64,000 nt of DNA, from assembly GCA_027067055.1 (NCBI GenBank), contig JAMOMK010000026.1, forward strand, positions 62,001-126,000, in the 5' to 3' direction. The translations under genes and the position numbers were made by a program. This stretch comes from Lysobacterales bacterium. GTDB lineage: Bacteria; Pseudomonadota; Gammaproteobacteria; Xanthomonadales; Marinicellaceae. Below the pieces are notes generated by a model that made no database searches, was not told where the DNA came from, and saw only the letters and a list, made by a program, of their open reading frames with translations. This document shows positions 1 through 64,000 of this stretch, piece by piece. Position 1 is the stretch's first letter. Every line of letters begins with the position of its first letter.

Positions 1-80
1 CAGGCAAGCGTCCAGATTGGAAAAAAGCTTATGTTAAGGTTCAATCAGGTCAATTAATTGACTTCGGTACTGCGGAATAA
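1..80 (+). CDS. rplW: 50S ribosomal protein L23, C-terminal end (partial)
   Basis: The window opens inside this gene. Reading from base 3, the last 25 codons give GKRPDWKKAYVKVQSGQLID and end FGTAE before TAA at 78-80. The GKR-DWKKAYV pattern is the conserved C-terminus of L23, a 23S rRNA-binding protein at the peptide exit tunnel that serves as docking site for trigger factor and SRP. It lies directly upstream of rplB, as in the S10 operon of other proteobacteria. Everything 5' of base 1 is outside the window. Confidence 0.93.
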   Translation, partial: GKRPDWKKAYVKVQSGQLIDFGTAE

Positions 81-93
81 TTAGGAGATAATC

Positions 94-921
94 ATGGCAT
101 TAATCGTATTAAAACCAACTTCCCCAGGCCGAAGAGGCACGGTAAGAGTTAAGAGAGATGGCCTTTATAAAGGTGGTCCTCATGAGGCGTTAGTTGAAAA
201 GAAATCAAAAACTGGCGGTAGAAATAATAACGGTAGAATTACGACACGTCACATAGGTGGTGGTCATAAGCAGCGTTATAGAATCGTTGACTTTAAGCGT
301 AATAAAGATGGAATTGTAGCTAATGTTGAACGCATTGAATATGATCCAAATCGTACGGCTTACATTGCATTGATATGTTATGCTGATGGCGAGAGACGTT
401 ATATTATTGCTCCAAAAGGATTGGAGGCAGGTATGTCGGTACAATCAGGGAATAATGCGCCAATTAAACCAGGTAATGCATTGCCTTTAAGTAATATTCC
501 ATTGGGTTCTGTTGTGCATTGTATTGAAATGAAGCCAGGAAAAGGCGCTCAAATTGCTCGTTCAGCTGGCGCAAATGTTCAGTTGGTTGCACGTGCTGGA
601 ATGTACGCAACACTGAGATTAAGGTCTGGTGAAATGCGTAAAGTTCCTGCTGCATGTAAAGCGACTTTGGGTGAGGTATCAAATGGAGAACACAACCTTG
701 AAAAATTAGGTAAAGCTGGCGCTAGTCGCTGGAGAGGTGTTAGGCCTACTGTTCGTGGTGTTGCCATGAATCCAGTAGATCATCCACATGGTGGTGGTGA
801 AGGCCGCACATCAGGTGGTCGTCATCCTGTGACTCCTTGGGGTATGAAGACCAAGGGTTATAAGACTCGTAAAAACAAGCGTACAGATCAGTATATTGTA
901 CGTCGTAGAAACAAAAAATAG
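94..921 (+). CDS. rplB: 50S ribosomal protein L2
   Basis: L2 is a primary 23S rRNA-binding protein needed for subunit association and close to the peptidyl-transferase centre. The product has 275 residues (about 273 in E. coli), so it is full length. It carries the family signature [20 protein letters not shown] near residue 228, which includes the conserved histidine near the peptidyl-transferase site, and ends in a basic tail ([16 protein letters not shown]). The start is set by a good ribosome-binding site, TTAGGAGA, 13 bases after the rplW stop. It is followed within 10 bases by rpsS in the S10 operon. Confidence 0.99.
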
Positions 922-931
922 GTAAATAGAT

Positions 932-1201
932 ATGCCACGTTCTCTGAAAAAAGGTCCTCACGTAGACCATCATTTAATGAAAAAAGTACTCAAGGCTGTT
1001 GAGGAAAATAACAAAAGACCAATTCAAACTTGGTCACGTAGGTCAATGATATTGCCGGAAATGGTTGGGTTAACAATCGCTGTACACAATGGTAGACAGC
1101 ATGTTCCAGTACTAATTTCTGAAGAAATGGTCGGTCATAAATTAGGTGAGTTTTCACCAACACGAACTTTTAAAGGCCATCAGGCTGATAAAAAATCATA
1201 A
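932..1201 (+). CDS. rpsS: 30S ribosomal protein S19
   Basis: S19 sits in the head of the small subunit, binds 16S rRNA with S13 and contacts the A-site finger. The product is 89 residues, slightly shorter than the 92 of E. coli. It begins [19 protein letters not shown], the typical N-terminus, and has the conserved blocks [21 protein letters not shown] and [15 protein letters not shown]. It lies in the S10 operon between rplB and rplV with only 10 bases on the upstream side, so it is co-transcribed and probably translationally coupled. Confidence 0.99.
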
Positions 1202-1215
1202 TATAGGTGATGAGT

Positions 1216-1551
1216 ATGGAAATTACAGCAAAACATAATAGAGCTGCAATATCGCCACAAAAAGTGCGATTAGTAGCAAACCAAGTGCGCGGCATGCAGG
1301 TAGAAAAAGCTGAACAATTATTGTCTTTCAGCCCTAAAAAAGCAGCACATTTAATTAAAAAAGTATTGATGTCTGCGATTGCAAATGCAGAGCATAACGA
1401 AGGACTTGATGTTGATGAGTTAATCATCAGTACTATTACAGTAGATGAAGGCCCGACTTTAAAGCGTGGAAGAGCACGTGCAAAAGGAAGGGGAACAAGA
1501 ATATTAAAAAGAACCAGCCATATCACTGTGAAAGTGGCTGAAGCATCATAA
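1216..1551 (+). CDS. rplV: 50S ribosomal protein L22
   Basis: L22 binds domain III of 23S rRNA, and its long beta-hairpin lines the exit tunnel, the site of many macrolide-resistance changes. In-frame starts are possible at 1207 (GTG), 1210 (ATG) and 1216 (ATG). I choose 1216 because the Shine-Dalgarno sequence ATAGGTG at 1203-1209 is then correctly spaced and because the protein begins [19 protein letters not shown] like its homologues. That gives 111 residues (110 in E. coli). The tunnel hairpin [20 protein letters not shown] is intact, with no obvious resistance-type insertion or deletion. Confidence 0.98.
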
Positions 1552-1561
1552 AGGTAATATT

Positions 1562-2239
1562 ATGGGTCAAAAAGTACATCCAATTGGAATTAGACTAGGT
1601 ATATCGAAGCCTTGGAATGCAACTTGGTATGCAGAAAAGCATGTTTTTGCAGATCAATTAATTAAGGATATTAAAGTAAGAAAATACTTAAGAAAAGAGT
1701 TAGCAAATGCTTCAGTCAGTCAGATTGAAATTGATCGTCCTGCAAATAATGCGCGCGTTACAATTCATACGGCAAGACCTGGTATTGTTATTGGCAAAAA
1801 AGGCGAAGATATTGAACGTTTAAAGAAAACCGTATCAAAAATGATGGGTGTTCCAACTAACGTAAATGTTGCAGAAATCAGAAAACCTGAATTAGATGCA
1901 GATTTAATAGCTCAAGGTATTGCATCTCAGCTAGAAAGGCGTATTATGTTCCGTCGCGCCATGAAGCGTGCAGTAAGTAGTGCAATGAGGCTTGGAGCTC
2001 TTGGAATTCGAGTTGCAGTCGCAGGTAGATTGAACGGTGCAGAAATTGCACGAACTGAATGGTATAGAGAAGGACGCGTGCCTTTACATACTTTCAGAGC
2101 GAATATTGACTATGCAATGGGTAAAGCTTATACAACTTATGGTGTTTTAGGTATCAAAGTATGGGTTTATAAAGGTGATGTTTTTGACTTACATGCTTCA
2201 CAAGAACAAAAGAAACAACAAGGTAAGAAACGGAGATAA
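1562..2239 (+). CDS. rpsC: 30S ribosomal protein S3
   Basis: S3 lies at the mRNA entry channel and contributes to the ribosomal helicase activity. The 225-residue product starts [14 protein letters not shown], the family signature. It contains the type II KH domain with its [14 protein letters not shown] loop near residues 75-88 and then the C-terminal domain with [20 protein letters not shown]. The C-terminus is short and lysine-rich ([12 protein letters not shown]). It is the fifth gene of the visible S10 operon, with rplP starting 2 bases after its stop codon. Confidence 0.99.
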
Positions 2240-2241
2240 CA

Positions 2242-2655
2242 ATGCTGCAACCAAAAAGAACAAAATTTAGAAAGCAGCAAAAAGGTCGTAATCGCGGTCT
2301 TGCGCATGCAGGTAATAAAGTAAGCTTTGGCGAATTTGGTCTAAAAGCTACTGGTAGAGGTTTTATGACGGCTAGACAAATTGAAGCTGGTCGTAGAGCA
2401 ATTACTCGTCACGTTCGTCGTGGCGGTAAATTATGGATAAGAGTATTTCCAGACAAGCCAATAACAGCAAAGCCTGTTGAGGTTCGTATGGGTAAAGGTA
2501 AAGGTAATGTTGAATATTGGGCTGCGGTTATTAAGCCGGGTCGAGTGATATACGAAATTCAGGGTGTTGCAGAAGATGTGGCTCAGGCGGCATTTGCAAA
2601 AGCGTCTGCTAAGTTCCCGTTTAGTACAACATTTGTTAAAAGAACGGTGATGTAG
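2242..2655 (+). CDS. rplP: 50S ribosomal protein L16
   Basis: L16 organises the A-site tRNA region of the large subunit. The product is 137 residues (136 in E. coli). Conserved blocks are [19 protein letters not shown] at the N-terminus, [20 protein letters not shown] and [12 protein letters not shown]-like [20 protein letters not shown]. The arginine that is hydroxylated by YcfD/RoxA in E. coli lies in the segment after the [12 protein letters not shown] block, but I cannot tell whether that modification occurs here. It is flanked tightly by rpsC and rpmC. Confidence 0.99.
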
Positions 2656-2868
2656 ATGAATGCAAAAGAAATGAAAAGTAAAAAGCCAGCAGAATTAAAA
2701 GAGACATTAACAGAATTGTTAAAGACTCAGTTTGATTTAAGAATGGCAAGAGGAAATGGTCAACTTACTAAAACAAATGTTTTAAGAGAAGTTAGGCGAA
2801 ATATTGCTAGAGCTCAGACAATAATCAAGCAGAATGAGCTTGAATTGAAAAACGCAGGTAACAAATAA
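2656..2868 (+). CDS. rpmC: 50S ribosomal protein L29
   Basis: L29 is a small two-helix protein near the tunnel exit next to L23. The product has 70 residues, about normal (63 in E. coli), with the conserved pattern [25 protein letters not shown] followed by [15 protein letters not shown], written here as two separate blocks. Its ATG follows the rplP stop codon with no gap (TAG-ATG at 2653-2658), and its own TAA overlaps the start of rpsQ by one base (TAATG). These junctions indicate translational coupling through rplP-rpmC-rpsQ. Confidence 0.98.
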
Positions 2869-3128
2869 TGACTACTGAAAACAAAATATTGCGAACAAAG
2901 CAAGGTGTTGTCGTTAGTGACAAAATGGATAAGACTGTTACTGTCTTAATTGAACGCAAAGAAAAGCATCCTATTTACGGGAAGTACATCAAACGTTCAA
3001 GTAAAATTCATGCACATGATGAAGAGAATGGTTTTAAAATGGGTGATAAAGTAAAAATTACTGAAACTCGCCCGTACTCAAAAACTAAATCATGGAAAGT
3101 TGTTGGCTTAGTCAACGCGGCACAATAA
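2868..3128 (+). CDS. rpsQ: 30S ribosomal protein S17
   Basis: S17 is a primary assembly protein of the 30S body with an OB fold. The product has 86 residues (84 in E. coli). Family blocks are [39 protein letters not shown] and [21 protein letters not shown], the last being the PROSITE-type S17 signature region. The start overlaps the stop of rpmC by one base. It is the final gene of the classical S10 operon, with 33 bases before rplN, where the spc operon begins in E. coli. No convincing promoter is visible in that short gap. Confidence 0.98.
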
Positions 3129-3161
3129 GTGCTTAGGCATTAAATTTAAGAGGTATAAACC

Positions 3162-3530
3162 ATGATTCAAATGCAAACTAGATTAAGCGCAGCTGACAAC
3201 AGCGGTGCTAAAGAAGTAATGTGTATCAAAGTACTAGGTGGATCTAAAAGAAGATATGCTGGTATTGGTGACATTATTAAAGTAACTGTTAAACACGCCA
3301 TTCCACGCGGAAAAGTAAAGAAGGGTGAAGTTTATAATGCGGTTGTTGTAAGAACACGTAAAGGTGTTAGACGTCCTGATGGATCTTTGATTCGTTTTGA
3401 TGGCAATGCAGTTGTTATGTTAAACAGTAAATTAGAGCCAATTGGTACACGTATTTTTGGCCCTGTAACCCGAGAACTTCGTTCAGAAAAGTTTATGAAA
3501 ATTATTTCATTAGCTCCTGAAGTATTATAA
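3162..3530 (+). CDS. rplN: 50S ribosomal protein L14
   Basis: L14 forms the intersubunit bridge B8 and is the binding site of the silencing factor RsfS. The product is 122 residues, equal in length to most bacterial L14 proteins. It begins [19 protein letters not shown] and contains [20 protein letters not shown] and [13 protein letters not shown], all strongly conserved. A ribosome-binding site AAGAGG precedes the ATG. It is the first gene of the spc-type segment and is followed 10 bases later by rplX. Confidence 0.99.
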
Positions 3531-3540
3531 GAGTAAGAAC

Positions 3541-3861
3541 ATGAAACGAATAAAAAAAGGTGATGAAGTAATAGTGATTGCGGGACGTTCAAAAGGGACT
3601 CGTGGCTCAGTATTATCTGTGTTAAAAGATGGTAGATTGCTAGTTGATAACGTTAATATGATTAAAAAGCATGTAAAAGTTGATCCCAACAATCCAGAAA
3701 AGCCAAGTGGAATTATTTCTAAAGAAGCGCCAATTCAAATTTCAAATGTAATGCTATTTAATAGCGCTACTGGAAAAGGCGACAAAGTTAGTTTTAAAAC
3801 TCTTGATGAAGGCAAAAAAATTAGAGTGTTTCGTTCAAGTGGCGAAGCGGTAGACGCATAA
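3541..3861 (+). CDS. rplX: 50S ribosomal protein L24
   Basis: L24 is an assembly-initiator protein that binds the 5' end of 23S rRNA. It has a KOW motif at the N-terminus (KKGDEVIVIAGRSKGTRGSV, residues 5-24). The product is 106 residues, normal for the family, and contains VDNVNMIKKHVK and the short block IQISNVMLFN. It sits between rplN and rplE with small gaps (10 and 13 bases) in the conserved spc order. Confidence 0.98.
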   Translation: MKRIKKGDEVIVIAGRSKGTRGSVLSVLKDGRLLVDNVNMIKKHVKVDPNNPEKPSGIISKEAPIQISNVMLFNSATGKGDKVSFKTLDEGKKIRVFRSSGEAVDA

Positions 3862-3874
3862 GTAGAGTGATATT

Positions 3875-4417
3875 ATGACTAGATTAGAAACATATTATAA
3901 AGAAACTGTAATTCCATTAATGATGAAAGAATTCGGTTACAAGAATGTTATGGAAGTACCAAAACTTATTAAGATTGGCTTAAACATGGGAGTTGGTGAA
4001 GCTGTTGGCAATAAAAAAATCATGGTTAATGCCACTGGCGATATGGAAAAAATTGCTGGGCAAAAAGCATTGGTAACCTTTGCAAAAAAATCAGTAGCAG
4101 GATTTAAAATTCGTGATGGATGGCCAATAGGTTGTAAGGTTACTTTAAGACGTAATAAAATGTATGAATTTTTTGATAGATTGGTCAACATTTCAATCCC
4201 AAGAATACGCGATTTCCGTGGATTGAATGTAAAGTCATTTGATGGACGCGGCAATTATTCAATGGGTATTAAAGAGCAGATTATTTTTCCTGAAATTGAA
4301 TACGATAAAATCGATACAATTCGTGGTATGGATATTACTTTTGTTACTACAGCAAAAAGTGATAAAGAAGCAAAAGCATTATTGGCTGCTTTTAGTTTTC
4401 CTTTTAAGAATAAATAG
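3875..4417 (+). CDS. rplE: 50S ribosomal protein L5
   Basis: L5 binds 5S rRNA and forms part of the central protuberance, where it contacts P-site tRNA. The product is 180 residues (179 in E. coli). Conserved features are [20 protein letters not shown] at the N-terminus, [31 protein letters not shown] and [20 protein letters not shown]. The C-terminal [19 protein letters not shown] is typical. It lies in the spc cluster, 9 bases upstream of rpsN. Confidence 0.99.
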
Positions 4418-4426
4418 AGAAGAGTT

Positions 4427-4732
4427 ATGGCTAAAGAATCAATGATTCAAAGAGATTTGAAAAGAACAAAAATTGTAGCAAAATACGCTAAAAAAAGAGC
4501 AGAAATAAAAGCAATTATTACTAACCCAGAAACTTCATTTGAAGACATGATGGATGCTTATGTAAAGCTACAAAAATTGCCAAGAAATTCTTCTCCTTCG
4601 AGACAAAGAAATAGATGTAAGCTTTCAGGTAGACCTCGTGGTTATTACCGTAAGTTTGGTTTAAGTAAAACACAATTCAGAGAAGCTGCAATGCGTGGCG
4701 ATATCCCTGGCTTGAAAAAAGCGAGCTGGTAA
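4427..4732 (+). CDS. rpsN: 30S ribosomal protein S14 (zinc-independent form)
   Basis: S14 is a late-assembly protein of the 30S head. The product has 101 residues and lacks the CxxC...CxxC zinc ribbon found in the short (61-residue) form. It is therefore the long, zinc-independent type usual in gammaproteobacteria. Recognisable blocks are [17 protein letters not shown], the C-terminal [20 protein letters not shown] and [13 protein letters not shown]. It is in its usual position between rplE and rpsH. Confidence 0.98.
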
Positions 4733-4758
4733 GCTGCTAATAGATTAGGAAAAAGATT

Positions 4759-5166
4759 ATGAGTATGACAGATCCAATTGCAGATATGCTAACACGCATA
4801 AGAAATGCACAAATGGTAGCTAAGAAATCAGTGATGATTCCGGCTTCTAAAATTAAGAAGAGCCTATGTTCAGTATTGCAAAAAGAAGGGTATATCCAAT
4901 CTTTTGCTTTAGTTGATGGTAAAGACAGTTCAACTGGGCATCCACAAATACAAGTTAACCTGAAATACTATCAAGGTAAACCTGTAATTGAATACATAAA
5001 TCGTGCATCGAAGCCTGGTTTAAGATTGTATAAAGGTAAAAGTGAATTGCCAAAGATTGATGCGGGTTTCGGTACAGCAATTATTTCAACTTCAAAAGGT
5101 TTGTTGACAGATTTTGAAGCAAGAGAGGCTGGTATCGGTGGCGAAGTCATCTGTATAGTTAAATAG
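4759..5166 (+). CDS. rpsH: 30S ribosomal protein S8
   Basis: S8 is a primary 16S rRNA-binding protein, and in E. coli it represses translation of the spc operon by binding near rplE. The product has 135 residues (130 in E. coli), beginning MSMTDPIADMLTRIRNAQMV exactly as expected, with the C-terminal signature block TSKGLLTDFEAREAGIGGEV. The first of two nearby ATGs (4759 and 4765) is chosen because homologues also begin MSM and an AGGAAAAAG stretch precedes it. It is followed by rplF after 9 bases. Confidence 0.98.
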   Translation: MSMTDPIADMLTRIRNAQMVAKKSVMIPASKIKKSLCSVLQKEGYIQSFALVDGKDSSTGHPQIQVNLKYYQGKPVIEYINRASKPGLRLYKGKSELPKIDAGFGTAIISTSKGLLTDFEAREAGIGGEVICIVK

Positions 5167-5175
5167 GAGAATAAT

Positions 5176-5706
5176 ATGTCTAGAATTGCAAAAAATCCAG
5201 TCACTATTGTCTCTGGTGTAAGTGTTGATATTAAAGGTCAAACAGTTACGATTAAAGGACCAAAAGGAACAGGTTCTATTATTTTAAATGATAATGTGGC
5301 GATTAAAGAAGAAGATGGTTCATTGTTGTTTAGTCCAACAAATGACGCATCAATGCCAATTACTGGCACTATGCGTTCTTTAGTTAATAATATTGTTATT
5401 GGTGTAACCCAAGGTTATACAAAGAAAATGTTATTAGTAGGCGTTGGTTACAGAGCAACTCTTAAAGGTAAGGATTTAAAGCTTGCTTTGGGCTTCTCAC
5501 ATGATGTTGTTTATAAAGCACCAGAAGGTATCACCTTTGATGTAGCTAAAAATCAAACAGAAATAGATGTATCAGGTATTGACAAACAGCAAGTTGGTCA
5601 AGTTTGTGCAGAGATAAGAGCGTATAGACCACCTGAGCCTTATAAAGGAAAAGGGGTTAAATATGCAGATGAAAGAGTATTTAGAAAAGAAGCTAAGAAA
5701 GCTTAA
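5176..5706 (+). CDS. rplF: 50S ribosomal protein L6
   Basis: L6 lies near the sarcin-ricin loop and helps the GTPase-associated centre to assemble. The 176-residue product (177 in E. coli) has the duplicated L6 fold, with [20 protein letters not shown] in the middle and [26 protein letters not shown] and [15 protein letters not shown] toward the C-terminus. The ribosome-binding site TAGGAGAA is well placed. It lies between rpsH and rplR in the spc cluster. Confidence 0.99.
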
Positions 5707-5731
5707 TAACAATTAAATTTGAGTAAAAAAA

Positions 5732-6091
5732 ATGAGTAATGTTAAAAATAAAGCAAGATTAAGAAGAGCAAAAACTACGCGTGCAAAAATTAGTACACTT
5801 GGTGTCCCTTCGTTATCAATTCACAGAACTGATAAAAATCTTTATGCTCAAATACTTTCTGGTGATAAAACACAAACATTGGCAAGTGCATCTTCATTAG
5901 AGAAGAAACTAATTAAATCTGGTGCTTCAGGTAAGAATATTGAAGCTGCTAAAATAATTGGTGAAGCAATTGCTAAACGTGCAAAAAAAGCAGGAATTGA
6001 TAAAGTTGCATTTGATAGATCAGGTTTTCTTTACCACGGTAAAGTAAAAGCTTTAGCTGATGCAGCAAGAAAAGCAGGACTAGAAATTTAG
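5732..6091 (+). CDS. rplR: 50S ribosomal protein L18
   Basis: L18 binds 5S rRNA together with L5. The product is 119 residues (117 in E. coli). It contains KARLRRAKTTRAKI at the basic N-terminus, then LSIHRTDKNLYAQILSGD and the C-terminal FDRSGFLYHGKVKALADAAR. No strong Shine-Dalgarno sequence precedes this ATG (GAGTAAAAAAAATG), which is weaker than for its neighbours. The 57-base gap to rpsE is one of the larger ones in this cluster. Confidence 0.98.
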   Translation: MSNVKNKARLRRAKTTRAKISTLGVPSLSIHRTDKNLYAQILSGDKTQTLASASSLEKKLIKSGASGKNIEAAKIIGEAIAKRAKKAGIDKVAFDRSGFLYHGKVKALADAARKAGLEI

Positions 6092-6148
6092 TCTGGCGCG
6101 ATTTGAGTCAAAACATAATATATAAATTAAAGATTAAGGTAAATAACA

Positions 6149-6667
6149 ATGGCGAGCGTAGATAGAAGAAAAGATGAAGGCGATGGTCTATTAGAGCGTT
6201 TGGTAGCGGTAAACCGTGTATCAAAAGTTGTAAAAGGTGGTCGTGTATTTAGTTTCACAGCATTAACGGTAGTTGGTGATGGTAACGGTAAAATAGGATT
6301 TGGTTACGGTAAAGCAAAAGAAGTGCCAATAGCTATCCAAAAAGCAATGGATAAGGCACGTAACAATATCATTCGTGTTGATCTTAAAGAGGGAACTCTT
6401 TGGCATCCAATTAAAGCAAAACATTCAGGATCAAAAGTTTACATGCAACCTGCATCAGATGGTACTGGCGTAATTGCTGGTGGTGCGATGCGTGCAGTGT
6501 TTGATGTTGTTGGTGTGCATAATGTATTAGCAAAGTCTCAAGGATCAAACAATCCGCAAAATCTTGTTAGAGCAACAATTAATGGTCTTAAGAATATTAC
6601 TTCTCCAGATTCAGTTGCGGCAAGGCGTGGTAAAACAATTGAAGAGGTGATGAAGAATCATGGCTAA
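6149..6667 (+). CDS. rpsE: 30S ribosomal protein S5
   Basis: S5 acts in mRNA entry, translational accuracy and 30S assembly. The product has 172 residues (167 in E. coli). It has the N-terminal double-stranded RNA-binding domain with [19 protein letters not shown] and [20 protein letters not shown], and the C-terminal domain with [20 protein letters not shown] and [16 protein letters not shown]. Its 3' end overlaps rpmD by 8 bases, so the two are probably translationally coupled. Confidence 0.99.
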
Positions 6668-6851
6668 AATTAATACAGTTAAAGTTACCTTAACAAAAAG
6701 TCCAATTGGCGCTTTAAAAAATCATAAAGCATGTGTAAAAGGTCTTGGCCTTCGCAGAATGCACCAAACTGTTGAAGTCATTGATACTCCGCAGAATCGA
6801 GGTATGATAAACAAAGCTAGTCACTTATTAACAGTTGATGAAACTAAATAA
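6660..6851 (+). CDS. rpmD: 50S ribosomal protein L30
   Basis: L30 is a small alpha-beta protein of the large subunit. The product is 63 residues (59 in E. coli) and contains [20 protein letters not shown] and [20 protein letters not shown], the two parts of the L30 signature. The start codon lies within the last codons of rpsE (8-base overlap), and no separate promoter is expected. rplO follows after 14 bases with an AAAGGCGG ribosome-binding site. Confidence 0.98.
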
Positions 6852-6865
6852 AGGCGGATATTACA

Positions 6866-7297
6866 ATGCAATTAAATACAATAAAGCCCGCTGCTGGTAG
6901 TAAAAAAGCAGCAAAACGTGTTGGACGAGGAATTGGTTCAGGTTCAGGAAAGACCTGTGGTCGTGGACATAAAGGTCAAAAGTCACGTTCAGGTGGTTGG
7001 CATAAAGTTGGTTTTGAAGGTGGTCAAATGCCACTTCAAAAGCGTTTACCTAAGTTTGGTTTTGCTTCAAGAATGGCAAAATACAGTGATGAAATTTGTC
7101 TTTATCATCTAGAGTCTTTAAAAGCAGATACTGTAGATTTAGCAGTGTTGGTTGAAAAGGGTCTAGTAAGACGTTTTGTCACCAAGGTGAAAGTCATTAA
7201 TACAGGAACTATTTCTAAAGCAGTTAAAGTTGTTGGACTAAAAGTCACTAAGGGCGCTAAAGAAGCGATTGAAAAAGCCGGTGGATCAGTAGAGTAA
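6866..7297 (+). CDS. rplO: 50S ribosomal protein L15
   Basis: L15 is a late-assembly protein of the large subunit with an extended glycine-rich N-terminus. The product has 143 residues (144 in E. coli). It shows [40 protein letters not shown] and [17 protein letters not shown], typical of the family, and the C-terminal [17 protein letters not shown]. It ends 9 bases before secY, as in the E. coli spc operon. Confidence 0.99.
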
Positions 7298-7306
7298 TAG
7301 AAAATT

Positions 7307-8665
7307 ATGTCAGCATCACAAGCACAAGTACAAAAAATGTTAGGTAACAAGAATAACCTTTCTGAATTAAAATCAAGAATATGGTTTGTAGTCATATCTT
7401 TAGTTATATTTAGATTGGGCTCTTATATTCCTGTACCTGGAGTAAACCCAAGAGTTTTGGCTGATTTGCTTGAAACTCAAGGTGGTGGAATGATTGAAAT
7501 GTTTAACATGTTCTCTGGAGGAGCATTGGGACGTTTTTCATTGTTTGCACTTGGTGTGATGCCATATATTACTGCATCAATTATTACGCAGATTTTGGGT
7601 CATTCTATTCCGAAGCTTAAAGAACTAAAGAAAGAAGGTGAGTCAGGACGTAAAAAAATCAATCAATACACGCGTTACTTTACGGTGGTTCTTGCAGCTT
7701 TCCAAGCTTACGGGATTTCCTATTCATTACAACAAATGGGTGGTAGTAATGGCTTAGAAGTTGTGCCTAATCCTGGTTTTGGGTTTTTATTCCCTGCAAC
7801 TATATCACTTACTGGTGGCACATTGTTTTTAATGTGGTTAGGCGAGCAAATTACAGAACGTGGGATTGGTAACGGTATTTCATTAATTATTTTTGCTGGT
7901 ATTGTTGTTGGTTTACCTTCCGCAATTGGGTCAACATTTACCATGGTGTCAACTGGAAGCCTTAATGCATTAGAAGCATTGTTCTTCTTAGTCTTAGCAT
8001 TAGGAGTAACCTATTTTGTGGTCTTTGTTGAAAGAGCTCAACGACGCATTACAATGCAATATGCACAAAGACGTGGAAGAATGGCAACGAATGCTCAGAG
8101 TTCATACTTGCCATTAAAAGTCAATATGGCTGGTGTAATACCAGTGATTTTTGCTTCAAGTCTGGTGTTGTTCCCTGGTGTTTTAGCTAACTTCCTTGGA
8201 CAGAAAGATGGTTGGGGTTGGTTGTTGGATTTATCTCAATGGTTATCACCTGGTAATGTTTTGTACATGATATTTTTTGGAGCTTTGATTGTTTGGTTTG
8301 CATTTTTCTACACGGCTTTAACATTTGATCCAAATGAAATGGCTGATAACTTAAAAAGATCAAGTGCTGTTATACCAGGAATTAGACCGGGTCGACATAC
8401 AGCAGATTACATTGATAGTGTAACAACTAAAATAACATTTTGGGGAGCTTTATACCTATTAGGTGTAAGCTTGTTGCCTCAATTTGTAATGAATATATGG
8501 TCAGTGCCATTTGCACTGGGCGGGACCTCATTGTTAATTGTCGTTGTCGTTGCTATGGACTTCATGGCGCAGTTACAAACACACTTAATGTCAGGTCAAT
8601 ATGAAGGCTTAATGAAAAAGTCAAACTTAAAGAATTACGGTAAATCTGGAGTTCAAAAGAAATAA
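7307..8665 (+). CDS. secY: Preprotein translocase subunit SecY
   Basis: SecY is the channel subunit of the SecYEG translocon in the inner membrane. The 452-residue product (443 in E. coli) has the ten expected hydrophobic segments. It contains the signatures [14 protein letters not shown] near the first membrane segment, [13 protein letters not shown] in the plug/second segment area, and the cytosolic loop motifs [17 protein letters not shown] and [14 protein letters not shown]. It is the last gene of the spc segment. rpmJ, which normally follows secY in gammaproteobacteria, is not present in the 301 bases before rpsM. Confidence 0.99.
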
Positions 8666-8835
8666 TTAAATTTATTATTTTGAATAAAAATTAAGCAAGT
8701 ATTCATATACCTGCTAATTGCAGTAAACAACTCTAAACAACGTGCGTAATGCGTTATATACAGATTTAGAGTACATAAAATCTTCTGATAACTATACAAT
8801 TAATAGATTGTCTGGATTTATGAAAAATTTGCAAT

Positions 8836-8870
8836 AAAAGACTGCAGCATGCTTGCTGTGTGTCTTTTTT
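8836..8870 (+). terminator. Intrinsic terminator after secY (spc operon end)
   Basis: AAGAC at 8838-8842 pairs with GTCTT at 8862-8866, and GCAGCA at 8844-8849 pairs with TGCTGT at 8854-8859 across a small bulge, with a TGCT loop. A run of seven T bases follows. This ends the long S10-spc transcript before the separate alpha promoter. The rest of the 301-base secY-rpsM gap (8666-8835) is AT-rich and holds no gene that I can support. Confidence 0.82.
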
Positions 8871-8881
8871 TGCACTATAAT
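8853..8881 (+). promoter_or_regulatory. Sigma-70-type promoter of the alpha operon
   Basis: TTGCTG at 8853-8858 is followed, after 17 bases, by a perfect TATAAT at 8876-8881. The -35 element lies inside the descending arm of the secY terminator, so the two signals are interleaved. Transcription should begin near 8888 and give a leader of about 80 bases before rpsM. This is a sequence-based call. Confidence 0.75.
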
Positions 8882-8891
8882 GCATCGCTTT

Positions 8892-8940
8892 TTTATGAAT
8901 ACTTGGTAATATAGGTTCATAAATAAAGAGATAATATATT
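8892..8940 (+). promoter_or_regulatory. Candidate alpha-operon leader pseudoknot (S4 target)
   Basis: TTTATGAA (8892-8899) pairs perfectly with TTCATAAA (8916-8923), leaving a 16-base loop. Loop bases AATATA (8908-8913) can pair with TATATT (8935-8940) downstream, forming a pseudoknot that ends about 15 bases before the rpsM ribosome-binding site AGGAG. In E. coli, S4 represses this operon through a pseudoknot at the same place. The sequence is AT-rich, so chance pairing is possible. Confidence 0.45.
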
Positions 8941-8966
8941 TAAAACAAGTTTATTAGGAGAGTTAA

Positions 8967-9323
8967 ATGGCGCGTATAGCAGGTGTCAATATACCAGTAT
9001 ACAAACATGCGTGGATCGGCCTAACCAGTATATTTGGTATAGGAAGAACTAGAGCATATCAGATTTGCGATAATGCAGGTGTTAATCCAACAACAAAAGT
9101 AAGAGAACTAGACGAAGCTTCTTTAGAAAAAATTCGTAATGAAGTTGCAAAATTTAATGTTGAGGGTGACCTTAGGCGTGATGTTGCAATGGATATTAAA
9201 CGATTGATGGATCTGGGTTGTTACCGTGGTATCCGACACAGACGTGGTTTACCATTGCGTGGTCAGAAGACCAAAAACAATGCACGTACAAGAAAAGGTC
9301 CTAAAAGACCTATCAAGCGTTAA
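8967..9323 (+). CDS. rpsM: 30S ribosomal protein S13
   Basis: S13 is in the 30S head, contacts P-site tRNA and forms bridges to L5 and L31. The product has 118 residues, as in E. coli. It begins [20 protein letters not shown] and has the helix-two-turn-helix region [17 protein letters not shown] and the C-terminal signature [21 protein letters not shown] strong ribosome-binding site (TTAGGAGAG) precedes the ATG. It is the first gene of the alpha operon and is reached from its own promoter. Confidence 0.99.
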
Positions 9324-9353
9324 TTTAACATATAGAATTTAAAGAGAAAAGTT

Positions 9354-9740
9354 ATGGCTAGACCACAAAAAACTAAAAAGAAGAATAAAAGAACAGTTGT
9401 CGATGGAATCGCACATGTTCATGCTTCATTTAATAATACTATTGTAACTCTTACTGATAGACAAGGTAATACTCTTGCTTGGGCAACCGCTGGTGGCGCA
9501 GGATTTAGAGGTTCACGTAAAAGTACTCCATTTGCTGCACAGGTTGCTGCAACTAATGCTGGTAAAATTGCTCAAGATTTTGGATTAAAAAATCTTGAAG
9601 TGCAAATTAAAGGGCCAGGACCTGGTAGAGAGTCGTCTGTACGAGCTTTACATGGTTTAGGGTATAGAATTACTAATATTATAGATGTGACGCCGATACC
9701 TCATAACGGTTGTCGTCCTTCTAAGAAAAGAAGAGTGTAA
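9354..9740 (+). CDS. rpsK: 30S ribosomal protein S11
   Basis: S11 lies in the 30S platform at the mRNA exit site. The product is 128 residues (129 in E. coli). Blocks include [40 protein letters not shown] and [20 protein letters not shown] with the C-terminal [10 protein letters not shown], which closely match the family. It is second in the alpha operon, and rpsD starts 10 bases after its stop with the site AAGGAGAA. Confidence 0.99.
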
Positions 9741-9750
9741 GGAGAATAAT

Positions 9751-10380
9751 ATGGCTAGATATATTGGACCAACTTGCAAATTAGCAAGAAGAGAAGGTAC
9801 TGATTTAATGTTGAAATCTCCAGCACGCGCTGTTGAGACTAAATGCAAATTAGATCAAGTTCCAGGTCAGCATGGTGCAACTATGCGTCGTGGAAAACCT
9901 ACTGATTATGCATCGCAGTTGCGTGAAAAACAAAAAGTTAGACGTATCTACGGTGTTTTAGAAAAACAATTTAGAAATTACTATAAAAAAGCAGCTAAAC
10001 AAAAAGGCGCAACAGGTGAAAATTTACTTTTGTTACTTGAGTCAAGATTAGATAATGTTGTTTATAGAATGGGTTATGCTGTCACAAGAAGTGAAGCACG
10101 CCAATTAGTTTCTCACAAAGCAATTGAAGTTAATGGAAGCACGTGTAATATTCCTTCTTACCAAATTAAAGAAGGTGATGTTGTTTCTATTCGTGAAAAA
10201 GCTCAAAAACAATTGAGAATCAAAGAAGCACTCAATTTATGGCAAGAAATGAATTTAACAGCTGACTGGGTTTCTGTAGATTCTAAAAAAATGACTGGTA
10301 CATTCAAAAATTCTCCTACAAGAGATGATTTGCCAGCAGAAATCAATGAAAACCTAATTGTGGAATTATATTCTAAATAA
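9751..10380 (+). CDS. rpsD: 30S ribosomal protein S4
   Basis: S4 is a 16S rRNA assembly initiator and, in E. coli, the autogenous translational repressor of the alpha operon. The product has 209 residues (206 in E. coli), starting [20 protein letters not shown]. The S4 RNA-binding domain is at about residues 95-155 with [20 protein letters not shown] and [15 protein letters not shown]. Its presence third in this operon supports, but does not prove, that the structured leader before rpsM is its regulatory target. Confidence 0.99.
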
Positions 10381-10398
10381 CTAGCGAGGGTATTGCTT

Positions 10399-11406
10399 AT
10401 GTCTGAGATATTGGCAAAGTTACTGAGACCTAAAGTTGTCGCAGTAAAAGAAGAAACAAAAAATAAAGCTGTCGTAGTCATAGAGCCTTTGGAAAGGGGA
10501 TTTGGACATACGCTTGGAAATACATTTAGAAGAATATTACTGTCTTCAATTCCTGGATATGCTATTACAGATGTGCAAATTGATGGTGTGGCTCACGAAT
10601 TTTCAGCTATTAACAATGTCAAAGAAGATGTTGTTGAAATCATGTTGAATCTAAAGGGAGTTGCATTTTCGGTCTCTGGACGAGAAGATGAAACTGAATT
10701 TAATGTTTCTTTATCTAAAAGTTCAGCAGGTCCAGTTACAGCTGGTGACTTGCAATTAACTGATGGTATGAGTGTTGCTAATCCTGATCATGTTATCTGT
10801 AATATTGCAGGTAAAGGATCTATTAACATGAATTTAGTTGTAAAAGAAGGTATCGGATATGAGCCTGCAATAAAAACTAAAAATGATGATGAATCACGTT
10901 CTATCGGATCTTTAGTGCTAGATGCTAGTTATAGTCCAATTAGACGTGTGTCTTATGAAGTTGAGAATGCTCGTGTTGAACAAAGAACTAATTTAGATAA
11001 ATTGATTTTAAGTATCGATACTGATGGTTCGATTACAGCTGAAAAAGCAATTCAATTGGCTGCAAGGATTCTTATTGAACAAATGGCAGTATTTGTTGAT
11101 TTTGAAATGTCTGCACCAGTGGAAGAAGTTTCAGAAGAAGAGAAACTTAATCCTATCTTGCTTAAACCGATTGATGAACTTGAACTCACAGTTCGTTCAG
11201 CAAATTGTTTAAAAGCAGAAAATATACAATATATTGGTGATTTAATCCAAAGAACGGAAGTTGATTTATTGAAAACTCCAAACTTAGGCAAAAAATCATT
11301 GAATGAAATAAAAGCAGTGCTCGCAGAAATGGGTTTGAATTTTGGTGTCCGTATTGATAATTGGCCTCCAGCATCCATTCGTACAGTTGAGCGTTTACTC
11401 GGATAA
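10399..11406 (+). CDS. rpoA: DNA-directed RNA polymerase subunit alpha
   Basis: RpoA dimerises to start assembly of RNA polymerase, and its C-terminal domain contacts UP elements and activators. I place the start at ATG 10399, with GCGAGGG at 10384-10390 as ribosome-binding site. The reading frame is open back to a TTG at 10393, but that is too close to the site. The product has 335 residues (329 in E. coli). The N-terminal domain has [20 protein letters not shown], and the C-terminal domain has [19 protein letters not shown] and [17 protein letters not shown]. It lies between rpsD and rplQ. Confidence 0.99.
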
Positions 11407-11419
11407 TAGGTGATATAAA

Positions 11420-11809
11420 ATGCGTCATAGAAAATCAGGTCGTCAACTTAATAGAAACAGTTCACATCGTAAAGCGATGTTTAAAAACATGGCTGCTTCA
11501 TTATTTGAACACGAATTAATAAAAACAACTTTACCCAAAGCAAAAGAATTACGCATGGTTGCAGAACCTTTAATTACTATTGCTAAAAACGACAGTGTTG
11601 CTAATAGAAGGTTGGCAGCATCTAGACTGCCTAATCACAGTAGAGTCGTTGTTAAGAAACTTTTTGAAACATTAGGAACAAGATACCAAGATCGTCCAGG
11701 TGGTTATCTTAGAATTCTTAAGTGTGGTTACCGTGCGGGTGATAACGCACCAATGGCTTACGTAGAATTGGTAGATCGTCCTCGCCCAAGCGACACTCAA
11801 GAAGATTAA
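11420..11809 (+). CDS. rplQ: 50S ribosomal protein L17
   Basis: L17 is a large-subunit protein near the tunnel exit. The product is 129 residues (127 in E. coli) and begins [20 protein letters not shown], with [20 protein letters not shown] and [28 protein letters not shown] site precedes it. It is the last alpha-operon gene, and a strong intrinsic terminator follows 17 bases after its stop. Confidence 0.99.
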
Positions 11810-11825
11810 GTTAAAAAAAATACTA

Positions 11826-11853
11826 AAAAGCCCGGTTTAACCGGGTTTTTTTT
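11826..11853 (+). terminator. Intrinsic terminator of the alpha operon
   Basis: A G+C stem, CCCGG at 11831-11835 with CCGGG at 11841-11845 (extendable by T-A pairs inward), is flanked by an A run and followed by eight T bases. The ribosome-binding site of dsbB (GGAG at 11854-11857) directly abuts the T tract. The dsbB mRNA must therefore come from read-through or from a start very close to the terminator. I see no separate promoter. Confidence 0.9.
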
Positions 11854-11865
11854 GGAGAAAAAATT

Positions 11866-12360
11866 ATGCAAGTAAAATCATTAAGACTCTACAGTTTTAT
11901 TCCTTTTATAACAACGGTATTATTGTTGGCATACGCCTATTATGAAGAGTATGTTGAGTACTTAGACCCGTGTCCATTATGTATGGTTCAAAGACTTGTT
12001 TTTGCTATAATTGGTATTTTATTTTTACTAACTTTAGTAAAACCACCGCAATTTGTTTTCAGGAAAGTTGTAGCTGTTATAATCGCCGTTGTATCTCTTA
12101 TGGGAGCGGCTGTATCAGCCCGCCATATATGGATACAAAATCTTCCACCAGATGAAGTTCCTGCGTGTGGCCCTGGATTGTTTTATATGCTTGATACTTT
12201 ACCATTTGGTTCAGTGTTACAAGAAGTATTACATGGATCTGGAGAATGTGCAGAAGTTAGTTGGAGATTTTTAGGTCTTACAATGCCAATGTGGACATTA
12301 GTTTGTTTTGCTGGTTTTGTAATTTACACCATAATATGGTCAACATTGACAAAAAAATAA
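11866..12360 (+). CDS. dsbB: Disulfide bond formation protein DsbB
   Basis: DsbB re-oxidises periplasmic DsbA and passes electrons to quinones. The product is 164 residues with four hydrophobic segments (about 11-28, 41-58, 67-84 and 141-160). Both redox pairs are present: C36-P-L-C39 in the first periplasmic loop (DPCPLCMVQR) and C101/C128 in the second (ACGPGLF and GECAEV). Length and motif spacing fit the family. It begins 56 bases after rplQ, downstream of the alpha terminator, and is followed 7 bases later by the DAHP synthase gene, so the two may share a transcript. Confidence 0.95.
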   Translation: MQVKSLRLYSFIPFITTVLLLAYAYYEEYVEYLDPCPLCMVQRLVFAIIGILFLLTLVKPPQFVFRKVVAVIIAVVSLMGAAVSARHIWIQNLPPDEVPACGPGLFYMLDTLPFGSVLQEVLHGSGECAEVSWRFLGLTMPMWTLVCFAGFVIYTIIWSTLTKK

Positions 12361-12367
12361 CAAAAAC

Positions 12368-13702
12368 ATGAATAATTGGTCTCCACAAAGCTGGACTACA
12401 AAAGAAATTAGACAGCAAGCCATCTATAAGGATGAAAACGCTTTAAATAAAGCATTGAATAAACTTTCAAATATGCCACCATTGGTGACCTCTTGGGAGA
12501 TATATAAGTTAAAACAGAAATTGGCTGAGGTTCAGCTAGGTAAAAGATTTCTGATACAAGGTGGGGATTGTGCAGAATCTTTTGATGATTGTAACTCGCC
12601 AGTAATTTCTAACAGAATAAAGGTTCTATTGCAAATGAGCCTTGTGCTTATTCACGGCTTAAATAAGCCAATTGTGAGGATTGGTCGATTTGCAGGGCAA
12701 TATGCCAAGCCACGCTCGTCCAATGAAGAAACTAAGGATGGTGTTACGCTGCCTTCCTATCGTGGAGACATAGTCAATAAAATTGGTTTCACCGCAAAAG
12801 ATAGAGAACCAGATCCGGCAAGAATGCTTGTAGGTCATGCTTCCTCAGCCATGACTCTTAATTTTGTCAGGGCACTTATTGATGGAGGGTTTGCTGATAT
12901 TAGACATCCTGAATACTGGAATCTCGCTTGGATAGAACATTCGGGACAGTCTACAGAATATCAGGAAATGATGAAGCAAATCAGTGAGTCAATTGGATTT
13001 GCTGAGATATTAGCTGGGCGAAGACTAGGGAATTTATCCAGAGTTGATTTTTATTCATCTCATGAAGCTTTACATTTACATTATGAACAAGCACTAACAA
13101 GAGAAGTTCCGAGACAAGAAGGCTATTTTAATCTCGGTACTCACTTTCCTTGGATTGGTTTAAGGACTAATCAGTTAGACAGTGCTCATGTTGAATTATT
13201 GAGAGGTATTAATAATCCGATTGGGATAAAAATTGGTGCAGAAACATCAAAAGAGCATTTGATTGGTTTATGTAAAACATTAAACCCAACAAATGAAGCA
13301 GGTAAAATTACTTTAATTCACCGCTTTGGCGCAAAAAATATTGAATCGAGTTTGCCTAAAATGATTAAAACACTTCAAGACGAGGAAATTGGAGTTGTTT
13401 GGTGTTGTGATCCTATGCATGGGAATACTGAGTCAACATCAAATGGCTACAAGACACGAAAATTTCAAAATATTCGTTCTGAAGTTGAGTTAGCAATGGA
13501 TGTCCATAAGTCTGAAAACTCTATATTAGGCGGCGTTCACCTTGAATTGACAGGTGAAAATGTAACCGAATGTTTAGGTGGTGCTCGAGAATTATGTGAG
13601 AAGGATTTAGAGCGAGCTTATAAAACACAGGTTGATCCACGATTAAATTATGAACAGTCGCTCGAGATGGCGATGGCAATTGTCAGTAAAAATAACAGTT
13701 AA
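12368..13702 (+). CDS. 3-deoxy-7-phosphoheptulonate synthase, class II
   Basis: This enzyme condenses phosphoenolpyruvate and erythrose 4-phosphate in the first step of the shikimate pathway. The 444-residue product matches the class II (plant/Mycobacterium-like) type, not the AroG/F/H type of E. coli. Signatures are FLIQGGDCAESFDD (C68 is the expected metal-binding cysteine), RIGRFAGQYAKPRS, the EHS-Q region, and WCCDPMHGNTESTSNGYKTR. The C-terminal GGVHLELTGENVTECLGG is also typical. It sits between dsbB and the arginine deiminase gene, with short gaps and no visible regulatory element. Confidence 0.95.
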   Translation: MNNWSPQSWTTKEIRQQAIYKDENALNKALNKLSNMPPLVTSWEIYKLKQKLAEVQLGKRFLIQGGDCAESFDDCNSPVISNRIKVLLQMSLVLIHGLNKPIVRIGRFAGQYAKPRSSNEETKDGVTLPSYRGDIVNKIGFTAKDREPDPARMLVGHASSAMTLNFVRALIDGGFADIRHPEYWNLAWIEHSGQSTEYQEMMKQISESIGFAEILAGRRLGNLSRVDFYSSHEALHLHYEQALTREVPRQEGYFNLGTHFPWIGLRTNQLDSAHVELLRGINNPIGIKIGAETSKEHLIGLCKTLNPTNEAGKITLIHRFGAKNIESSLPKMIKTLQDEEIGVVWCCDPMHGNTESTSNGYKTRKFQNIRSEVELAMDVHKSENSILGGVHLELTGENVTECLGGARELCEKDLERAYKTQVDPRLNYEQSLEMAMAIVSKNNS

Positions 13703-13722
13703 AGTAATTATGGGGCTTTTAA

Positions 13723-14970
13723 ATGAGTAATATTTGCGTACATTCAGAGATAGGTAAATTAAATACAGTTATCATTCATCAGCCTGGTAGTGAAATGGAA
13801 AATATGACTCCTGCTACTGCTCAAGAAGTTCTTTATGATGATATTTTAACACTCGATTTAGCATTAAATGAACACCGTCAATTAACTGGAGTACTAAGAA
13901 AGGTCGCAAAAGTACTTGAGTTCTCTGACCTTCTTTGTGATGTGCTAAAAGATGATAAGGTTAAGTTGCAATTACTTAAAGGTGTTTGTAACTTATATGG
14001 TCATCCTGAGTTGATTGATGATTTATTTGAATTGCAGGCACGGGAGTTATCTGATCAGTTTTTTACAGGTACCTTGCTTGAAAAAAACACGCTAGAACGG
14101 TTTATCAGTTCATCAAGACACGCAATTCCACCGTTGCCCAATGCATTTTTCACGCGTGATGCGGTGATGTGCGTTTATGAAAATATAATTATTGGTTCTA
14201 TGGCTCATAAAGTTAGGTTAACTGAAGCTTTATTATTGAAATATATTTTTAGCTATCACCCATCACTGGGTGTAAATAACTTTTATCACGATGGAACACG
14301 TAAACAGCACGATGAAGTTACTGTCGAAGGCGGTGATATTCTTGTCATTAAAGAAGATTTATTGATTATTGGGTTTAGTGAGAGAACATCTGCTAGAGCA
14401 ATTGATAGATTAGCACAAGAAATGTCGCGAGATAAAGAAAAGCTGGATATTCTTGTGGTGAATTTGCCTAAAATACGTGCAACAATTCACTTGGATATGA
14501 TTTTTACTATGTTAGATGTGGATAAATTTATGGTTTTTCCGCCTTTGATTACGGGTACTGATAAATGTAAAAGTTTTCACATGCATTGCAGTAACGGTTC
14601 GATTCAAAAAATCACCGAATTTTCAGGTTTACCAAAAGCAATGCGTTCTTTAGGAATAGAGGCGGAATTTATTAACTGTGGTGGCAACCATCCTTTTGCA
14701 CAAGAGCGTGAACAATGGACAAGTGGAGCCAATTTCTTTACTTTTGCCCCAGGTCAAATTATTGGTTATGAACATAATAAAGCCACACTTGAAGCCTTAA
14801 ATAATTCAGGGTTTGAAATTATCAAAGCCAGTGATATTATTACTGATAAGGAAATTATTCAGCCAGGAAAACTAATTGCGGTATCCATGCAAGGAGCGGA
14901 GTTAAGTCGAGGCGGCGGCGGTTGTCGATGTATGACCATGCCAATTCATCGAGATAAAGTGAATTGGTAG
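13723..14970 (+). CDS. arcA: Arginine deiminase
   Basis: Arginine deiminase hydrolyses L-arginine to citrulline and ammonia. The 415-residue product has the guanidino-modifying-enzyme motifs in order: FTRDAV near residue 146, VEGGDILV near 206, HLDMIFTMLDVDKF near 258, and the C-terminal nucleophile loop, where C403 lies in GGCRCMTMPI. The family more often has GRGGPRCM there, so this loop is slightly atypical, but the catalytic Cys, His and Asp positions are present. No ornithine carbamoyltransferase, carbamate kinase or arginine-ornithine antiporter gene is nearby, so the rest of the pathway, if present, is elsewhere. The start has a modest ribosome-binding site. Confidence 0.93.
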   Translation: MSNICVHSEIGKLNTVIIHQPGSEMENMTPATAQEVLYDDILTLDLALNEHRQLTGVLRKVAKVLEFSDLLCDVLKDDKVKLQLLKGVCNLYGHPELIDDLFELQARELSDQFFTGTLLEKNTLERFISSSRHAIPPLPNAFFTRDAVMCVYENIIIGSMAHKVRLTEALLLKYIFSYHPSLGVNNFYHDGTRKQHDEVTVEGGDILVIKEDLLIIGFSERTSARAIDRLAQEMSRDKEKLDILVVNLPKIRATIHLDMIFTMLDVDKFMVFPPLITGTDKCKSFHMHCSNGSIQKITEFSGLPKAMRSLGIEAEFINCGGNHPFAQEREQWTSGANFFTFAPGQIIGYEHNKATLEALNNSGFEIIKASDIITDKEIIQPGKLIAVSMQGAELSRGGGGCRCMTMPIHRDKVNW

Positions 14971-14995
14971 AACAAACAAATTGAGGAAAGTCTCG

Positions 14996-15024
14996 TTGAG
15001 ATACAAGTTGTAATTTGTTATAAT
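14996..15024 (+). promoter_or_regulatory. Sigma-70-type promoter of gapA
   Basis: TTGAGA (14996-15001) and TATAAT (15019-15024) are separated by exactly 17 bases, close to the consensus. Transcription would start near 15031 and leave a leader of about 215 bases before the chosen gapA start. Confidence 0.75.
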
Positions 15025-15175
15025 GTTATTAATGATGAAGCTCTGAAAAATAGAAAATAATATGAATATACTATTGAGTTTTGGTTTTATCTCGTAGTTA
15101 CGTGCTTAAAGGTAATCTTAGTTATCTCTATTTGTCAGAGTTTCCATAAGCATAATAGCGTTTTTACTAACACAA

Positions 15176-15223
15176 GAGACCTTTGCGATTTCCAACATAT
15201 TTCATAAATTGTACAGAGGTCTC
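15176..15223 (+). promoter_or_regulatory. Inverted repeat in the long gapA leader
   Basis: GAGACCT at 15176-15182 and AGGTCTC at 15217-15223 are perfect 7-base complements separated by 34 bases. They end 10 bases before the GGAG ribosome-binding site at 15236-15239. The rest of the 275-base arcA-gapA gap holds only the promoter and no gene. The repeat may form a leader hairpin, but I recognise no known riboswitch. Confidence 0.35.
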
Positions 15224-15245
15224 CATAATTAATATGGAGAAAAAA

Positions 15246-16253
15246 ATGACAATAAATATAGCAATAAATGGTTATGGTCGAATCGGTAGAAATATTGTTC
15301 GAGCCTTATATGAAGCAAATACTCAAAATGAATTTAAAATCGTTGCAATCAATGATTTGGCTGATTTAAAAACATCAGTACATCTAACTAAATTCGATAC
15401 CGTTCATGGACGCTTTAATGCAGATGTAGAAATGGTTGAAGGTGGGTTGACTATCAATGGTGACTCAATTAAACACTTTTCGATACGCAATCCAGAAGAG
15501 TTACCGTGGGAAGAATTAAATATCGATGTGGTTATGGAGTGTACTGGAATATTTCGTAGCAAAGAAACAGCAGGTAAACACATCAAGGCTGGAGCAAAGA
15601 AAGTCATTATTTCAGCACCTGGTAGCGGGGAAATGGATGCAACAGTTGTTTATGGAGTAAATGATGATGTATTAACACCTGATTGTCAGATTATTTCAAA
15701 TGCATCATGTACAACAAACTGTTTAGCACCATTAGTTAAGCCACTTAATGATTCTATAGGCATTGAACATGGTTTAATGACAACAATCCATGCCTATACT
15801 AATGATCAGGTTTTATCTGATACACCTCACAAAGATTTGCGTCGAGCACGTTCAGCAACAATGAGTCAAATTCCAACAAGTACAGGCGCTGCAAAAGCTG
15901 TTGGCTTGGTTTTGCCAGAGTTAAATGGCAAGCTTGATGGCTATGCTATGCGGGTACCAACGATAAATGTATCTGTTGTGGACTTGGTCTTTCAAGCCTC
16001 ACGACCAACCACCATCGAAGAGGTCAATGCCATAATGAAAGAGGCATCATTAGGTATGAAAGATGTGCTTGGCTATAATGATGAGCCACTGGTTTCAATT
16101 GATTTTAATCACAATGCAAAATCTTCAACCTTTGATGCAGGGCTAACCAATGTTACTAGTGGAACATTAGTTAAAGTGGTATCGTGGTACGACAATGAAT
16201 GGGCTTTTTCCAACAGAATGCTAGATACTGCAAAGGCACTAATGAATTGTTAA
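15246..16253 (+). CDS. gapA: Glyceraldehyde-3-phosphate dehydrogenase, type I
   Basis: GAPDH oxidises and phosphorylates glyceraldehyde 3-phosphate with NAD in glycolysis, and also runs in reverse. The frame is open to 15183, but the ATG at 15246 is chosen because GGAGA lies 5 bases upstream and the protein then begins [20 protein letters not shown], the canonical Rossmann start. That gives 335 residues. The catalytic cysteine is C155 in [16 protein letters not shown], and the active-site histidine is in the [10 protein letters not shown] block. The aspartate in AINDLAD favours NAD. It stands alone with its own promoter and terminator. Confidence 0.97.
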
Positions 16254-16280
16254 AATCTAAGCTGTGACTTGGATAAAAAG

Positions 16281-16307
16281 TAGGTGAGTAAAAGCTTGCC
16301 TATTTTT
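16281..16307 (+). terminator. Probable intrinsic terminator of gapA
   Basis: TAGGTGAG (16281-16288) pairs with CTTGCCTA (16295-16302), with two G-T pairs and a 6-base loop, and is followed by TTTTTATT. It lies 27 bases after the gapA stop codon. Confidence 0.65.
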
Positions 16308-16384
16308 ATTCATTTATAAAGCCTTGTTGCATGTTAAATGTGACAACTGTACACTTCTGCATCAAATAACAACAAGAAACATCT

Positions 16385-18259
16385 ATGGCAATACTCTCAT
16401 TAATAAACGTATCATTGGATTTTGGTGCAGAACCTCTTTTGGATGAAATTAATTTCTCTATTAATAAAGGACAAAAAATTTGTTTGATTGGAAGAAATGG
16501 TGAAGGAAAATCATCTCTGATGAAACTTCTAACAGGGGATATTCCTTTAGAACACGGTGAAATCCGTCGTCATGGTTCGGCAAAAGTTGGAATGATGGAA
16601 CAAAATGTACCAATTAATAAAAATAATGATGATATATACACATTAGTTGCCAAGGCATTAGGTAGTGCTGGAGATGACATCATTGCTTACCACCATGCAC
16701 TCAACAATGACCTCGATACAATTGATAGTATTGGTGAAAGAATCACTGAAAGAGATTCTTGGATGCAATTAAATACAATAGAAACGGTAATTTCTCAATT
16801 AAATTTAGATAAAGACCAAACATTTAATGACCTTTCTGGTGGAGTAAAAAGACGTGTAGTCTTGGCTAGAGCATTGGTACAAGAACCAGATTTGTTACTT
16901 CTAGATGAGCCAACCAATCATCTGGATATTGAAACAATCATCTGGTTGGAAAAATTTGTAAAAAGTTTAAATATTGCCGTTTTATTTATTACCCATGATA
17001 GAGCGTTTCTTAAAAATATTGCAACAGGCATACTAGAGCTTGATAGAGGTAAAATACATTATTATGACTGTGATTATGATACTTATCTCGTTAGGAAAGA
17101 AGCCAGGTTAGATGCCGAAGATAGAGAGAATAAGCTCTTTGATAAAAATCTTGCCAAAGAAGAGGTGTGGATAAGGCAAGGTATTAAAGCAAGGCGAACG
17201 CGCAATGAAGGGCGCGTTAGAGAGCTAAAAAAATTACGCATTGTTCGTTCTCAAAGGCGAGTTCAAAGTGAATCGGCACAAGTACAAATTAATATTGCAG
17301 AAAAATCAGGCAAAAAAGTCATCACAGCTGAAAATATAAGTTTTGGTTGGGGTGAGGGTAATGATAAAAAAGTATTATTTGAAAAGTTTTCAGCCAAGAT
17401 TAGGCGTGGCGATAAAATTGGTATAATTGGTAAAAATGGAGTGGGTAAAACAACCTTAGTCAATATATTGCTTGGAGAATTGCAGCCATTAACAGGGACT
17501 ATTAAGCATGGTGTTGGTCTCGAAATAGCCTATTTCGACCAATTGAAAGGCAATTTAAACTTAGAAGATACCGTTGCTAATAATCTCAATCAAGGAACAG
17601 ATGAAATTGTCATTAATGGCAACCCAACTCATGTGATTAGTTACCTGCAAAAGTTTTTATTTAGACCTGATAAAATACGAGCACCTGCAAAAGTGTTGTC
17701 AGGCGGCGAACGCTCGCGTTTGTTGCTTGCCCGATTGTTTGCTCGCCCTGCTAATGTTTTGGTGCTTGATGAACCAACAAATGATTTGGATATGGAAACA
17801 TTGGATTTATTGCAGGAGCAATTATATGAGTTTCCAGGAACAGTACTGCTTATTAGCCATGATAGAGATTTTATTGATAAAGTTGCAACCCAAACTTATG
17901 TATTTGAGGATAATGCGCATATACAAGAGTACGTTGGAGGTTATCAAGATTATCTGATTCAAAGGCCTGAGGAAATAAAAGAAACAAAAGCAAAAACTAA
18001 GGTGGTTGAAACAAATACAGTAAGCGGTAAAAAATCTGAGGTCAAAAAGCTCACCTTTAAAGAACAGTATGAGTTAGATAATTTACCAAAAGAAATTGAT
18101 AAGCTAGAAAAACAACTAGAAGAGCTTAATACACAAATGGCTCAAGAAGACTTCTATCAAAAAGATGCTCACACAATAAAGCAAGTGACGCAAAGGCAAC
18201 AAAAACTCAATCAAGAGTTAGAGCTAAAGTTTGAAAGATGGGATGAGCTAGATAAATAA
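16385..18259 (+). CDS. uup: ABC-F family ATPase Uup
   Basis: ABC-F proteins are cytosolic paired ATPases without membrane domains. Uup acts on ribosomes and is linked to suppression of precise transposon excision in E. coli. The 624-residue product has two ABC cassettes: Walker A GRNGEGKSS at 36-44 and GKNGVGKTT near 348, signatures LSGGVKRRVVLARAL and LSGGERSRLLLARL, and Walker B LLLLDEPTNHLDIET and VLVLDEPTNDLDMET. An arginine-rich linker joins them. A charged C-terminal region (about 535-624) rich in EQ-LEK patterns should form the coiled-coil DNA- or ribosome-binding domain typical of Uup. Confidence 0.93.
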   Translation: MAILSLINVSLDFGAEPLLDEINFSINKGQKICLIGRNGEGKSSLMKLLTGDIPLEHGEIRRHGSAKVGMMEQNVPINKNNDDIYTLVAKALGSAGDDIIAYHHALNNDLDTIDSIGERITERDSWMQLNTIETVISQLNLDKDQTFNDLSGGVKRRVVLARALVQEPDLLLLDEPTNHLDIETIIWLEKFVKSLNIAVLFITHDRAFLKNIATGILELDRGKIHYYDCDYDTYLVRKEARLDAEDRENKLFDKNLAKEEVWIRQGIKARRTRNEGRVRELKKLRIVRSQRRVQSESAQVQINIAEKSGKKVITAENISFGWGEGNDKKVLFEKFSAKIRRGDKIGIIGKNGVGKTTLVNILLGELQPLTGTIKHGVGLEIAYFDQLKGNLNLEDTVANNLNQGTDEIVINGNPTHVISYLQKFLFRPDKIRAPAKVLSGGERSRLLLARLFARPANVLVLDEPTNDLDMETLDLLQEQLYEFPGTVLLISHDRDFIDKVATQTYVFEDNAHIQEYVGGYQDYLIQRPEEIKETKAKTKVVETNTVSGKKSEVKKLTFKEQYELDNLPKEIDKLEKQLEELNTQMAQEDFYQKDAHTIKQVTQRQQKLNQELELKFERWDELDK

Positions 18260-18270
18260 AGTCCATAAAA

Positions 18271-18302
18271 AAAGGTGAGTTTTAAAGCTCACCTTTTTTA
18301 TT
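18271..18302. terminator. Bidirectional intrinsic terminator
   Basis: AAAGGTGAG (18271-18279) pairs perfectly with CTCACCTTT (18288-18296), with an A run before and a T run after. It can end transcription of uup from the left and of the exported IPTL-type protein gene from the right, which converge here. Confidence 0.88.
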
Positions 18303-18324
18303 ATAAGTAGAAATATACTTAAAC

Positions 18325-19098
18325 TTATTTTACAAAACGTCTACCAAAGAAACCTAAAGTCAATACCATTAAGGCAAGACCCAACCATGTTAAACTTGGT
18401 ACTGGTGTAGGTGGAGCTAAAGCTGCGTTAGAAGCATTAACTACCATTACAATCTGAGCATCGGGGAATCCAATAACTGCTGTATCTGTAGGTTCAGTAA
18501 TTGCACAAGCAGCAGCAGCAATGAATGTAGGCGCAATTTGACCAGTGGCATTAGACCCATAAAAAAAAGAATGTCCAGCAACTTGACCATCTGGAGTAAA
18601 CAATTCTACAACCAAGTCATCTGTAGCGCCGTTTATTGTGCCAGTAACAATGAAGTTTTGAACTACAGCAGCAACATCAGCAACATTTGTGTTTAACGTA
18701 CCAATATTAGTTAAGTTCGCAAACAAGAAAGCATCTGCATTAGCAATTGAGTACAGATTAACGGTTACAGGTTGAGTTCCACCATTTCCTGTAGCTGATT
18801 CAATGCCTATATCAACGCTGTCTATGTTGATTGAACCTGTTACACCATGATCTCCATCTAAGTCAAAACGTCTCATGTATGAGTTGTCAGCATGAAGTCC
18901 ACCAGCACCGCATTGGACTGAGTTGGCTGGGGTTATTGTGGCAGGGTCTATATTTTGAGTGTAACTACTAGCTAGTGGTGAAAACCCAGTATTTACAGAG
19001 CTTAAACCAAGTGAATCAGAATTTATGCTGAAGCTGGCAGAAAAAGATAAGGTGCTCGTTAATAATATACTTGCTAGAAGTGCTATTTTTTTATTCAT
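18325..19098 (-). CDS. Exported protein with IPTL-CTERM-like anchoring tail
   Basis: I do not recognise the main domain. The protein starts MNKKIALLASILLTSTLSFS, a clear signal peptide. The start at 19098 is preferred over 19110 because GGGA then acts as ribosome-binding site. The mature part (about 230 residues) is rich in Asn, Thr and Ala, with no catalytic motif. It contains two cysteines near its start and another in AAACAITEP. The C-terminus is a sorting-type tail, VPSLTWLGLALMVL followed by a hydrophobic stretch and a basic end (GRRFVK). This resembles the IPTL-CTERM signal, in which a PTL-like motif precedes a membrane helix and basic residues, and suggests surface anchoring and processing. 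No sortase gene is in the window. Confidence 0.7.
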   Translation of the reverse strand: MNKKIALLASILLTSTLSFSASFSINSDSLGLSSVNTGFSPLASSYTQNIDPATITPANSVQCGAGGLHADNSYMRRFDLDGDHGVTGSINIDSVDIGIESATGNGGTQPVTVNLYSIANADAFLFANLTNIGTLNTNVADVAAVVQNFIVTGTINGATDDLVVELFTPDGQVAGHSFFYGSNATGQIAPTFIAAAACAITEPTDTAVIGFPDAQIVMVVNASNAALAPPTPVPSLTWLGLALMVLTLGFFGRRFVK

Positions 19099-19139
19099 TT
19101 TATTTCCCATTTTTTAAGTTGTTAATTAAGTTTGACAAG

Positions 19140-19169
19140 ATTATACCTATATTAACAATTATTTAACAA
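19140..19169 (-). promoter_or_regulatory. Promoter for the IPTL-type protein gene
   Basis: On the minus strand TTGTTA (19169-19164) and a perfect TATAAT (19145-19140) are 18 bases apart, about 42 bases upstream of the chosen start at 19098. The divergent RND gene begins at 19256, so the regulatory space is shared. Confidence 0.6.
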
Positions 19170-19255
19170 ATAAAATGTAACTTTTTTATAAATAACCTAT
19201 AAAATATGCTTTAACTTCATTTGAAAACAGACTTACTTAGGAACTATTAATAATT

Positions 19256-22200
19256 GTGCATTTAACTCAAGCATCCTTAAAAAACCGTGTAGCGGTAGCA
19301 GTAGCGGTTTTGCTGATTGCCATTTTTGGTTATATCAGTTTAACAAAGCTACCTATTCAACTAGCTCCCAATGTTGAACGTCCTGCTATTGGTGTTACAA
19401 CAGCTTGGCGTGGGGCGGCACCACAAGAAGTTGAATCAGAAATCTTAGAACCACAAGAAAAAGTCTTTCAAGGTTTGCCTGGCTTAACACAAATGGCATC
19501 TAGTGCTGATGCAGGGTCTGGCAGTATTACCTTGGAATTTGTTGCTGATATGGATATGCAACGGGCACTAGTTGAAGTTATTAATCGCTTGAACCAAGTT
19601 CCTGCTTATCCAGTTGATGCAACAGAACCAACAGTCAACTTAGGAGCCAAGCGTTTTGGAGGTAATCCAATTGCGTGGTTTTCTTTCACACCATTAAAAG
19701 ACAACAAAAAAGACATTGCCACCTATCAAGATTTTATCGCGGATAATGTAGTTCCAAAAGTTGAACAAATAAATGGAGTTACTGCGGTTAATGCCTTTGG
19801 CGGCCGTCCCTATGAATTGCGAATTACCTTTGATCCATTTAAAGCGGCGACTTTAGGGGTGGATTTAACCAGTTTTTCAAACCTTGACGGTGCTTTTCGA
19901 AATGTTTCTGCGGGAACTAAAGATGTGGGTAAACGTAAATACACTATTCGATATGAGGGTAAATATAAACCAGGCAATTTAGCCAATATGATATTGCAAT
20001 GGCGTGATGGCAAGCCTATTTATTTGCGTGATGTGGCAGAAATCAAGATGCAAATGATGGATGTTATGGGTTCAATTACACAAAATGGATCAGCTGCTTT
20101 GGTGATGAATGTTATCCCAGAATCGGGTGTTAATGTGCTTGAAGTAATGGAAAAACTCAAAGTCACAGTTGCCGAACTCAAAGAGGGCATTCTCAAAGAC
20201 AATGGTTTACAGATAGAACAATTATACGATGAAACAACTTATACCAAATCCTCAATAAGTATGGTGCAAAACAATCTACTTTTGGGCATGTTTTTGGCGA
20301 TTGCTGTTTTGTGGTTTTTTCTCAAGCGTGTAATTCCAGCTTTGATTGTTGCTTTGGCTATTCCAATTTGTTTATTGGCATCTTTTATTGCCATGGAGAT
20401 TTTAGGACGTTCACTCAATATTATTTCACTAGCTGGTCTTGCCTTTGCCACGGGTATGGTGCTTGATGCGGCAATAGTTGTACTAGAGAATATCATTCGT
20501 CAACGAGAAAAAGGCTTAAAAGCCACAGCCGCTTCCTTAATTGGTACAACTCAAGTATGGGCGGCATTGCTTGCCTCTACTGCCACAACAGTGGCAATCT
20601 TTTTGCCGATAATCTTTTTAAAAGATGAATCAGGTCAATTATTTGCCGATTTAGCCGTAACGATTTCAGTCTCAATAATCGTTTCCTTGATTGTTGCTGT
20701 GACCGTATTACCTGCGGCAGCTTCAAAATGGATAAAGGATGATAAGTTTGATGATGCCCATTACCATTGGTGGGAAGGCGTTGCTGATTTTATCTCAAAA
20801 ATAACCAACTCGCGTTCTAAACAAATCACATGGATTTTAGTATTGACCTTAATTCCAATGATTATTGCTTATAGTATTATTCCTCCAGCTGATTATTTGC
20901 CATCAGGAAAGCGTAACCAGAGCTTTGGCTTTTTGTTGCCGCAGCCGGGTTTGTCGGTAGCTTCTGCACGTGAAGATTTAGTCAATGTTATTAAAGAACG
21001 TATGCAACCTTATGTTGATGGTACAAAACAGCCTAAAGTTAAAAACTACTTTTTAGGATTGTTTGGACAAGGAGCTTTCTTAGGAGTGCGTGCGGAAAAT
21101 ACGGATGAGGTTGATCAATTATTAAAGATTGTTAATAGTCAAATCTTACAGAATTTACCTGATACCTTTGGTTTTGCTCGAAGAGCATCAATTTTTAGAG
21201 GTGTTGGTGGTGCGCGACAGATTAATGTCGATTTGCAAGGGGGCGATTATGAAAAATTGCTCAATGTCGGTAAAGCGGCATTTGGAAAAATAAGCCAACT
21301 TATCCCGAAGGCACAAATTAGACCATCACCTTCACTGGAATACGGACAGCCAGAACTGCAGTTAAAGCCTAATGACAGAGCATTGGCTGAAGCAGGGTGG
21401 ACACGTTCACAATTATCGGGCATTGTTCGATCATTAGGTAATGGTAATTTTGTTGGTGAATATTTTAATGGTTCGCGCCGATACAATGTTATCCTGCGTA
21501 ATGATAAGTGGTTAACACCTGAAGAATTTGCCAATGTTCCACTTTATACCGCCAGTGGAGAGATACTTGCCTTGGGTGATTTAGCAACAATCAAACGGAC
21601 AGCTGGACCAAGCCAAATTCAACGCTTGGAGCGACTGCGTACATTGACCTTACAAGTGACGTTGCCTGATGATGTGGCTTTAGAGCAGGGCATGAATATT
21701 TTGCAGAAAGAACTCACACCAATGCTCAAAGAAATGATGCCTGAAAACAGCATGATAAATTACCGTGGGACAGCCGAATCTTTAACCATTGCACTCAAAA
21801 GCTTAACTCAATCCTTTTTATTAGCAATTGTTATCTTGTATTTGTTAATTTCAGCTATGTTTCAATCCTTTAAAGATTCTTTATTGGTTATTACAACTAT
21901 TCCCATGGCAACTGTAGGTGGCGTAGCAGCTATACGAATTATGGATTTGGCTGTTGGACAACAAATGGATTTACTGACTATGATTGGCTTTATCATCTTA
22001 CTTGGTTTGGTTGTGAATAATGCTATTTTACTAGTTGATAGAGCGCGCATGGCAATGAAGGATGGTATGGCAGTGGCCGATGCAGTAAAAAATGCCGTGT
22101 TATTACGAATTCGTCCTATCTTAATGAGTACATTGACCAGTATTTTTGGTATGTTACCCTTATTACTTATTCCCGGTTCTGGTACGGAATTGTACCGAGG

Positions 22201-22321
22201 ATTGGCAGGCGTGATTGTTGGAGGCATGTTTTTATCCACTATTTTCACACTTATTTTATTACCGAGTCTTTTGAAACTCTTTTCAAAAGAACAAAACTTA
22301 ATGGAAAAAATTGATGCATAG
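19256..22321 (+). CDS. RND family efflux permease (AcrB/HAE1-like)
   Basis: This is the inner-membrane proton-driven pump of a tripartite efflux system. The 1021-residue product has the duplicated RND layout: a first membrane helix (about 11-28), a large periplasmic domain, a cluster of helices near 340-500 including the GMVLDAAIVVLENI block, then a second helix, periplasmic domain and helix cluster to the end (LLGLVVNNAILLVDRA, LRIRPILMSTLTSIFGMLPL). The aspartate of the proton relay is in VLDAAIVVLE. The start codon is GTG, with TAGGA 13 bases upstream. The adaptor gene follows and overlaps, in the reverse of the usual adaptor-then-pump order. The substrate cannot be read from the sequence. 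Confidence 0.93.
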   Translation: MHLTQASLKNRVAVAVAVLLIAIFGYISLTKLPIQLAPNVERPAIGVTTAWRGAAPQEVESEILEPQEKVFQGLPGLTQMASSADAGSGSITLEFVADMDMQRALVEVINRLNQVPAYPVDATEPTVNLGAKRFGGNPIAWFSFTPLKDNKKDIATYQDFIADNVVPKVEQINGVTAVNAFGGRPYELRITFDPFKAATLGVDLTSFSNLDGAFRNVSAGTKDVGKRKYTIRYEGKYKPGNLANMILQWRDGKPIYLRDVAEIKMQMMDVMGSITQNGSAALVMNVIPESGVNVLEVMEKLKVTVAELKEGILKDNGLQIEQLYDETTYTKSSISMVQNNLLLGMFLAIAVLWFFLKRVIPALIVALAIPICLLASFIAMEILGRSLNIISLAGLAFATGMVLDAAIVVLENIIRQREKGLKATAASLIGTTQVWAALLASTATTVAIFLPIIFLKDESGQLFADLAVTISVSIIVSLIVAVTVLPAAASKWIKDDKFDDAHYHWWEGVADFISKITNSRSKQITWILVLTLIPMIIAYSIIPPADYLPSGKRNQSFGFLLPQPGLSVASAREDLVNVIKERMQPYVDGTKQPKVKNYFLGLFGQGAFLGVRAENTDEVDQLLKIVNSQILQNLPDTFGFARRASIFRGVGGARQINVDLQGGDYEKLLNVGKAAFGKISQLIPKAQIRPSPSLEYGQPELQLKPNDRALAEAGWTRSQLSGIVRSLGNGNFVGEYFNGSRRYNVILRNDKWLTPEEFANVPLYTASGEILALGDLATIKRTAGPSQIQRLERLRTLTLQVTLPDDVALEQGMNILQKELTPMLKEMMPENSMINYRGTAESLTIALKSLTQSFLLAIVILYLLISAMFQSFKDSLLVITTIPMATVGGVAAIRIMDLAVGQQMDLLTMIGFIILLGLVVNNAILLVDRARMAMKDGMAVADAVKNAVLLRIRPILMSTLTSIFGMLPLLLIPGSGTELYRGLAGVIVGGMFLSTIFTLILLPSLLKLFSKEQNLMEKIDA

Positions 22322-23420
22322 ATTAGAAACTCATAATCGGGTAGTTGGCTTTAGTCAACACATCAATAAAAGCATTGCTTTTATTGGATGTTTTAAGTCG
22401 GTAAGCTTTATTTTGCTGCTGATGGTTTCACCGTTTTCAATAGCACAACAAGGCGGTCCATCGCCTGTCAAAGTGGCAACGGTAGAACTAATTAAGATGT
22501 CACCCGTTCGTAAAATACCCGCTACAGTACAAGCCAAAGTGGTTGCAACCATCAAAGCAGAGTCCAAAGGAGTGGTTAATACTCTTCTTGATGTTGGTAG
22601 TTTTGTCAAAAAAGGGGCGGTATTAGCAGAGTTAACCGACACACAATCAAAACTGCGTTCACAAGAACTGCAAGATGCGGTTAAAAGCAGCAAGGCACGT
22701 TACGAATTTTTAAAAGCTGAAAAATCTCGTTTGATGGATTTGGTTGCTAAAAATCTTATTTCTAAGACTGAACTAGAACAAAATCAGTCTGATTTTCTCT
22801 CGGCTCAAAGTGAACTGGCACAAAGTCAATCTCGTTTGAACCAATATAAAGATCAGGTCACCAAATTAACTGTTACTGCACCTTATGATGGTTATGTATT
22901 ACAACAACTAACGCAAGTTGGCGCATTGTTAAATTTGGGTGATTCGATAGTTGAATTTATGCAGGCCGATAATTTAGATGTCACTGTATTTGTTCCGTTG
23001 AAGTACAAAGCTCAAATTAAAAACCAAGCCCAATGGAAAATCCAGACTTATGAAGGGCAACAATACGATGCAGTGATTAGTAAGTTTACACCCGCAGCGG
23101 TTGGTCAGTCGCATACCGTTGAAGTGCACTTAGACTTGACCAGTGTTAATCTTTGGTCAGGTGAACCCGTTGATGTTATTGTGCCAACACAAACTCCACG
23201 CGAAGTATTGGCAGTGCCTCGTGATGCGCTAGTGATTAGACGCAATGGCATTTATGTGTATACCGTGGTTGATGCAAAGGCTGTCAAAGTTGATGTGCAA
23301 ACAGGTATGGCATCAGGTGATATGATAGAAGTTAAAGGAGGCTTGGAAGCAGGTCAAACGATTATTATTCGAGGTAATGAACGACTTAGGCCTGGCAGTG
23401 ATGTCAATGTTATTAACTAA
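22314..23420 (+). CDS. RND efflux periplasmic adaptor (membrane fusion protein)
   Basis: The adaptor links the RND pump to an outer-membrane channel. ATG 22314 overlaps the permease stop by 8 bases, so the two are translationally coupled. The 368-residue protein has a long N-terminal region of about 28 residues before the hydrophobic signal segment (SFILLLMVSPFSIA), longer than usual. Then come the barrel-sandwich half-motif (SKGVVNTLLDVGSFVKKG), a coiled-coil hairpin (about 100-170, rich in SQ and EL repeats), the second half-motif (APYDGYVLQQLTQVGALLN), a beta-barrel and a C-terminal membrane-proximal domain. No outer-membrane factor or regulator gene lies next to it, so it may use a shared TolC-like channel. 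Confidence 0.92.
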   Translation: MHRLETHNRVVGFSQHINKSIAFIGCFKSVSFILLLMVSPFSIAQQGGPSPVKVATVELIKMSPVRKIPATVQAKVVATIKAESKGVVNTLLDVGSFVKKGAVLAELTDTQSKLRSQELQDAVKSSKARYEFLKAEKSRLMDLVAKNLISKTELEQNQSDFLSAQSELAQSQSRLNQYKDQVTKLTVTAPYDGYVLQQLTQVGALLNLGDSIVEFMQADNLDVTVFVPLKYKAQIKNQAQWKIQTYEGQQYDAVISKFTPAAVGQSHTVEVHLDLTSVNLWSGEPVDVIVPTQTPREVLAVPRDALVIRRNGIYVYTVVDAKAVKVDVQTGMASGDMIEVKGGLEAGQTIIIRGNERLRPGSDVNVIN

Positions 23421-24310
23421 TGCCAATAAACACCATTAGCATTATACAGCCAGAAAACTTTAGTTTTGATGCTTGTTTACAGTTTTTAGATCGTGGTTTT
23501 GATGAGTGCTTATATCGCGTAAATACCAATAATGTAAAAAGATTAATTCGATTGCAATCAGGATTGGCTCTTATAACAGTATCATCCAAAGAAAGAATGC
23601 TTGTTGTTGAAATTGAAAAAGAAAAAATAAGCCAAATTGATAAAGAAGAGGTGCAAGCCTATACCATTGACTGGTTTGATTTAAGCCGTGATTTAAAGCC
23701 ATTTTACCAGCTACTCAACAAACACAAGCAAACTCAAAAATTTACTCAAGATTATTTTGGATTGCGTTTGATGGGTATTGTTGATTTGTACGAAGCCTTA
23801 TGCTGGTGTGTTATCGGGCAACAAATTAACCTCACCTTCGCACATAAAATCAAAACACGTCTCGTGCATAAGTACGGTGACAAAACCACAAAGGACGGAA
23901 TTGATTATTATTGTTTCCCAACACCGGAAACACTACAAGACATCCAAAGGCAAGAGCTGGTTGATATGCAGTTTTCTAAACAAAAAATTAATTACGTTAT
24001 CAATATCTCCCAAGCTTTTTGTCAAAGAGAATTAGATAAAGATGAATTGTTATCTTTAAACAAAAATCAACAGATGGAAAAACTGACTGCTATCAAAGGT
24101 ATTGGCCCATGGACTGCCAATTATGTATCGATGAAGTCGCTACGGGATATGACCTGTATCGCATACGGAGATACAGGCTTAAGTTCATCTCTACACACAC
24201 ACTTTGATACCGAAAAGAAACCCGATAAAGAAACTATTGATAAAATTTTCACACCCTTTGCAGGCTGGCAATCGTATCTTAATTTTTATTTATGGCGAAG
24301 TTTGTCTTGA
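23420..24310 (+). CDS. DNA-3-methyladenine glycosylase II (AlkA-like)
   Basis: This enzyme removes alkylated bases from DNA to start base-excision repair. The 296-residue product has an AlkA N-terminal-type domain (about 1-110) and a HhH-GPD glycosylase domain. The helix-hairpin-helix is at AIKGIGPWTANYVSMKSL, and the catalytic aspartate is expected in AYGDTGLSS, downstream as in AlkA. The block ALCWCVIGQQINLTFAHKIK matches the conserved QQIS-like helix of the family. There are no Ada or metal-binding domains and no iron-sulfur cysteine cluster. It starts one base into the adaptor stop region (overlap at 23420), which suggests co-transcription with the efflux genes, an unusual pairing. Confidence 0.85.
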   Translation: MPINTISIIQPENFSFDACLQFLDRGFDECLYRVNTNNVKRLIRLQSGLALITVSSKERMLVVEIEKEKISQIDKEEVQAYTIDWFDLSRDLKPFYQLLNKHKQTQKFTQDYFGLRLMGIVDLYEALCWCVIGQQINLTFAHKIKTRLVHKYGDKTTKDGIDYYCFPTPETLQDIQRQELVDMQFSKQKINYVINISQAFCQRELDKDELLSLNKNQQMEKLTAIKGIGPWTANYVSMKSLRDMTCIAYGDTGLSSSLHTHFDTEKKPDKETIDKIFTPFAGWQSYLNFYLWRSLS

Positions 24311-24833
24311 TTGAATTTTTATCCAAAAAAAGTACGCTAATTTTTTCTATCATTCTAACAATCATAATGTTTATTATTGTTTTTATTGTCAGCCCAATGA
24401 TGGATGGTGGAGATGGCTTTAGGGGTTGTCAAACTGCAATTAAGTTTCGAAAAGGCTGAGGGAATAAAAATAGTCGAGAGCTGGGGTCAGTTAGGCGTAA
24501 GTAACTTCAATAAATGGATTTTTACGGATTATATTTATGCATTCGCTTATTCTTTACTATTTTCCAGTATTTTAGCTCGCCTAGTAAAAAAAAGAAAATT
24601 AATATTCCAACATTAAATACCTTGTACTATTACCATTTGTCGCAGGATTATTGGATATGACAGAAAATACCATGGAACTCTTCTTTATTAATAATCAAAC
24701 AACATTTCCTGAACAAAAGCAGTTTTATCAAACAGTATTAAAAGACACCAATCCAACTCATTTCCTTTTGTTGTTTCATGACTCAGGTTTTATCGGGCAT
24801 GGAAATCGTCTAAACAAGCTACTAAGACAGTAA
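24307..24833 (+). pseudogene. Frameshifted small membrane protein gene
   Basis: Three consecutive reading frames together read like one protein. 24307-24459 (TTG start overlapping the glycosylase stop) gives a membrane helix with FSIILTIIMFIIVFIVSPMM. A shift near 24400-24425 leads to a frame containing GVVKLQLSFEKAEGIKIVES and a second helix, IYAFAYSLLFSSILARLV. A shift around the A-run at 24586-24616 leads to YLVLLPFVAGLLDMTENTME. I recall a family of small membrane proteins with an LQL-F...ESWG motif and an AGLLD-EN motif, but I cannot name it. At least two frameshifts make it non-functional unless the shifts are sequencing errors. Confidence 0.6.
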
Positions 24834-24872
24834 AAGTTTTTGACAAATACAAGTAAAAAAGATAAAATTAAA

Positions 24873-24944
24873 TCCAGTTCCAGTTCCAGTTCCAGTTCCA
24901 GTTCCAGTTCCAGTTCCAGTTCCAGTTCCAGTTCCAGTTCCAGT
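24873..24944 (+). repeat. Twelve perfect TCCAGT hexamer repeats
   Basis: The hexamer TCCAGT is repeated twelve times without error (72 bases), followed by two more bases of the unit. The frame carrying TCC-AGT (serine-serine) is open from the stop codon of the broken membrane gene (24831) through the array to a stop near 24990. The run would encode 24 serines if translated, but no good start precedes it. The rest of 24834-25119 is AT-rich, with an inverted repeat at 25019-25047, and shows no gene. Confidence 0.95.
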
Positions 24945-25018
24945 TCAATCAACCACTATAAAAATTTACTCGCAAACTTTATTACCTGACTTCACCTTTT
25001 TAAGAAAAAGTCCTTTTA

Positions 25019-25047
25019 TTGAATGATATTCTATCGACATCATTCAA
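25019..25047. repeat. Inverted repeat upstream of the leader ORF
   Basis: TTGAATGAT (25019-25027) and ATCATTCAA (25039-25047) are perfect 9-base complements with an 11-base spacer. It could be an operator or a hairpin ahead of the transcript that reads the leader ORF and the GDPD-like gene. No T tract follows directly, so it is not a clear terminator. Confidence 0.4.
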
Positions 25048-25119
25048 GCGTATCTAGATTCGATTTTTATATTTTTTTTGATTGAATTAAAACTTCAATT
25101 TTAAAATAGGAATTTAATT

Positions 25120-25182
25120 ATGAAAACACTTGCAAAAAGCCATAAAAGGGTACTGACCCCAATAATTTGTGAGCAAGTATGA
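25120..25182 (+). other. Short leader ORF interrupted by a repeat element
   Basis: An ATG at 25120, with the ribosome-binding site ATAGGAA, starts MKTLAKSHKRVLTPIICEQV. After the eighth codon the sequence becomes AAAAGGGTACTGACCCC (25144-25160), a repeat also found at 62483-62501. It looks as if the beginning of a former gene was cut by this element. The stop TGA overlaps the ATG of the following GDPD-like gene (ATGA at 25179-25182), so its translation could couple to that gene. Confidence 0.5.
25144..25160. repeat. GGGTACTGACCCC dispersed element, copy 1
   Basis: AAAAGGGTACTGACCCC has GGGT/ACCC complementarity and a close match at 62483-62501 (AAAAAGGGTACTTGACCCC). From memory, short motifs of this kind often lie next to IS200/REP-associated (Y1) transposase genes, one of which is at the right end of the window. 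Confidence 0.5.
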
Positions 25183-25982
25183 AATTGAGAAAAATACACA
25201 TAACAATTAGTTCCATTGGAACTATATTCATAATTTGTTTTTGGTTTTATCAAAATACAATTCATAAGGAATTAAATAATTTTATTGTTGACCGGATAGC
25301 TCATGCAGGAGGAGGAATTAACGGTAAAAAGTACACCAATTCTTTTGAAGCTTTAAGTCATAATATGACAAATGGTTATAAATATTTTGAAATTGATTTT
25401 TCATTTACAAAAGATGGAGAATTAGTTTGTCTCCATGATTGGAAGAATAGCTTTAAACGGTCATTTGGATTTACAACTGACGAAAAGTTAACATTGAAGG
25501 AATTTGAACATCTGGTAAAAAGTAACTCTGAATTTAATAAATGTACAATATATAGTCTTTCTGAGTGGATGAAATTAAATCCTTCAGCCACTATTATAAC
25601 CGACGTAAAAGAAGATAATATTAAAGCTCTAAAGCTAGTTATTGCAACATTACCTAATGCTACAACTAATGTTATTCCCCAAATTTACAATCCAAATAAT
25701 TTCGATACAATTAAAAGCTTGGGTTTTGATCAAATAATATGGACACTTTATCGATATGACGGAAGCAATGAGCAAGTTTTAGCGTGGGTTCAAAAATTTT
25801 CTGCTTCTTTTGCCGTAACAATGCCAAAGAAAAGAGCTAAATCAACTTTGCCTAAAGAACTAAAAAACAAAAACATTCCATCATACGTTCATACGATTAA
25901 TCAAGTGTCAGAAGCAAAAAAATATATGAATAAACATGGAATTACCGAAATATATACTGACTTTCTTGTGCCTAAGAGGTGA
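25179..25982 (+). CDS. Glycerophosphodiester phosphodiesterase-like protein
   Basis: The 267-residue product has one N-terminal hydrophobic segment (about 8-25), which should anchor it or export it. A GDPD/PI-PLC-type TIM barrel follows. Candidate catalytic residues align with the family: H42 in AHAGGG (usually HRG), then NSFEAL, E71 and D73 in FEIDFSFTKDGELV, and H86 in CLHDW. The second half has ITDVKEDN and QIIWTLYRYD, fitting later strands. The HRG to HAG change means activity on ordinary glycerophosphodiesters is uncertain. The gene has no strong ribosome-binding site of its own and starts inside the stop codon of a short leader ORF. It lies between repeat-like sequences (25144 and 26021), which suggests recent gain. 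Confidence 0.75.
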   Translation: MKLRKIHITISSIGTIFIICFWFYQNTIHKELNNFIVDRIAHAGGGINGKKYTNSFEALSHNMTNGYKYFEIDFSFTKDGELVCLHDWKNSFKRSFGFTTDEKLTLKEFEHLVKSNSEFNKCTIYSLSEWMKLNPSATIITDVKEDNIKALKLVIATLPNATTNVIPQIYNPNNFDTIKSLGFDQIIWTLYRYDGSNEQVLAWVQKFSASFAVTMPKKRAKSTLPKELKNKNIPSYVHTINQVSEAKKYMNKHGITEIYTDFLVPKR

Positions 25983-26020
25983 CTTTATGCAAATACGGCT
26001 AACATGAAAATAACATAGAC

Positions 26021-26075
26021 AGATATGAACGCCCCCGTCAGGTCAAGTCTTTATTCATGAATTAGATAATGGTTT
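26021..26075. other. Repeat/transposon-like debris beside the GDPD-like gene
   Basis: CCCCCGTCAGGTCAAGTC followed by TTTATTCATGAATTAGATAATGG resembles sequences that, as I recall, precede Y1 transposase genes. No transposase frame follows. The rest of 25983-26239 shows no intact gene. On the minus strand a short open stretch near 26150-26200 (KQGRKYRVPDK) could be the remains of a small protein, but I cannot identify it. Confidence 0.35.
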
Positions 26076-26239
26076 CGGACATATATTCGGCCTATTTTTG
26101 AGATTGTCGAATAATCTTAATCTTTGGCCTTGATGAGATTCGTAGTAGTATTTTGCTTATCAGGCACTCGGTATTTTCTACCTTGTTTATGCTCAGTCTA
26201 AAATTCTACTAGGGTTACCTATTATGTTCATCATGTTTT

Positions 26240-26866
26240 CTAACTTGTTTGGTTGGCCTCTTTAGTATGTTTATTTTTGATTTGTGAATTAATATAACTC
26301 GATGCATCTATTATCTGTTTCATTGCATCATCTTGTGTATCAATAACACTAAAATCTCCTTTTATATTATCTTTTTGATAAACATTTTCAATGGTATGGT
26401 GTAAATGATCCCATGAATGATTCTCGATTGATAAAATTGAAGATTCTTCTGCCTCTTGCCACCATGAATCTCCCCAAATTTTATGACCTGCAAGACAGGT
26501 TTTTTCAAGTATTGCTCTTGTTTCAGGTGATGCAATCACAAAAGAAGTGGCATGAATGTATCGCCCTGTAGTTTGCTTGAATTCTTGCATCAATGTAAAG
26601 GCTGACTTTTGAAATCCTTGGTATGGATGTTGCCAATCCCACAAATCAAGCTCAGTTCCATCATCAAAAGTTAATACCAAATAGTTATTAGATGTATCAA
26701 GGTTGACCTCTTTGTTAAGCCATTTGATTAATGTATGGGTTGAGATAACTGTTAAATTTAGTTTGTCAAAAAGTTGTAAATCATATTTCAAAGCAACCAA
26801 ATCATTGGTGTGGTAATCGTTGCCAGTTATATTGTTGGCATGATAAGTGAGTACTGGTATTTTCAT
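26240..26866 (-). CDS. Polysaccharide deacetylase family protein, short C-terminus
   Basis: The 208-residue product starts MKIPVLTYHANN and has the NodB-type motif 1, TFDDG, at residues 66-70 (D68/D69), and the metal-binding histidines H150 and H154 in ENHSWDHLHHT. These fit a metal-dependent carbohydrate esterase. No signal peptide is present. Homologues I know of usually run past a later motif containing a proline-rich RxPY/FAYPYG-like block. Here the protein ends soon after DASSYINSQIKNKH, and the downstream DNA is debris-like, so the C-terminus was probably lost. It lies on the same strand as, and downstream of, the glutathione peroxidase gene. Confidence 0.7.
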   Translation of the reverse strand: MKIPVLTYHANNITGNDYHTNDLVALKYDLQLFDKLNLTVISTHTLIKWLNKEVNLDTSNNYLVLTFDDGTELDLWDWQHPYQGFQKSAFTLMQEFKQTTGRYIHATSFVIASPETRAILEKTCLAGHKIWGDSWWQEAEESSILSIENHSWDHLHHTIENVYQKDNIKGDFSVIDTQDDAMKQIIDASSYINSQIKNKHTKEANQTS

Positions 26867-26955
26867 AGTAAGAATTTTATCATATTAGCAATTACAAGAT
26901 AGGATTAAATGAATTATAGTTAAGCTAAATTCTGTAATATATGAATCGGCTTTAA

Positions 26956-27438
26956 TTAAATCCTCAAAGCTTCCTTAATATACTTCTCAATATCCTTAGG
27001 TTTTTTAGTTGGTGCAAAGCGTTTGATGGGTTTGCCGTCTTTACCGATAAGAAATTTAGTGAAATTCCATTTAATTTTTTTGCCTAATGTTCCACCTAGT
27101 TCGTCTTTGAGGTAGGTGAAAATAGGGTGTTCGTTTTTGCCATTGACATCGACTTTGTCGAACATGTCAAAATCAACGCCGTAATTTTTTAAACAAAAAC
27201 TAGCGATTTCTTCATTGCTTCCTGGGTCTTGTTTGGCAAACTGGTTGCAGGGAAATCCTAAAATCTTTAATCCTGAATCTTGGTATTCTTCGTGTAATTT
27301 TTGTAAACCTTCAAACTGTGGTGTTAAGCCACATTTGCTGGCTGTATTAACAACTAATACGACGTTGTCTTTGAAATCAGACATAGAAACATCTTCGCCT
27401 GTTATTGTTTTGGCTTTAAAATCGTGAAAATTACTCAT
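26956..27438 (-). CDS. Glutathione peroxidase family protein
   Basis: This is a thiol peroxidase that reduces hydrogen peroxide or organic peroxides. The 160-residue product has the catalytic set: C36 in [17 protein letters not shown]66 in [14 protein letters not shown] and W124 in KWNFTKFLI. The active site is cysteine, not selenocysteine, so thioredoxin is a likely reductant. No signal peptide is seen, so it should be cytosolic. It lies divergent from the GST gene, with a 66-base gap holding both starts. Confidence 0.93.
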
Positions 27439-27504
27439 AAAAATCGCTCAACTGTATTATTTCAGACATAATAACATAATTCAAACTCTAAAAGGTCAAT
27501 CATA

Positions 27505-28167
27505 ATGATAATCATTCATCACTTAAATAATTCTCGTTCACAACGCATACTCTGGATGTGTGAAGAAATTGGAGTGGATTATCAAATCAAACACTACCAA
27601 CGCAATAGCAAAACTCAACTCGCCCCAAAAGAGTTGTTTGATGTTCATCCATTGGGTAAATCACCTGTGATTACTGATGGTGATATTACGGTGGCAGAAT
27701 CGGGCGCTATTATTGAGTATTTAGCCCGAAATCATGGTAAACAGTTGATACCTAAACAAGCAACTCCTGAATACCGTCAATATAATTATTGGTTGCACTT
27801 TGCTGAAGGCTCATTAATGCCACAGATGTTATTAAAGCTTATTTTTGATAAAATCAAAACAGCTCCTATGCCTTTTTTTATTAAACCTATAGCCAAAGGC
27901 ATCGCAAATAAAGTGATGGATGGTTATGTTGCACCCAATATTAAAAATAATATGGCATTTATTGAAAAACACTTACAAGAAAACAAATGGTTTGCAGGCA
28001 ATAAAATTTCGGGTGCTGATATTCAAATGAGCTTTCCACTTGAGGCCTCAATGATGCGATTGAAATCCAATGATTACCCTGGGATACAAAAGTATGTTGA
28101 TAAAATACATGCGCGTAGCGCCTACAAAAAAGCCCTCGAAAATGGAGGGCCTTATGATTATGCATGA
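27505..28167 (+). CDS. Glutathione S-transferase family protein
   Basis: The 220-residue product has the thioredoxin-fold N-terminal domain (about 1-80) with the active-site serine region HHLNNSRSQRILWM, the cis-proline segment GKSPVI and the glutathione-contact motif ESGAIIEYL. The helical C-terminal domain carries NKWFAGNKISGADIQMSFPL, the usual N-capping region. The substrate is unknown. It faces the osmC-like gene on the opposite strand. Its last codons (around ALENGGP) also encode the intrinsic terminator of that gene on the minus strand. Confidence 0.93.
   Translation: MIIIHHLNNSRSQRILWMCEEIGVDYQIKHYQRNSKTQLAPKELFDVHPLGKSPVITDGDITVAESGAIIEYLARNHGKQLIPKQATPEYRQYNYWLHFAEGSLMPQMLLKLIFDKIKTAPMPFFIKPIAKGIANKVMDGYVAPNIKNNMAFIEKHLQENKWFAGNKISGADIQMSFPLEASMMRLKSNDYPGIQKYVDKIHARSAYKKALENGGPYDYA
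28126..28150 (-). terminator. Intrinsic terminator for the OsmC-family gene, inside GST
   Basis: On the minus strand GCCCTC (28150-28145) pairs with GAGGGC (28137-28132) around a 7-base loop, and six T bases follow (28131-28126). The element lies 31 bases after the osmC-type stop but within the coding region of the convergent GST gene. Confidence 0.75.
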
Positions 28168-28180
28168 TATTATATTAGAG

Positions 28181-28600
28181 TTATTCTACAACCTCAAAAT
28201 CATGGGTAATATTGACAGTTTTATCAAGCATTGCTGATACGGAACAATATTTTTCCGCAGATAATTTAACGGCACGAGCAACAGACTTATCATCTATATT
28301 ACTTCCAGAAACAATAAAGTGCAGATGAATATCCGTAAAAATACGGGGAAATTCATCTCGGCGTTCAGCTGTTGCTACAACTTCTAACTTGCTGACGTCT
28401 TTTTTTGATTTAGTTAATATTAATTTAACATCAATCCCAGCACATCCCATCAATCCAAATAACACCATCTCCATTGGGGAAGGTGCAATTTTTTCACCAT
28501 CTTTGGTGGTGGGCGCATCCATGATGACGGACTTGTAACTGTCAGTCTTTCCAACAAATGTATAATCTTGTAACCAAGTTGCTGTAACTGTTTGACTCAT
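28181..28600 (-). CDS. OsmC family peroxiredoxin-like protein
   Basis: OsmC/Ohr proteins reduce organic peroxides with two cysteines. The ATG at 28600 is chosen because TTGGAGAA precedes it by about 6 bases; the frame extends to a TTG at 28612. The 139-residue product has the two expected cysteines, one in LFGLMGCAGIDVK and one in SAEKYCSVSAML, which fits the YhfA-type OsmC subgroup. No signal peptide is seen. Together with the glutathione peroxidase and GST genes next to it, it makes a small oxidative-stress neighbourhood. Confidence 0.9.
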   Translation of the reverse strand: MSQTVTATWLQDYTFVGKTDSYKSVIMDAPTTKDGEKIAPSPMEMVLFGLMGCAGIDVKLILTKSKKDVSKLEVVATAERRDEFPRIFTDIHLHFIVSGSNIDDKSVARAVKLSAEKYCSVSAMLDKTVNITHDFEVVE

Positions 28601-28685
28601 TTTATTCTCCAATTAAATTGTATTATGGCATAATAGGCTCTGTAATTATAATCACAAGTCAAATTCAACCATAAATCGTATTAAA

Positions 28686-30107
28686 TTGATAAAAATCAGA
28701 AATTATTTTAAATCCCTTTTAGTTATATTGATAATCTTAGCTATTGTATGGTTTGTATCTTTAGAGTTAACCAAGCAACGCATTGTTATTGAGGCGGAAA
28801 ACAAAAAGCACTCTATACAAGCTTTACAATCTCCTTATGTGTGGGATTTTGTTCACTTCAATCAAGATGTCGTTGAATCGTTTCAATCCTACTGGCATTT
28901 AGACTTAGCTCACTCTATTCATGCTAAACAGTCAAGCAATCCGCAGTTGTCATTGAATTTTTCAGGGCAAACACTTAATCCATTATTGCACGATAAGCTG
29001 ATTATTTACTCAAAAAAAGCATTGCTGGGAAAACTAAAAATACAAATAAAAAGCCGTTTGGATGATAAAATCTTTTATTATTCTCCATTGCTTGATTTAT
29101 CTGGCAAAGTGAATGAAATTAATTTAAATCAAACATGGAAAGGTTATACGGCATCGGCAGAAAGCGCTGATGCTGTTGTTTGGGGTAATGATTTAAAAAA
29201 AATAAGCAGTCTTGTTTTGATTTTTAGCAATCCTACAGCAGCCATTGAGATTGGTAAGATTGAGTTACCTTATTCACAACAAAAATTAAGCACAACCCAA
29301 GTTAGTGTCGATTGTGAGGGGCAAATTGAGACATTATCAGCAAACAAACTTATACAGTTTGAATTAAACCATGGGTGTTTGTTCCCCTCAAATTATATGT
29401 GGTTAAAGCACAAGCTCGCCCAACAATTTCCTGAGTCACTATTATCAATTAAGGGAGTGAAATCTTGGCAACAATCAAGCTTACATACAGTCAATAAACC
29501 TTATACTTCTAATACCATATTAAATGCTATTTTATATGCTGTATTGCTGAGTAGTTTTTTGGTTGTTTTTTGGCTAAGAAGAAAATACGCCACTGATAAA
29601 AGGAGTGCGCATCAAGAACCTTGGTACAAGTGGACCGCCAAACAAATGCTGTTCAAGGGTGCTAAAACAGCGATAAAACCTTATCATTTACTTATCAATT
29701 ATGCCGTTGTCCTCGTTCCTACACTTGGTTTGTTAATTGTGATGACGTTTATTAACTTCCCAGAACTACACGCATTTAAAAAATTGCCGCTGTATTTTCT
29801 TTGGGCATTAATTCAACAATTTTTATTGGGTTATGTTTTAGCACAAAGAATTTTTTACAGCACAACAGAAAATCGTTTACTCTCAGCCTTGTTAGCAGCA
29901 ACCGTATTTTCGTTATTGCATGCACCCTCTGCTTCCTTAATGTTCGCCACCTTTGTGGCAGGTGGTCTGTGGGCTTATGCCTTCTTAGTCTTCAAAAGAT
30001 TATTGCCATTGGCATTATCTCATGCAGTTTTAGCCTTAATGTTTTATCACGTTGTCTCAGATAAAGTCCTTTACACTGCCAAAGTCATGCAGTGGTTTTG
30101 GGAGTGA
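28686..30107 (+). CDS. Membrane protein with CPBP (Abi)-like protease domain
   Basis: The 473-residue product has a first membrane helix (about 9-27), a periplasmic-side region to about 275, another helix (NAILYAVLLSSFLVVFWL) and, from about 330, several helices. In the last part FSLLHAPSASLMFATFVAGG and LSHAVLALMFYHVVSD match the second and third histidine motifs of CPBP intramembrane glutamic endopeptidases. The first motif, normally EExxxR, is here IQQFLLGYVLAQR (Q377, Q378), so the catalytic glutamates are missing. It may be inactive or a divergent subgroup. The start codon is TTG with no clear ribosome-binding site. Function is unassigned. Confidence 0.6.
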   Translation: MIKIRNYFKSLLVILIILAIVWFVSLELTKQRIVIEAENKKHSIQALQSPYVWDFVHFNQDVVESFQSYWHLDLAHSIHAKQSSNPQLSLNFSGQTLNPLLHDKLIIYSKKALLGKLKIQIKSRLDDKIFYYSPLLDLSGKVNEINLNQTWKGYTASAESADAVVWGNDLKKISSLVLIFSNPTAAIEIGKIELPYSQQKLSTTQVSVDCEGQIETLSANKLIQFELNHGCLFPSNYMWLKHKLAQQFPESLLSIKGVKSWQQSSLHTVNKPYTSNTILNAILYAVLLSSFLVVFWLRRKYATDKRSAHQEPWYKWTAKQMLFKGAKTAIKPYHLLINYAVVLVPTLGLLIVMTFINFPELHAFKKLPLYFLWALIQQFLLGYVLAQRIFYSTTENRLLSALLAATVFSLLHAPSASLMFATFVAGGLWAYAFLVFKRLLPLALSHAVLALMFYHVVSDKVLYTAKVMQWFWE

Positions 30108-30192
30108 ATTTTTAATAAACCCCTAATATTGAGTGGTTTTATGAGTAAGATAATATCTATTCTACACTTATGTTATTCAGTAAGAGTGCACA

Positions 30193-30264
30193 ATGAAAAA
30201 AATCCAGTTATACTAGCCATGCTAATGGTAACTACACTAGCAAATGCAGTTCTTTTGGCATAGC
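30193..30264 (+). pseudogene. Remnant of a secreted-protein gene start
   Basis: ATG-AAA-AAA-ATC runs into a stop after 7 codons. If one A is added to the homopolymer at 30196-30202, the frame becomes MKKNPVILAMLMVTTLANA, a good signal peptide, followed by VLLA and a stop. I read it as a decayed gene. The rest of the 525-base gap 30108-30632 holds a 14-base palindrome TAACCTTAAGGTTA (30408-30421) and no other gene. Confidence 0.4.
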
Positions 30265-30632
30265 GATGAATAAATTTCAAAGTGATTCCATTAGCATTAG
30301 TCTTACCTTACCTTACCTCCTAACTACATCTCGCCTCACCAACTAAAATCACTTACTTCATGTTTTTTTTACAGCGGTGGTATTGTTCTCGTTACAGAAA
30401 CCATCTGTAACCTTAAGGTTAGTAACCTATATGCCAAGATTTATATCTTCCTATTATTTCATTGTTAAACAACAATAGTGCTAACATTTGCAACATTTGT
30501 TATAACTCAAAACTAACCAACTACTTTATATTATGTCTTATAGAGATCTACAAATAGATACTAAGTTCTTTTAAGTACCTTATTGTCGAATTTTAATTAG
30601 TCACATTTCTTGAACTGTAAGAGGAGAATACT

Positions 30633-33600
30633 ATGAAGTACTTAAAGATCAATTTTAAAAGTTTAGCTTTTTTATTGTTACTCATGTTGTTAGTTGTCAG
30701 CAATAATACATTAGCAAAAAAATATAACTGGTCAAATATAACACAAGAAGAATACATAGATAATTTAGTGGCTTGTGAGACTCAGTTACAAGAATACAAA
30801 TGGTCAAAAAACACTTGGCACAAAACCAATGATAAAACAAAACCTGCATTTAGTGAAATACTCGATGTTGACAAAATATATCAAAAAGTCCAGAACACTT
30901 TATACCTGCAAAATATTTTATCTACAAAGTTTAATATAGAAGTTAACCACCCTATGTTGCAGCAGGATATAGTGCGCATGACACGTGATACCAAAGATGC
31001 CAAGGCTTTAAAAACCATATTTGCCTTGTTTGATAATGATGTAACCACGATAGCACAATGTGTTTCACGTCCTTATTTAGTTAATAAAAAAGTGCAAAGT
31101 AGTTATTATTGGCAAAACGAAATACATCAGGGCATAAAATCTCAAGCTCAGCTTGAGCTAGATGAATATTTGGCAAACAATAATGCCAGCTCTACAACTG
31201 CACAGGTAAATACAGTTATTTATAAAATCAAAGATAATGACATAAAAGAACCGGAGCAAGATTTTTTGACAAAATCAACAGATGAAATTGTCATTGAGTT
31301 GGAAAGTGAAGAATTCAAACAGAAATTAAAACAGTTTAACGAGTTGAATCTTCAAGAAAAACAATATGCATTTGTCTATACTCAAATACTACAACAAACT
31401 ACCCAAAGCATAACGATTAGAAACCTAGTATGGGACAAACAGAATATGATGCAATGGTTTCTTAACCAAGATCATAAAATACCCTCTTTATCAAATTTAC
31501 CACTGAGTTTTAAATTGCCAAATATTTCAGATTCAGGTGAGCAGTTTAATGCAAAATCAGTATCTGCAAATTTCGATACTTGGAAACCTCAAGCTTTTAA
31601 CCCAGGAGATGTGCAAGGTCATACCACAGTTTGGACCGGTAGTGAGATGATAGTATGGGGTGGTGTCAATGGATCTGGCGTTTTAAATACTGGTGGTCGT
31701 TATGATCCCAGTTCAGATCACTGGTCACCGATTAGCATAGTAGGAGCTCCTGAGGGGCGCTATCTTCATACCGCAGTTTGGGTAGGCAGTGAGATGATTG
31801 TATGGGGTGGCGTTAATGGGAGTATTGCTTTAAATACTGGTGCACGTTACGACTCTGTCCACGACAGTTGGCTGCCAACAAATGTAGCTGATGCACCAGT
31901 TGCTAGGGCTTCTCATTCAACAGTGTGGACAGGAACTGAAATGCTTATATGGGGTGGTTTGGATGCGATAATCATGCCTGTTAATTATTTAAATACTGGC
32001 GCCAGGTATAGTCCTGATACTGATACATGGTTACCTATGAGCGGTACTAGTATTGAAGCTAGGGCTAGACACACAGCTATATGGACAGGAGAGGCAATGA
32101 TAGTATGGGGTGGTGAATATAGGGTGGGCGTAAATAATTTTCATTTAAATACCGGAGCAGTTTATGACCCTTCTTTGGATAGTTGGGTATTGACAAGTGT
32201 TAGCAATGCTCCGTCGCCACGTTCTTTTCACACTGCTGTATGGACAGGTGATGAAATGATAGTATGGGGTGGTGGAAATGGAAATCAACTAAGTTCAGGG
32301 TCACGTTATGACCCTCTTTCAGATAGCTGGCTGGCTACTAGTAGTATTAATGGACCAATAGGCAGATTTTTTCACACAGCGGTTTGGACAGGCAGTAAAA
32401 TGATAGTTTGGGGAGGTGGTGGTACAACAAACTCTACTGAGGCAGGGGGAAGTTATGATCCTGTTACTGATAGTTGGTTATTAACAAATACCATTGGCGC
32501 ACCCCCAAATAGACTAAATAGCTCTGCAGTATGGACCGGTAGTGAAATGATAATTTGGGGTGGGTATCTTTACTCAAATATAGGTGGTCGCTATAATCCA
32601 GTTTCAGATAATTGGTCATTGACCAGCAGTAATAATGTCCCAAGTGTGAGACAACGACATACTGCTGTATGGACAGGCTATGAGATGATTGTATGGGGTG
32701 GTTTTGCTAGCACTTATTTAGATACAGGGAGTCGCTATAATCCTGCCTTAGATAGTTGGTCTTTGACAAATACAAACTCTGCACCTGATGGTCGTACTTC
32801 ACATACTGCAATTTGGAGCGGGGATTCAATGATAGTTTGGGGAGGACAAGGGCTCGGTGGAATTTTAAATACAGGAAGTCGTTATAATCCACTTCTGGAT
32901 ACTTGGTCTGATACCAGTACTTTAGTTAATGCAAGACAGAGCCACACCGCAGTATGGAGTGATAATGAGATGCTTGTATGGGGTGGTTATGATGGGGGCG
33001 TACTTTTAAATACTGGTAATCGTTATAACACCAGTACGAACAGCTGGTCACCAATAACTAGTATTGATGCACCAACCGCTAGACAACAGCACACCGCTAT
33101 TTGGACTGGTGATGAGATGATTATTTGGGGTGGTTATGATGGAGATAATGCTAATACTGGCGGACGTTATAATCCTGGTTTAGATAGTTGGTCGGCAACA
33201 AACACAACTAATGCATCAAGTGCGCGACGTGAACATACGGTTGTATGGACAGGAAGTGAAATGCTTATATGGGGTGGTTATGATGGCGGCATTATAAATA
33301 CTGGGGATCGTTACGACCCTGTTTCCGATAGTTGGTCTATGATAAATGCCGCAGGTATGCCAAGTGCTAGGTATTACCACAGCGCAGTTTGGACGGGTAT
33401 TGATATGATTATATGGGGAGGATTTGATGGAAGCTACTTAAATACTGGCGGTCGATATAACCCTATTTCAGATAACTGGTCACCAACAAGTGGTGTTAAT
33501 TCTCCAACGGCTAGACAACAGCATACAGCGATTTGGAGTGGTAGAGAGATGATCATTTGGGGCGGCTATGATGGAGCAAATATGAATTCTACAGGTATAT

Positions 33601-33644
33601 ATTTTTCAGAAGTTGAACTGGTGTTTGCTAATGGCTTTGAATAA
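30633..33644 (+). CDS. Exported kelch-like beta-propeller protein
   Basis: The 1003-residue product has a signal peptide (about 1-28, FLLLLMLLVVSNNTLA) and an N-terminal helical, charged region (30-320) with no recognised domain. Then come 14 kelch-like repeats (329-985), each about 45-50 residues, with the pattern H-T-A-V-W-T-G-x-E-M-I-V-W-G-G, then NTGxRYDP and D-x-W. Fourteen blades could make two seven-bladed propellers. The C-terminus is VFANGFE, a tail I recall from many exported proteins of Marinicella/Xanthomonadales-type bacteria. A strong ribosome-binding site (AGAGGAGAA) precedes the ATG. A hairpin after the gene may end transcription. No enzyme motif is visible, so it probably binds proteins or sugars at the surface. 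Confidence 0.85.
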   Translation: MKYLKINFKSLAFLLLLMLLVVSNNTLAKKYNWSNITQEEYIDNLVACETQLQEYKWSKNTWHKTNDKTKPAFSEILDVDKIYQKVQNTLYLQNILSTKFNIEVNHPMLQQDIVRMTRDTKDAKALKTIFALFDNDVTTIAQCVSRPYLVNKKVQSSYYWQNEIHQGIKSQAQLELDEYLANNNASSTTAQVNTVIYKIKDNDIKEPEQDFLTKSTDEIVIELESEEFKQKLKQFNELNLQEKQYAFVYTQILQQTTQSITIRNLVWDKQNMMQWFLNQDHKIPSLSNLPLSFKLPNISDSGEQFNAKSVSANFDTWKPQAFNPGDVQGHTTVWTGSEMIVWGGVNGSGVLNTGGRYDPSSDHWSPISIVGAPEGRYLHTAVWVGSEMIVWGGVNGSIALNTGARYDSVHDSWLPTNVADAPVARASHSTVWTGTEMLIWGGLDAIIMPVNYLNTGARYSPDTDTWLPMSGTSIEARARHTAIWTGEAMIVWGGEYRVGVNNFHLNTGAVYDPSLDSWVLTSVSNAPSPRSFHTAVWTGDEMIVWGGGNGNQLSSGSRYDPLSDSWLATSSINGPIGRFFHTAVWTGSKMIVWGGGGTTNSTEAGGSYDPVTDSWLLTNTIGAPPNRLNSSAVWTGSEMIIWGGYLYSNIGGRYNPVSDNWSLTSSNNVPSVRQRHTAVWTGYEMIVWGGFASTYLDTGSRYNPALDSWSLTNTNSAPDGRTSHTAIWSGDSMIVWGGQGLGGILNTGSRYNPLLDTWSDTSTLVNARQSHTAVWSDNEMLVWGGYDGGVLLNTGNRYNTSTNSWSPITSIDAPTARQQHTAIWTGDEMIIWGGYDGDNANTGGRYNPGLDSWSATNTTNASSARREHTVVWTGSEMLIWGGYDGGIINTGDRYDPVSDSWSMINAAGMPSARYYHSAVWTGIDMIIWGGFDGSYLNTGGRYNPISDNWSPTSGVNSPTARQQHTAIWSGREMIIWGGYDGANMNSTGIYFSEVELVFANGFE

Positions 33645-33737
33645 GCCTAAGAGTTTGTAAAACATGCAAAGTCTAAAGAATGGCAAACTTAGAAAAGTTA
33701 CCCATAATTTTAGTAAAAACAGGCTTTCCAAAAATCT

Positions 33738-33775
33738 CTTACTGACAGCGTTATGTCAGTAAGGGTTTTGTGTTG
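33738..33775 (+). terminator. Probable terminator after the kelch-like gene
   Basis: CTTACTGACA (33738-33747) pairs perfectly with TGTCAGTAAG (33754-33763) around a 6-base loop, followed by GGTTTTGTGTTGTTGTT. The stem is strong but the T tract is interrupted. No LexA-type box (CTGT-N8-ACAG) was found between here and uvrA. Confidence 0.6.
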
Positions 33776-33856
33776 TTGTTACAGGTGAAAATAACTGTAC
33801 ATAAAGTAAAAATATAAGTTAAACTACGTGGTTTTCTGTTAATTGTAAAACCACAC

Positions 33857-36682
33857 ATGAAATCCATTTCTTTACGCGGTGCACGCACCCATAATTTAAA
33901 AAACATTGATATAGATTTACCGCGCAATAAGCTAATTGTGATTACGGGATTATCGGGTTCTGGCAAGTCTTCACTCGCATTTGATACCATTTATGCTGAA
34001 GGACAAAGACGCTATGTTGAGTCATTATCGGCTTATGCACGCCAGTTTTTATCATTAATGCCCAAGCCTGATATTGATCATATCGAAGGTTTGTCGCCAG
34101 CAATTTCTATTGAACAAAAATCCACCTCACATAATCCGCGTTCTACGGTTGGTACGATTACCGAAATAAACGATTACTTGCGTTTGTTGTACGCACGTGT
34201 GGGAACGCCTTGTTGCCCTAAACATGGCATTAAGCTAGAAGCACAAACCGTCACCGAAATGGTCGATCGAATTTTACAACTGGACCCAAGTCGAAAATAC
34301 ATGGTGCTTGCACCGATTGTACGTAACCGCAAAGGCGAACATTCCTTGATGATGGAACAACTCATGAGTAGTGGCTATGTGCGTGTTCGTATAGATGATA
34401 GGATTTACGATTTAGATGATTTACCACCGATTAATAAAAAGCTCAAACATAATATCGAAGCAGTCGTTGATAGATTTAAAATCAAGGAAGACATGGCACA
34501 AAGACTGGCAGAATCCATTGAGTCTGCACTGGTTTTATCCGAAGGGTTAGTGCAAGTGGTTTCCTTTGATGATGACGAAGGAGTTGAGCCAATTGATGTG
34601 TTATTCAGTGAGCTGTTTTCCTGTTCGGTTTGTGACTATTCTTTGGAAGAGCTTGAACCACGTTTATTTTCGTTTAACAACCCGAATGGCGCCTGCCCAG
34701 AGTGTGATGGCTTAGGCATTAGCCAATATTTTGACCCTGATAGGATAATTATTTCTCGTGATTTATCTATGGCAACCGGTGCGGTACGAGGCTGGGACAG
34801 GCGTAATGGCTACTATTACCAAATGTTATTGGCAATATCGGAGCATTATAAGTTTGATTTAGAAACGCCATTTAAAGATTTACCGAAAAAGATTCAAGAT
34901 GTCATTATGTTTGGTTCAAAAGAGCAATTAATCCAGTTTAAATATTCATCGGAAAAGATAGAGTTTAATCGTTCTAGTGCTTTTGAAGGTATTGCCAACA
35001 ATATGAAGCGCCGTTACAAAGAAACCGAATCGAATATGGTGCGTGAAGAACTGAATAAATATATTAGTGTCAAAAAATGCGATGTTTGTGATGGCGAACG
35101 CTTAAACGAAGCCGCTCGAAATGTCTTTGTTGCCGATAAATCTTTGCCATTTGTTAATGCTTTAAGCATTGCTGAATGTTTTGAGTATTTTCAAAATCTA
35201 AAACTAGAAGGCAGTAAAGGTGAAATTGCAGAGAAAATCCTCAAAGAAATTCAAGAACGCTTAGAGTTTTTAGTCAATGTTGGTTTGAACTATTTATCAC
35301 TCGAACGTAACGCTAATTCCTTATCTGGCGGCGAGGCACAACGTATCCGATTAGCCAGCCAAATTGGTGCAGGACTCGTTGGCGTGATGTATGTATTGGA
35401 TGAGCCGTCCATCGGATTACACCAACGTGATAATGAAAAACTCTTACACACCTTAACCAAATTACGTGATTTGGGGAATACCGTTATAGTTGTTGAACAC
35501 GACGAAGATGCTATAGCCAAAGCTGATCATGTGGTGGATATAGGCCCTGGTTCGGGTATTCATGGAGGTTATATTGTTGCCGAAGGCACTCCTGAGGAAA
35601 TTACCGCTAACCCTGAGTCAATTACTGGGCAGTATTTATCAGGTAAAAAGAAAATTGAAGTGCCAAAAAATCGCACAAAAATTGCCAAAGACAAAGTTTT
35701 TACTTTAAAAGGCGCAACAGGTAACAATTTAAAGAATGTCGATTTAAAAATCCCTGCAGGCTTATTTACCTGCGTTACAGGTGTATCCGGTTCAGGTAAA
35801 TCCACCTTGATTAATGCCACATTTTATAAGGTGTTGGCACAAGAACTAAATCGCAACTCCAACCGACCATCGCCGTATAAATCCTTTGAAAACATTGATT
35901 TATTCGATAAAGTGGTCGAAATCAACCAAAAAGCCATCGGTAGAACGCCACGTTCAAATCCAGCGACTTACACACAACTTTTTACACCATTGCGTGAAAT
36001 GTTTGCTGGCACACCAGAATCACGAGCACGTGGTTACAAGCCAGGGCGCTTTAGTTTTAATGTCAAAGGCGGTCGTTGCGAAGCCTGCTCTGGTGATGGC
36101 TTAATCAAAGTGGAAATGCACTTTTTACCCGATGTGTATGTCACTTGTGATGTATGCAAAGGCAAACGCTACAACCGCGAAACTTTGGATATACGTTACA
36201 AAGGCAAAAATATTTACGATGTGTTAAACATGACCATCGAAGAAGCACAAGTATTCTTTGAAGCCATACCAACAATCAAAATGCGCCTAGATACCTTGAT
36301 GGATGTGGGGCTAAGTTACATAACCCTCGGGCAAAATGCTACAACACTATCAGGAGGAGAGGCACAACGCATAAAACTAGCCAAAGAATTATCCAAACGC
36401 GACACAGGCAAAACCATCTATATCTTGGATGAGCCCACCACTGGATTACACTTCGCCGATATCAAACAATTACTGGCTGTATTGCATCGCTTGCGCGACA
36501 AAGGCAATACGATAGTGGTTATCGAACACAATTTAGATGTGGTAAAAACAGCTGATTGGGTGATAGATTTGGGTCCTGAAGGCGGAGACTTAGGTGGCAA
36601 AATAGTCGCCCAAGGTACACCTGAGCATATCTGCAAAAAATACAAAACTCATACCACTCATTTTTTGAAAAAGATGCTTTGA
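33857..36682 (+). CDS. uvrA: Excinuclease ABC subunit A
   Basis: UvrA recognises DNA lesions in nucleotide-excision repair and loads UvrB. The 941-residue product (940 in E. coli) has two ABC ATPase modules: Walker [10 protein letters not shown] at 31-39 and GVSGSGKST near 641, signatures [16 protein letters not shown] and [15 protein letters not shown]. Zinc-binding cysteine pairs include CSVCDY and CPECDG (about 255-282) and CEACSGDG and CDVCKGK (about 740-765), plus CDVCDGE in the UvrB-binding/insertion region. It stands alone, and uvrB is not in the window. The immediate upstream region lacks a canonical SOS box, so SOS control is not evident. Confidence 0.98.
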
Positions 36683-36906
36683 TTTGGCTAACGCCCACAG
36701 CTTCGCCGTTTCAAGGAACGCAAAGTTGCACGGAGGTTTTAATGGTTGGTTTGTTGTCTGTTTCAACTTCATCGGGTAGTTGTTGTTTAGTCAATACATT
36801 GCTAAGGATGATGAAAAACTCGACATTACGAAATAATCGAACTTAAGTGTGGAGTAATCAATTAGTTCTAAAAGGTTGACTAACTCGTGCCTCTAATTAT
36901 TAAAAC

Positions 36907-38160
36907 TCACATCATCATACTAAACAATTCAGGTTTATCATTGAGGTAATCACTGTAAAAATCTAGATCTTTCATTCGTTGAATTAACGGTTCAAAGTCT
37001 TTGGCATTTTTGAGTTCTATACCAACAATGGCTGGACCATGGGCGCGGTTGTGTTTTTTGTGGTATTGGAAGTAAGTGATGTCGTCATTTTTGCCCAGGA
37101 CATCGGCAACAAATTCTTTTAGAGCACCGGCACGTTGGGGGAATCGCACCATGAAGTAGTGTTTGAATCCGCCGTAGAGTAGGGCTTTTTCACGTATTTC
37201 TTCGATGCGTGTGATGTCGTTGTTGCTGCCGCTTAAGATGCAAACAACGGTTTTGCCTTTGATTGCATCGACGTATTGTTCTAAACCAGAGAGTGCCAGT
37301 GCGCCTGCTGGTTCGACCACGATGGCATCTTTGTTGTAGAGGTTGAGTATGGTTTGGCAGATTAGTCCATCATCCACAGTGATTAAATCATCTATTTTAT
37401 CTTTGCATTGCAGATAAGTAAGTTCGCCCACTTGTTGTACGGCTGCGCCATCGACAAAGCCACTAATTTTATCCAGCTTGATGTTATGCCCTGCATCAAA
37501 AGCGGCTTGCATGGAAGCCGCACCTTTGGGTTCTACACCGATGATTTTGGTGTTCGGTGAAAGTTGTTTAAACACAGTACTGATGCCAGAGGCCAATCCT
37601 CCTCCACCAATGGGCACAAAAATATAATCGATAGGTCGTTGATGTTTTTCTAGTATCTCCAAAGCAATGGTCGCTTGCCCTTCGATGATTTCCATGTCAT
37701 CAAAAGGGGGAATATAAAGGTAATTATTTTGTGAACAATATTTTTTGGCAGCTAATCCCGTTTCATCAAAGGTATCACCAACCAGTTTGACTTCAATTTG
37801 ATTATGACCAAACATTTTGACTTGTTCAATTTTTTGGTTAGGTGTGGTAACTGGCATAAATATCGTGCCTTTGATGCCAAGTTTGTGACATGTGTAAGCC
37901 ACACCTTGGGCGTGGTTACCCGCACTTGCACAGACCACATGTTCGGCATCGTGTTGTGAAATTTTATTATAAGCCCCACGAATTTTGTACGAACGCACTT
38001 GCTGCAAATCTTCGCGTTTGAGGTAAATATTGGCTCCATAAATAGCCGAATACTGCAAGTTTTCCTGCAAAGGCGTACGTTGCACCACCGCTGATATGCG
38101 TTGTTGTGCGGCTTTGATGTTTTCGATTGTTGGGCTTTGGGTGTGTTTCATTTTTATCAT
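36907..38160 (-). CDS. ilvA: Threonine dehydratase (ammonia-lyase) with C-terminal ACT-like domain
   Basis: This PLP enzyme converts threonine to 2-oxobutyrate, the first step of isoleucine synthesis. The 417-residue product is the short form with one regulatory domain (E. coli IlvA is 514). The PLP lysine is K59 in VRSYKIRGAYNK, and the phosphate-binding loop is GGGGLASG. From about residue 335, HYFMVRFPQRAGALKEFVAD begins an ACT-like domain, so feedback control by isoleucine is possible. ATG 38160 is used; ATG 38151 (MKHTQS) is equally plausible, and neither has a strong ribosome-binding site. It is the last gene of the ilv operon, separated from ilvC by a 27-base-arm inverted repeat. Confidence 0.92.
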   Translation of the reverse strand: MIKMKHTQSPTIENIKAAQQRISAVVQRTPLQENLQYSAIYGANIYLKREDLQQVRSYKIRGAYNKISQHDAEHVVCASAGNHAQGVAYTCHKLGIKGTIFMPVTTPNQKIEQVKMFGHNQIEVKLVGDTFDETGLAAKKYCSQNNYLYIPPFDDMEIIEGQATIALEILEKHQRPIDYIFVPIGGGGLASGISTVFKQLSPNTKIIGVEPKGAASMQAAFDAGHNIKLDKISGFVDGAAVQQVGELTYLQCKDKIDDLITVDDGLICQTILNLYNKDAIVVEPAGALALSGLEQYVDAIKGKTVVCILSGSNNDITRIEEIREKALLYGGFKHYFMVRFPQRAGALKEFVADVLGKNDDITYFQYHKKHNRAHGPAIVGIELKNAKDFEPLIQRMKDLDFYSDYLNDKPELFSMMM

Positions 38161-38170
38161 CTATCAAAGT

Positions 38171-38248
38171 CGTCATTCCTGCGAAGGCAGGAATCTCGTT
38201 AGAATATCTCAAAGTTATTAAGAGATCCCTGCCTTCGCAGGGATGACG
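38171..38248. repeat. Inverted repeat (palindromic intergenic element)
   Basis: CGTCATTCCTGCGAAGGCAG (start of the left arm, 38171-38197) is complementary to the right arm 38222-38248, with 25 of 27 positions matching and a 24-base spacer. Sequences of the type GTCATTCC-TGCG-AGGCAGGAATC are, from memory, dispersed in many gammaproteobacteria as small non-autonomous elements. It fills most of the ilvC-ilvA gap and is more G+C-rich than the surrounding DNA. It could affect mRNA level between the two genes. Confidence 0.8.
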
Positions 38249-38263
38249 GTTTTTTTATGCTAA

Positions 38264-39310
38264 TTAACTATTCTGCGGTCTTAAACCACGTACGGTTTTG
38301 CCTGTTTGCCAAATTTCGGAGTCATGAATTTCTTTTAACTCTTCATTTAGCTTTTCGCGGTAATCTTCTTTTGAGTTGGCTTCAATAGTGATGCGTGCTT
38401 CGTTACCCGTTTTTACGCTGTCATAAAGTTCTTCAAATAATGGTTCATTTAAATCACGGAATTTATGACGCCAATCCAGTGCACCACGTTGGGCTGTTGT
38501 TGAGGTGTTGGCATACATCCAGTCCATGCCATTTTCAGCAACTAAGGGCATTAATGATTGTGTAAGTTCTTCAACTGTTTCATTGAATGCTTCAGATGGT
38601 GAGTGACCATGTTTGCGTAATACATTGTATTGTGCTTCAAACATGCCTGCGATTGCGCCCATTAAAATGCCACGCTCGCCGGTTAAATCAGAATACACTT
38701 CGCGTTTAAAATCGGTTTCAAATAAATAACCAGAACCGACACCAATACCCAGTGATAATGCGGTTTCTTTGGCGTTACCTGTGGCATCTTGGAAAACTGC
38801 ATAGCTTGAGTTTAAGCCTTTGCCATCAAGGAATAATGTACGAAGTGAACGCCCAGATCCTTTGGGGGCAACCAATATTACATCTACATCTTTTGGCGGG
38901 ATGATTGATGTTTGTTCGTTAAAAGTCACACCAAATCCGTGTGAGAAATACAATGTATCTCCAGCGTTTAAGTTGGCTTTAACTGTATCCCATGCGGCAA
39001 TTTGACCCGCATCAGATAGCAAATACATGACGATGTCTGCTTTTTGTGTGGCTTCAGCAATTGTGAAGAGTGATTTTCCTGGCTCAAAACCATCATCGAC
39101 TGCTTTTGCCCATGAAGGGGATTCTTGACGTTGACCAACTATCACATTAAAACCATTGTCACGCAGGTTTAATGCCTGTCCTGGACCTTGTACGCCGTAA
39201 CCAAGTACTGCGATTGTTTTATCTTTTAGGTTGTTTTGGGCTTTTTCTAGTGGGTATTCTTCACGAGTTACCACTTCTTCCATTGTGCCGCCGAAATTAA
39301 GTTTTGCCAT
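38264..39310 (-). CDS. ilvC: Ketol-acid reductoisomerase
   Basis: IlvC isomerises and reduces acetohydroxy acids with NADPH in valine and isoleucine synthesis. The 348-residue product differs from the 491-residue E. coli form. It begins MAKLNFGGTMEEVVTREEYP and has the Rossmann loop VLGYGVQGPGQALNLRDNG, the block FSHGFGVTF, VILVAPKGSGRSLRT and the metal-binding knotted domain SDLTGERGILMGAIAGMFEA with ETVEELTQSLMPLVAENGMD. From memory, this version most resembles the Bacteroidetes-type enzyme, so the gene may have been acquired. It is in the ilv operon between ilvH and ilvA. Confidence 0.95.
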   Translation of the reverse strand: MAKLNFGGTMEEVVTREEYPLEKAQNNLKDKTIAVLGYGVQGPGQALNLRDNGFNVIVGQRQESPSWAKAVDDGFEPGKSLFTIAEATQKADIVMYLLSDAGQIAAWDTVKANLNAGDTLYFSHGFGVTFNEQTSIIPPKDVDVILVAPKGSGRSLRTLFLDGKGLNSSYAVFQDATGNAKETALSLGIGVGSGYLFETDFKREVYSDLTGERGILMGAIAGMFEAQYNVLRKHGHSPSEAFNETVEELTQSLMPLVAENGMDWMYANTSTTAQRGALDWRHKFRDLNEPLFEELYDSVKTGNEARITIEANSKEDYREKLNEELKEIHDSEIWQTGKTVRGLRPQNS

Positions 39311-39362
39311 TTTTGTTACTCTCTATTTAAGTTTAAGTTAATTGTATTTCATCAGGGTTGTT

Positions 39363-39443
39363 GGCTTTAGCCGACATTTCATGGACTAAAGTCCATGCCC
39401 CAAGTTGGTCGTTTTCTTTTGGTTTCATGGGCTAAAGTCCATG
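39363..39443. repeat. REP-like palindromes between ilvH and ilvC
   Basis: Three short palindromes lie in the 146-base gap: GGCTTTAGCC (39363-39372), CATGGACTAAAGTCCATG (39380-39397, 8-base stem) and CATGGGCTAAAGTCCATG (39426-39443). The order and wording (GGCTTTAGCC...GGACTAAAGTCC) suggest a dispersed palindromic repeat. They could form hairpins in the ilv mRNA and stabilise or limit the segment upstream of ilvC. Confidence 0.6.
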
Positions 39444-39456
39444 TCTCAATAAAATG

Positions 39457-39978
39457 TTAATAATTTATTTTGCCTATACTGATTGGTCCTGATCGGACAA
39501 ATTCTAATATACCATAGGGTTCTAGTTCATCGAATAGGGCTTGTGTTTCGTGTTTGTGACCTGTTTTTTCTATTACGGTATAATCGCGATGGATACGCAA
39601 GATTTTTGCATTGTGTTTACGAATAATATCCTCGGTTTGGATGTCATCAATCATGACATCAGATGGGATTTTATACAAGGCAACTTCTTGCTGAACTATC
39701 AAATCATCGGTTGCGTAAACGGCTTTTAAAACATCCACTTGCTTTTCAATCTGTTTGGTAATACGTCGCACCAACTTTTCTGTGGTGTGTACTCGTACCG
39801 AGTAGCGGTATACGCCATTGGTTTCTGTTTCGGATACATTTAAGCTGTCGATATTGAGTTTTATGCGTGAAAAAACAGCCGTAATTCGATTGAGAATGCC
39901 TGCACGATTACGTGAAAATAATGCCATAGTGTAATCTTTTTTACTTTCGTCAAATGTGGTGTTGATGTTATGTTGCAT
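39457..39978 (-). CDS. ilvH: Acetolactate synthase small (regulatory) subunit
   Basis: The small subunit activates the catalytic subunit and mediates valine inhibition. The 173-residue product has an N-terminal ACT domain (about 18-90) with the block YTMALFSRNRAGILNRITAV, which is the ligand-binding ACT loop, and SVRVHTTEKLVRRITKQIEK. A second, ACT-like C-terminal half (about 95-173) follows with VALYKIPSD. It begins one base after the ilvB stop (TAA-C-ATG), so the two subunits are coupled. There is an N-terminal extension of about 17 residues relative to E. coli IlvH. Confidence 0.93.
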   Translation of the reverse strand: MQHNINTTFDESKKDYTMALFSRNRAGILNRITAVFSRIKLNIDSLNVSETETNGVYRYSVRVHTTEKLVRRITKQIEKQVDVLKAVYATDDLIVQQEVALYKIPSDVMIDDIQTEDIIRKHNAKILRIHRDYTVIEKTGHKHETQALFDELEPYGILEFVRSGPISIGKINY

Positions 39979-39979
39979 G

Positions 39980-41752
39980 TTATTTTAACCTCATATCTGA
40001 TACAGAATCGCCTGGAGAAATCATTGGAAAGACATTATCTTCTTGCCCGACCATGACTTCTAATAAATAAGCCCCATCAGTATCTAGCATGGTTTGCAGT
40101 GCTGTTTTTAATTCTTCGCGTTTGGTAATTTTTGCTGATGCAATATCATAAGCAGATGCCAGTATTTGGTAATTTGGGCTAGTTATTTCTGTTGATGCAT
40201 AGCGTTTGTCAAAGTAAAGCTCTTGCCATTGACGCACCATGCCAAGAAATTCATTGTTTAATATAATGATTTTGACATCAATTTGCGTTTGCATGATTGT
40301 GCCGAGTTCTTGGATATTCATTTGCACTCCACCATCACCGACTATGCCAATAACTGTGCGCTCTGGTTTTGCCAGTTTGGCACCCATTGCAGCTGGAATG
40401 CAAAATCCCATGGTGCCGAGTCCACCAGAAGTAATCAGTGAGCGAGTTTGCGAGTATTTAGCATAACGGCAAGTCGCCATTTGGTGTTGCCCAACATCGG
40501 TAACAATAATCGCATCATTTTGTGTCAGGTCATTAATCATATTAACCACTTCTGACATGGTGAGTTCCTTTTTTGTTGGTGTTAAATCATCTTTAACCAC
40601 CGCCTCAAACTCTTCTTTATCTAGTTTATAAAATTCTTCACGCCATTGAGGGTATTTCTTTTCGGTAATTCTGTCTGTGATTTGTGGTAAGGTATATTTG
40701 ACATTGCCTAAAACAGGAACATTAACACGAACATTTTTGTTGATTTCGCTGTTGTCTATTTCTAGATGAATGATTTTGGCTTGTCGAGCATAAGTACTTA
40801 ATGTGCCAGTCACACGGTCATCAAAACGCATGCCAACAGCGATAAGTAAATCACAGTGGTTGGTCAATAAATTTGGAGCGTAATTACCATGCATTCCGAC
40901 CATGCCGACATAGTTTTCATGGTCTGTGTCAATGGCGGATAAACCCATAATGGTTGCAGCGGCAGGAATACCACTTTTTTCTAAAAAGGTTTTGAATTCA
41001 TTTTCTGCTTCACCAAGGATAACGCCTTGTCCAAATACGATTAAAGGTTTTTTAGCCAAGTTAATGAGTTCAGCAGCATCTTCAATAGATTGTGGCCTTG
41101 GTGTTGGTTCGGGTAGGTAACTATTAAAATGCAGGCATTTCTTGTAGGTATAATCTAAATAATCCATTTGAGCATTTTTAGTGATGTCAATCAGCACCGG
41201 CCCTGGTCGTCCAGATCGTGCAATAAAAAAAGCACGTGCCATAACTTGTGGTATTTCTCTTGCTTCAGTTATTTTGTAGTTCCATTTGGTAATTGGCATG
41301 GATATATCAATAATATCGGTTTCTTGAAAAGCATCTGTTCCTAGTAAATCTTTATGCACTTGACCGGTAATACAAACCAAAGGTGTTGAATCAATTTGTG
41401 CATCAGCGATACCCGTGATTAGGTTAGTGGCTCCAGGGCCAGATGTGGCGATACAAACACCAACACGCCCGCTAGCACGAGCATAACCTTGAGCGGCTAA
41501 AATAGCACCTTGTTCATGACGAACCAGAACGTGTTTTATGTCATTTTGGAATTGATGTAAGATATCATAAGTTGGCATAATTGCGCCACCCGGATAGCCA
41601 AATATAATGTCAACCTCCTCAGCAATTAAAGATTTGATTAGTGCTTCAGAACCGAGCATTTTTATAGGGTCTTCGGTTGGCTGTTCATCGTGAATTTGTT
41701 GCCAGTTTTTATTAACAATTGATTTAATTGAATTGCTTTCTACTTTAAACAT
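39980..41752 (-). CDS. ilvB: Acetolactate synthase large (catalytic) subunit
   Basis: This enzyme condenses pyruvate with pyruvate or 2-oxobutyrate using TPP, Mg and FAD. The 590-residue product has an N-terminal extension of about 30 residues, then [20 protein letters not shown] with the PGGAI motif, [20 protein letters not shown] (the conserved glutamate contacting TPP), SGPGATNL and, at the C-terminal side, the TPP motif region [14 protein letters not shown] to [12 protein letters not shown]. The symbol could equally be ilvI. Its ATG overlaps the ilvD stop codon by 8 bases (GATGTTTAA), so the genes are coupled. Confidence 0.96.
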
Positions 41753-43427
41753 CGGTTAAACACCCCTTTGATGCAGAAGTTACGTTACGTGCATATTTGC
41801 GTAAAACACCGCGTTTGTATTTAATTTCTGGTGCTTGCCAGTTTTGTTTTCTTGCCTTTAAAACATCATCGTTGACATGAAGAGTTAATTCATTAGTCGT
41901 GGCATCAATGGTGATTTTATCGCCATCTTCAACTAGAGCAATTGTGCCACCAACTTGTGCCTCTGGTGTGATGTGCCCAACCACAAATCCGTGGGTTCCA
42001 CCTGAAAAGCGACCATCGGTTATCAGTGCCACATCATTGCCAAGTCCCGCTCCAATTATAGCTGCTGTGGGCTTGAGCATCTCGGGCATTCCAGGTCCGC
42101 CTTGCGGTCCTTCGTAGCGAATAACAACAACATCGCCTTTTTCAACCTTGCCATCGGCTATGCCTTGGTTGACAGCTACTTCAGAATCAAAAACTTTTGC
42201 TTTGCCAGTAAAGCTTAAACCTTCTTTTCCTGTAATCTTGGCAACCGAACCTTCTGAGGCTAAATTGCCAAACAAAATGCGGATATGCCCTGTTTCTTTA
42301 ATGGGTTTGTCTAAGGTCATGATGACATCTTGGATGGGTGATAATGATTTAACTGATGCTAAATTTTCGGCTATTGTTTTACCTGTTACAGTCATGCAAT
42401 CACCATCTAGCATATCATTTTCAAGCATGTACTTCATTACTGCAGGAACTCCACCAACTTCGTGCAGATCTTCCATGAGGTATTTGCCACTGGGTTTTAG
42501 ATTGGCTAAAAAGGGTGTGGTATCACTTATTTTTTGAAAGTCATTGATATCAAAATCAATGCCAGCTGCATCGGCTATAGCCAAAAAGTGTAATACCGCA
42601 TTAGTCGAGCCACCTAAGACAGTGACTAACCTAAAGGCATTTTCTATGGATTTCTTGGTGACAATATCTCGTGGTTTTAAATCAGATTGTAAGAGTTGTT
42701 CAATTTGGCTGCCGATACTTTTGCATTCATCCAGTTTTTGTTGGCAGATAGCCGGATTGGATGAATTGTAAGGAAAGCTCATGCCCATAGCTTCAATTGC
42801 CGATGCCATGGTATTGGCTGTGTACATACCGCCACATGCTCCTGCTGACGGACAAGCTTTTGAAACAATTTCATCAAAGGTTTTTTCGTCTATTGTACCA
42901 GCTACTTTTTCACCCCATGCTTCAAAGGCTGAAACAACATCGAGTTTTTTGCCATCATGACAACCAGCGGCAATTGTTCCACCGTAAAAAAGGATTGAAG
43001 GGCGATTAAAACGCAACATTGCCATTAATGCGCCAGGCATGTTTTTGTCACAGCCGACAATGGAGATATTGGCATCATAACTCATGCCTTGGGTGACCAT
43101 TTCTATCGAATCGGCAATAATATCACGTGAGGGTAAAGAAAATCGCATACCTTCTGTACCCATTGAGATGCCATCAGAAATGCCAATGGTATTGAAAATT
43201 AACCCATTCAATGCTTTTTTGTTGACTGAATTTTTAATGTGGCTTGCCAAATCATTAAGGTGCATATTGCAGGGGTTACCATCGTATCCAGTGCTTGCAA
43301 TGCCAATTAGTGGGTTGTTTAAATCCTCATTCGTCATGCCAATAGCGTGAAGCATAGCTTTAGCTGCCGGTTGTGTATCGTCTTGAGTGACGGCTTGCGA
43401 GTATTTGTTGAGTTTATCGTTGCTCAT
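41745..43427 (-). CDS. ilvD: Dihydroxy-acid dehydratase
   Basis: IlvD dehydrates dihydroxy acids in valine and isoleucine synthesis using an iron-sulfur cluster. The 560-residue product has the cluster-binding cysteines: one in [14 protein letters not shown], one in [14 protein letters not shown] and one in [20 protein letters not shown]. It also shows [12 protein letters not shown] and [19 protein letters not shown]. The length is shorter than E. coli IlvD (616) and fits the alternative ~560-residue subgroup. It is second in the operon, after ilvE, and overlaps ilvB. Confidence 0.96.
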
Positions 43428-43442
43428 GAAATCAATTGTCCT

Positions 43443-44309
43443 TTAGGTGCGCGCATACTGGTTAAATTGTTGTTGAAGTGCATGACCAAAAGTTTCTTGC
43501 CAGTCTTTGCTGAACTTTTTGTCATCCAGTGATTCAATTGGATTAACTTCTACCGCAGTACCTGTGAAAAATGCACCATCAGCGTTATATACCTCATCTG
43601 GAGTAAAGTGCTTTTCTTCAACTTTGATGCCTTTTTGTTTGGCTAAGTCAATGATAACTGAGCGTGTAATGCCTGGTAAAATATTTCCACGTGGTGCTGT
43701 ATATAATGTATCCCCTTTTTGGTAGAAAAAATTAGCACCAGTAGCCTCGGCAACAAAACCATGATTGTCTAACAACAATGCTTCGTCAAAGCCCTTTTGT
43801 TTGGCATCTTTTATGGCTATGAGTGAATTGGTGTAATGTCCTGTGACTTTGGCTTCGACATGACAAGATTTTGGATCTGGCCTTCTAAAAGGTGAGGTCA
43901 TGGCACGGACAGGTTTTTCGTAATATTTACCCCAATCCCAAGCACACATAAATAGGTTGGCATGGCTTTCTGGTTGTAATCCCATGTTTTCATCGGTGTA
44001 AACTAATGGACGAATATAGGCATCTTGCATATTGTTTTTTTTCAGTAACTCATAACAGATGGATTCCAATTCATCGACACTATATTTTAAGTCGATGTAC
44101 ATTTTTTCAGCAGAGTAGAGCAGTCTCTCAAAATGTTCTCTTATCTTGAGGACTTTTGCGCCATTGTCAGTCTTGTATGAACGCATGCCTTCAAAGACGC
44201 CATTCCCATAGTGAAATGATTGTTGGTATAGTCCAGTGGTTGCATCCTGTGCTTTTAACCATTGGCCGTTAAGATAAATTGTGGTGTTTTTATCGTAATA
44301 CATTGTCAT
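43443..44309 (-). CDS. ilvE: Branched-chain amino acid aminotransferase
   Basis: This class IV PLP enzyme does the last step of leucine, isoleucine and valine synthesis. The 288-residue product begins MTMYYDKNTTIYLNGQWLKA, with GLYQQSFHYGNGVFEGMRSY. The PLP lysine is K154 in EAKVTGHYTNSL, and the phosphate-cup region is near GNILPGITRSVIIDLAK. It is the first structural gene of the ilv operon. Its transcription passes the leader-peptide attenuator that ends about 40 bases upstream of this ATG. The ribosome-binding site is AGAGAAT. Confidence 0.95.
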   Translation of the reverse strand: MTMYYDKNTTIYLNGQWLKAQDATTGLYQQSFHYGNGVFEGMRSYKTDNGAKVLKIREHFERLLYSAEKMYIDLKYSVDELESICYELLKKNNMQDAYIRPLVYTDENMGLQPESHANLFMCAWDWGKYYEKPVRAMTSPFRRPDPKSCHVEAKVTGHYTNSLIAIKDAKQKGFDEALLLDNHGFVAEATGANFFYQKGDTLYTAPRGNILPGITRSVIIDLAKQKGIKVEEKHFTPDEVYNADGAFFTGTAVEVNPIESLDDKKFSKDWQETFGHALQQQFNQYART

Positions 44310-44347
44310 ATTCTCTTTGCTCTATATGTCAGTTTAAAATTCTAGTT

Positions 44348-44381
44348 AAAAAAAAACCCTTCTCTTTTTGTATGAGAAGGG
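44348..44381 (-). terminator. Attenuator terminator of the ilv operon
   Basis: On the minus strand CCCTTCTC (44381-44374) pairs perfectly with GAGAAGGG (44364-44357) around a 9-base loop, followed by nine T bases (44356-44348). It lies between the leader peptide and ilvE and so must be read through for operon expression. The 5' arm can alternatively pair with 44404-44413. Confidence 0.92.
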
Positions 44382-44413
44382 CTTTTTGGATATCCAATTG
44401 TGCGCCATTCTCA
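44373..44413 (-). promoter_or_regulatory. Antiterminator pairing of the ilv attenuator
   Basis: TGAGAATGGC (44413-44404, beginning with the stop codon of the leader peptide) is complementary to GCCCTTCTCA (44382-44373) with one mismatch in ten. This pairing would break the terminator. A ribosome stalled on the Ile/Val/Leu codons leaves the first strand free; a ribosome that reaches the stop covers it. Confidence 0.7.
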
Positions 44414-44467
44414 CCGATTAAGGACAAGAATAATAATGACGACAATTATGTTTTGGATTAAATTCAT
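44411..44467 (-). CDS. ilvL: ilv operon leader peptide
   Basis: A short ORF encodes MNLIQNIIVVIIILVLNR, 18 residues. Twelve of them are isoleucine, valine or leucine, including the uninterrupted ten-residue run from I7 to L16. These are exactly the end products of the downstream operon. It lies after a sigma-70-type promoter and directly before an intrinsic terminator and ilvE. That layout is the hallmark of transcription attenuation, as in the ilvL-ilvGMEDA operon of enterobacteria, here with a different peptide sequence and gene order. Translation would sense charged tRNA-Ile/Val/Leu. No strong Shine-Dalgarno is visible. Confidence 0.88.
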   Translation of the reverse strand: MNLIQNIIVVIIILVLNR

Positions 44468-44499
44468 TTATGCTTTTAATAAGTATTTCTAAAGTTGCG

Positions 44500-44531
44500 A
44501 GTATAATCTCTTAGTTGAAAATCCATGTCAA
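44500..44531 (-). promoter_or_regulatory. Promoter of the ilv operon
   Basis: On the minus strand a perfect TTGACA (44531-44526) is followed after 17 bases by GATTAT (44508-44503); TATACT at 44505-44500 is an alternative -10 with 20-base spacing. Transcription would start near 44493-44496, giving a leader of about 185 bases. The rest of the 431-base ilvE-44740 gap holds the divergent region of the peroxidase gene. Confidence 0.7.
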
Positions 44532-44705
44532 GATAAAGTTTGTAAAAAATTAGATTTAATATGATTTGTAATCTTTTGGAGTTTTCATAGCAGGTTTTTA
44601 TTGGGCTTGTAATCATTTTATTAAGCAGAAGTTAAATGTTCGTTAAAAAAGTGCTTTTTTGAATTATTTCAAATTATTCTGTTTGCTTATCATAATAATT
44701 TTAGT

Positions 44706-44725
44706 ATATTAGAATTAACTAATAT
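44706..44725. promoter_or_regulatory. Palindrome upstream of the cytochrome c peroxidase gene
   Basis: ATATTAG (44706-44712) and CTAATAT (44719-44725) are perfect 7-base complements around AATTAA, ending 15 bases before the ATG at 44741. This is a reasonable shape and place for a repressor operator, but no regulator gene is adjacent and the sequence is AT-rich. Confidence 0.35.
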
Positions 44726-44740
44726 AAGTAATGTCATCAG

Positions 44741-46999
44741 ATGAAATATAATTTAACTCTTAGTGCTTCTAAAAATCAATTAACTGTTTTTGCTACTATC
44801 GCTCTTTTTTTTCATACCAGTTCATTTGCAGAAATGCCTGCTGTGCCAGTACCTAGTGAAAATCCAATAACTGATAGTAAAACAATACTTGGAAAAATAT
44901 TGTTTTGGGATGAACAACTATCTAGCGATGATACGGTTGCTTGTGGTACGTGCCATATACCGTCAAATGCAGGTACAGATCCAAGACCTGCAACCAACCC
45001 TGGTTTTGATAATGTATTTGGGACAGATGATGATGTTATTGCCTCGCTAGGTGTTGTTCACTATGATGAGAATATGCAGGTAGTTGATGATGAGAGATTT
45101 GGCTTTGATGTGCAAGTTACTGATAGAAATACACCAAGCTCTATTAATGCTATGTATGCAGATGAGTTGTTTTGGGATGGACGTGCTTCATCAATATTTT
45201 CGGACCCTCAAAATCCTGATATAACAGTTATATCTCAAGGTGGAGCATTAGAGTCTCAAGCTATTGGACCAATACTAAATAGTGTTGAAATGGCAAAAAA
45301 TGGCAGAACTTGGGATGAGGTTATCTCTAAACTTATATCGGTCAAGCCCTTAGCTTTAGCGAATAATATTCCTCAAGATATGGTAGATGCTTTATCTACC
45401 AACCCCAGTTATCCACAATTGTTTAATGAAGCATTTGGAGATTCTACAATAACTGCAGCACGAATTGGTATGGCGATTGCTACCTATGAGCGGGCCCTAG
45501 TTTCTGACCAAACGCCTTGGGATTTGTATATGGCAGGAGATGCTACAGCAATGACGGCAGGTCAAATTCAAGGGTGGCAGATGTTTCAAACAGGTCCAGG
45601 GGTGGGTGGCAATGGTCCCAATTGTGCTATGTGCCATGTGCCTCCTTTATTTACAGACAATAAATTTTATAATATAGGTCTAAGACCAGCACAAGAAGAT
45701 GCGGGTCGAATGAATGTGACAAATAATCCTGCTGATTTTGGCAGTTTTAAAACGCCTGGTTTACGTAATGTTGGTTTGAAATCTGCCATGATGCATGTTG
45801 GCTGGATTACTGATAGTATGGACGCTATTGATTTCTATAATGCTGGAACAGTAGATGTGACAAGCAATCACGTACAGTTTACTGCCAACCAGTCGCCATT
45901 GCCAAATAACCCTAATTCACCGATGAATCCACCCTATAGTATGACGGCAGTTCAAGTTGCATCGGAAGAAAATCAGGCAAAAATTGCTGATTTTATGGCA
46001 AATGCCTTAACAGACCCTCGTGTAGCAAATGAAACATTTCCCTTTGATAGACCAACCTTGCAAAGTGAAATAACTCACCCAATAAACTCTGGACTAAGTG
46101 GTGCTTGGTATAACCCGAACACATCAGGTCAGGGTTTTATGTTGGAAATTTTACCTGATACAAATAGAGCTTTTTTTGCTTGGTTTACCTATGATTCACA
46201 AGATCCTGTGGAAGGTTTGCCAAACTCTATTGGTGCAACAGAACATAGATGGCTTACAGGTCTTGGTGAGATAAATATGCAAGAAAAGTCAATAACTTTT
46301 GATGTAAATGTGACGCAAAATGGCTTGTTTGATAATCCTCAAGATGTGATTATTTCTCCTCCTGATAGCATTGGTAGTTTAACCATCACATTTCATGACT
46401 GTAAAACGGCTACGGTTGAGTATGATATTTTGAATTCTACACAATCAAATACTTTTGAAATATCAAGAATAAGTTCTGAAAGTGATTTTATCTGTGAAAA
46501 AATGCTAACAGGTAAACCTTTACAGGAGTTAAATATTGTAGAAAATCCGTCATCAGATTTTACAGTCAATTATGGACTTACCGGTGGTTGGTATAATGCC
46601 GAAACTTCGGGACAAGGTATACTTCTTGATGTGTTGCCTGCGACCAATCGTGTGTTTTTTACTTGGTTTACTTACGATACACAGACACCGCCTGAAACGG
46701 CAACGGCAGTTATTGGCGACCCAAGCCATAGGTGGCTTACGGGTATTGGAGAGGTTGATGTTGAAACCAAGAGTGTTACGATCGATTTGAACCTAACAAC
46801 TGGTGGCAAGTTTGATGATGCAACGCCTGTACAGTATAGTGATGCAAATAGTTATGGAAGTGTAACGATTACATTTGAAAACTGCTCATCATTACAAGTG
46901 CAGTACAATATATTGGGCACATCGCTAACGGGCAGTATTCCTCATACTAGGATTAGTGGTGAAAACATCCCGTTATGTGAATATTTATCAGGTCAGTAA
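44741..46999 (+). CDS. Di-haem cytochrome c peroxidase with two C-terminal repeat domains
   Basis: The 752-residue product has a signal peptide (about 1-30, ending SSFA) and a di-haem CcpA/MauG-like peroxidase region (about 40-440). The haem motifs are CGTCH at 68-72 and CAMCH at 295-299, with RNTPSSINAMYADELFWDGR between them. After a linker come two copies of an unrecognised module, GLSGAWYNPNTSGQGFMLE from about 450 and GLTGGWYNAETSGQGILLD from about 611. Each continues with AFFAWFTYD-like sequence, HRWLTGxGE and two cysteines. Ordinary bacterial peroxidases end near residue 350-400, so the tail (about 300 residues) is a fusion. The protein should be periplasmic or surface-exposed and reduce hydrogen peroxide or oxidise a partner. 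Confidence 0.88.
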   Translation: MKYNLTLSASKNQLTVFATIALFFHTSSFAEMPAVPVPSENPITDSKTILGKILFWDEQLSSDDTVACGTCHIPSNAGTDPRPATNPGFDNVFGTDDDVIASLGVVHYDENMQVVDDERFGFDVQVTDRNTPSSINAMYADELFWDGRASSIFSDPQNPDITVISQGGALESQAIGPILNSVEMAKNGRTWDEVISKLISVKPLALANNIPQDMVDALSTNPSYPQLFNEAFGDSTITAARIGMAIATYERALVSDQTPWDLYMAGDATAMTAGQIQGWQMFQTGPGVGGNGPNCAMCHVPPLFTDNKFYNIGLRPAQEDAGRMNVTNNPADFGSFKTPGLRNVGLKSAMMHVGWITDSMDAIDFYNAGTVDVTSNHVQFTANQSPLPNNPNSPMNPPYSMTAVQVASEENQAKIADFMANALTDPRVANETFPFDRPTLQSEITHPINSGLSGAWYNPNTSGQGFMLEILPDTNRAFFAWFTYDSQDPVEGLPNSIGATEHRWLTGLGEINMQEKSITFDVNVTQNGLFDNPQDVIISPPDSIGSLTITFHDCKTATVEYDILNSTQSNTFEISRISSESDFICEKMLTGKPLQELNIVENPSSDFTVNYGLTGGWYNAETSGQGILLDVLPATNRVFFTWFTYDTQTPPETATAVIGDPSHRWLTGIGEVDVETKSVTIDLNLTTGGKFDDATPVQYSDANSYGSVTITFENCSSLQVQYNILGTSLTGSIPHTRISGENIPLCEYLSGQ

Positions 47000-47004
47000 A
47001 AACA

Positions 47005-49320
47005 TTATTGTAATACTGCTTGCTTAGTAATAATCATATCTGAAAAAACAAATGGTTTAGCGATAATATCACTGGGTCGTTGTGGTATTTTTAGTTGTTC
47101 TGATTGTAACAAATCATCGCTCATTTCAAATAGATTTAAGTTGAGTTTTTGTTCGGGTTTTATTTCTATGTCAATAGTGAATTCATAAGCATTGCCAGTG
47201 AATATTTTGACAAGTCTTGTGTTTTTAGAAAAATGACTGACCGTTTCATTGGTTATAATTGGTTCATTATTAATTGAAAGTTTTAAAACATCAAGGTCAT
47301 CCATAGTTCTTAAATCCATGCGTATAACTTTCCGTTTATTTGTGATTTTGATTTGATAGATGTGTTTGTCAACATACGTTCTGTTTTTGGTAATAGTAAC
47401 ATCTGATATTGGAAAATTATGGTAATCAGCTTTTGATACAAACGTAGCTGCACGCCAATTGGTTTTAGTAAAGGCTTCTTTGTCCTTAGCTGCTAATATG
47501 TTGACATCTAAAAACTGACTATTCCATTTGTCTGTTTTACTATCAATGCTGAACCAATAAGCAGATTGTGATTGATTGTCTTGGAAGTAGTACAAACTAT
47601 CTGGCAGTGGTCTTTGGGCAGAGGTGCTTGTATGTATCTGTGCATAGGCAAATATACCAACTAATGGCACAATAAATACCCATTTATTGAGTTGAAACTC
47701 TTTGGGAATTTGCATGCTGCTTAGAAAAGGTGTAAAAATCAAAATGAGCAATATGCCACTAAAGGGCAATACCATTAAGCCTAAGGCGACAGGCAACTGT
47801 TGAAAAAATGGTGCAAATATCAAAATAACAGGAGCAAAAAATAGTAAAATCAAGCTGGTTTGTGGTTTTTTCATAATGACATTAACTAATAGGGATAATG
47901 TACCAACAATGCTGATAATAATAAAGAAGTGTGCACCAGTTAAGTGTCTTGCAAAGATGAACGATATTATTATCCATAATAAAATTGGTGCAGCCATAAT
48001 TTCTGAAGCATTGTGTGTGTCAACTAGATTTCTGTAAAATAAAAAGCAAATAGCAATGGTCAGAAGGCTAAAAAAAGCAATGTAGGCATGTCCGTTATAG
48101 GTGAACCCTTGATATATTTCAGAGAACTGGGGGTGCAGAAAAAATAAAAACTTTAAAAGCCCAAATGTAGCAACTGCAGTAATGGTGATGGATTTTAATA
48201 AGGGAATGGTGGCAGTTAGTGTTTGTTTTAGGCGGATAGATTTATTATTAAGACCAATAAGAATTGTGATGATAAAGACTATTAAGGTTATTAAACTGAG
48301 TTTAAATGCAAGTGGGAAGGGATAAACAATGGTTTTCCAATAAGGTACTTGAAAATAAACGTCATCTTGAGAAGATTTAAGCTGTTCAAGGTCTATTTTT
48401 CCAAGTGTGCGCAGCATAGGCATTAAATAGTGGGCTTGGTGTGCCACCGAATCCAATGATAGATTAGAGTAGTTGTCTCGTGAAGTATGATAGTTGAAGT
48501 GGTCATCTATAAAGGCGAAGTTAAAACCCAAAATGTTTTGATCTTGACGAAATACCGTCATATCGGTGTCATTTGGTAGCATTTTGTAAATGCTGTATGC
48601 CATTGAATTTGAGTTAGCATAACTAACTCCTGCTTGGTTAAATTGCTGTAGCATATTATGGTTGCCAGCATTGGTCTCCATAAACATATAGGCACTACCT
48701 GCGGTTCCGCGAGCTTCAAAGTTAATTGCTGCACCAATGTCTTTTGCCCATTTGTTTTTTTCTACAAAAGCTTTTGCTCCAAGTAGTCCAACTTCTTCTG
48801 CATCTGTGAATAAAATAATAATGTCATTTTTTGGCGGATTGTTTTCGCTTAAGTAAGCACGAACTCCTTCAAGAATTACAGCGACTCCTGTTCCTGCATC
48901 TGCTGCACCATGAGAGGCATTGGCAACAGAGTCATAATGAGACATAAGTAGTAATGCTTTACGACTTTTGTCTGTACCCTCAATTTTCGTAAAAATATTT
49001 TCAACGTCAGCGAATGTTGCATTTTTGTAATGGCTCTTAGGGTTGGTGTTGGCAATAGGGTTTTTTTGAATTTTTACAGCTAAATCGAGATTTTGTAATT
49101 GCCTAATGATGTATTGTTGTACTCTTTTGTGGGCAGCAGTACCTGTTGCATGAGGCTCTTTACTTATGTTTTTTATGTGTTCTGTTGCCAGCGCCATTGA
49201 AAAGCTGTTGGAAACAATTGTCATCTCATTGCTACTGCTGGGCTTTAGTGGGATAAATGCTAAATAAATTAAGATGATTACAGAAATGAGGTTTATGTAA
49301 TTGGTTGATTTTTTTAGCAT
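47005..49320 (-). CDS. Membrane-bound M28 family zinc peptidase
   Basis: The 771-residue product has an N-terminal membrane helix (about 9-26), then an M28 aminopeptidase domain. Zinc-site residues are visible: LLMSHYDSVANASHGAADAG (His and Asp), IILFTDAEEVGLLGA (catalytic and ligand glutamates), EARGTAGSAYMFMETN and a later His in DHFNYHTSRD. From about residue 325 there are eight or so more hydrophobic segments, then a C-terminal soluble region (about 570-771). This layout resembles the ER metallopeptidase-type membrane M28 enzymes. It ends 5 bases from the convergent peroxidase stop. Substrate and role are unknown. Confidence 0.88.
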   Translation of the reverse strand: MLKKSTNYINLISVIILIYLAFIPLKPSSSNEMTIVSNSFSMALATEHIKNISKEPHATGTAAHKRVQQYIIRQLQNLDLAVKIQKNPIANTNPKSHYKNATFADVENIFTKIEGTDKSRKALLLMSHYDSVANASHGAADAGTGVAVILEGVRAYLSENNPPKNDIIILFTDAEEVGLLGAKAFVEKNKWAKDIGAAINFEARGTAGSAYMFMETNAGNHNMLQQFNQAGVSYANSNSMAYSIYKMLPNDTDMTVFRQDQNILGFNFAFIDDHFNYHTSRDNYSNLSLDSVAHQAHYLMPMLRTLGKIDLEQLKSSQDDVYFQVPYWKTIVYPFPLAFKLSLITLIVFIITILIGLNNKSIRLKQTLTATIPLLKSITITAVATFGLLKFLFFLHPQFSEIYQGFTYNGHAYIAFFSLLTIAICFLFYRNLVDTHNASEIMAAPILLWIIISFIFARHLTGAHFFIIISIVGTLSLLVNVIMKKPQTSLILLFFAPVILIFAPFFQQLPVALGLMVLPFSGILLILIFTPFLSSMQIPKEFQLNKWVFIVPLVGIFAYAQIHTSTSAQRPLPDSLYYFQDNQSQSAYWFSIDSKTDKWNSQFLDVNILAAKDKEAFTKTNWRAATFVSKADYHNFPISDVTITKNRTYVDKHIYQIKITNKRKVIRMDLRTMDDLDVLKLSINNEPIITNETVSHFSKNTRLVKIFTGNAYEFTIDIEIKPEQKLNLNLFEMSDDLLQSEQLKIPQRPSDIIAKPFVFSDMIITKQAVLQ

Positions 49321-49331
49321 TTTTTTATGTC

Positions 49332-50591
49332 CTAAAATGTTACTCGTTTGATATTTGCACCCAATTGGTTGAGTTTTTCTTCAATCACTTCATAACCGCG
49401 ATCAATATAATGAATATCAAAGATTTCGGTGGTTCCTTCTGCCACAAGTCCTGCAATAACTAGACTTGCTGACGCACGAAGATCAGTTGCTGTAGTTGGT
49501 GCGCCATTGAGGTTTTTCACGCCATTAATAACAGCTTGATTACCAGCAATGGTAATATCTGCTCCCATGCGAATTAATTCATTGATGTGCATAAAGCGGT
49601 TTTCAAATAAGTTTTCTGTCACAATTGAGTAGCCACTGGCAATAGCATTAAGTGCACAAAACTGTGCTTGCATGTCAGTTGGAAAGTCTGGATGTGGAGC
49701 AGTATTTATATTAACAGGCTTTGGTCTTTTTCCATGCATGTTTAAACTGATGGAATTTTTGGTGGTTGTGATAATTGCACCTGCTTGGCGTAACTTTCTC
49801 AAGACCGCCTGTAAATCACTTGGGTTAGCGTTGTTAATGGTTATTTCACCACCTGATGCTGCTGCGGCGACTAAAAATGTGCCAACCTCAATGCGATCAG
49901 GTATGACAGTGTGTTCACAACCAATAAGTTTTTCTACACCTTGTATGGTTAAAATAGGTGTGCCGATTCCCTTTATTTTGGCACCCATGTTGATTAAATA
50001 TTTAGTTAAATCAATAACTTCTGGCTCAGTTGCACAATTTTCAAGTACTGTTTCTCCTTTGGCAAGAGTGGCAGCAATCAATAGGTTTTCAGTGCCTGTT
50101 ACGGTGACCTTTTCCATGTGGAAATGGCAACCATGTAATCGTTCTGCCTTGGCAATAATATAACCATTTTCAACGTTGATTTTTGCACCCATAGCTTCCA
50201 AACCTTTGAGGTGAATATCCACAGGACGTGCACCAATGGCACAACCACCAGGTAGGGAAATCTCAGCAGTTCCATATTTGGTTAATAAGGGACCTAATGC
50301 AAGAATTGAAGCTCGCATGGTTTTGACTGTTTCATAAGGAGCGCGAGGTGTGTGTATATTATCAGCACATATTTCAACATTAGTTGTGTCATGAACTGCC
50401 AAATCTACGCCCATTTGAATCAATAAAGTATTCATGGTTGTGACATCATCCAAATGTGGTACATTTTTAATTAAGGAGGTGCCTGTGCCAACTATACTGG
50501 CAGCAATGATAGGGAGAACGGCATTTTTTGCACCTGATGCACTGATACTTCCTTTAAGCGGGTGACCGCCATTGATAACTATTTTTTCCAT
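49332..50591 (-). CDS. murA: UDP-N-acetylglucosamine 1-carboxyvinyltransferase
   Basis: MurA transfers enolpyruvate to UDP-GlcNAc in the first committed step of peptidoglycan synthesis and is the target of fosfomycin. The 419-residue product, the usual length, starts MEKIVINGGHPLKGSISASG with the AKNAVLPI motif. The active-site cysteine is C117 in LPGGCAIGARPVD, so it is the fosfomycin-sensitive type by that residue. DFPTDMQAQFCALN is also typical. Its ATG overlaps the stop of ibaG by one base (TAATG), as expected for this gene pair. Confidence 0.98.
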   Translation of the reverse strand: MEKIVINGGHPLKGSISASGAKNAVLPIIAASIVGTGTSLIKNVPHLDDVTTMNTLLIQMGVDLAVHDTTNVEICADNIHTPRAPYETVKTMRASILALGPLLTKYGTAEISLPGGCAIGARPVDIHLKGLEAMGAKINVENGYIIAKAERLHGCHFHMEKVTVTGTENLLIAATLAKGETVLENCATEPEVIDLTKYLINMGAKIKGIGTPILTIQGVEKLIGCEHTVIPDRIEVGTFLVAAAASGGEITINNANPSDLQAVLRKLRQAGAIITTTKNSISLNMHGKRPKPVNINTAPHPDFPTDMQAQFCALNAIASGYSIVTENLFENRFMHINELIRMGADITIAGNQAVINGVKNLNGAPTTATDLRASASLVIAGLVAEGTTEIFDIHYIDRGYEVIEEKLNQLGANIKRVTF

Positions 50592-50830
50592 TATTTTAGA
50601 TCACTGTATTCGGTAGGAGTGTAGGATTGAAAGCTAAAAGCATGAATATCACTTTGCATGTGATCGCCTAAAGCGGCATAAACTAAACGGTGGCGCATGA
50701 TTTTAGACTTGCCTTCAAAATCTTCTGAGACAATAACGGCAGTAAAATGGGTTAAGTCATCACTTTGTACACTGACAGAGTGGCAATTAATATGGTTTTG
50801 GATTAGTTTTTCTATGGCTTGTGGTTGCAT
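50591..50830 (-). CDS. ibaG: BolA-like protein IbaG
   Basis: IbaG is a BolA/IbaG-family protein that binds iron-sulfur clusters together with monothiol glutaredoxins. The 79-residue product (84 in E. coli) has the family core with VIVSEDFEGKSKIMRHRLVY and DIHAFSFQSYTPTEY, in which the histidine and loop residues fit the BolA fold. It overlaps murA by one base, the usual pairing in gammaproteobacteria. The mla lipid-transport genes that often lie upstream are not here. Confidence 0.93.
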   Translation of the reverse strand: MQPQAIEKLIQNHINCHSVSVQSDDLTHFTAVIVSEDFEGKSKIMRHRLVYAALGDHMQSDIHAFSFQSYTPTEYSDLK

Positions 50831-51008
50831 ATAATTGAGTGTTTAATCGAAAAAGATTATTTTACTGTGGAAAAGATGAATTTTGTCAAAAATTCATCTT
50901 ATTAATGCCAAATAAGCAACTATTTGCTTGGAATGATTGGATTTTGTTGTCTGTTGACAAACTTAGCTTGGCGATGAATTCTTTTTGATGCAAACACTAA
51001 TTAGTTGT

Positions 51009-51037
51009 TTAACTCTAATGGCTTTGTATTTTATAAT
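51009..51037 (+). promoter_or_regulatory. Promoter of the yrbG-kds-lpt operon
   Basis: TTAACT (51009-51014) and a perfect TATAAT (51032-51037) are 17 bases apart and 42 bases before the ATG at 51080. The 249-base gap to ibaG is the divergent regulatory region; no gene is seen in it. Confidence 0.65.
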
Positions 51038-51079
51038 ACTCTGTTGATAGTGATAAAATAGAATGTTAGGTGATATTTA

Positions 51080-52048
51080 ATGATTGAAGCAATTGCTTAC
51101 TTAATCGTTGGTTTAGTATTGTTGGTATATGCGGCTGACAAATTTGTCTTGGGTGCAGCTGCCACAGCGACTTATTTGGGTGTTTCCAGTATGGTTGTGG
51201 GTTTGATTGTTATTGGCTTTGGAACCTCTGCTCCTGAAATGGTTGTTTCTGCCATTGCAGCCATGAAAGGCAGCCCTGGTTTGGCATTGGGTAATGCTGT
51301 GGGTTCTAATATAACTAATATTGCCTTGGTTTTGGGTGCTGGCATTGTTGTTTCTCCTTTACTTATTTGCTCCAATACGGTCAAACGTGAGATGCCTATT
51401 TTATTAGCTGTGACACTATTTGTTCTCTTACTGATGTGGGATGGAGTATTGAGCCGTATGGATGGTATTTTACTTATTGCGTCCATGTTTACCATGACTT
51501 TATGGATGGCGTGGCTAGGATTGCGTCAGTCAAAAAGCAAAGATGTGCTCGAAACTGAATTTGAAGCCGAAATGCCTGTGGATGTGAGCAAAAAAGCAGC
51601 ATGGTTATGGCTGTTGTTTGGAATAATTATGTTGCCAGTAGCTTCAATGTTGATGGTGCATGGCGCTGCGACAATTGCAAAAATGATGGGAATGTCAGAT
51701 GTTATTATTGGCTTAACTATCGTTGCATTAGGAACATCTTTGCCAGAGCTTTCTGCGACAATTGCCTGTATGCGTAAAGGAGAACATGATTTGGCATTGG
51801 GTAATATTGTCGGGTCTAATATGTTTAACTTGCTTGGTGTTTTGGGTATTAGTGCGACAATTAAATCATTCAAATTACCTGAAGACTTCTTATCAACGGA
51901 TTATTTGGTGATGGTTGATTTAACTCTAGCACTGCTTATCTTTTCCTTAATCTTTGTAGCTAAAAATAAGCCAATTCCGCGCCTTGTAGGTTATTTGTTT
52001 TTAGCCTGTTATTGTACTTATAACATGTGGCTATACCTGCGAGCGTAA
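51080..52048 (+). CDS. yrbG: Calcium/sodium antiporter family protein YrbG
   Basis: The protein belongs to the cation/calcium exchanger superfamily, with about ten membrane helices. The 322-residue product has the duplicated alpha repeats: first VIGFGTSAPEMVVSAIAAMK with GNAVGSNITNIALVLG, and second TIVALGTSLPELSATIACMR with GNIVGSNMFNLLGVLG. The glutamates in GTSAPE and GTSLPE are the expected cation ligands. YrbG is the first gene of the kdsD-kdsC-lpt cluster in E. coli, and the same order is seen here, so it is likely co-transcribed. Confidence 0.95.
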   Translation: MIEAIAYLIVGLVLLVYAADKFVLGAAATATYLGVSSMVVGLIVIGFGTSAPEMVVSAIAAMKGSPGLALGNAVGSNITNIALVLGAGIVVSPLLICSNTVKREMPILLAVTLFVLLLMWDGVLSRMDGILLIASMFTMTLWMAWLGLRQSKSKDVLETEFEAEMPVDVSKKAAWLWLLFGIIMLPVASMLMVHGAATIAKMMGMSDVIIGLTIVALGTSLPELSATIACMRKGEHDLALGNIVGSNMFNLLGVLGISATIKSFKLPEDFLSTDYLVMVDLTLALLIFSLIFVAKNKPIPRLVGYLFLACYCTYNMWLYLRA

Positions 52049-52054
52049 CATCGA

Positions 52055-53032
52055 ATGAAACATACAAATCAAGAAATATTGTCCTTTGCAAAAAATGTCA
52101 TCAGCACTGAGAGTAATGCTCTGGAAAAACTGCATGCTCAAATAGGCGATGATTTTATTAAAGCCATTAATCTTATCCTTTCTTGTTCTGGACATGTTAT
52201 TGTCATAGGTATGGGGAAATCTGGTCATATTGGTAATAAAATTTCAGCCACTTTAGCATCCACCGGAACACCTGCATTTTCTGTTCATCCAGGCGAGGCA
52301 AGTCATGGTGATTTAGGAATGATAACCAAAAATGACATTACCATTTGTGTTTCCAATTCGGGTGAAACCCAAGAAGTCCTTAATATTATTCCAATCATTA
52401 AACGCATGGGTATTGCAACTATTGCCATTACAGGTAATGAGAAATCTACCATGGCAAAATTGGCTGATGTACATTTATCCATTGCTGTTGGTGATGAAGC
52501 CTGTCCATTGGGTTTGGCTCCAACGACTAGCACTACAACAACTTTGGTGCTAGGTGATGCTTTGGCTGTTACATTATTGAAACTACGTGGTTTTACTGAA
52601 GAAGATTTTGCCCGTTCTCATCCAGCAGGCTCTCTTGGGAAAAAATTATTATTACACATTGATGATTTAATGCGTAAAGGTGAGGGTATTCCTCAAGTCA
52701 AATTAGGAACAAACATACAAGAAGCGTTATTTGAAATAACTCAAAAAGGTTTAGGGATGACAGCTATAGTCGATTCCAATAATTGTGTTAAAGGCATATT
52801 TACCGATGGTGATTTGCGTCGTGCTTTTGATGATGAGCTGGACTTGAAAACCACCTTAATTGAACAAGCGGCGACAATTAATCCAATTACAATTAAGTCA
52901 AACAGCTTGGCTGTTTCAGCGGCACAATTAATGGAAAGTCATAATATTCACAGTTTATTAGTTGTGGATGATGACAATCATTTAGTTGGAGCGTTAAATA
53001 TTCATGATTTATTAAAAGCGGGGGTTGTTTAA
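52055..53032 (+). CDS. kdsD: Arabinose-5-phosphate isomerase
   Basis: KdsD converts ribulose 5-phosphate to arabinose 5-phosphate for Kdo synthesis. The 325-residue product has an N-terminal SIS domain (about 30-180) with GHVIVIGMGKSGHIGNKISA, SVHPGEASHGDLGMI and VSNSGETQEVL, and two CBS domains in the C-terminal part (about 205-325; IKGIFTDGDLRR-like VKGIFTDGDLRRAF is visible). It starts 6 bases after yrbG and overlaps kdsC by one base. Confidence 0.97.
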   Translation: MKHTNQEILSFAKNVISTESNALEKLHAQIGDDFIKAINLILSCSGHVIVIGMGKSGHIGNKISATLASTGTPAFSVHPGEASHGDLGMITKNDITICVSNSGETQEVLNIIPIIKRMGIATIAITGNEKSTMAKLADVHLSIAVGDEACPLGLAPTTSTTTTLVLGDALAVTLLKLRGFTEEDFARSHPAGSLGKKLLLHIDDLMRKGEGIPQVKLGTNIQEALFEITQKGLGMTAIVDSNNCVKGIFTDGDLRRAFDDELDLKTTLIEQAATINPITIKSNSLAVSAAQLMESHNIHSLLVVDDDNHLVGALNIHDLLKAGVV

Positions 53033-53565
53033 TGATGTATTCATCTGAAGAGTTGTTCGAAGTAGCTAAAAATATAAAACTTATTATATTTGATGTCGAT
53101 GGTGTCTTAACCGATGGTGGTTTGTATTTTACTGATGATGGGCGTGAGTTTAAAAAATTTAACTCCAAAGATGGCTTGGGTCTTTCATGGTTGGCAAAAA
53201 CAGACATAACTGTGGCTATAATTACTGGTAGAAACTCGCCAATTGTAGCTGAGCGCATGAAAGCATTGAAAATCAACCATGTATATCAAGGGCGAATGAA
53301 TAAATTAGAAACTTACCATAATTTACTCTCTGCATTGAAACTAAAGCCTTCGCAAGTTGCCTATGTAGGGGATGATACAATTGATGTGCCAATTATGAAA
53401 GAAGTTATTTTGCCAGTTGCGGTTGCAGATGCGCATAAGTCCGCTAAAGCTGTTGCTAAATGGGTAACAAGCAATAAAGGCGGCTATGGAGCAGGCAGAG
53501 AAGTGTGTGATTTATTGATGGAAGCTCAAAATAAATTAATTGATATTGATAAGCTACATCAATAA
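53032..53565 (+). CDS. kdsC: 3-deoxy-manno-octulosonate-8-phosphatase
   Basis: KdsC is a HAD-family phosphatase that produces free Kdo. The 177-residue product has the HAD motif I DVDGVLTDGG (D21 and D23), motif II in AIITGRNSP, the lysine later in the chain, and motif IV VAYVGDDTIDVPIM. There is no large cap domain, as is normal for KdsC, which works as a tetramer. It overlaps kdsD by one base and is followed 3 bases later by lptC. Confidence 0.97.
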   Translation: MMYSSEELFEVAKNIKLIIFDVDGVLTDGGLYFTDDGREFKKFNSKDGLGLSWLAKTDITVAIITGRNSPIVAERMKALKINHVYQGRMNKLETYHNLLSALKLKPSQVAYVGDDTIDVPIMKEVILPVAVADAHKSAKAVAKWVTSNKGGYGAGREVCDLLMEAQNKLIDIDKLHQ

Positions 53566-53568
53566 AAA

Positions 53569-54123
53569 ATGACTGCACAAAATAAACAAATCGCCCTATT
53601 TGCTGTTATTGCATTAGTGATATATGCTGTATGGAGTTATTACTTTAATCGCGAAGAAATTAAGAAGGACAAGCCTTTTACTAAAGGTTATTCAGTTGAA
53701 CAAATAGAAATGCGAATGACAAACGAAGACGGTGAATTGTCGACAAAGTTTAAATCACCAAGTTTGATTCGTTACACTGACTCACCAGTTTTATATATTG
53801 ATGCCCCTGTTGTTTGGACTTACGAAAATAACAGGGAGCATTGGCTTATTAAAGCAAATAAGGCGGAGCTTAATACGCAGACAAATCAGGTCGAGCTTCT
53901 TGATAATGTCAATGCACGCTCACTTGATGAGAAGGAGCCGATAGTTTTCGTCACAAAAAATTTAATGTTAGACTTAACAAGTAAAAAAGCACAAACATCT
54001 GATGGTATTTCCATGCAACAAGCGCAATCTAGTATGCAAGGGCAGGTTGCTCACATTGATTTAAAAAATAAAATTATTGAGGTAAATAATAATGTTAAAG
54101 CCATTTATAAATCCATTAAATAA
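53569..54123 (+). CDS. lptC: LPS export protein LptC
   Basis: LptC is a bitopic inner-membrane protein that takes LPS from LptB2FG and passes it to LptA. The 184-residue product (191 in E. coli) has one N-terminal helix (about 6-25, IALFAVIALVIYAVWSYYF) and a periplasmic beta-jellyroll region with FKSPSLIRYTDSPVLYIDAP and HWLIKANKAELNTQTNQVEL. The sequence is divergent, but the position between kdsC and lptA supports it. The ATG has no strong ribosome-binding site; coupling from kdsC is likely. Confidence 0.9.
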   Translation: MTAQNKQIALFAVIALVIYAVWSYYFNREEIKKDKPFTKGYSVEQIEMRMTNEDGELSTKFKSPSLIRYTDSPVLYIDAPVVWTYENNREHWLIKANKAELNTQTNQVELLDNVNARSLDEKEPIVFVTKNLMLDLTSKKAQTSDGISMQQAQSSMQGQVAHIDLKNKIIEVNNNVKAIYKSIK

Positions 54124-54613
54124 AACACCATTTATTTTGCTTGTTATTATGGCATCCAATGTGTGCGCACTTGAAACTGATAAAGCTGCTGATTTTGAGC
54201 TTGATGCTGATAATTTTTTGAATTTGCCGCAAGTAACAAATGGTGTGACAAGAGTAAAGTTTTGGAGTAATGTTTCTATACAGCAAGGGACATTAAAAAT
54301 TAAAGCAGATGAAGCCGTTGTTTATAGTGGCTCTGATGGAATGGAAAAAGTTCTATTAAAAGGCAGTCCTGTACAGATGGAACAATTTATCGACTCAAAC
54401 TATGGAAAAATAAATATTATAGCTAAACAAATAGATTTTATGATGAAAGATGAGATGTTATTCATGAGTGGGAATGTTATTATCTCAAGTAAAATACAGG
54501 GAAAAATGCATGGAGAAAAAATTAGTATGAATTTAAAGACTAAAGAAATTAAAGGAACTAAGACAGAAGGCTCTGATAATCGTGTTCGTTTAGTTATACC
54601 AGGTAAAAAATAA
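54092..54613 (+). CDS. lptA: LPS transport periplasmic protein LptA
   Basis: LptA forms the periplasmic bridge for LPS. The 173-residue product has a signal peptide (about 1-26, ending SNVCA) and an OstA-type domain with [40 protein letters not shown] and [20 protein letters not shown]. The start at 54092 overlaps lptC by 32 bases. It lies between lptC and lptB in the expected order. Confidence 0.92.
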
Positions 54614-54618
54614 CACTT

Positions 54619-55338
54619 ATGATAGTTGTCAACCACTTAGAAAAATCTTATAAAAAAAGACAAATCATCAAAGATGTTTCAATGACTGTAGATAGGGGTG
54701 AAGTTGTCGGCTTGCTCGGTCCAAATGGTGCTGGTAAAACCACCTGTTTTTATATGATAGTCGGATTGGTAGCAGCTGATTCTGGTGAGATTATAATAGA
54801 TGATATAGATGCAACTAAATTAGGTATACATCACCGAGCGGGTTTGGGTATGGGTTATTTACCTCAAGAAGCGTCTATTTTTCGAAAATTAAGTGTACGT
54901 GATAATATAATGGCAGTGCTTGAATTGAGAAAGGATCTCAATAAGCAGCAGCGTATCGCTCAAGTTGAGTCATTAATGGAAGAATTACATATATCACATG
55001 TACACGATCAACTTGGCATTAGTCTCTCTGGTGGTGAGCGCCGCCGAGTTGAGATTGCCCGTGCTTTGGCATTGGATTTAAAATATATTTTATTGGATGA
55101 GCCCTTTGCTGGTGTCGATCCAATTTCTGTTATTGATATTCAAAAAATCGTGTCACACCTTAAAAACAGAGGCCTAGGTGTATTAATTACGGACCATAAT
55201 GTCAGTGAAACCTTAGGAATTTCAGATCGTGCTTACATATTGAATGATGGAGTCATGATAAAAGAAGGAACACCTGAGCAAATTATAAGTGATGAGAAGG
55301 TTAAGAGTGTATATCTTGGAAAAAACTTTCGAATGTAA
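54619..55338 (+). CDS. lptB: LPS export ABC transporter ATPase LptB
   Basis: LptB powers LPS extraction with LptF and LptG. The 239-residue product (241 in E. coli) has Walker [10 protein letters not shown] at 34-42, the Q-loop [13 protein letters not shown], the signature [15 protein letters not shown] near 136-150, Walker [14 protein letters not shown] and the H-loop [10 protein letters not shown]. It is the last lpt gene here. lptF and lptG, which lie elsewhere in most genomes, are not in the window. Confidence 0.97.
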
Positions 55339-55558
55339 AGCTTGCTTTTATCATTATTTTTGTGTATCGTTATATCAATTATAAAAATAAGGGTTTGGAT
55401 AAAAATACCTTGAATTCTCATAATTCATACCAAAATTTTCTTTTAGAGACAGGAATTGTTTCACATTTCTTGTCATCACTTTTCGCGGGCTATAAACTTT
55501 TCGGTAAACACAAAAGTTATTCATGTTCGTTTTTCACTAACAAAATGAGGAAATCACT

Positions 55559-55879
55559 ATGCAAATAGACATTACTGGTCATCAAGTCGAAGTTACTAAA
55601 TCAATGAGAGATTATTTCACAACAAAATTTGAGCGCATTAAGCGCCACTTTGATCAGGTTATAAAGGTACATGCAATTTTAAGTGTGGAAAAATTAGAGC
55701 ATAAAGCAGAGGCAACTATGCATATTAATGGCAAAACTATTTTTGCAGAAAGTGTACAAGAAGACTTGTATGCAGCAATTGATTTATTAATTGATAAACT
55801 GGATAAACAAGTCAGAAGACATAAGGACAAAGTAACGAATAAACACAGAGGTGAAGGGTTAAAATATAATATTTCCTAA
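55559..55879 (+). CDS. hpf: Ribosome hibernation promoting factor (short HPF)
   Basis: HPF binds the 30S decoding centre to make inactive 100S ribosomes together with RMF. The 106-residue product (95 in E. coli) fits the short form with MQIDITGHQVEVTKSMRDYF, VEKLEHKAEATMHINGKTIF and AESVQEDLYAAIDLLIDKLD with a basic tail. A good ribosome-binding site (GAGGAAA) precedes the ATG. In most gammaproteobacteria rpoN lies directly before hpf; here 220 bases of AT-rich DNA without a gene separate lptB from hpf. Confidence 0.95.
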   Translation: MQIDITGHQVEVTKSMRDYFTTKFERIKRHFDQVIKVHAILSVEKLEHKAEATMHINGKTIFAESVQEDLYAAIDLLIDKLDKQVRRHKDKVTNKHRGEGLKYNIS

Positions 55880-56061
55880 AAATAGTTAATGAGGTCAAGT
55901 TTTTACTTGGTCTCATTCTAAATTTATTCACAAAAATAGAAACTTCAGTAGTTAATAGAAGTTTTGTAAGCCTCTCTTTAAGATTAAATACCCATATATT
56001 CCTCAAAAAGGTATACTTAGCAAAGGTTCTTTTACTTACAATGCTACAAAAAATTAATTAA

Positions 56062-56520
56062 ATGAAGTTTATTGATTACATAGAAACACAAAACATCTTA
56101 TTAAATATTCCTTTTAGAAGTAAAAAAAGGTTATTTGAACAGCTTGCAAAATTAATGTCAGGTGATGAAAGTCCACGAATTATTTACAATGCCTTAGTCA
56201 AAAGAGAAAAACTAGGAGCAACCTCGTTAGGTAATGGTGTAGCATTACCTCATGCCAACTGTTTAAAAAATAAAGAAGTTAAAATATCAGTATTTGTCTT
56301 AAATAAACCAGTAAATTATGAAAGTGTAGATGAAAATTTTGTGCAAGTTATAGTCTGTGTCTTATTTCCAAAACTACTCACTGAAAGCCATTATCAAATG
56401 CTTAAACTGATGGGAAAATTCTTTAAAAAGCACCGTATTTATCGCGACATTATTCAAGCTAAATCTGCTGAAGAAATTAAATCAATAATAATGGATGAAG
56501 GAAAAACTAAAAAGGATTAA
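56062..56520 (+). CDS. ptsN: PTS IIA-like nitrogen-regulatory protein PtsN
   Basis: PtsN (EIIA-Ntr) accepts phosphate from NPr and regulates potassium uptake and other processes. The 152-residue product (163 in E. coli) has the phospho-accepting histidine H64 in GNGVALPHANC, typical of the fructose-EIIA family, and NALVKREKLGATSLG before it. There is no detectable membrane part. It lies after hpf and 3 bases before rapZ. NPr (ptsO) normally follows rapZ but is not seen here. Confidence 0.94.
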   Translation: MKFIDYIETQNILLNIPFRSKKRLFEQLAKLMSGDESPRIIYNALVKREKLGATSLGNGVALPHANCLKNKEVKISVFVLNKPVNYESVDENFVQVIVCVLFPKLLTESHYQMLKLMGKFFKKHRIYRDIIQAKSAEEIKSIIMDEGKTKKD

Positions 56521-56523
56521 CTT

Positions 56524-57390
56524 ATGCAAGAACTAATCGTTATTTCAGGAATGTCAGGCTCAGGTAAGACAATTGCCTTAAGGACTTTAGAAGATTTAGA
56601 TTTTTATTGTGTTGATAATTTGCCAATAGATATGCTCAAACAATTTGTTAAACATATCTGCCAAAACCCAGATGATTATCACCGTGTTTGTGTTGGTATT
56701 GATATTAGAAATTCTGAAGAAGCCTTAAAAGAACTGCCTGATATCGTTGCAAATATTGATTCAAGCCTGATTAAAAGTAAAGTTATATTTTTAAACTCAA
56801 ATGACGAAACCTTATTAAAAAGATATTCAGAAACACGCCGTTCACATCCATTATCAAACAGTAAGCATAACTATTCTTTATCACAAGCCATAGCGCAAGA
56901 AAGAGTTCTACTCGAGCCTATTGCCAATCTAGCTGATTTATTGGTTGATACGAGCCGAACAACAGCACCTCAGTTAAGGGACAAAATTTGGCGTCAAGTC
57001 TCTGGCTCCAGTAATGGTAAAGTCTCCTTGTTATTGCAATCATTTGCCTTTAAACGAGGTGTTCCCTATGATGCTGATTTTGTTTTTGATGCGCGTTGTT
57101 TACCTAATCCATTTTGGGAAAAAAGTTTGCGAGAGTATTGTGGGAAAGATCAGCCAATTAAAGATTATCTTGATTCCAAAGAGATGGCTGTAGAGTTTTA
57201 TGATGATATTGCTGGTTTAGTAAAGAAGTGGATACCATCATTTGAAGAGCATGACCGCAGTTACCTCACCATTGCAATTGGTTGTACGGGAGGTAAACAT
57301 CGTTCAGTTTATTTGACAGAAAAATTATTTAATGATTTGAGTCAATCCAGAAAGAACATCCTTGTTCAACACAGAGAGCTTGACAGCTAA
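56524..57390 (+). CDS. rapZ: RNase adapter protein RapZ
   Basis: RapZ is an RNA-binding ATPase that directs RNase E to GlmZ in E. coli and so controls GlmS. The 288-residue product (284 in E. coli) has Walker A GMSGSGKT at residues 9-16, the [11 protein letters not shown] block, [22 protein letters not shown] and the C-terminal signature [20 protein letters not shown]. It ends 4 bases into the convergent dapD stop region. The presence of RapZ without the neighbouring rpoN and NPr genes is notable. Confidence 0.96.
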
Positions 57391-58208
57391 TCCCGCAACA
57401 ACTCATTAATTGAAGTCTTTGCACGAGTTTGTGCATCAACAGTTTTTACAATGACGGCACAACTCAGTGAGTGAGAGCCATCTTTGCTGGGTAAATTACC
57501 AGGAACGACCACAGAACCAGGTGGAACATAACCATAAGTAATTTCTTTGGTGGCGCGATTATAAATTTTGGTACTTTGTGAAATAAACACACCCATGGAA
57601 AGCACGCTGCCTTTACCTATTCGCACACCCTCAACCACTTCAGAGCGCGCACCAATAAAACAGTCGTCTTCGATGATAGTTGGAGAGGATTGCAAGGGCT
57701 CAAGCACTCCGCCTATACCAACGCCCCCTGATAAATGCACATTTTTACCAATCTGGGCACAACTTCCAACTGTAACCCAAGTATCTACCATGGTTCCTTC
57801 ATCAACATAAGCGCCTATGTTGACATAGCTTGGCATAACGACAACGTTCTTACCAAGAAAGGCTCCCATTCGAATCGTTGCAGGAGGAACAATTCGTGCA
57901 CCAATCTTTTCAAAATCTTCTTGAGTGGCATTGTTGAATCGGCACGGAACTTTGTCAAAATAGTTATGTGAAGTCCCTTGTGTGACATAATTATCACTAA
58001 TAGTAAAATACAATAAAACAGCCTTTTTTAGCCATTCATTTACTTGCCACTGACTATTATCTAATGGCTGAGCAACTCGAAATTTACCTTCTTCTAATCC
58101 CATAAGTGCATGGTTGATTGCGCTTTCGTATTTGTTGTCGAGTTCAATTTTGTTTAAAGTTGTTCTTTCTTCCCACGCTTGTTCAATTGTTTGTTGTAGT
58201 TCGTTCAT
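57387..58208 (-). CDS. dapD: Tetrahydrodipicolinate N-succinyltransferase
   Basis: DapD succinylates tetrahydrodipicolinate in lysine and meso-diaminopimelate synthesis. The 273-residue product (274 in E. coli) has an N-terminal helical domain and a left-handed beta-helix with hexapeptide repeats ([40 protein letters not shown]). The C-terminal domain ends SINELLRD. Its start overlaps glnD's stop (ATGA), so they are coupled. It converges on rapZ. Confidence 0.97.
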
Positions 58209-60793
58209 AATAAATCCAGTAATGTTTTTTTGAGTTGGTCGAGTTCTAGTGTATCCAGTGCTTTATTGTTTCTATTAATCCAAAAGGTGTTTTCTGCACG
58301 TGCACCAATGGTAAAAATTTTGGCTGCATTAATGGAAATGTTAAGCTCAATTAATGCTTTGGCAATCAAAGAAAGCAGGCCATGACGGTCACGGCAAATA
58401 ACTTCAATGGTGCTTTCTTTGCTATTGTTTGACTCCAGTGTATTCACTTTTGATTTAATCTTAAAGAGTTTTTCACGACTTGGAGTGTATTTGTTTAACT
58501 CTATATCAATTATTTTCTCTTGCGCTAGTGCTTCACGCATTTGGCCTACGACTTGTGAATTAGAGCTATATTTATCAACAATGCAATGCACTATATTAAG
58601 TGCAAAACCATCTTTTGTAATGTTGATATTGGCATCAACGACAGAGAAATTGTGTTTTTCAAACAAAGAAACCATAATATAAAATAAACCATTAAAATCA
58701 TGGGCATAAATTAAAAATTCTACGCTTTCCCCTTTTTGGTTTAATTGTGCCACAACAGGTTTTACTTCGCTGGCTATTAATTGATGAATGTGAATGAGTT
58801 TGCTTAAATTAAAGCGACGATACAAGTTGCTTGGAAAATTATTAATCTGTTGTTTTATTTGGTCTTTGTCAAATTCCGATTCAATAAAATGTTCTAATAA
58901 AGTTGCCTTGGTTTGTGTCGCCGATTGTTTTTGAATGTTTTGTGTTAAGTGTGCTTTAGTTTTGACAAAGAGCTCATACAACAAACTGCCCTTAAAATCA
59001 TTCCAGAGTTTTGGATCAGTGGCAGAGATATCAGCAATTGTTAACAAATACAAGGCTCTAAGTTTCAATAATGAACCAACATGATTTGCAAACTCAGCGA
59101 TGACTTCAGGGTCACTCAAATCTTTCTTCTGAGCCGTCTCACTCATGACGAGATGCTCTCTAACGAGCCAAACAATTAATTCAGCATCATCTCCAGTAAT
59201 GTTGAAATGAGTACAAAACTCTTGTGCATCAACCGCGCCTAATTCCGCATGGTGCCCTTCACGGCCTTTAGCAATGTCATGGAATAATGCAGATAAATAG
59301 ACCAAATAGGGTTTTGGAATATTAGCAAAAACTTGTTCAGCTCGTTTGACTTTGGTTTTTCCATGGCGCAATAAGCATAAATTGCGCAAGGTAAATAAAC
59401 TGTGTTGATCCACCGTATAAATATGGAACAAATCAAATTGCATACGACCAACAATTCGACCAAAAACAGGTAAATAACGCGCTAAGATACCAAGACGATT
59501 CATCTGATTTAACACAGATGCAACCTTGTTGTCTTGTTGTAAAATACTTAAGAATTGTATTTTCACGTGTTCGTTATTTCTAAAATCATCTGTTATTTGA
59601 TCAATATTATGACGCATGGCTCTGACCGTATTAGCTCTTACGCCTTGAATTTCTGGGTGTTTTTGAATGAGTAAAAACAGTTCAAACCAAACAGTTGGCT
59701 CATGTGAGAATAAATTTTCGTCTTTTATCTCCAAAAAGTCATTTACAATTTGAAAGCGTGGGTTTAATTCAATAATCGCATCTTTGTGCTTTTCCTTTAA
59801 AATCTTTTCATCAAATAATTGCAGTAAACGTGAATTCAATCGCTCTAGCCGCATGGCATTACGGTAAAAAATTTGCATAAATTGTTCAACCGCAGGGTTC
59901 TTTATGCCTTCGTCATGAAAGCCAAATATTTTTGCCAACTTTAATTGATAGACAAATAGTACGCGTTCTTCTTTATGACCAGCAATAATGTGCAGAGCGA
60001 AGCGAACCTTCCATAAAAAATCTTGGCCATTCTTTAGACGGATATACTCGTATTCAGTTAAAAAGTCATTGTCGACCAACTCATGCAAAGAGTTGGTTTG
60101 AAAAAACCGCTGCACAACCCATGATACCATTTGAATATCTCGCAGTCCTCCAGGGCCTTCCTTGATATTGGGTTCAACATTGTAAGTGGTGTCAGAATAT
60201 TTCTTGTGACGGTATTTTTGTTCATTCCATTTGGCAATAAAAAAATCCTCTCCTTTCCATATCTTTTTGGCACTAACTAATCTTTGCATTTTGGTAAAAT
60301 TTGCAGAATGCCCCAAAATAAAACGGGCTTCCATTAAGTTGGTGGCAATAGTGACATCGTCTTTTGCTTGTTCGTAACACTCTTTTGCTGTGCGAACACT
60401 CGAACCAATATCTAATCCTATATCCCATAGGCTTTGGATAAATTGGCTGATTTGTTCGTCATCTTTTTTTGATTGCCTGGTTTTTAAGACTAAGATGTCA
60501 ACATCAGAATAGGGGTGCAAATCTCCTCGGCCAAAGCCACCAACGGCAATTAAAGACAGTTTATCATTGGTAATAAATCTGTGCCATAATTGAATCAATA
60601 CCTGTTCGACATACCATCCACGTGTACGAACGAGATTAGCGACTTCTTGATTGGCTAAAAAATCTTCAGCTTGCTTGCTATCGGCTTTTTTTAGAATGTT
60701 TTTATAGAAAGGAATAAATTGATCGGGTGCTTTTTGTAACTCAAGCACATCCATATAATTTTCAGCGTGTAATGGAGGTGCTAATCTAGACAT
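58205..60793 (-). CDS. glnD: Bifunctional uridylyltransferase/uridylyl-removing enzyme
   Basis: GlnD adds UMP to PII at low glutamine and removes it at high glutamine. The 862-residue product (890 in E. coli) has an N-terminal nucleotidyltransferase with [19 protein letters not shown] near residues 80-98, an HD hydrolase domain with [20 protein letters not shown], and two ACT domains at the C-terminus ([20 protein letters not shown] and [20 protein letters not shown]). All the expected domains are present. It is followed by dapD (overlap) and preceded by map with a 7-base gap, the map-glnD-dapD order of many gammaproteobacteria. Confidence 0.97.
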
Positions 60794-60800
60794 TGTTCAG

Positions 60801-61598
60801 CTAGTAATCAAACGTATAGTTATCAGTGACAGTTAAGACCTCAACGCCAGTGCCTGTCACGACCATTGTGTGTTCCCATTGAGCTGACAAACTTTTATCT
60901 TTGGTAACCACCGTCCATTCATCAGCAAGCAATTTGCAGTGTCTTTTGCCGACATTAATCATCGGTTCAATGGTAAAAGCCATGCCTTTTTGCAAAACTA
61001 GCTCTGTACCTTTTCTACCATAATGCATCACTTGAGGTGATTCGTGAAATTTTTTGCCAATACCATGACCGCAATACTCACGCACCACCGAGAAGCGATT
61101 GGCATGTGCATGCTGTGCAATAGCATGACCAATATCACCTAGTTGTACACCGGGTTTAACCATACGAATTCCGATTTCCATGCATTCTTTGGTGACATCA
61201 ATAAGCTTTTGTGCGCGACCATTAATTTTTCCCACCGTATACATGCGAGATGTATCACCATGCCAGCCATCTTTGATAACAGTGACATCAATATTGACAA
61301 TGTCACCATTCTTGAGTTTTTTCTCACCAGGAATTCCGTGACAAATTACGTGATTGACCGAGGTACAGATGGACTTTGGGTAGCCATTGGGGTATTTTGG
61401 AGTTTTGTGACCATAGTTAATGGTAGCAGGAATAGTGTCTTGTACATTAACCATATATTCATGGCAAATTCTATCAATTTCATTGGTAGTCACACCAGCA
61501 ACGACGTGTTCACCAATCATGTCTAATACTTCTGCTGCCAAACGGCCTGCAACTCTCATTTTTTGTATATCTTGTTCTGTTTTAATAACAACTTGCAC
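60801..61598 (-). CDS. map: Methionine aminopeptidase, type I
   Basis: Map removes the initiator methionine from nascent proteins. The 265-residue product (264 in E. coli) has the metal-binding set of the family: Asp in VNIDVTVIKDGWHGDTSRMY (two aspartates), His in GHGIGKKFHESPQVMHYG, Glu in FTIEPMINVG and Glu in VVTGTGVEVLT. It lies upstream of glnD on the same strand. rpsB, which often lies divergent from map in gammaproteobacteria, is not in the window; epmC is there instead. Confidence 0.97.
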   Translation of the reverse strand: MQVVIKTEQDIQKMRVAGRLAAEVLDMIGEHVVAGVTTNEIDRICHEYMVNVQDTIPATINYGHKTPKYPNGYPKSICTSVNHVICHGIPGEKKLKNGDIVNIDVTVIKDGWHGDTSRMYTVGKINGRAQKLIDVTKECMEIGIRMVKPGVQLGDIGHAIAQHAHANRFSVVREYCGHGIGKKFHESPQVMHYGRKGTELVLQKGMAFTIEPMINVGKRHCKLLADEWTVVTKDKSLSAQWEHTMVVTGTGVEVLTVTDNYTFDY

Positions 61599-61708
61599 GG
61601 GTAATTTCTTTTAATAATTGTCTAAAGTCACTTATTGTATAGGTATTTTGTTTCTAATGCTTATTTTTTTATTTAAAATGTCGTAATCTGAACAGTCTTG
61701 AATTTTAT

Positions 61709-62227
61709 ATGATTCAACTCAATGAATTAGTAACACTTTTGAACCATAATTACCTTAACCAATACAATACTCGAATTGTTGGTGGTTTTGATGAGCCATT
61801 TTATCAAACATTTGTGGGGCAACAACCTGCACAGATACAGTTTTCACACGATTATATCCGCAGTGCCCTGCACGAACTGGCTCACTGGTGTGTGGCAGGC
61901 AAAGAGCGCCGAAAACAAGATGATTTTGGCTATTGGTATGCAGCAGATGGCAGAAATCAACAACAACAAAATGAATTCTTTCAAGTAGAAATAAAACCCC
62001 AAGCCCTCGAATGGGCATTTTCAATAGTACTAGGTATTGATTTTGAAGCCAGTGTTGATAATCTTGGCACTCAAGTCAAAGGCGTTGATGAATTTAACAA
62101 CAACCTAAAAAAGCAACTGAGCGAATATGTTAAAAATGGTTTTCCAAAGCGAACTGAACAAATCTTGTCGTTATTCGCAAATTATCGAGGGGTTGAGGAT
62201 TTTAAGACATGCTTTACTTTCAACTAA
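61709..62227 (+). CDS. epmC: Elongation factor P hydroxylase EpmC
   Basis: EpmC (YfcM) hydroxylates the beta-lysylated lysine of EF-P. The 172-residue product (182 in E. coli) has the metal-binding motif HELAHWCVAGKERRKQDDFG with H55 and H59, and a later YWYAADGRNQQQQNEFFQVE block that matches the family. EF-P, EpmA and EpmB are not in the window. It is transcribed divergently from map. No clear terminator follows; the next 349 bases (62228-62576) hold the dispersed repeat at 62483 and no gene that I can support. Confidence 0.9.
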   Translation: MIQLNELVTLLNHNYLNQYNTRIVGGFDEPFYQTFVGQQPAQIQFSHDYIRSALHELAHWCVAGKERRKQDDFGYWYAADGRNQQQQNEFFQVEIKPQALEWAFSIVLGIDFEASVDNLGTQVKGVDEFNNNLKKQLSEYVKNGFPKRTEQILSLFANYRGVEDFKTCFTFN

Positions 62228-62482
62228 TACAGTTAAATCAATTGTTAGTTTAAAAATATCAATACAAAAAATACTATACTATATCTCTTTTTGAGTTATA
62301 ATTATTTTGGAGATTGAATAATTAACTTGCTATACACCTGTAAAGTTGTTTAAAAAGTAATTTGACCTCTTAATCTTTAGAAATATAGAGAGAATCTTAA
62401 CAAATGACAAAATCAAATGCTCTTGATATGACTCTATTGATAATAATACACGTGGAAGATCTAGGAAATTATGAAATATGTC

Positions 62483-62501
62483 AAAAAGGGTACTTGACCC
62501 C
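62483..62501. repeat. GGGTACTTGACCCC dispersed element, copy 2
   Basis: AAAAAGGGTACTTGACCCC matches the sequence at 25144-25160 except for one extra A and one extra T. It lies 75 bases beyond the 3' end of a lipoprotein-like gene. Confidence 0.5.
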
Positions 62502-62576
62502 TTAAACGCTGCTCTTTCAACTACTAATTTCCATGGTAGACCCCTTTGATTACATTAGTCCACTGATTGTTAGCGA

Positions 62577-63125
62577 TTATTTCCATCCTCCCGACCTCAA
62601 TACCAACTCTGTTATATATGTCTTTTCTTTGCTATTTTGCTTGTTAACATCAAATGTAAGAGTATATTCTTTAGAATTATCTGGTAAAAAATAACTATGA
62701 TTACGAGAATAAACAAAAGCACCGTTTTTATTGTTAGCTGGCTGAGACCACGTTAATGAATTTATTTTTTCATTGTTCAATGTAGTAATCACTACATCAT
62801 TAGCCATTAATTTAAAAGAAACAATTGCATTATTGGGTCTTGTTTCTGATGGTTGATAAGCAATCTTTGTCGGTTTTTCAAAAACAAAATCAAAACCAAT
62901 TACAAATTTTTTTGATGGTAGATTTTTTAATTTAAATTTGTAATTATTCCTTTGATTAAGATTAATCTCTCCAAGGTTAAGAATATATCTATGATTTACA
63001 GCTTCCAAACCATTGTCAATAAAACTTCCATCTCCTGTATATTGCAAATCTGTACTACAACTTACCATTACTGATAATAAAGAAATACAATATAGCATTT
63101 GTCTTAATATATATAATTCTTTCAT
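62577..63125 (-). CDS. Putative lipoprotein of unknown function
   Basis: I do not recognise this 182-residue protein. It starts MKELYILRQMLYCISLLSVM, with a hydrophobic segment and a possible lipobox at VMVSC (C23), suggesting a lipoprotein signal. The mature part has alternating beta-strand-like stretches (NYKFKLKNLPSKKFVIGFDF, KIAYQPSETRPNNAIVSFKL) and no catalytic motif; a beta-sandwich is plausible. It is flanked by the dispersed GGGTAC element at 62483 and by AAGGGGTGTGCGCCCTTTTT (63151-63170), so it may sit in an insertion-prone patch. A transposase remnant follows farther right. Confidence 0.6.
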   Translation of the reverse strand: MKELYILRQMLYCISLLSVMVSCSTDLQYTGDGSFIDNGLEAVNHRYILNLGEINLNQRNNYKFKLKNLPSKKFVIGFDFVFEKPTKIAYQPSETRPNNAIVSFKLMANDVVITTLNNEKINSLTWSQPANNKNGAFVYSRNHSYFLPDNSKEYTLTFDVNKQNSKEKTYITELVLRSGGWK

Positions 63126-63150
63126 ATTTTTTCCATTAATTTGCAGTTTA

Positions 63151-63170
63151 AGGGGTGTGCGCCCTTTTTA
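63151..63170. repeat. Short inverted repeat near the lipoprotein gene
   Basis: AAGGGGTGTGCGCCCTTTTT has GGG/CCC complementarity (AAGGG-CCCTT) and lies 25 bases upstream of the lipoprotein start. Its A/G-rich to C/T-rich form recalls the GGGTAC...GACCCC elements. It may be part of the same repeat family or a hairpin. Confidence 0.4.
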
Positions 63171-63307
63171 ATAAATTCCTCGGTCTTCCGCACGTATTAT
63201 AACCTACTTTTATTTTTAGTTTTGACTCAATTTGTGACTTAAACTTATCATTTCCAAGAGGCGTACCTGTTTGGGCACAATTTCTAATGGTATATATGGA
63301 TATATAT

Positions 63308-63433
63308 TATATATGGGACAGGCACATATTAAAATCTGTAAATTCTCAGATTGGTGTAGAAACACACTTGGTATATATGGGACAGGCACATATTAAAATC
63401 TGTAAATTCTCAGATTGGTGTAGAAACACACTT
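63308..63433 (+). repeat. 62-base tandem duplication
   Basis: The 62 bases at 63308-63369 are repeated exactly at 63372-63433 with a two-base spacer (period 64). The unit begins TATATATGGGACAGGCACAT and contains AAATCTGTAAATTCTCAGATT, whose AATCTG/CAGATT ends are complementary. From memory, TGGGACAGGCAC is common beside Y1-type transposases. The rest of 63126-63574 shows no gene. Confidence 0.95.
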
Positions 63434-63574
63434 ACTTGAGTTAGGTTTGAATAAATTTGTTGGCTAAAAGTTGAATTTTTTATTGGATTTTCTAAATTCT
63501 TGGGAAATCCACTTATTTGAAACAAAGCTGTAGCTCTCACACGCTCTGTGAAGTTTGATATTTATGAGTTTTGG

Positions 63575-64000
63575 TTATTCCAAAGCAGGAATTAAGCTAA
63601 TATCTTGCTTGATTTTCTTTTTGATATTCTCAACAAAATTCTTTAATTGTTGTACCGTGCCAATGGCTTTTCTGCCTTGAAATTTGAATTGATAAAGCTC
63701 ATCTAACCATGTAGTTTCATCTAAACCTAAACGGTTTAGAATAGGTGGTAGATCATCGGGTATAAAGCCTTTTTTATTGGCAAGTATTGCTCGTCCTGTA
63801 GAATCGACTAAATCGAGATAGTCGGTTAGGTTGTAAGGAATATCGTTTTCATCAAAGCCTAAGTTTAATAAATTTGATGACTTGGATTTAATTCTTTCTT
63901 GGATAGATGTGTAATCTGAATTCTCAGGACTTCGTGCCATAGCAGCTCTTATTGGATTCAGATCAACATACGCCATGCAGGTTAATAAGGCTCTTTCATC
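63575..64000 (-). CDS. REP-associated (IS200-like Y1) transposase, C-terminal part
   Basis: The frame runs off the window and is continuous to base 64000 (DERALLTC before the ATG at 63976). The visible 141 residues start at the C-terminal side of a transposase: MAYVDLNPIRAAMARSPENS is the block that follows the Y1 catalytic region, and DYTSIQERI, NLTDYLDLVDSTGRAILANK and PPILNRLGLD also match the long Y1_Tnp family as I recall it. The catalytic HUH and tyrosine residues are beyond the window. The C-terminus ends SLIPALE. It is either an intact gene that continues to the right or a truncated copy. Confidence 0.8.
   Translation of the reverse strand, partial: DERALLTCMAYVDLNPIRAAMARSPENSDYTSIQERIKSKSSNLLNLGFDENDIPYNLTDYLDLVDSTGRAILANKKGFIPDDLPPILNRLGLDETTWLDELYQFKFQGRKAIGTVQQLKNFVENIKKKIKQDISLIPALE

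Follow-up and report, generated by a model that had tools for sequence, protein, structure and literature searches.

The leader region upstream of ilvE in the window, as we call the whole 64,000-nt stretch of DNA analyzed here, very probably acts as a ribosome-mediated transcription attenuator. Judging from the sequence and from modeled folds, it would set the expression of the ilvEDBHCA operon according to the supply of charged tRNA-Ile and tRNA-Val, and perhaps tRNA-Leu. Classical ribosome-mediated attenuation had been proposed in a sequence-only reading of this DNA, and it is now supported by the parts and their order, by pairings that exclude one another, and by their conservation in each of the 21 examinable operons of the family. 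The TTGACA promoter-like site, the 18-codon open reading frame (ORF), the antiterminator strand beginning at its stop codon, the terminator with nine T and ilvE all lie where that reading had placed them. The parts of the leader and the operon genes, the latter assigned with NCBIfam, are as follows.

44503 to 44531, minus strand: promoter-like site, TTGACA (44531-44526), 17 nt, GATTAT (44508-44503), from a promoter scan
44411 to 44467, minus strand: leader ORF MNLIQNIIVVIIILVLNR, 18 codons, stop TGA at 44413-44411, from ORF reading and kept in relatives
44420 to 44446, minus strand: possible strand 1 (protector) within the Ile/Val codons, limits approximate, weakly suggested by the minimum-free-energy (MFE) fold
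44404 to 44413, minus strand: strand 2, TGAGAATGGC, starting at the leader stop codon, partner of the terminator 5' arm, from folding
44386 to 44397, minus strand: small hairpin TTGG-ATAT-CCAA nested within the antiterminator, from folding
44374 to 44382, minus strand: strand 3, GCCCTTCTC, the terminator 5' arm, from folding and conservation
44348 to 44364, minus strand: strand 4, GAGAAGGG (44364-44357), and nine T (44356-44348), the end of the intrinsic terminator, from folding
43443 to 44309, minus strand: ilvE, branched-chain aminotransferase, first gene of the operon
41745 to 43427, minus strand: ilvD, dihydroxy-acid dehydratase
39980 to 41752, minus strand: ilvB, acetolactate synthase large subunit
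39457 to 39978, minus strand: ilvH/ilvN, acetolactate synthase small subunit
38264 to 39310, minus strand: ilvC, ketol-acid reductoisomerase
36907 to 38160, minus strand: ilvA, threonine ammonia-lyase, last gene of the presumed operon

Twelve of the 18 leader codons encode Ile, Val or Leu (ILV), which agrees with the function of the operon according to the NCBIfam assignments. Read off the window sequence, TGAGAATGGC and GCCCTTCTCA pair in nine of ten positions; both counts had been given correctly before. The distance between the T-tract and ilvE is 38 nt. Three features were absent from the earlier description, namely the nested TTGG/CCAA hairpin, the possible protector pairing of strands 1 and 2, and a leader ORF without a Shine-Dalgarno sequence.

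Upstream of the promoter, the minus strand carries a second short ILV-rich ORF, MTLLILVNSNILKLL, at 44737-44690, which probably arose by chance; the ORF-plus-terminator scan of the window found no terminator behind it. The divergent gene at 44741-46999 resembles, by eye from its translation, a di-haem peroxidase with repeated C-terminal parts.

We infer that transcription starts about 30 nt upstream of the leader ORF. When branched-chain amino acids are ample, the ribosome would reach the UGA, the first codon of strand 2, and cover this strand, so that strands 3 and 4 would pair as the terminator upstream of ilvE. A shortage of charged tRNA would make the ribosome stall on the Ile/Val/Leu run, leaving strand 2 (UGAGAAnGGC) free. 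Free strand 2 would then pair with strand 3 (GCCnUUCUCA) around the small nested hairpin, and RNA polymerase would continue into the operon.

Folding of the RNA in both states yielded a mutually exclusive terminator and antiterminator, which compete for the same arm, strand 3. In RNA reaching up to the terminator loop, strand 2 paired with strand 3 with the small hairpin inside (antiterminator, -15.7 kcal/mol), and the full post-stop RNA adopted the terminator fold (-20.8 kcal/mol). We also folded the window RNA with a 14-nt mask starting at the A-site codon, placing the ribosome at codon 4, at codons 7-16 or at the stop codon. Nine pairs of the 2:3 duplex remained with the ribosome stalled at codon 4 or at any of codons 7-14, dropping to seven at codon 15 and two at codon 16. 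Strand 2 begins with the UGA stop, so a ribosome positioned there would cover this strand, and the mask fold of the window then retained no 2:3 pair.

The 2:3 duplex of the window was matched by 2 of 300 shuffles. When each locus was compared with shuffles of its own strand 2, at most 5 of 300 were equally good in 20 of the 21 loci, and 16 of 300 in L005. The leader stop codon falls within the alternative pairing to the terminator arm in all 21 loci. No base-pair covariation was found in the family alignment, because the pairs are nearly invariant; this counts against the model. The two genus groups were distinguished by short exchanges: UGAG is followed by AA in 8 of 8 loci of the window's genus and by UU in 12 of 13 loci of the other group (L009-L021), and the strand-3 CTC is followed by ACC in 0 of 8 and 13 of 13, respectively. 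This ACC is able to pair with the strand-2 GGU across the stop codon, and L021 combines AA with ACC. The exchange of AA/UU and ACC between the groups appears telling for the 2:3 pairing.

A cross-arm test included 36 units, mostly from Bacteroidota and some of those near-copies, with 6 of the 21 Marinicellaceae units entered. In 24 of the 36, no more than two foreign arms paired equally well with the unit's own strand 2; the other 12 missed this mark, clearly so in L108, L110 and L112. The window unit was unexceptional, with 4 of 30 foreign arms pairing equally well, because many arms are alike.

For the protector, the MFE fold showed that the possible strand 1 is able to pair with strand 2 and with bases 3' of it. 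With strand 3 left out, the MFE structures paired 4-14 of 15 strand-2 bases with the leader, the shuffle averages being 6.1-10.4. No more than 10 of 200 codon-order shuffles folded equally well in 9 of the 21 leaders, and more than 10 did so in 12, including the window (14 of 200). In ribosome-free RNA before strand 4, the 2:3 pairing was preferred in 13 of 21 members, window included, and the 1:2 pairing in 8. These folds may weakly support a protector. The earlier statement that all parts are directly visible is slightly strong with regard to the 1:2 pairing.

Within the window, we analyzed how far the element exceeds chance. The TTGACA-17-GATTAT site scored 10 of 12 matches, sharing the best score among 37 promoter-like hits (shuffle mean, 30.5 hits), which is weak evidence when taken alone. 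The 171-nt region gave a folding z-score of -3.94, with 0 of 200 shuffles equally good, and the antiterminator stretch gave -3.53, with 1 of 200. At the local ILV frequency, 12 of 17 ILV codons have an uncorrected P of 3.8e-5. ILV-richness by itself is weak evidence for a leader and not decisive, at least 60% ILV being reached by 4 of the 550 ATG ORFs of 12-40 aa in the 64 kb. An ILV-rich ORF followed by a terminator was found by script in two cases in the 64 kb: the leader, with a core of 10/10 ILV, and a weaker one at 28293 (6/10). A simple terminator scan does not list the leader terminator, because its loop is 9 nt and the scan maximum is 8; folding does find it.

To follow the element in relatives, we searched 61 genomes with IlvE, of which 33 belong to the family (Marinicella being placed in Marinicellaceae, Lysobacterales, in NCBI's taxonomy). 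An IlvE orthologue at 56-100% identity was found in 20 of the 61 genomes, the window's own included, and in all 20 loci an ILV-rich leader of 17-26 aa and a terminator lie upstream. G008, from the same genus, is without this ilvE, and its ilvD is directly preceded by MNLIQINIVVIIILVLIR and the same terminator (L119:1343-1461). Thus, leader ORF and terminator are kept in 21 of 21 examinable family operons. Loss of the ORF and the two pairings in relatives had been named as the outcome that would speak against attenuation; both were found to be conserved. Among the remaining 12 of the 33 family genomes, the ilvD of G007 is cut by a contig end, the sole IlvD match in G011 is distant (35%), and ten have none at E 1e-50 (G001, G005, G013, G015, G017, G019, G022, G024, G025 and G028). 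Because of these ten, the operon appears patchy in the family, some of the genomes being incomplete. Contamination is unlikely for L009, L010, L015 and L020, since they lie on contigs of 0.49-1.49 Mb.

The details of the element are also conserved. The nearest TTGAC lies 59-133 nt upstream of the leader ATG (assigned by eye in L010, L019 and L021) in 20 of 21 loci, L014 having just 26 nt of upstream sequence. Strand 3 is identical across all 19 sequences of alignment A3, which omits L004 (a near-copy) and L021 (too different); both carry the same letters. In the terminator, 96.2% of cells are paired among 18 distinct sequences, and the T-tract has at least 8 T in 21 of 21 loci. Of the 21 members, 18 form the inner hairpin in their post-stop fold, and L017, L019 and L021 do not.

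An RNA model of the post-stop part, built without L021 and without L004, a near-copy of a model member, gave matches below 1e-9 in exactly these 21 of the 61 genomes; L021, outside the model, scored 6e-10. At E 0.01 there was some match in 29 of 61 genomes, many being the reverse strand of the same terminator. Weaker matches were seen, for example, in G020 C1 (1.3e-5), G024 (2.1e-5), G041 (3.2e-4), G050 (0.008) and the window's own genome (C36, 0.0028). The model also matches the window at 18241 with E 0.0056, so matches around this value mean little.

No Shine-Dalgarno sequence was found before any of the 21 leader ORFs (-0.4 to +2.7 kcal/mol), and leader translation would therefore have to proceed without one, a point against the attenuator. 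The next genes have a Shine-Dalgarno that is at least weak in 20 of 21 loci (-2.1 to -6.9 kcal/mol), L006 having been scored at a wrong ATG. Across the eight leaders of the window's genus, 22 of 22 Val codons are GTC; in the 13 other leaders GTC accounts for 39 of 66 and GTT never occurs. For comparison, the Val codons of ten window ORFs are 20% GTC and 40% GTT. The GTC preference could reflect isoacceptor choice, or pairing needs. Isoacceptor choice has been discussed for other leaders in the available part of PMC1183508.

We next consider the origin of the operon. Outside the family, the nearest IlvE proteins are from Bacteroidota, at 48-51% identity, against 37% at best in genomes of the same order. 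For IlvD, identity rises to 72% in Bacteroidota and stays at or below 52% in the other Lysobacterales searched, and IlvC is 71-74% identical to three Bacteroidota. In the IlvD tree, whose Bacteroidota rows are the best 30 of 87 matching genomes among 118 searched and which omits three fragments below 420 aa (L132, L135 and L139), 17 of 18 Marinicellaceae rows are nested in Bacteroidota with an SH-aLRT of 96; L138, a fragment, falls outside. Based on these sequence comparisons, sharing of the ilv operon between Bacteroidota and Marinicellaceae is well supported. An AU test, run without these three fragments, L138 or the two long branches L102 and L111, could not reject a single Bacteroidota clade (p 0.131), and so a transfer into Marinicellaceae is only the likely direction. 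Few Bacteroidota genomes have a close IlvE relative: in one family, 3 of 60 had one at 48-51%, and a Flavobacterium IlvE query found 20 of 296 Bacteroidota genomes at E 1e-90.

Similar leaders were found in Bacteroidota. In a first set of 34 loci, which are best matches and a non-random sample, 23 had at least one ILV-rich ORF with a terminator on the sense strand (L105 and L108 being doubtful), and none of the 34 had such a unit on the antisense strand. In a second set, 15 of 20 loci had a unit and none had an antisense one; five of its genomes are also in the first set, and in L163, L164, L167, L172 and L173 the ilvE start was not found by the script and units were counted by hand. At least two units were present in 9 of 49 distinct genomes: L050 (three), L051, L052, L057, L090, L102, L116, L163 and L168. 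Short flanks were searched, so this number may miss further tandem units. Near-copy pairs of units occur in L050 and L168. The tandem Ile-rich leader/terminator units before ilvE include the following.

L050, 2068 to 2470
L051, 2070 to 2401
L052, 2216 to 2480
L057, 1018 to 1338

On 229 kb of Bacteroidota sequence, the RNA model found units at E-values from 2e-5 to 1; part of this signal is the terminator alone, because position 18241 of the window also matches. The switch itself is perhaps shared with Bacteroidota. The Marinicellaceae attenuator may descend from the Bacteroidota units or have a new origin, either being compatible with the data. Further, we speculated that the ilv operon and its leader form a transferable module shared by the two groups, probably passed into Marinicellaceae, where the promoter is now TTGACA-like and the leader start is without a Shine-Dalgarno; in some Bacteroidota, stacks of two or three such units upstream of ilvE, some of them almost identical copies, would serve as serial checks of one signal. 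We hold this proposal to be evenly balanced between true and false.

Other explanations of the leader were also weighed. The short ORF might encode a functional hydrophobic micro-protein, with the terminator merely its gene end and ilvE separately controlled. Such a gene would fit the membrane-like look of the peptide (judged by eye), the strong terminator 3' of the ORF and the 38 nt that separate the T-tract from ilvE. This is nevertheless very unlikely, as the stop codon itself takes part in the alternative pairing in all 21 loci, the peptide varies from 17 to 26 aa with differing ends, the ORF still stands beside ilv genes where this ilvE is absent (G008), and similar units lie upstream of ilvE or ilvD in Bacteroidota. 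We give marginally less credence to an RNA switch bound by a ligand or protein (riboswitch, T-box, ppGpp motif or RNA-binding protein) that merely resembles a leader ORF. Terminator/antiterminator logic is common to riboswitches, T-boxes and similar elements, but every one of the 21 loci has an open, ILV-rich ORF, and no Rfam family reached its gathering score in the window, so that a T-box or other Rfam cis-regulator was rejected there. In six loci searched with E up to 0.1, all three matches were leader-peptide attenuators, below the gathering score of 55: Thr_leader on L009 (32.8 bits) and L017 (30.9), and Phe_leader on L050 (32.2).

The remaining explanation is that an AT-rich intergenic stretch yielded Ile-rich triplets next to a terminator by chance. 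The short ILV-rich ORFs of the window (4 of 550) and the second, weaker ORF-plus-terminator case at 28293 show that such arrangements do turn up. Against this, not one unit appeared in the antisense controls (34 and 20 Bacteroidota loci), and leader and terminator persist in all 21 operons even where IlvE identity falls to 56%, a conservation that already contradicts chance and removes this doubt; the probability of chance is negligible.

Control by Ile/Val/Leu leader-peptide attenuation is a classical, textbook type, and the window element is a further case of it in a little-studied marine family. A 2004 FEMS survey of proteobacterial attenuators reportedly also touches Bacteroidetes. The E. 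coli ilvGMEDA (ilvXGMEDA) operon likewise has an Ile/Val/Leu-rich leader, ilvL (32 aa), and then a terminator before a branched-chain amino acid (BCAA) operon, but its peptide is another one, the order is ilvL-ilvX-ilvG-ilvM-ilvE-ilvD-ilvA, and its IlvE and IlvD are 35% and 37% identical to the window proteins. Membership in the enterobacterial ilvL (ilvGMEDA) system was rejected on this organization, peptide and identity. The earlier claim that gene order and peptide differ from that system is borne out by the E. coli comparison, the nearest outside operons being those of Bacteroidota.

The Corynebacterium ilvBNC leader with the ilvB-II motif, as described in the available parts of PMC10272879 and PMC11857589, also has a BCAA-rich uORF and a terminator/antiterminator, but belongs to another phylum and another operon, and the likeness is by description alone. 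Work cited in the available text of PMC10272879 deals with a C. glutamicum leader that is formed without a ribosome binding site, and candidate Ile/Val/Leu leaders in Actinobacteria are given in the accessible part of PMC1262725. Within Bacteroidota, leader-peptide attenuation upstream of amino-acid operons is described in general terms for Flavobacterium psychrophilum (PMC9723704), but the main text, as far as available, contains no word starting with 'ilv'. In Bacteroides, short ORFs that resemble leader peptides are mentioned in the accessible part of PMC7366714, without a link to ilv. Like the Bacteroidota ilv leaders, Salmonella mgtCBR has two leader ORFs in series ahead of one operon, as seen in the available part of PMC3641672, but it responds to ATP and proline, and the window has a single unit. 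There, mgtCBR is described as a singular case of attenuators arranged in tandem for different signals. In the open-licence literature, searched by title and the start of the abstract, no paper on attenuators in Marinicella was found; nor, in the open-licence texts available, was a report of tandem ilv leaders.

Greater interest lies in the sharing between phyla and in the tandem units. With this finding, a textbook type of switch is placed in a marine family and linked to an operon that another phylum also has. It could be used to test whether an attenuator keeps working once it has moved between phyla whose promoters and start signals differ. The stacked Bacteroidota units raise the question of how a series of two or three attenuators, all for one signal, affects the sharpness of the response.
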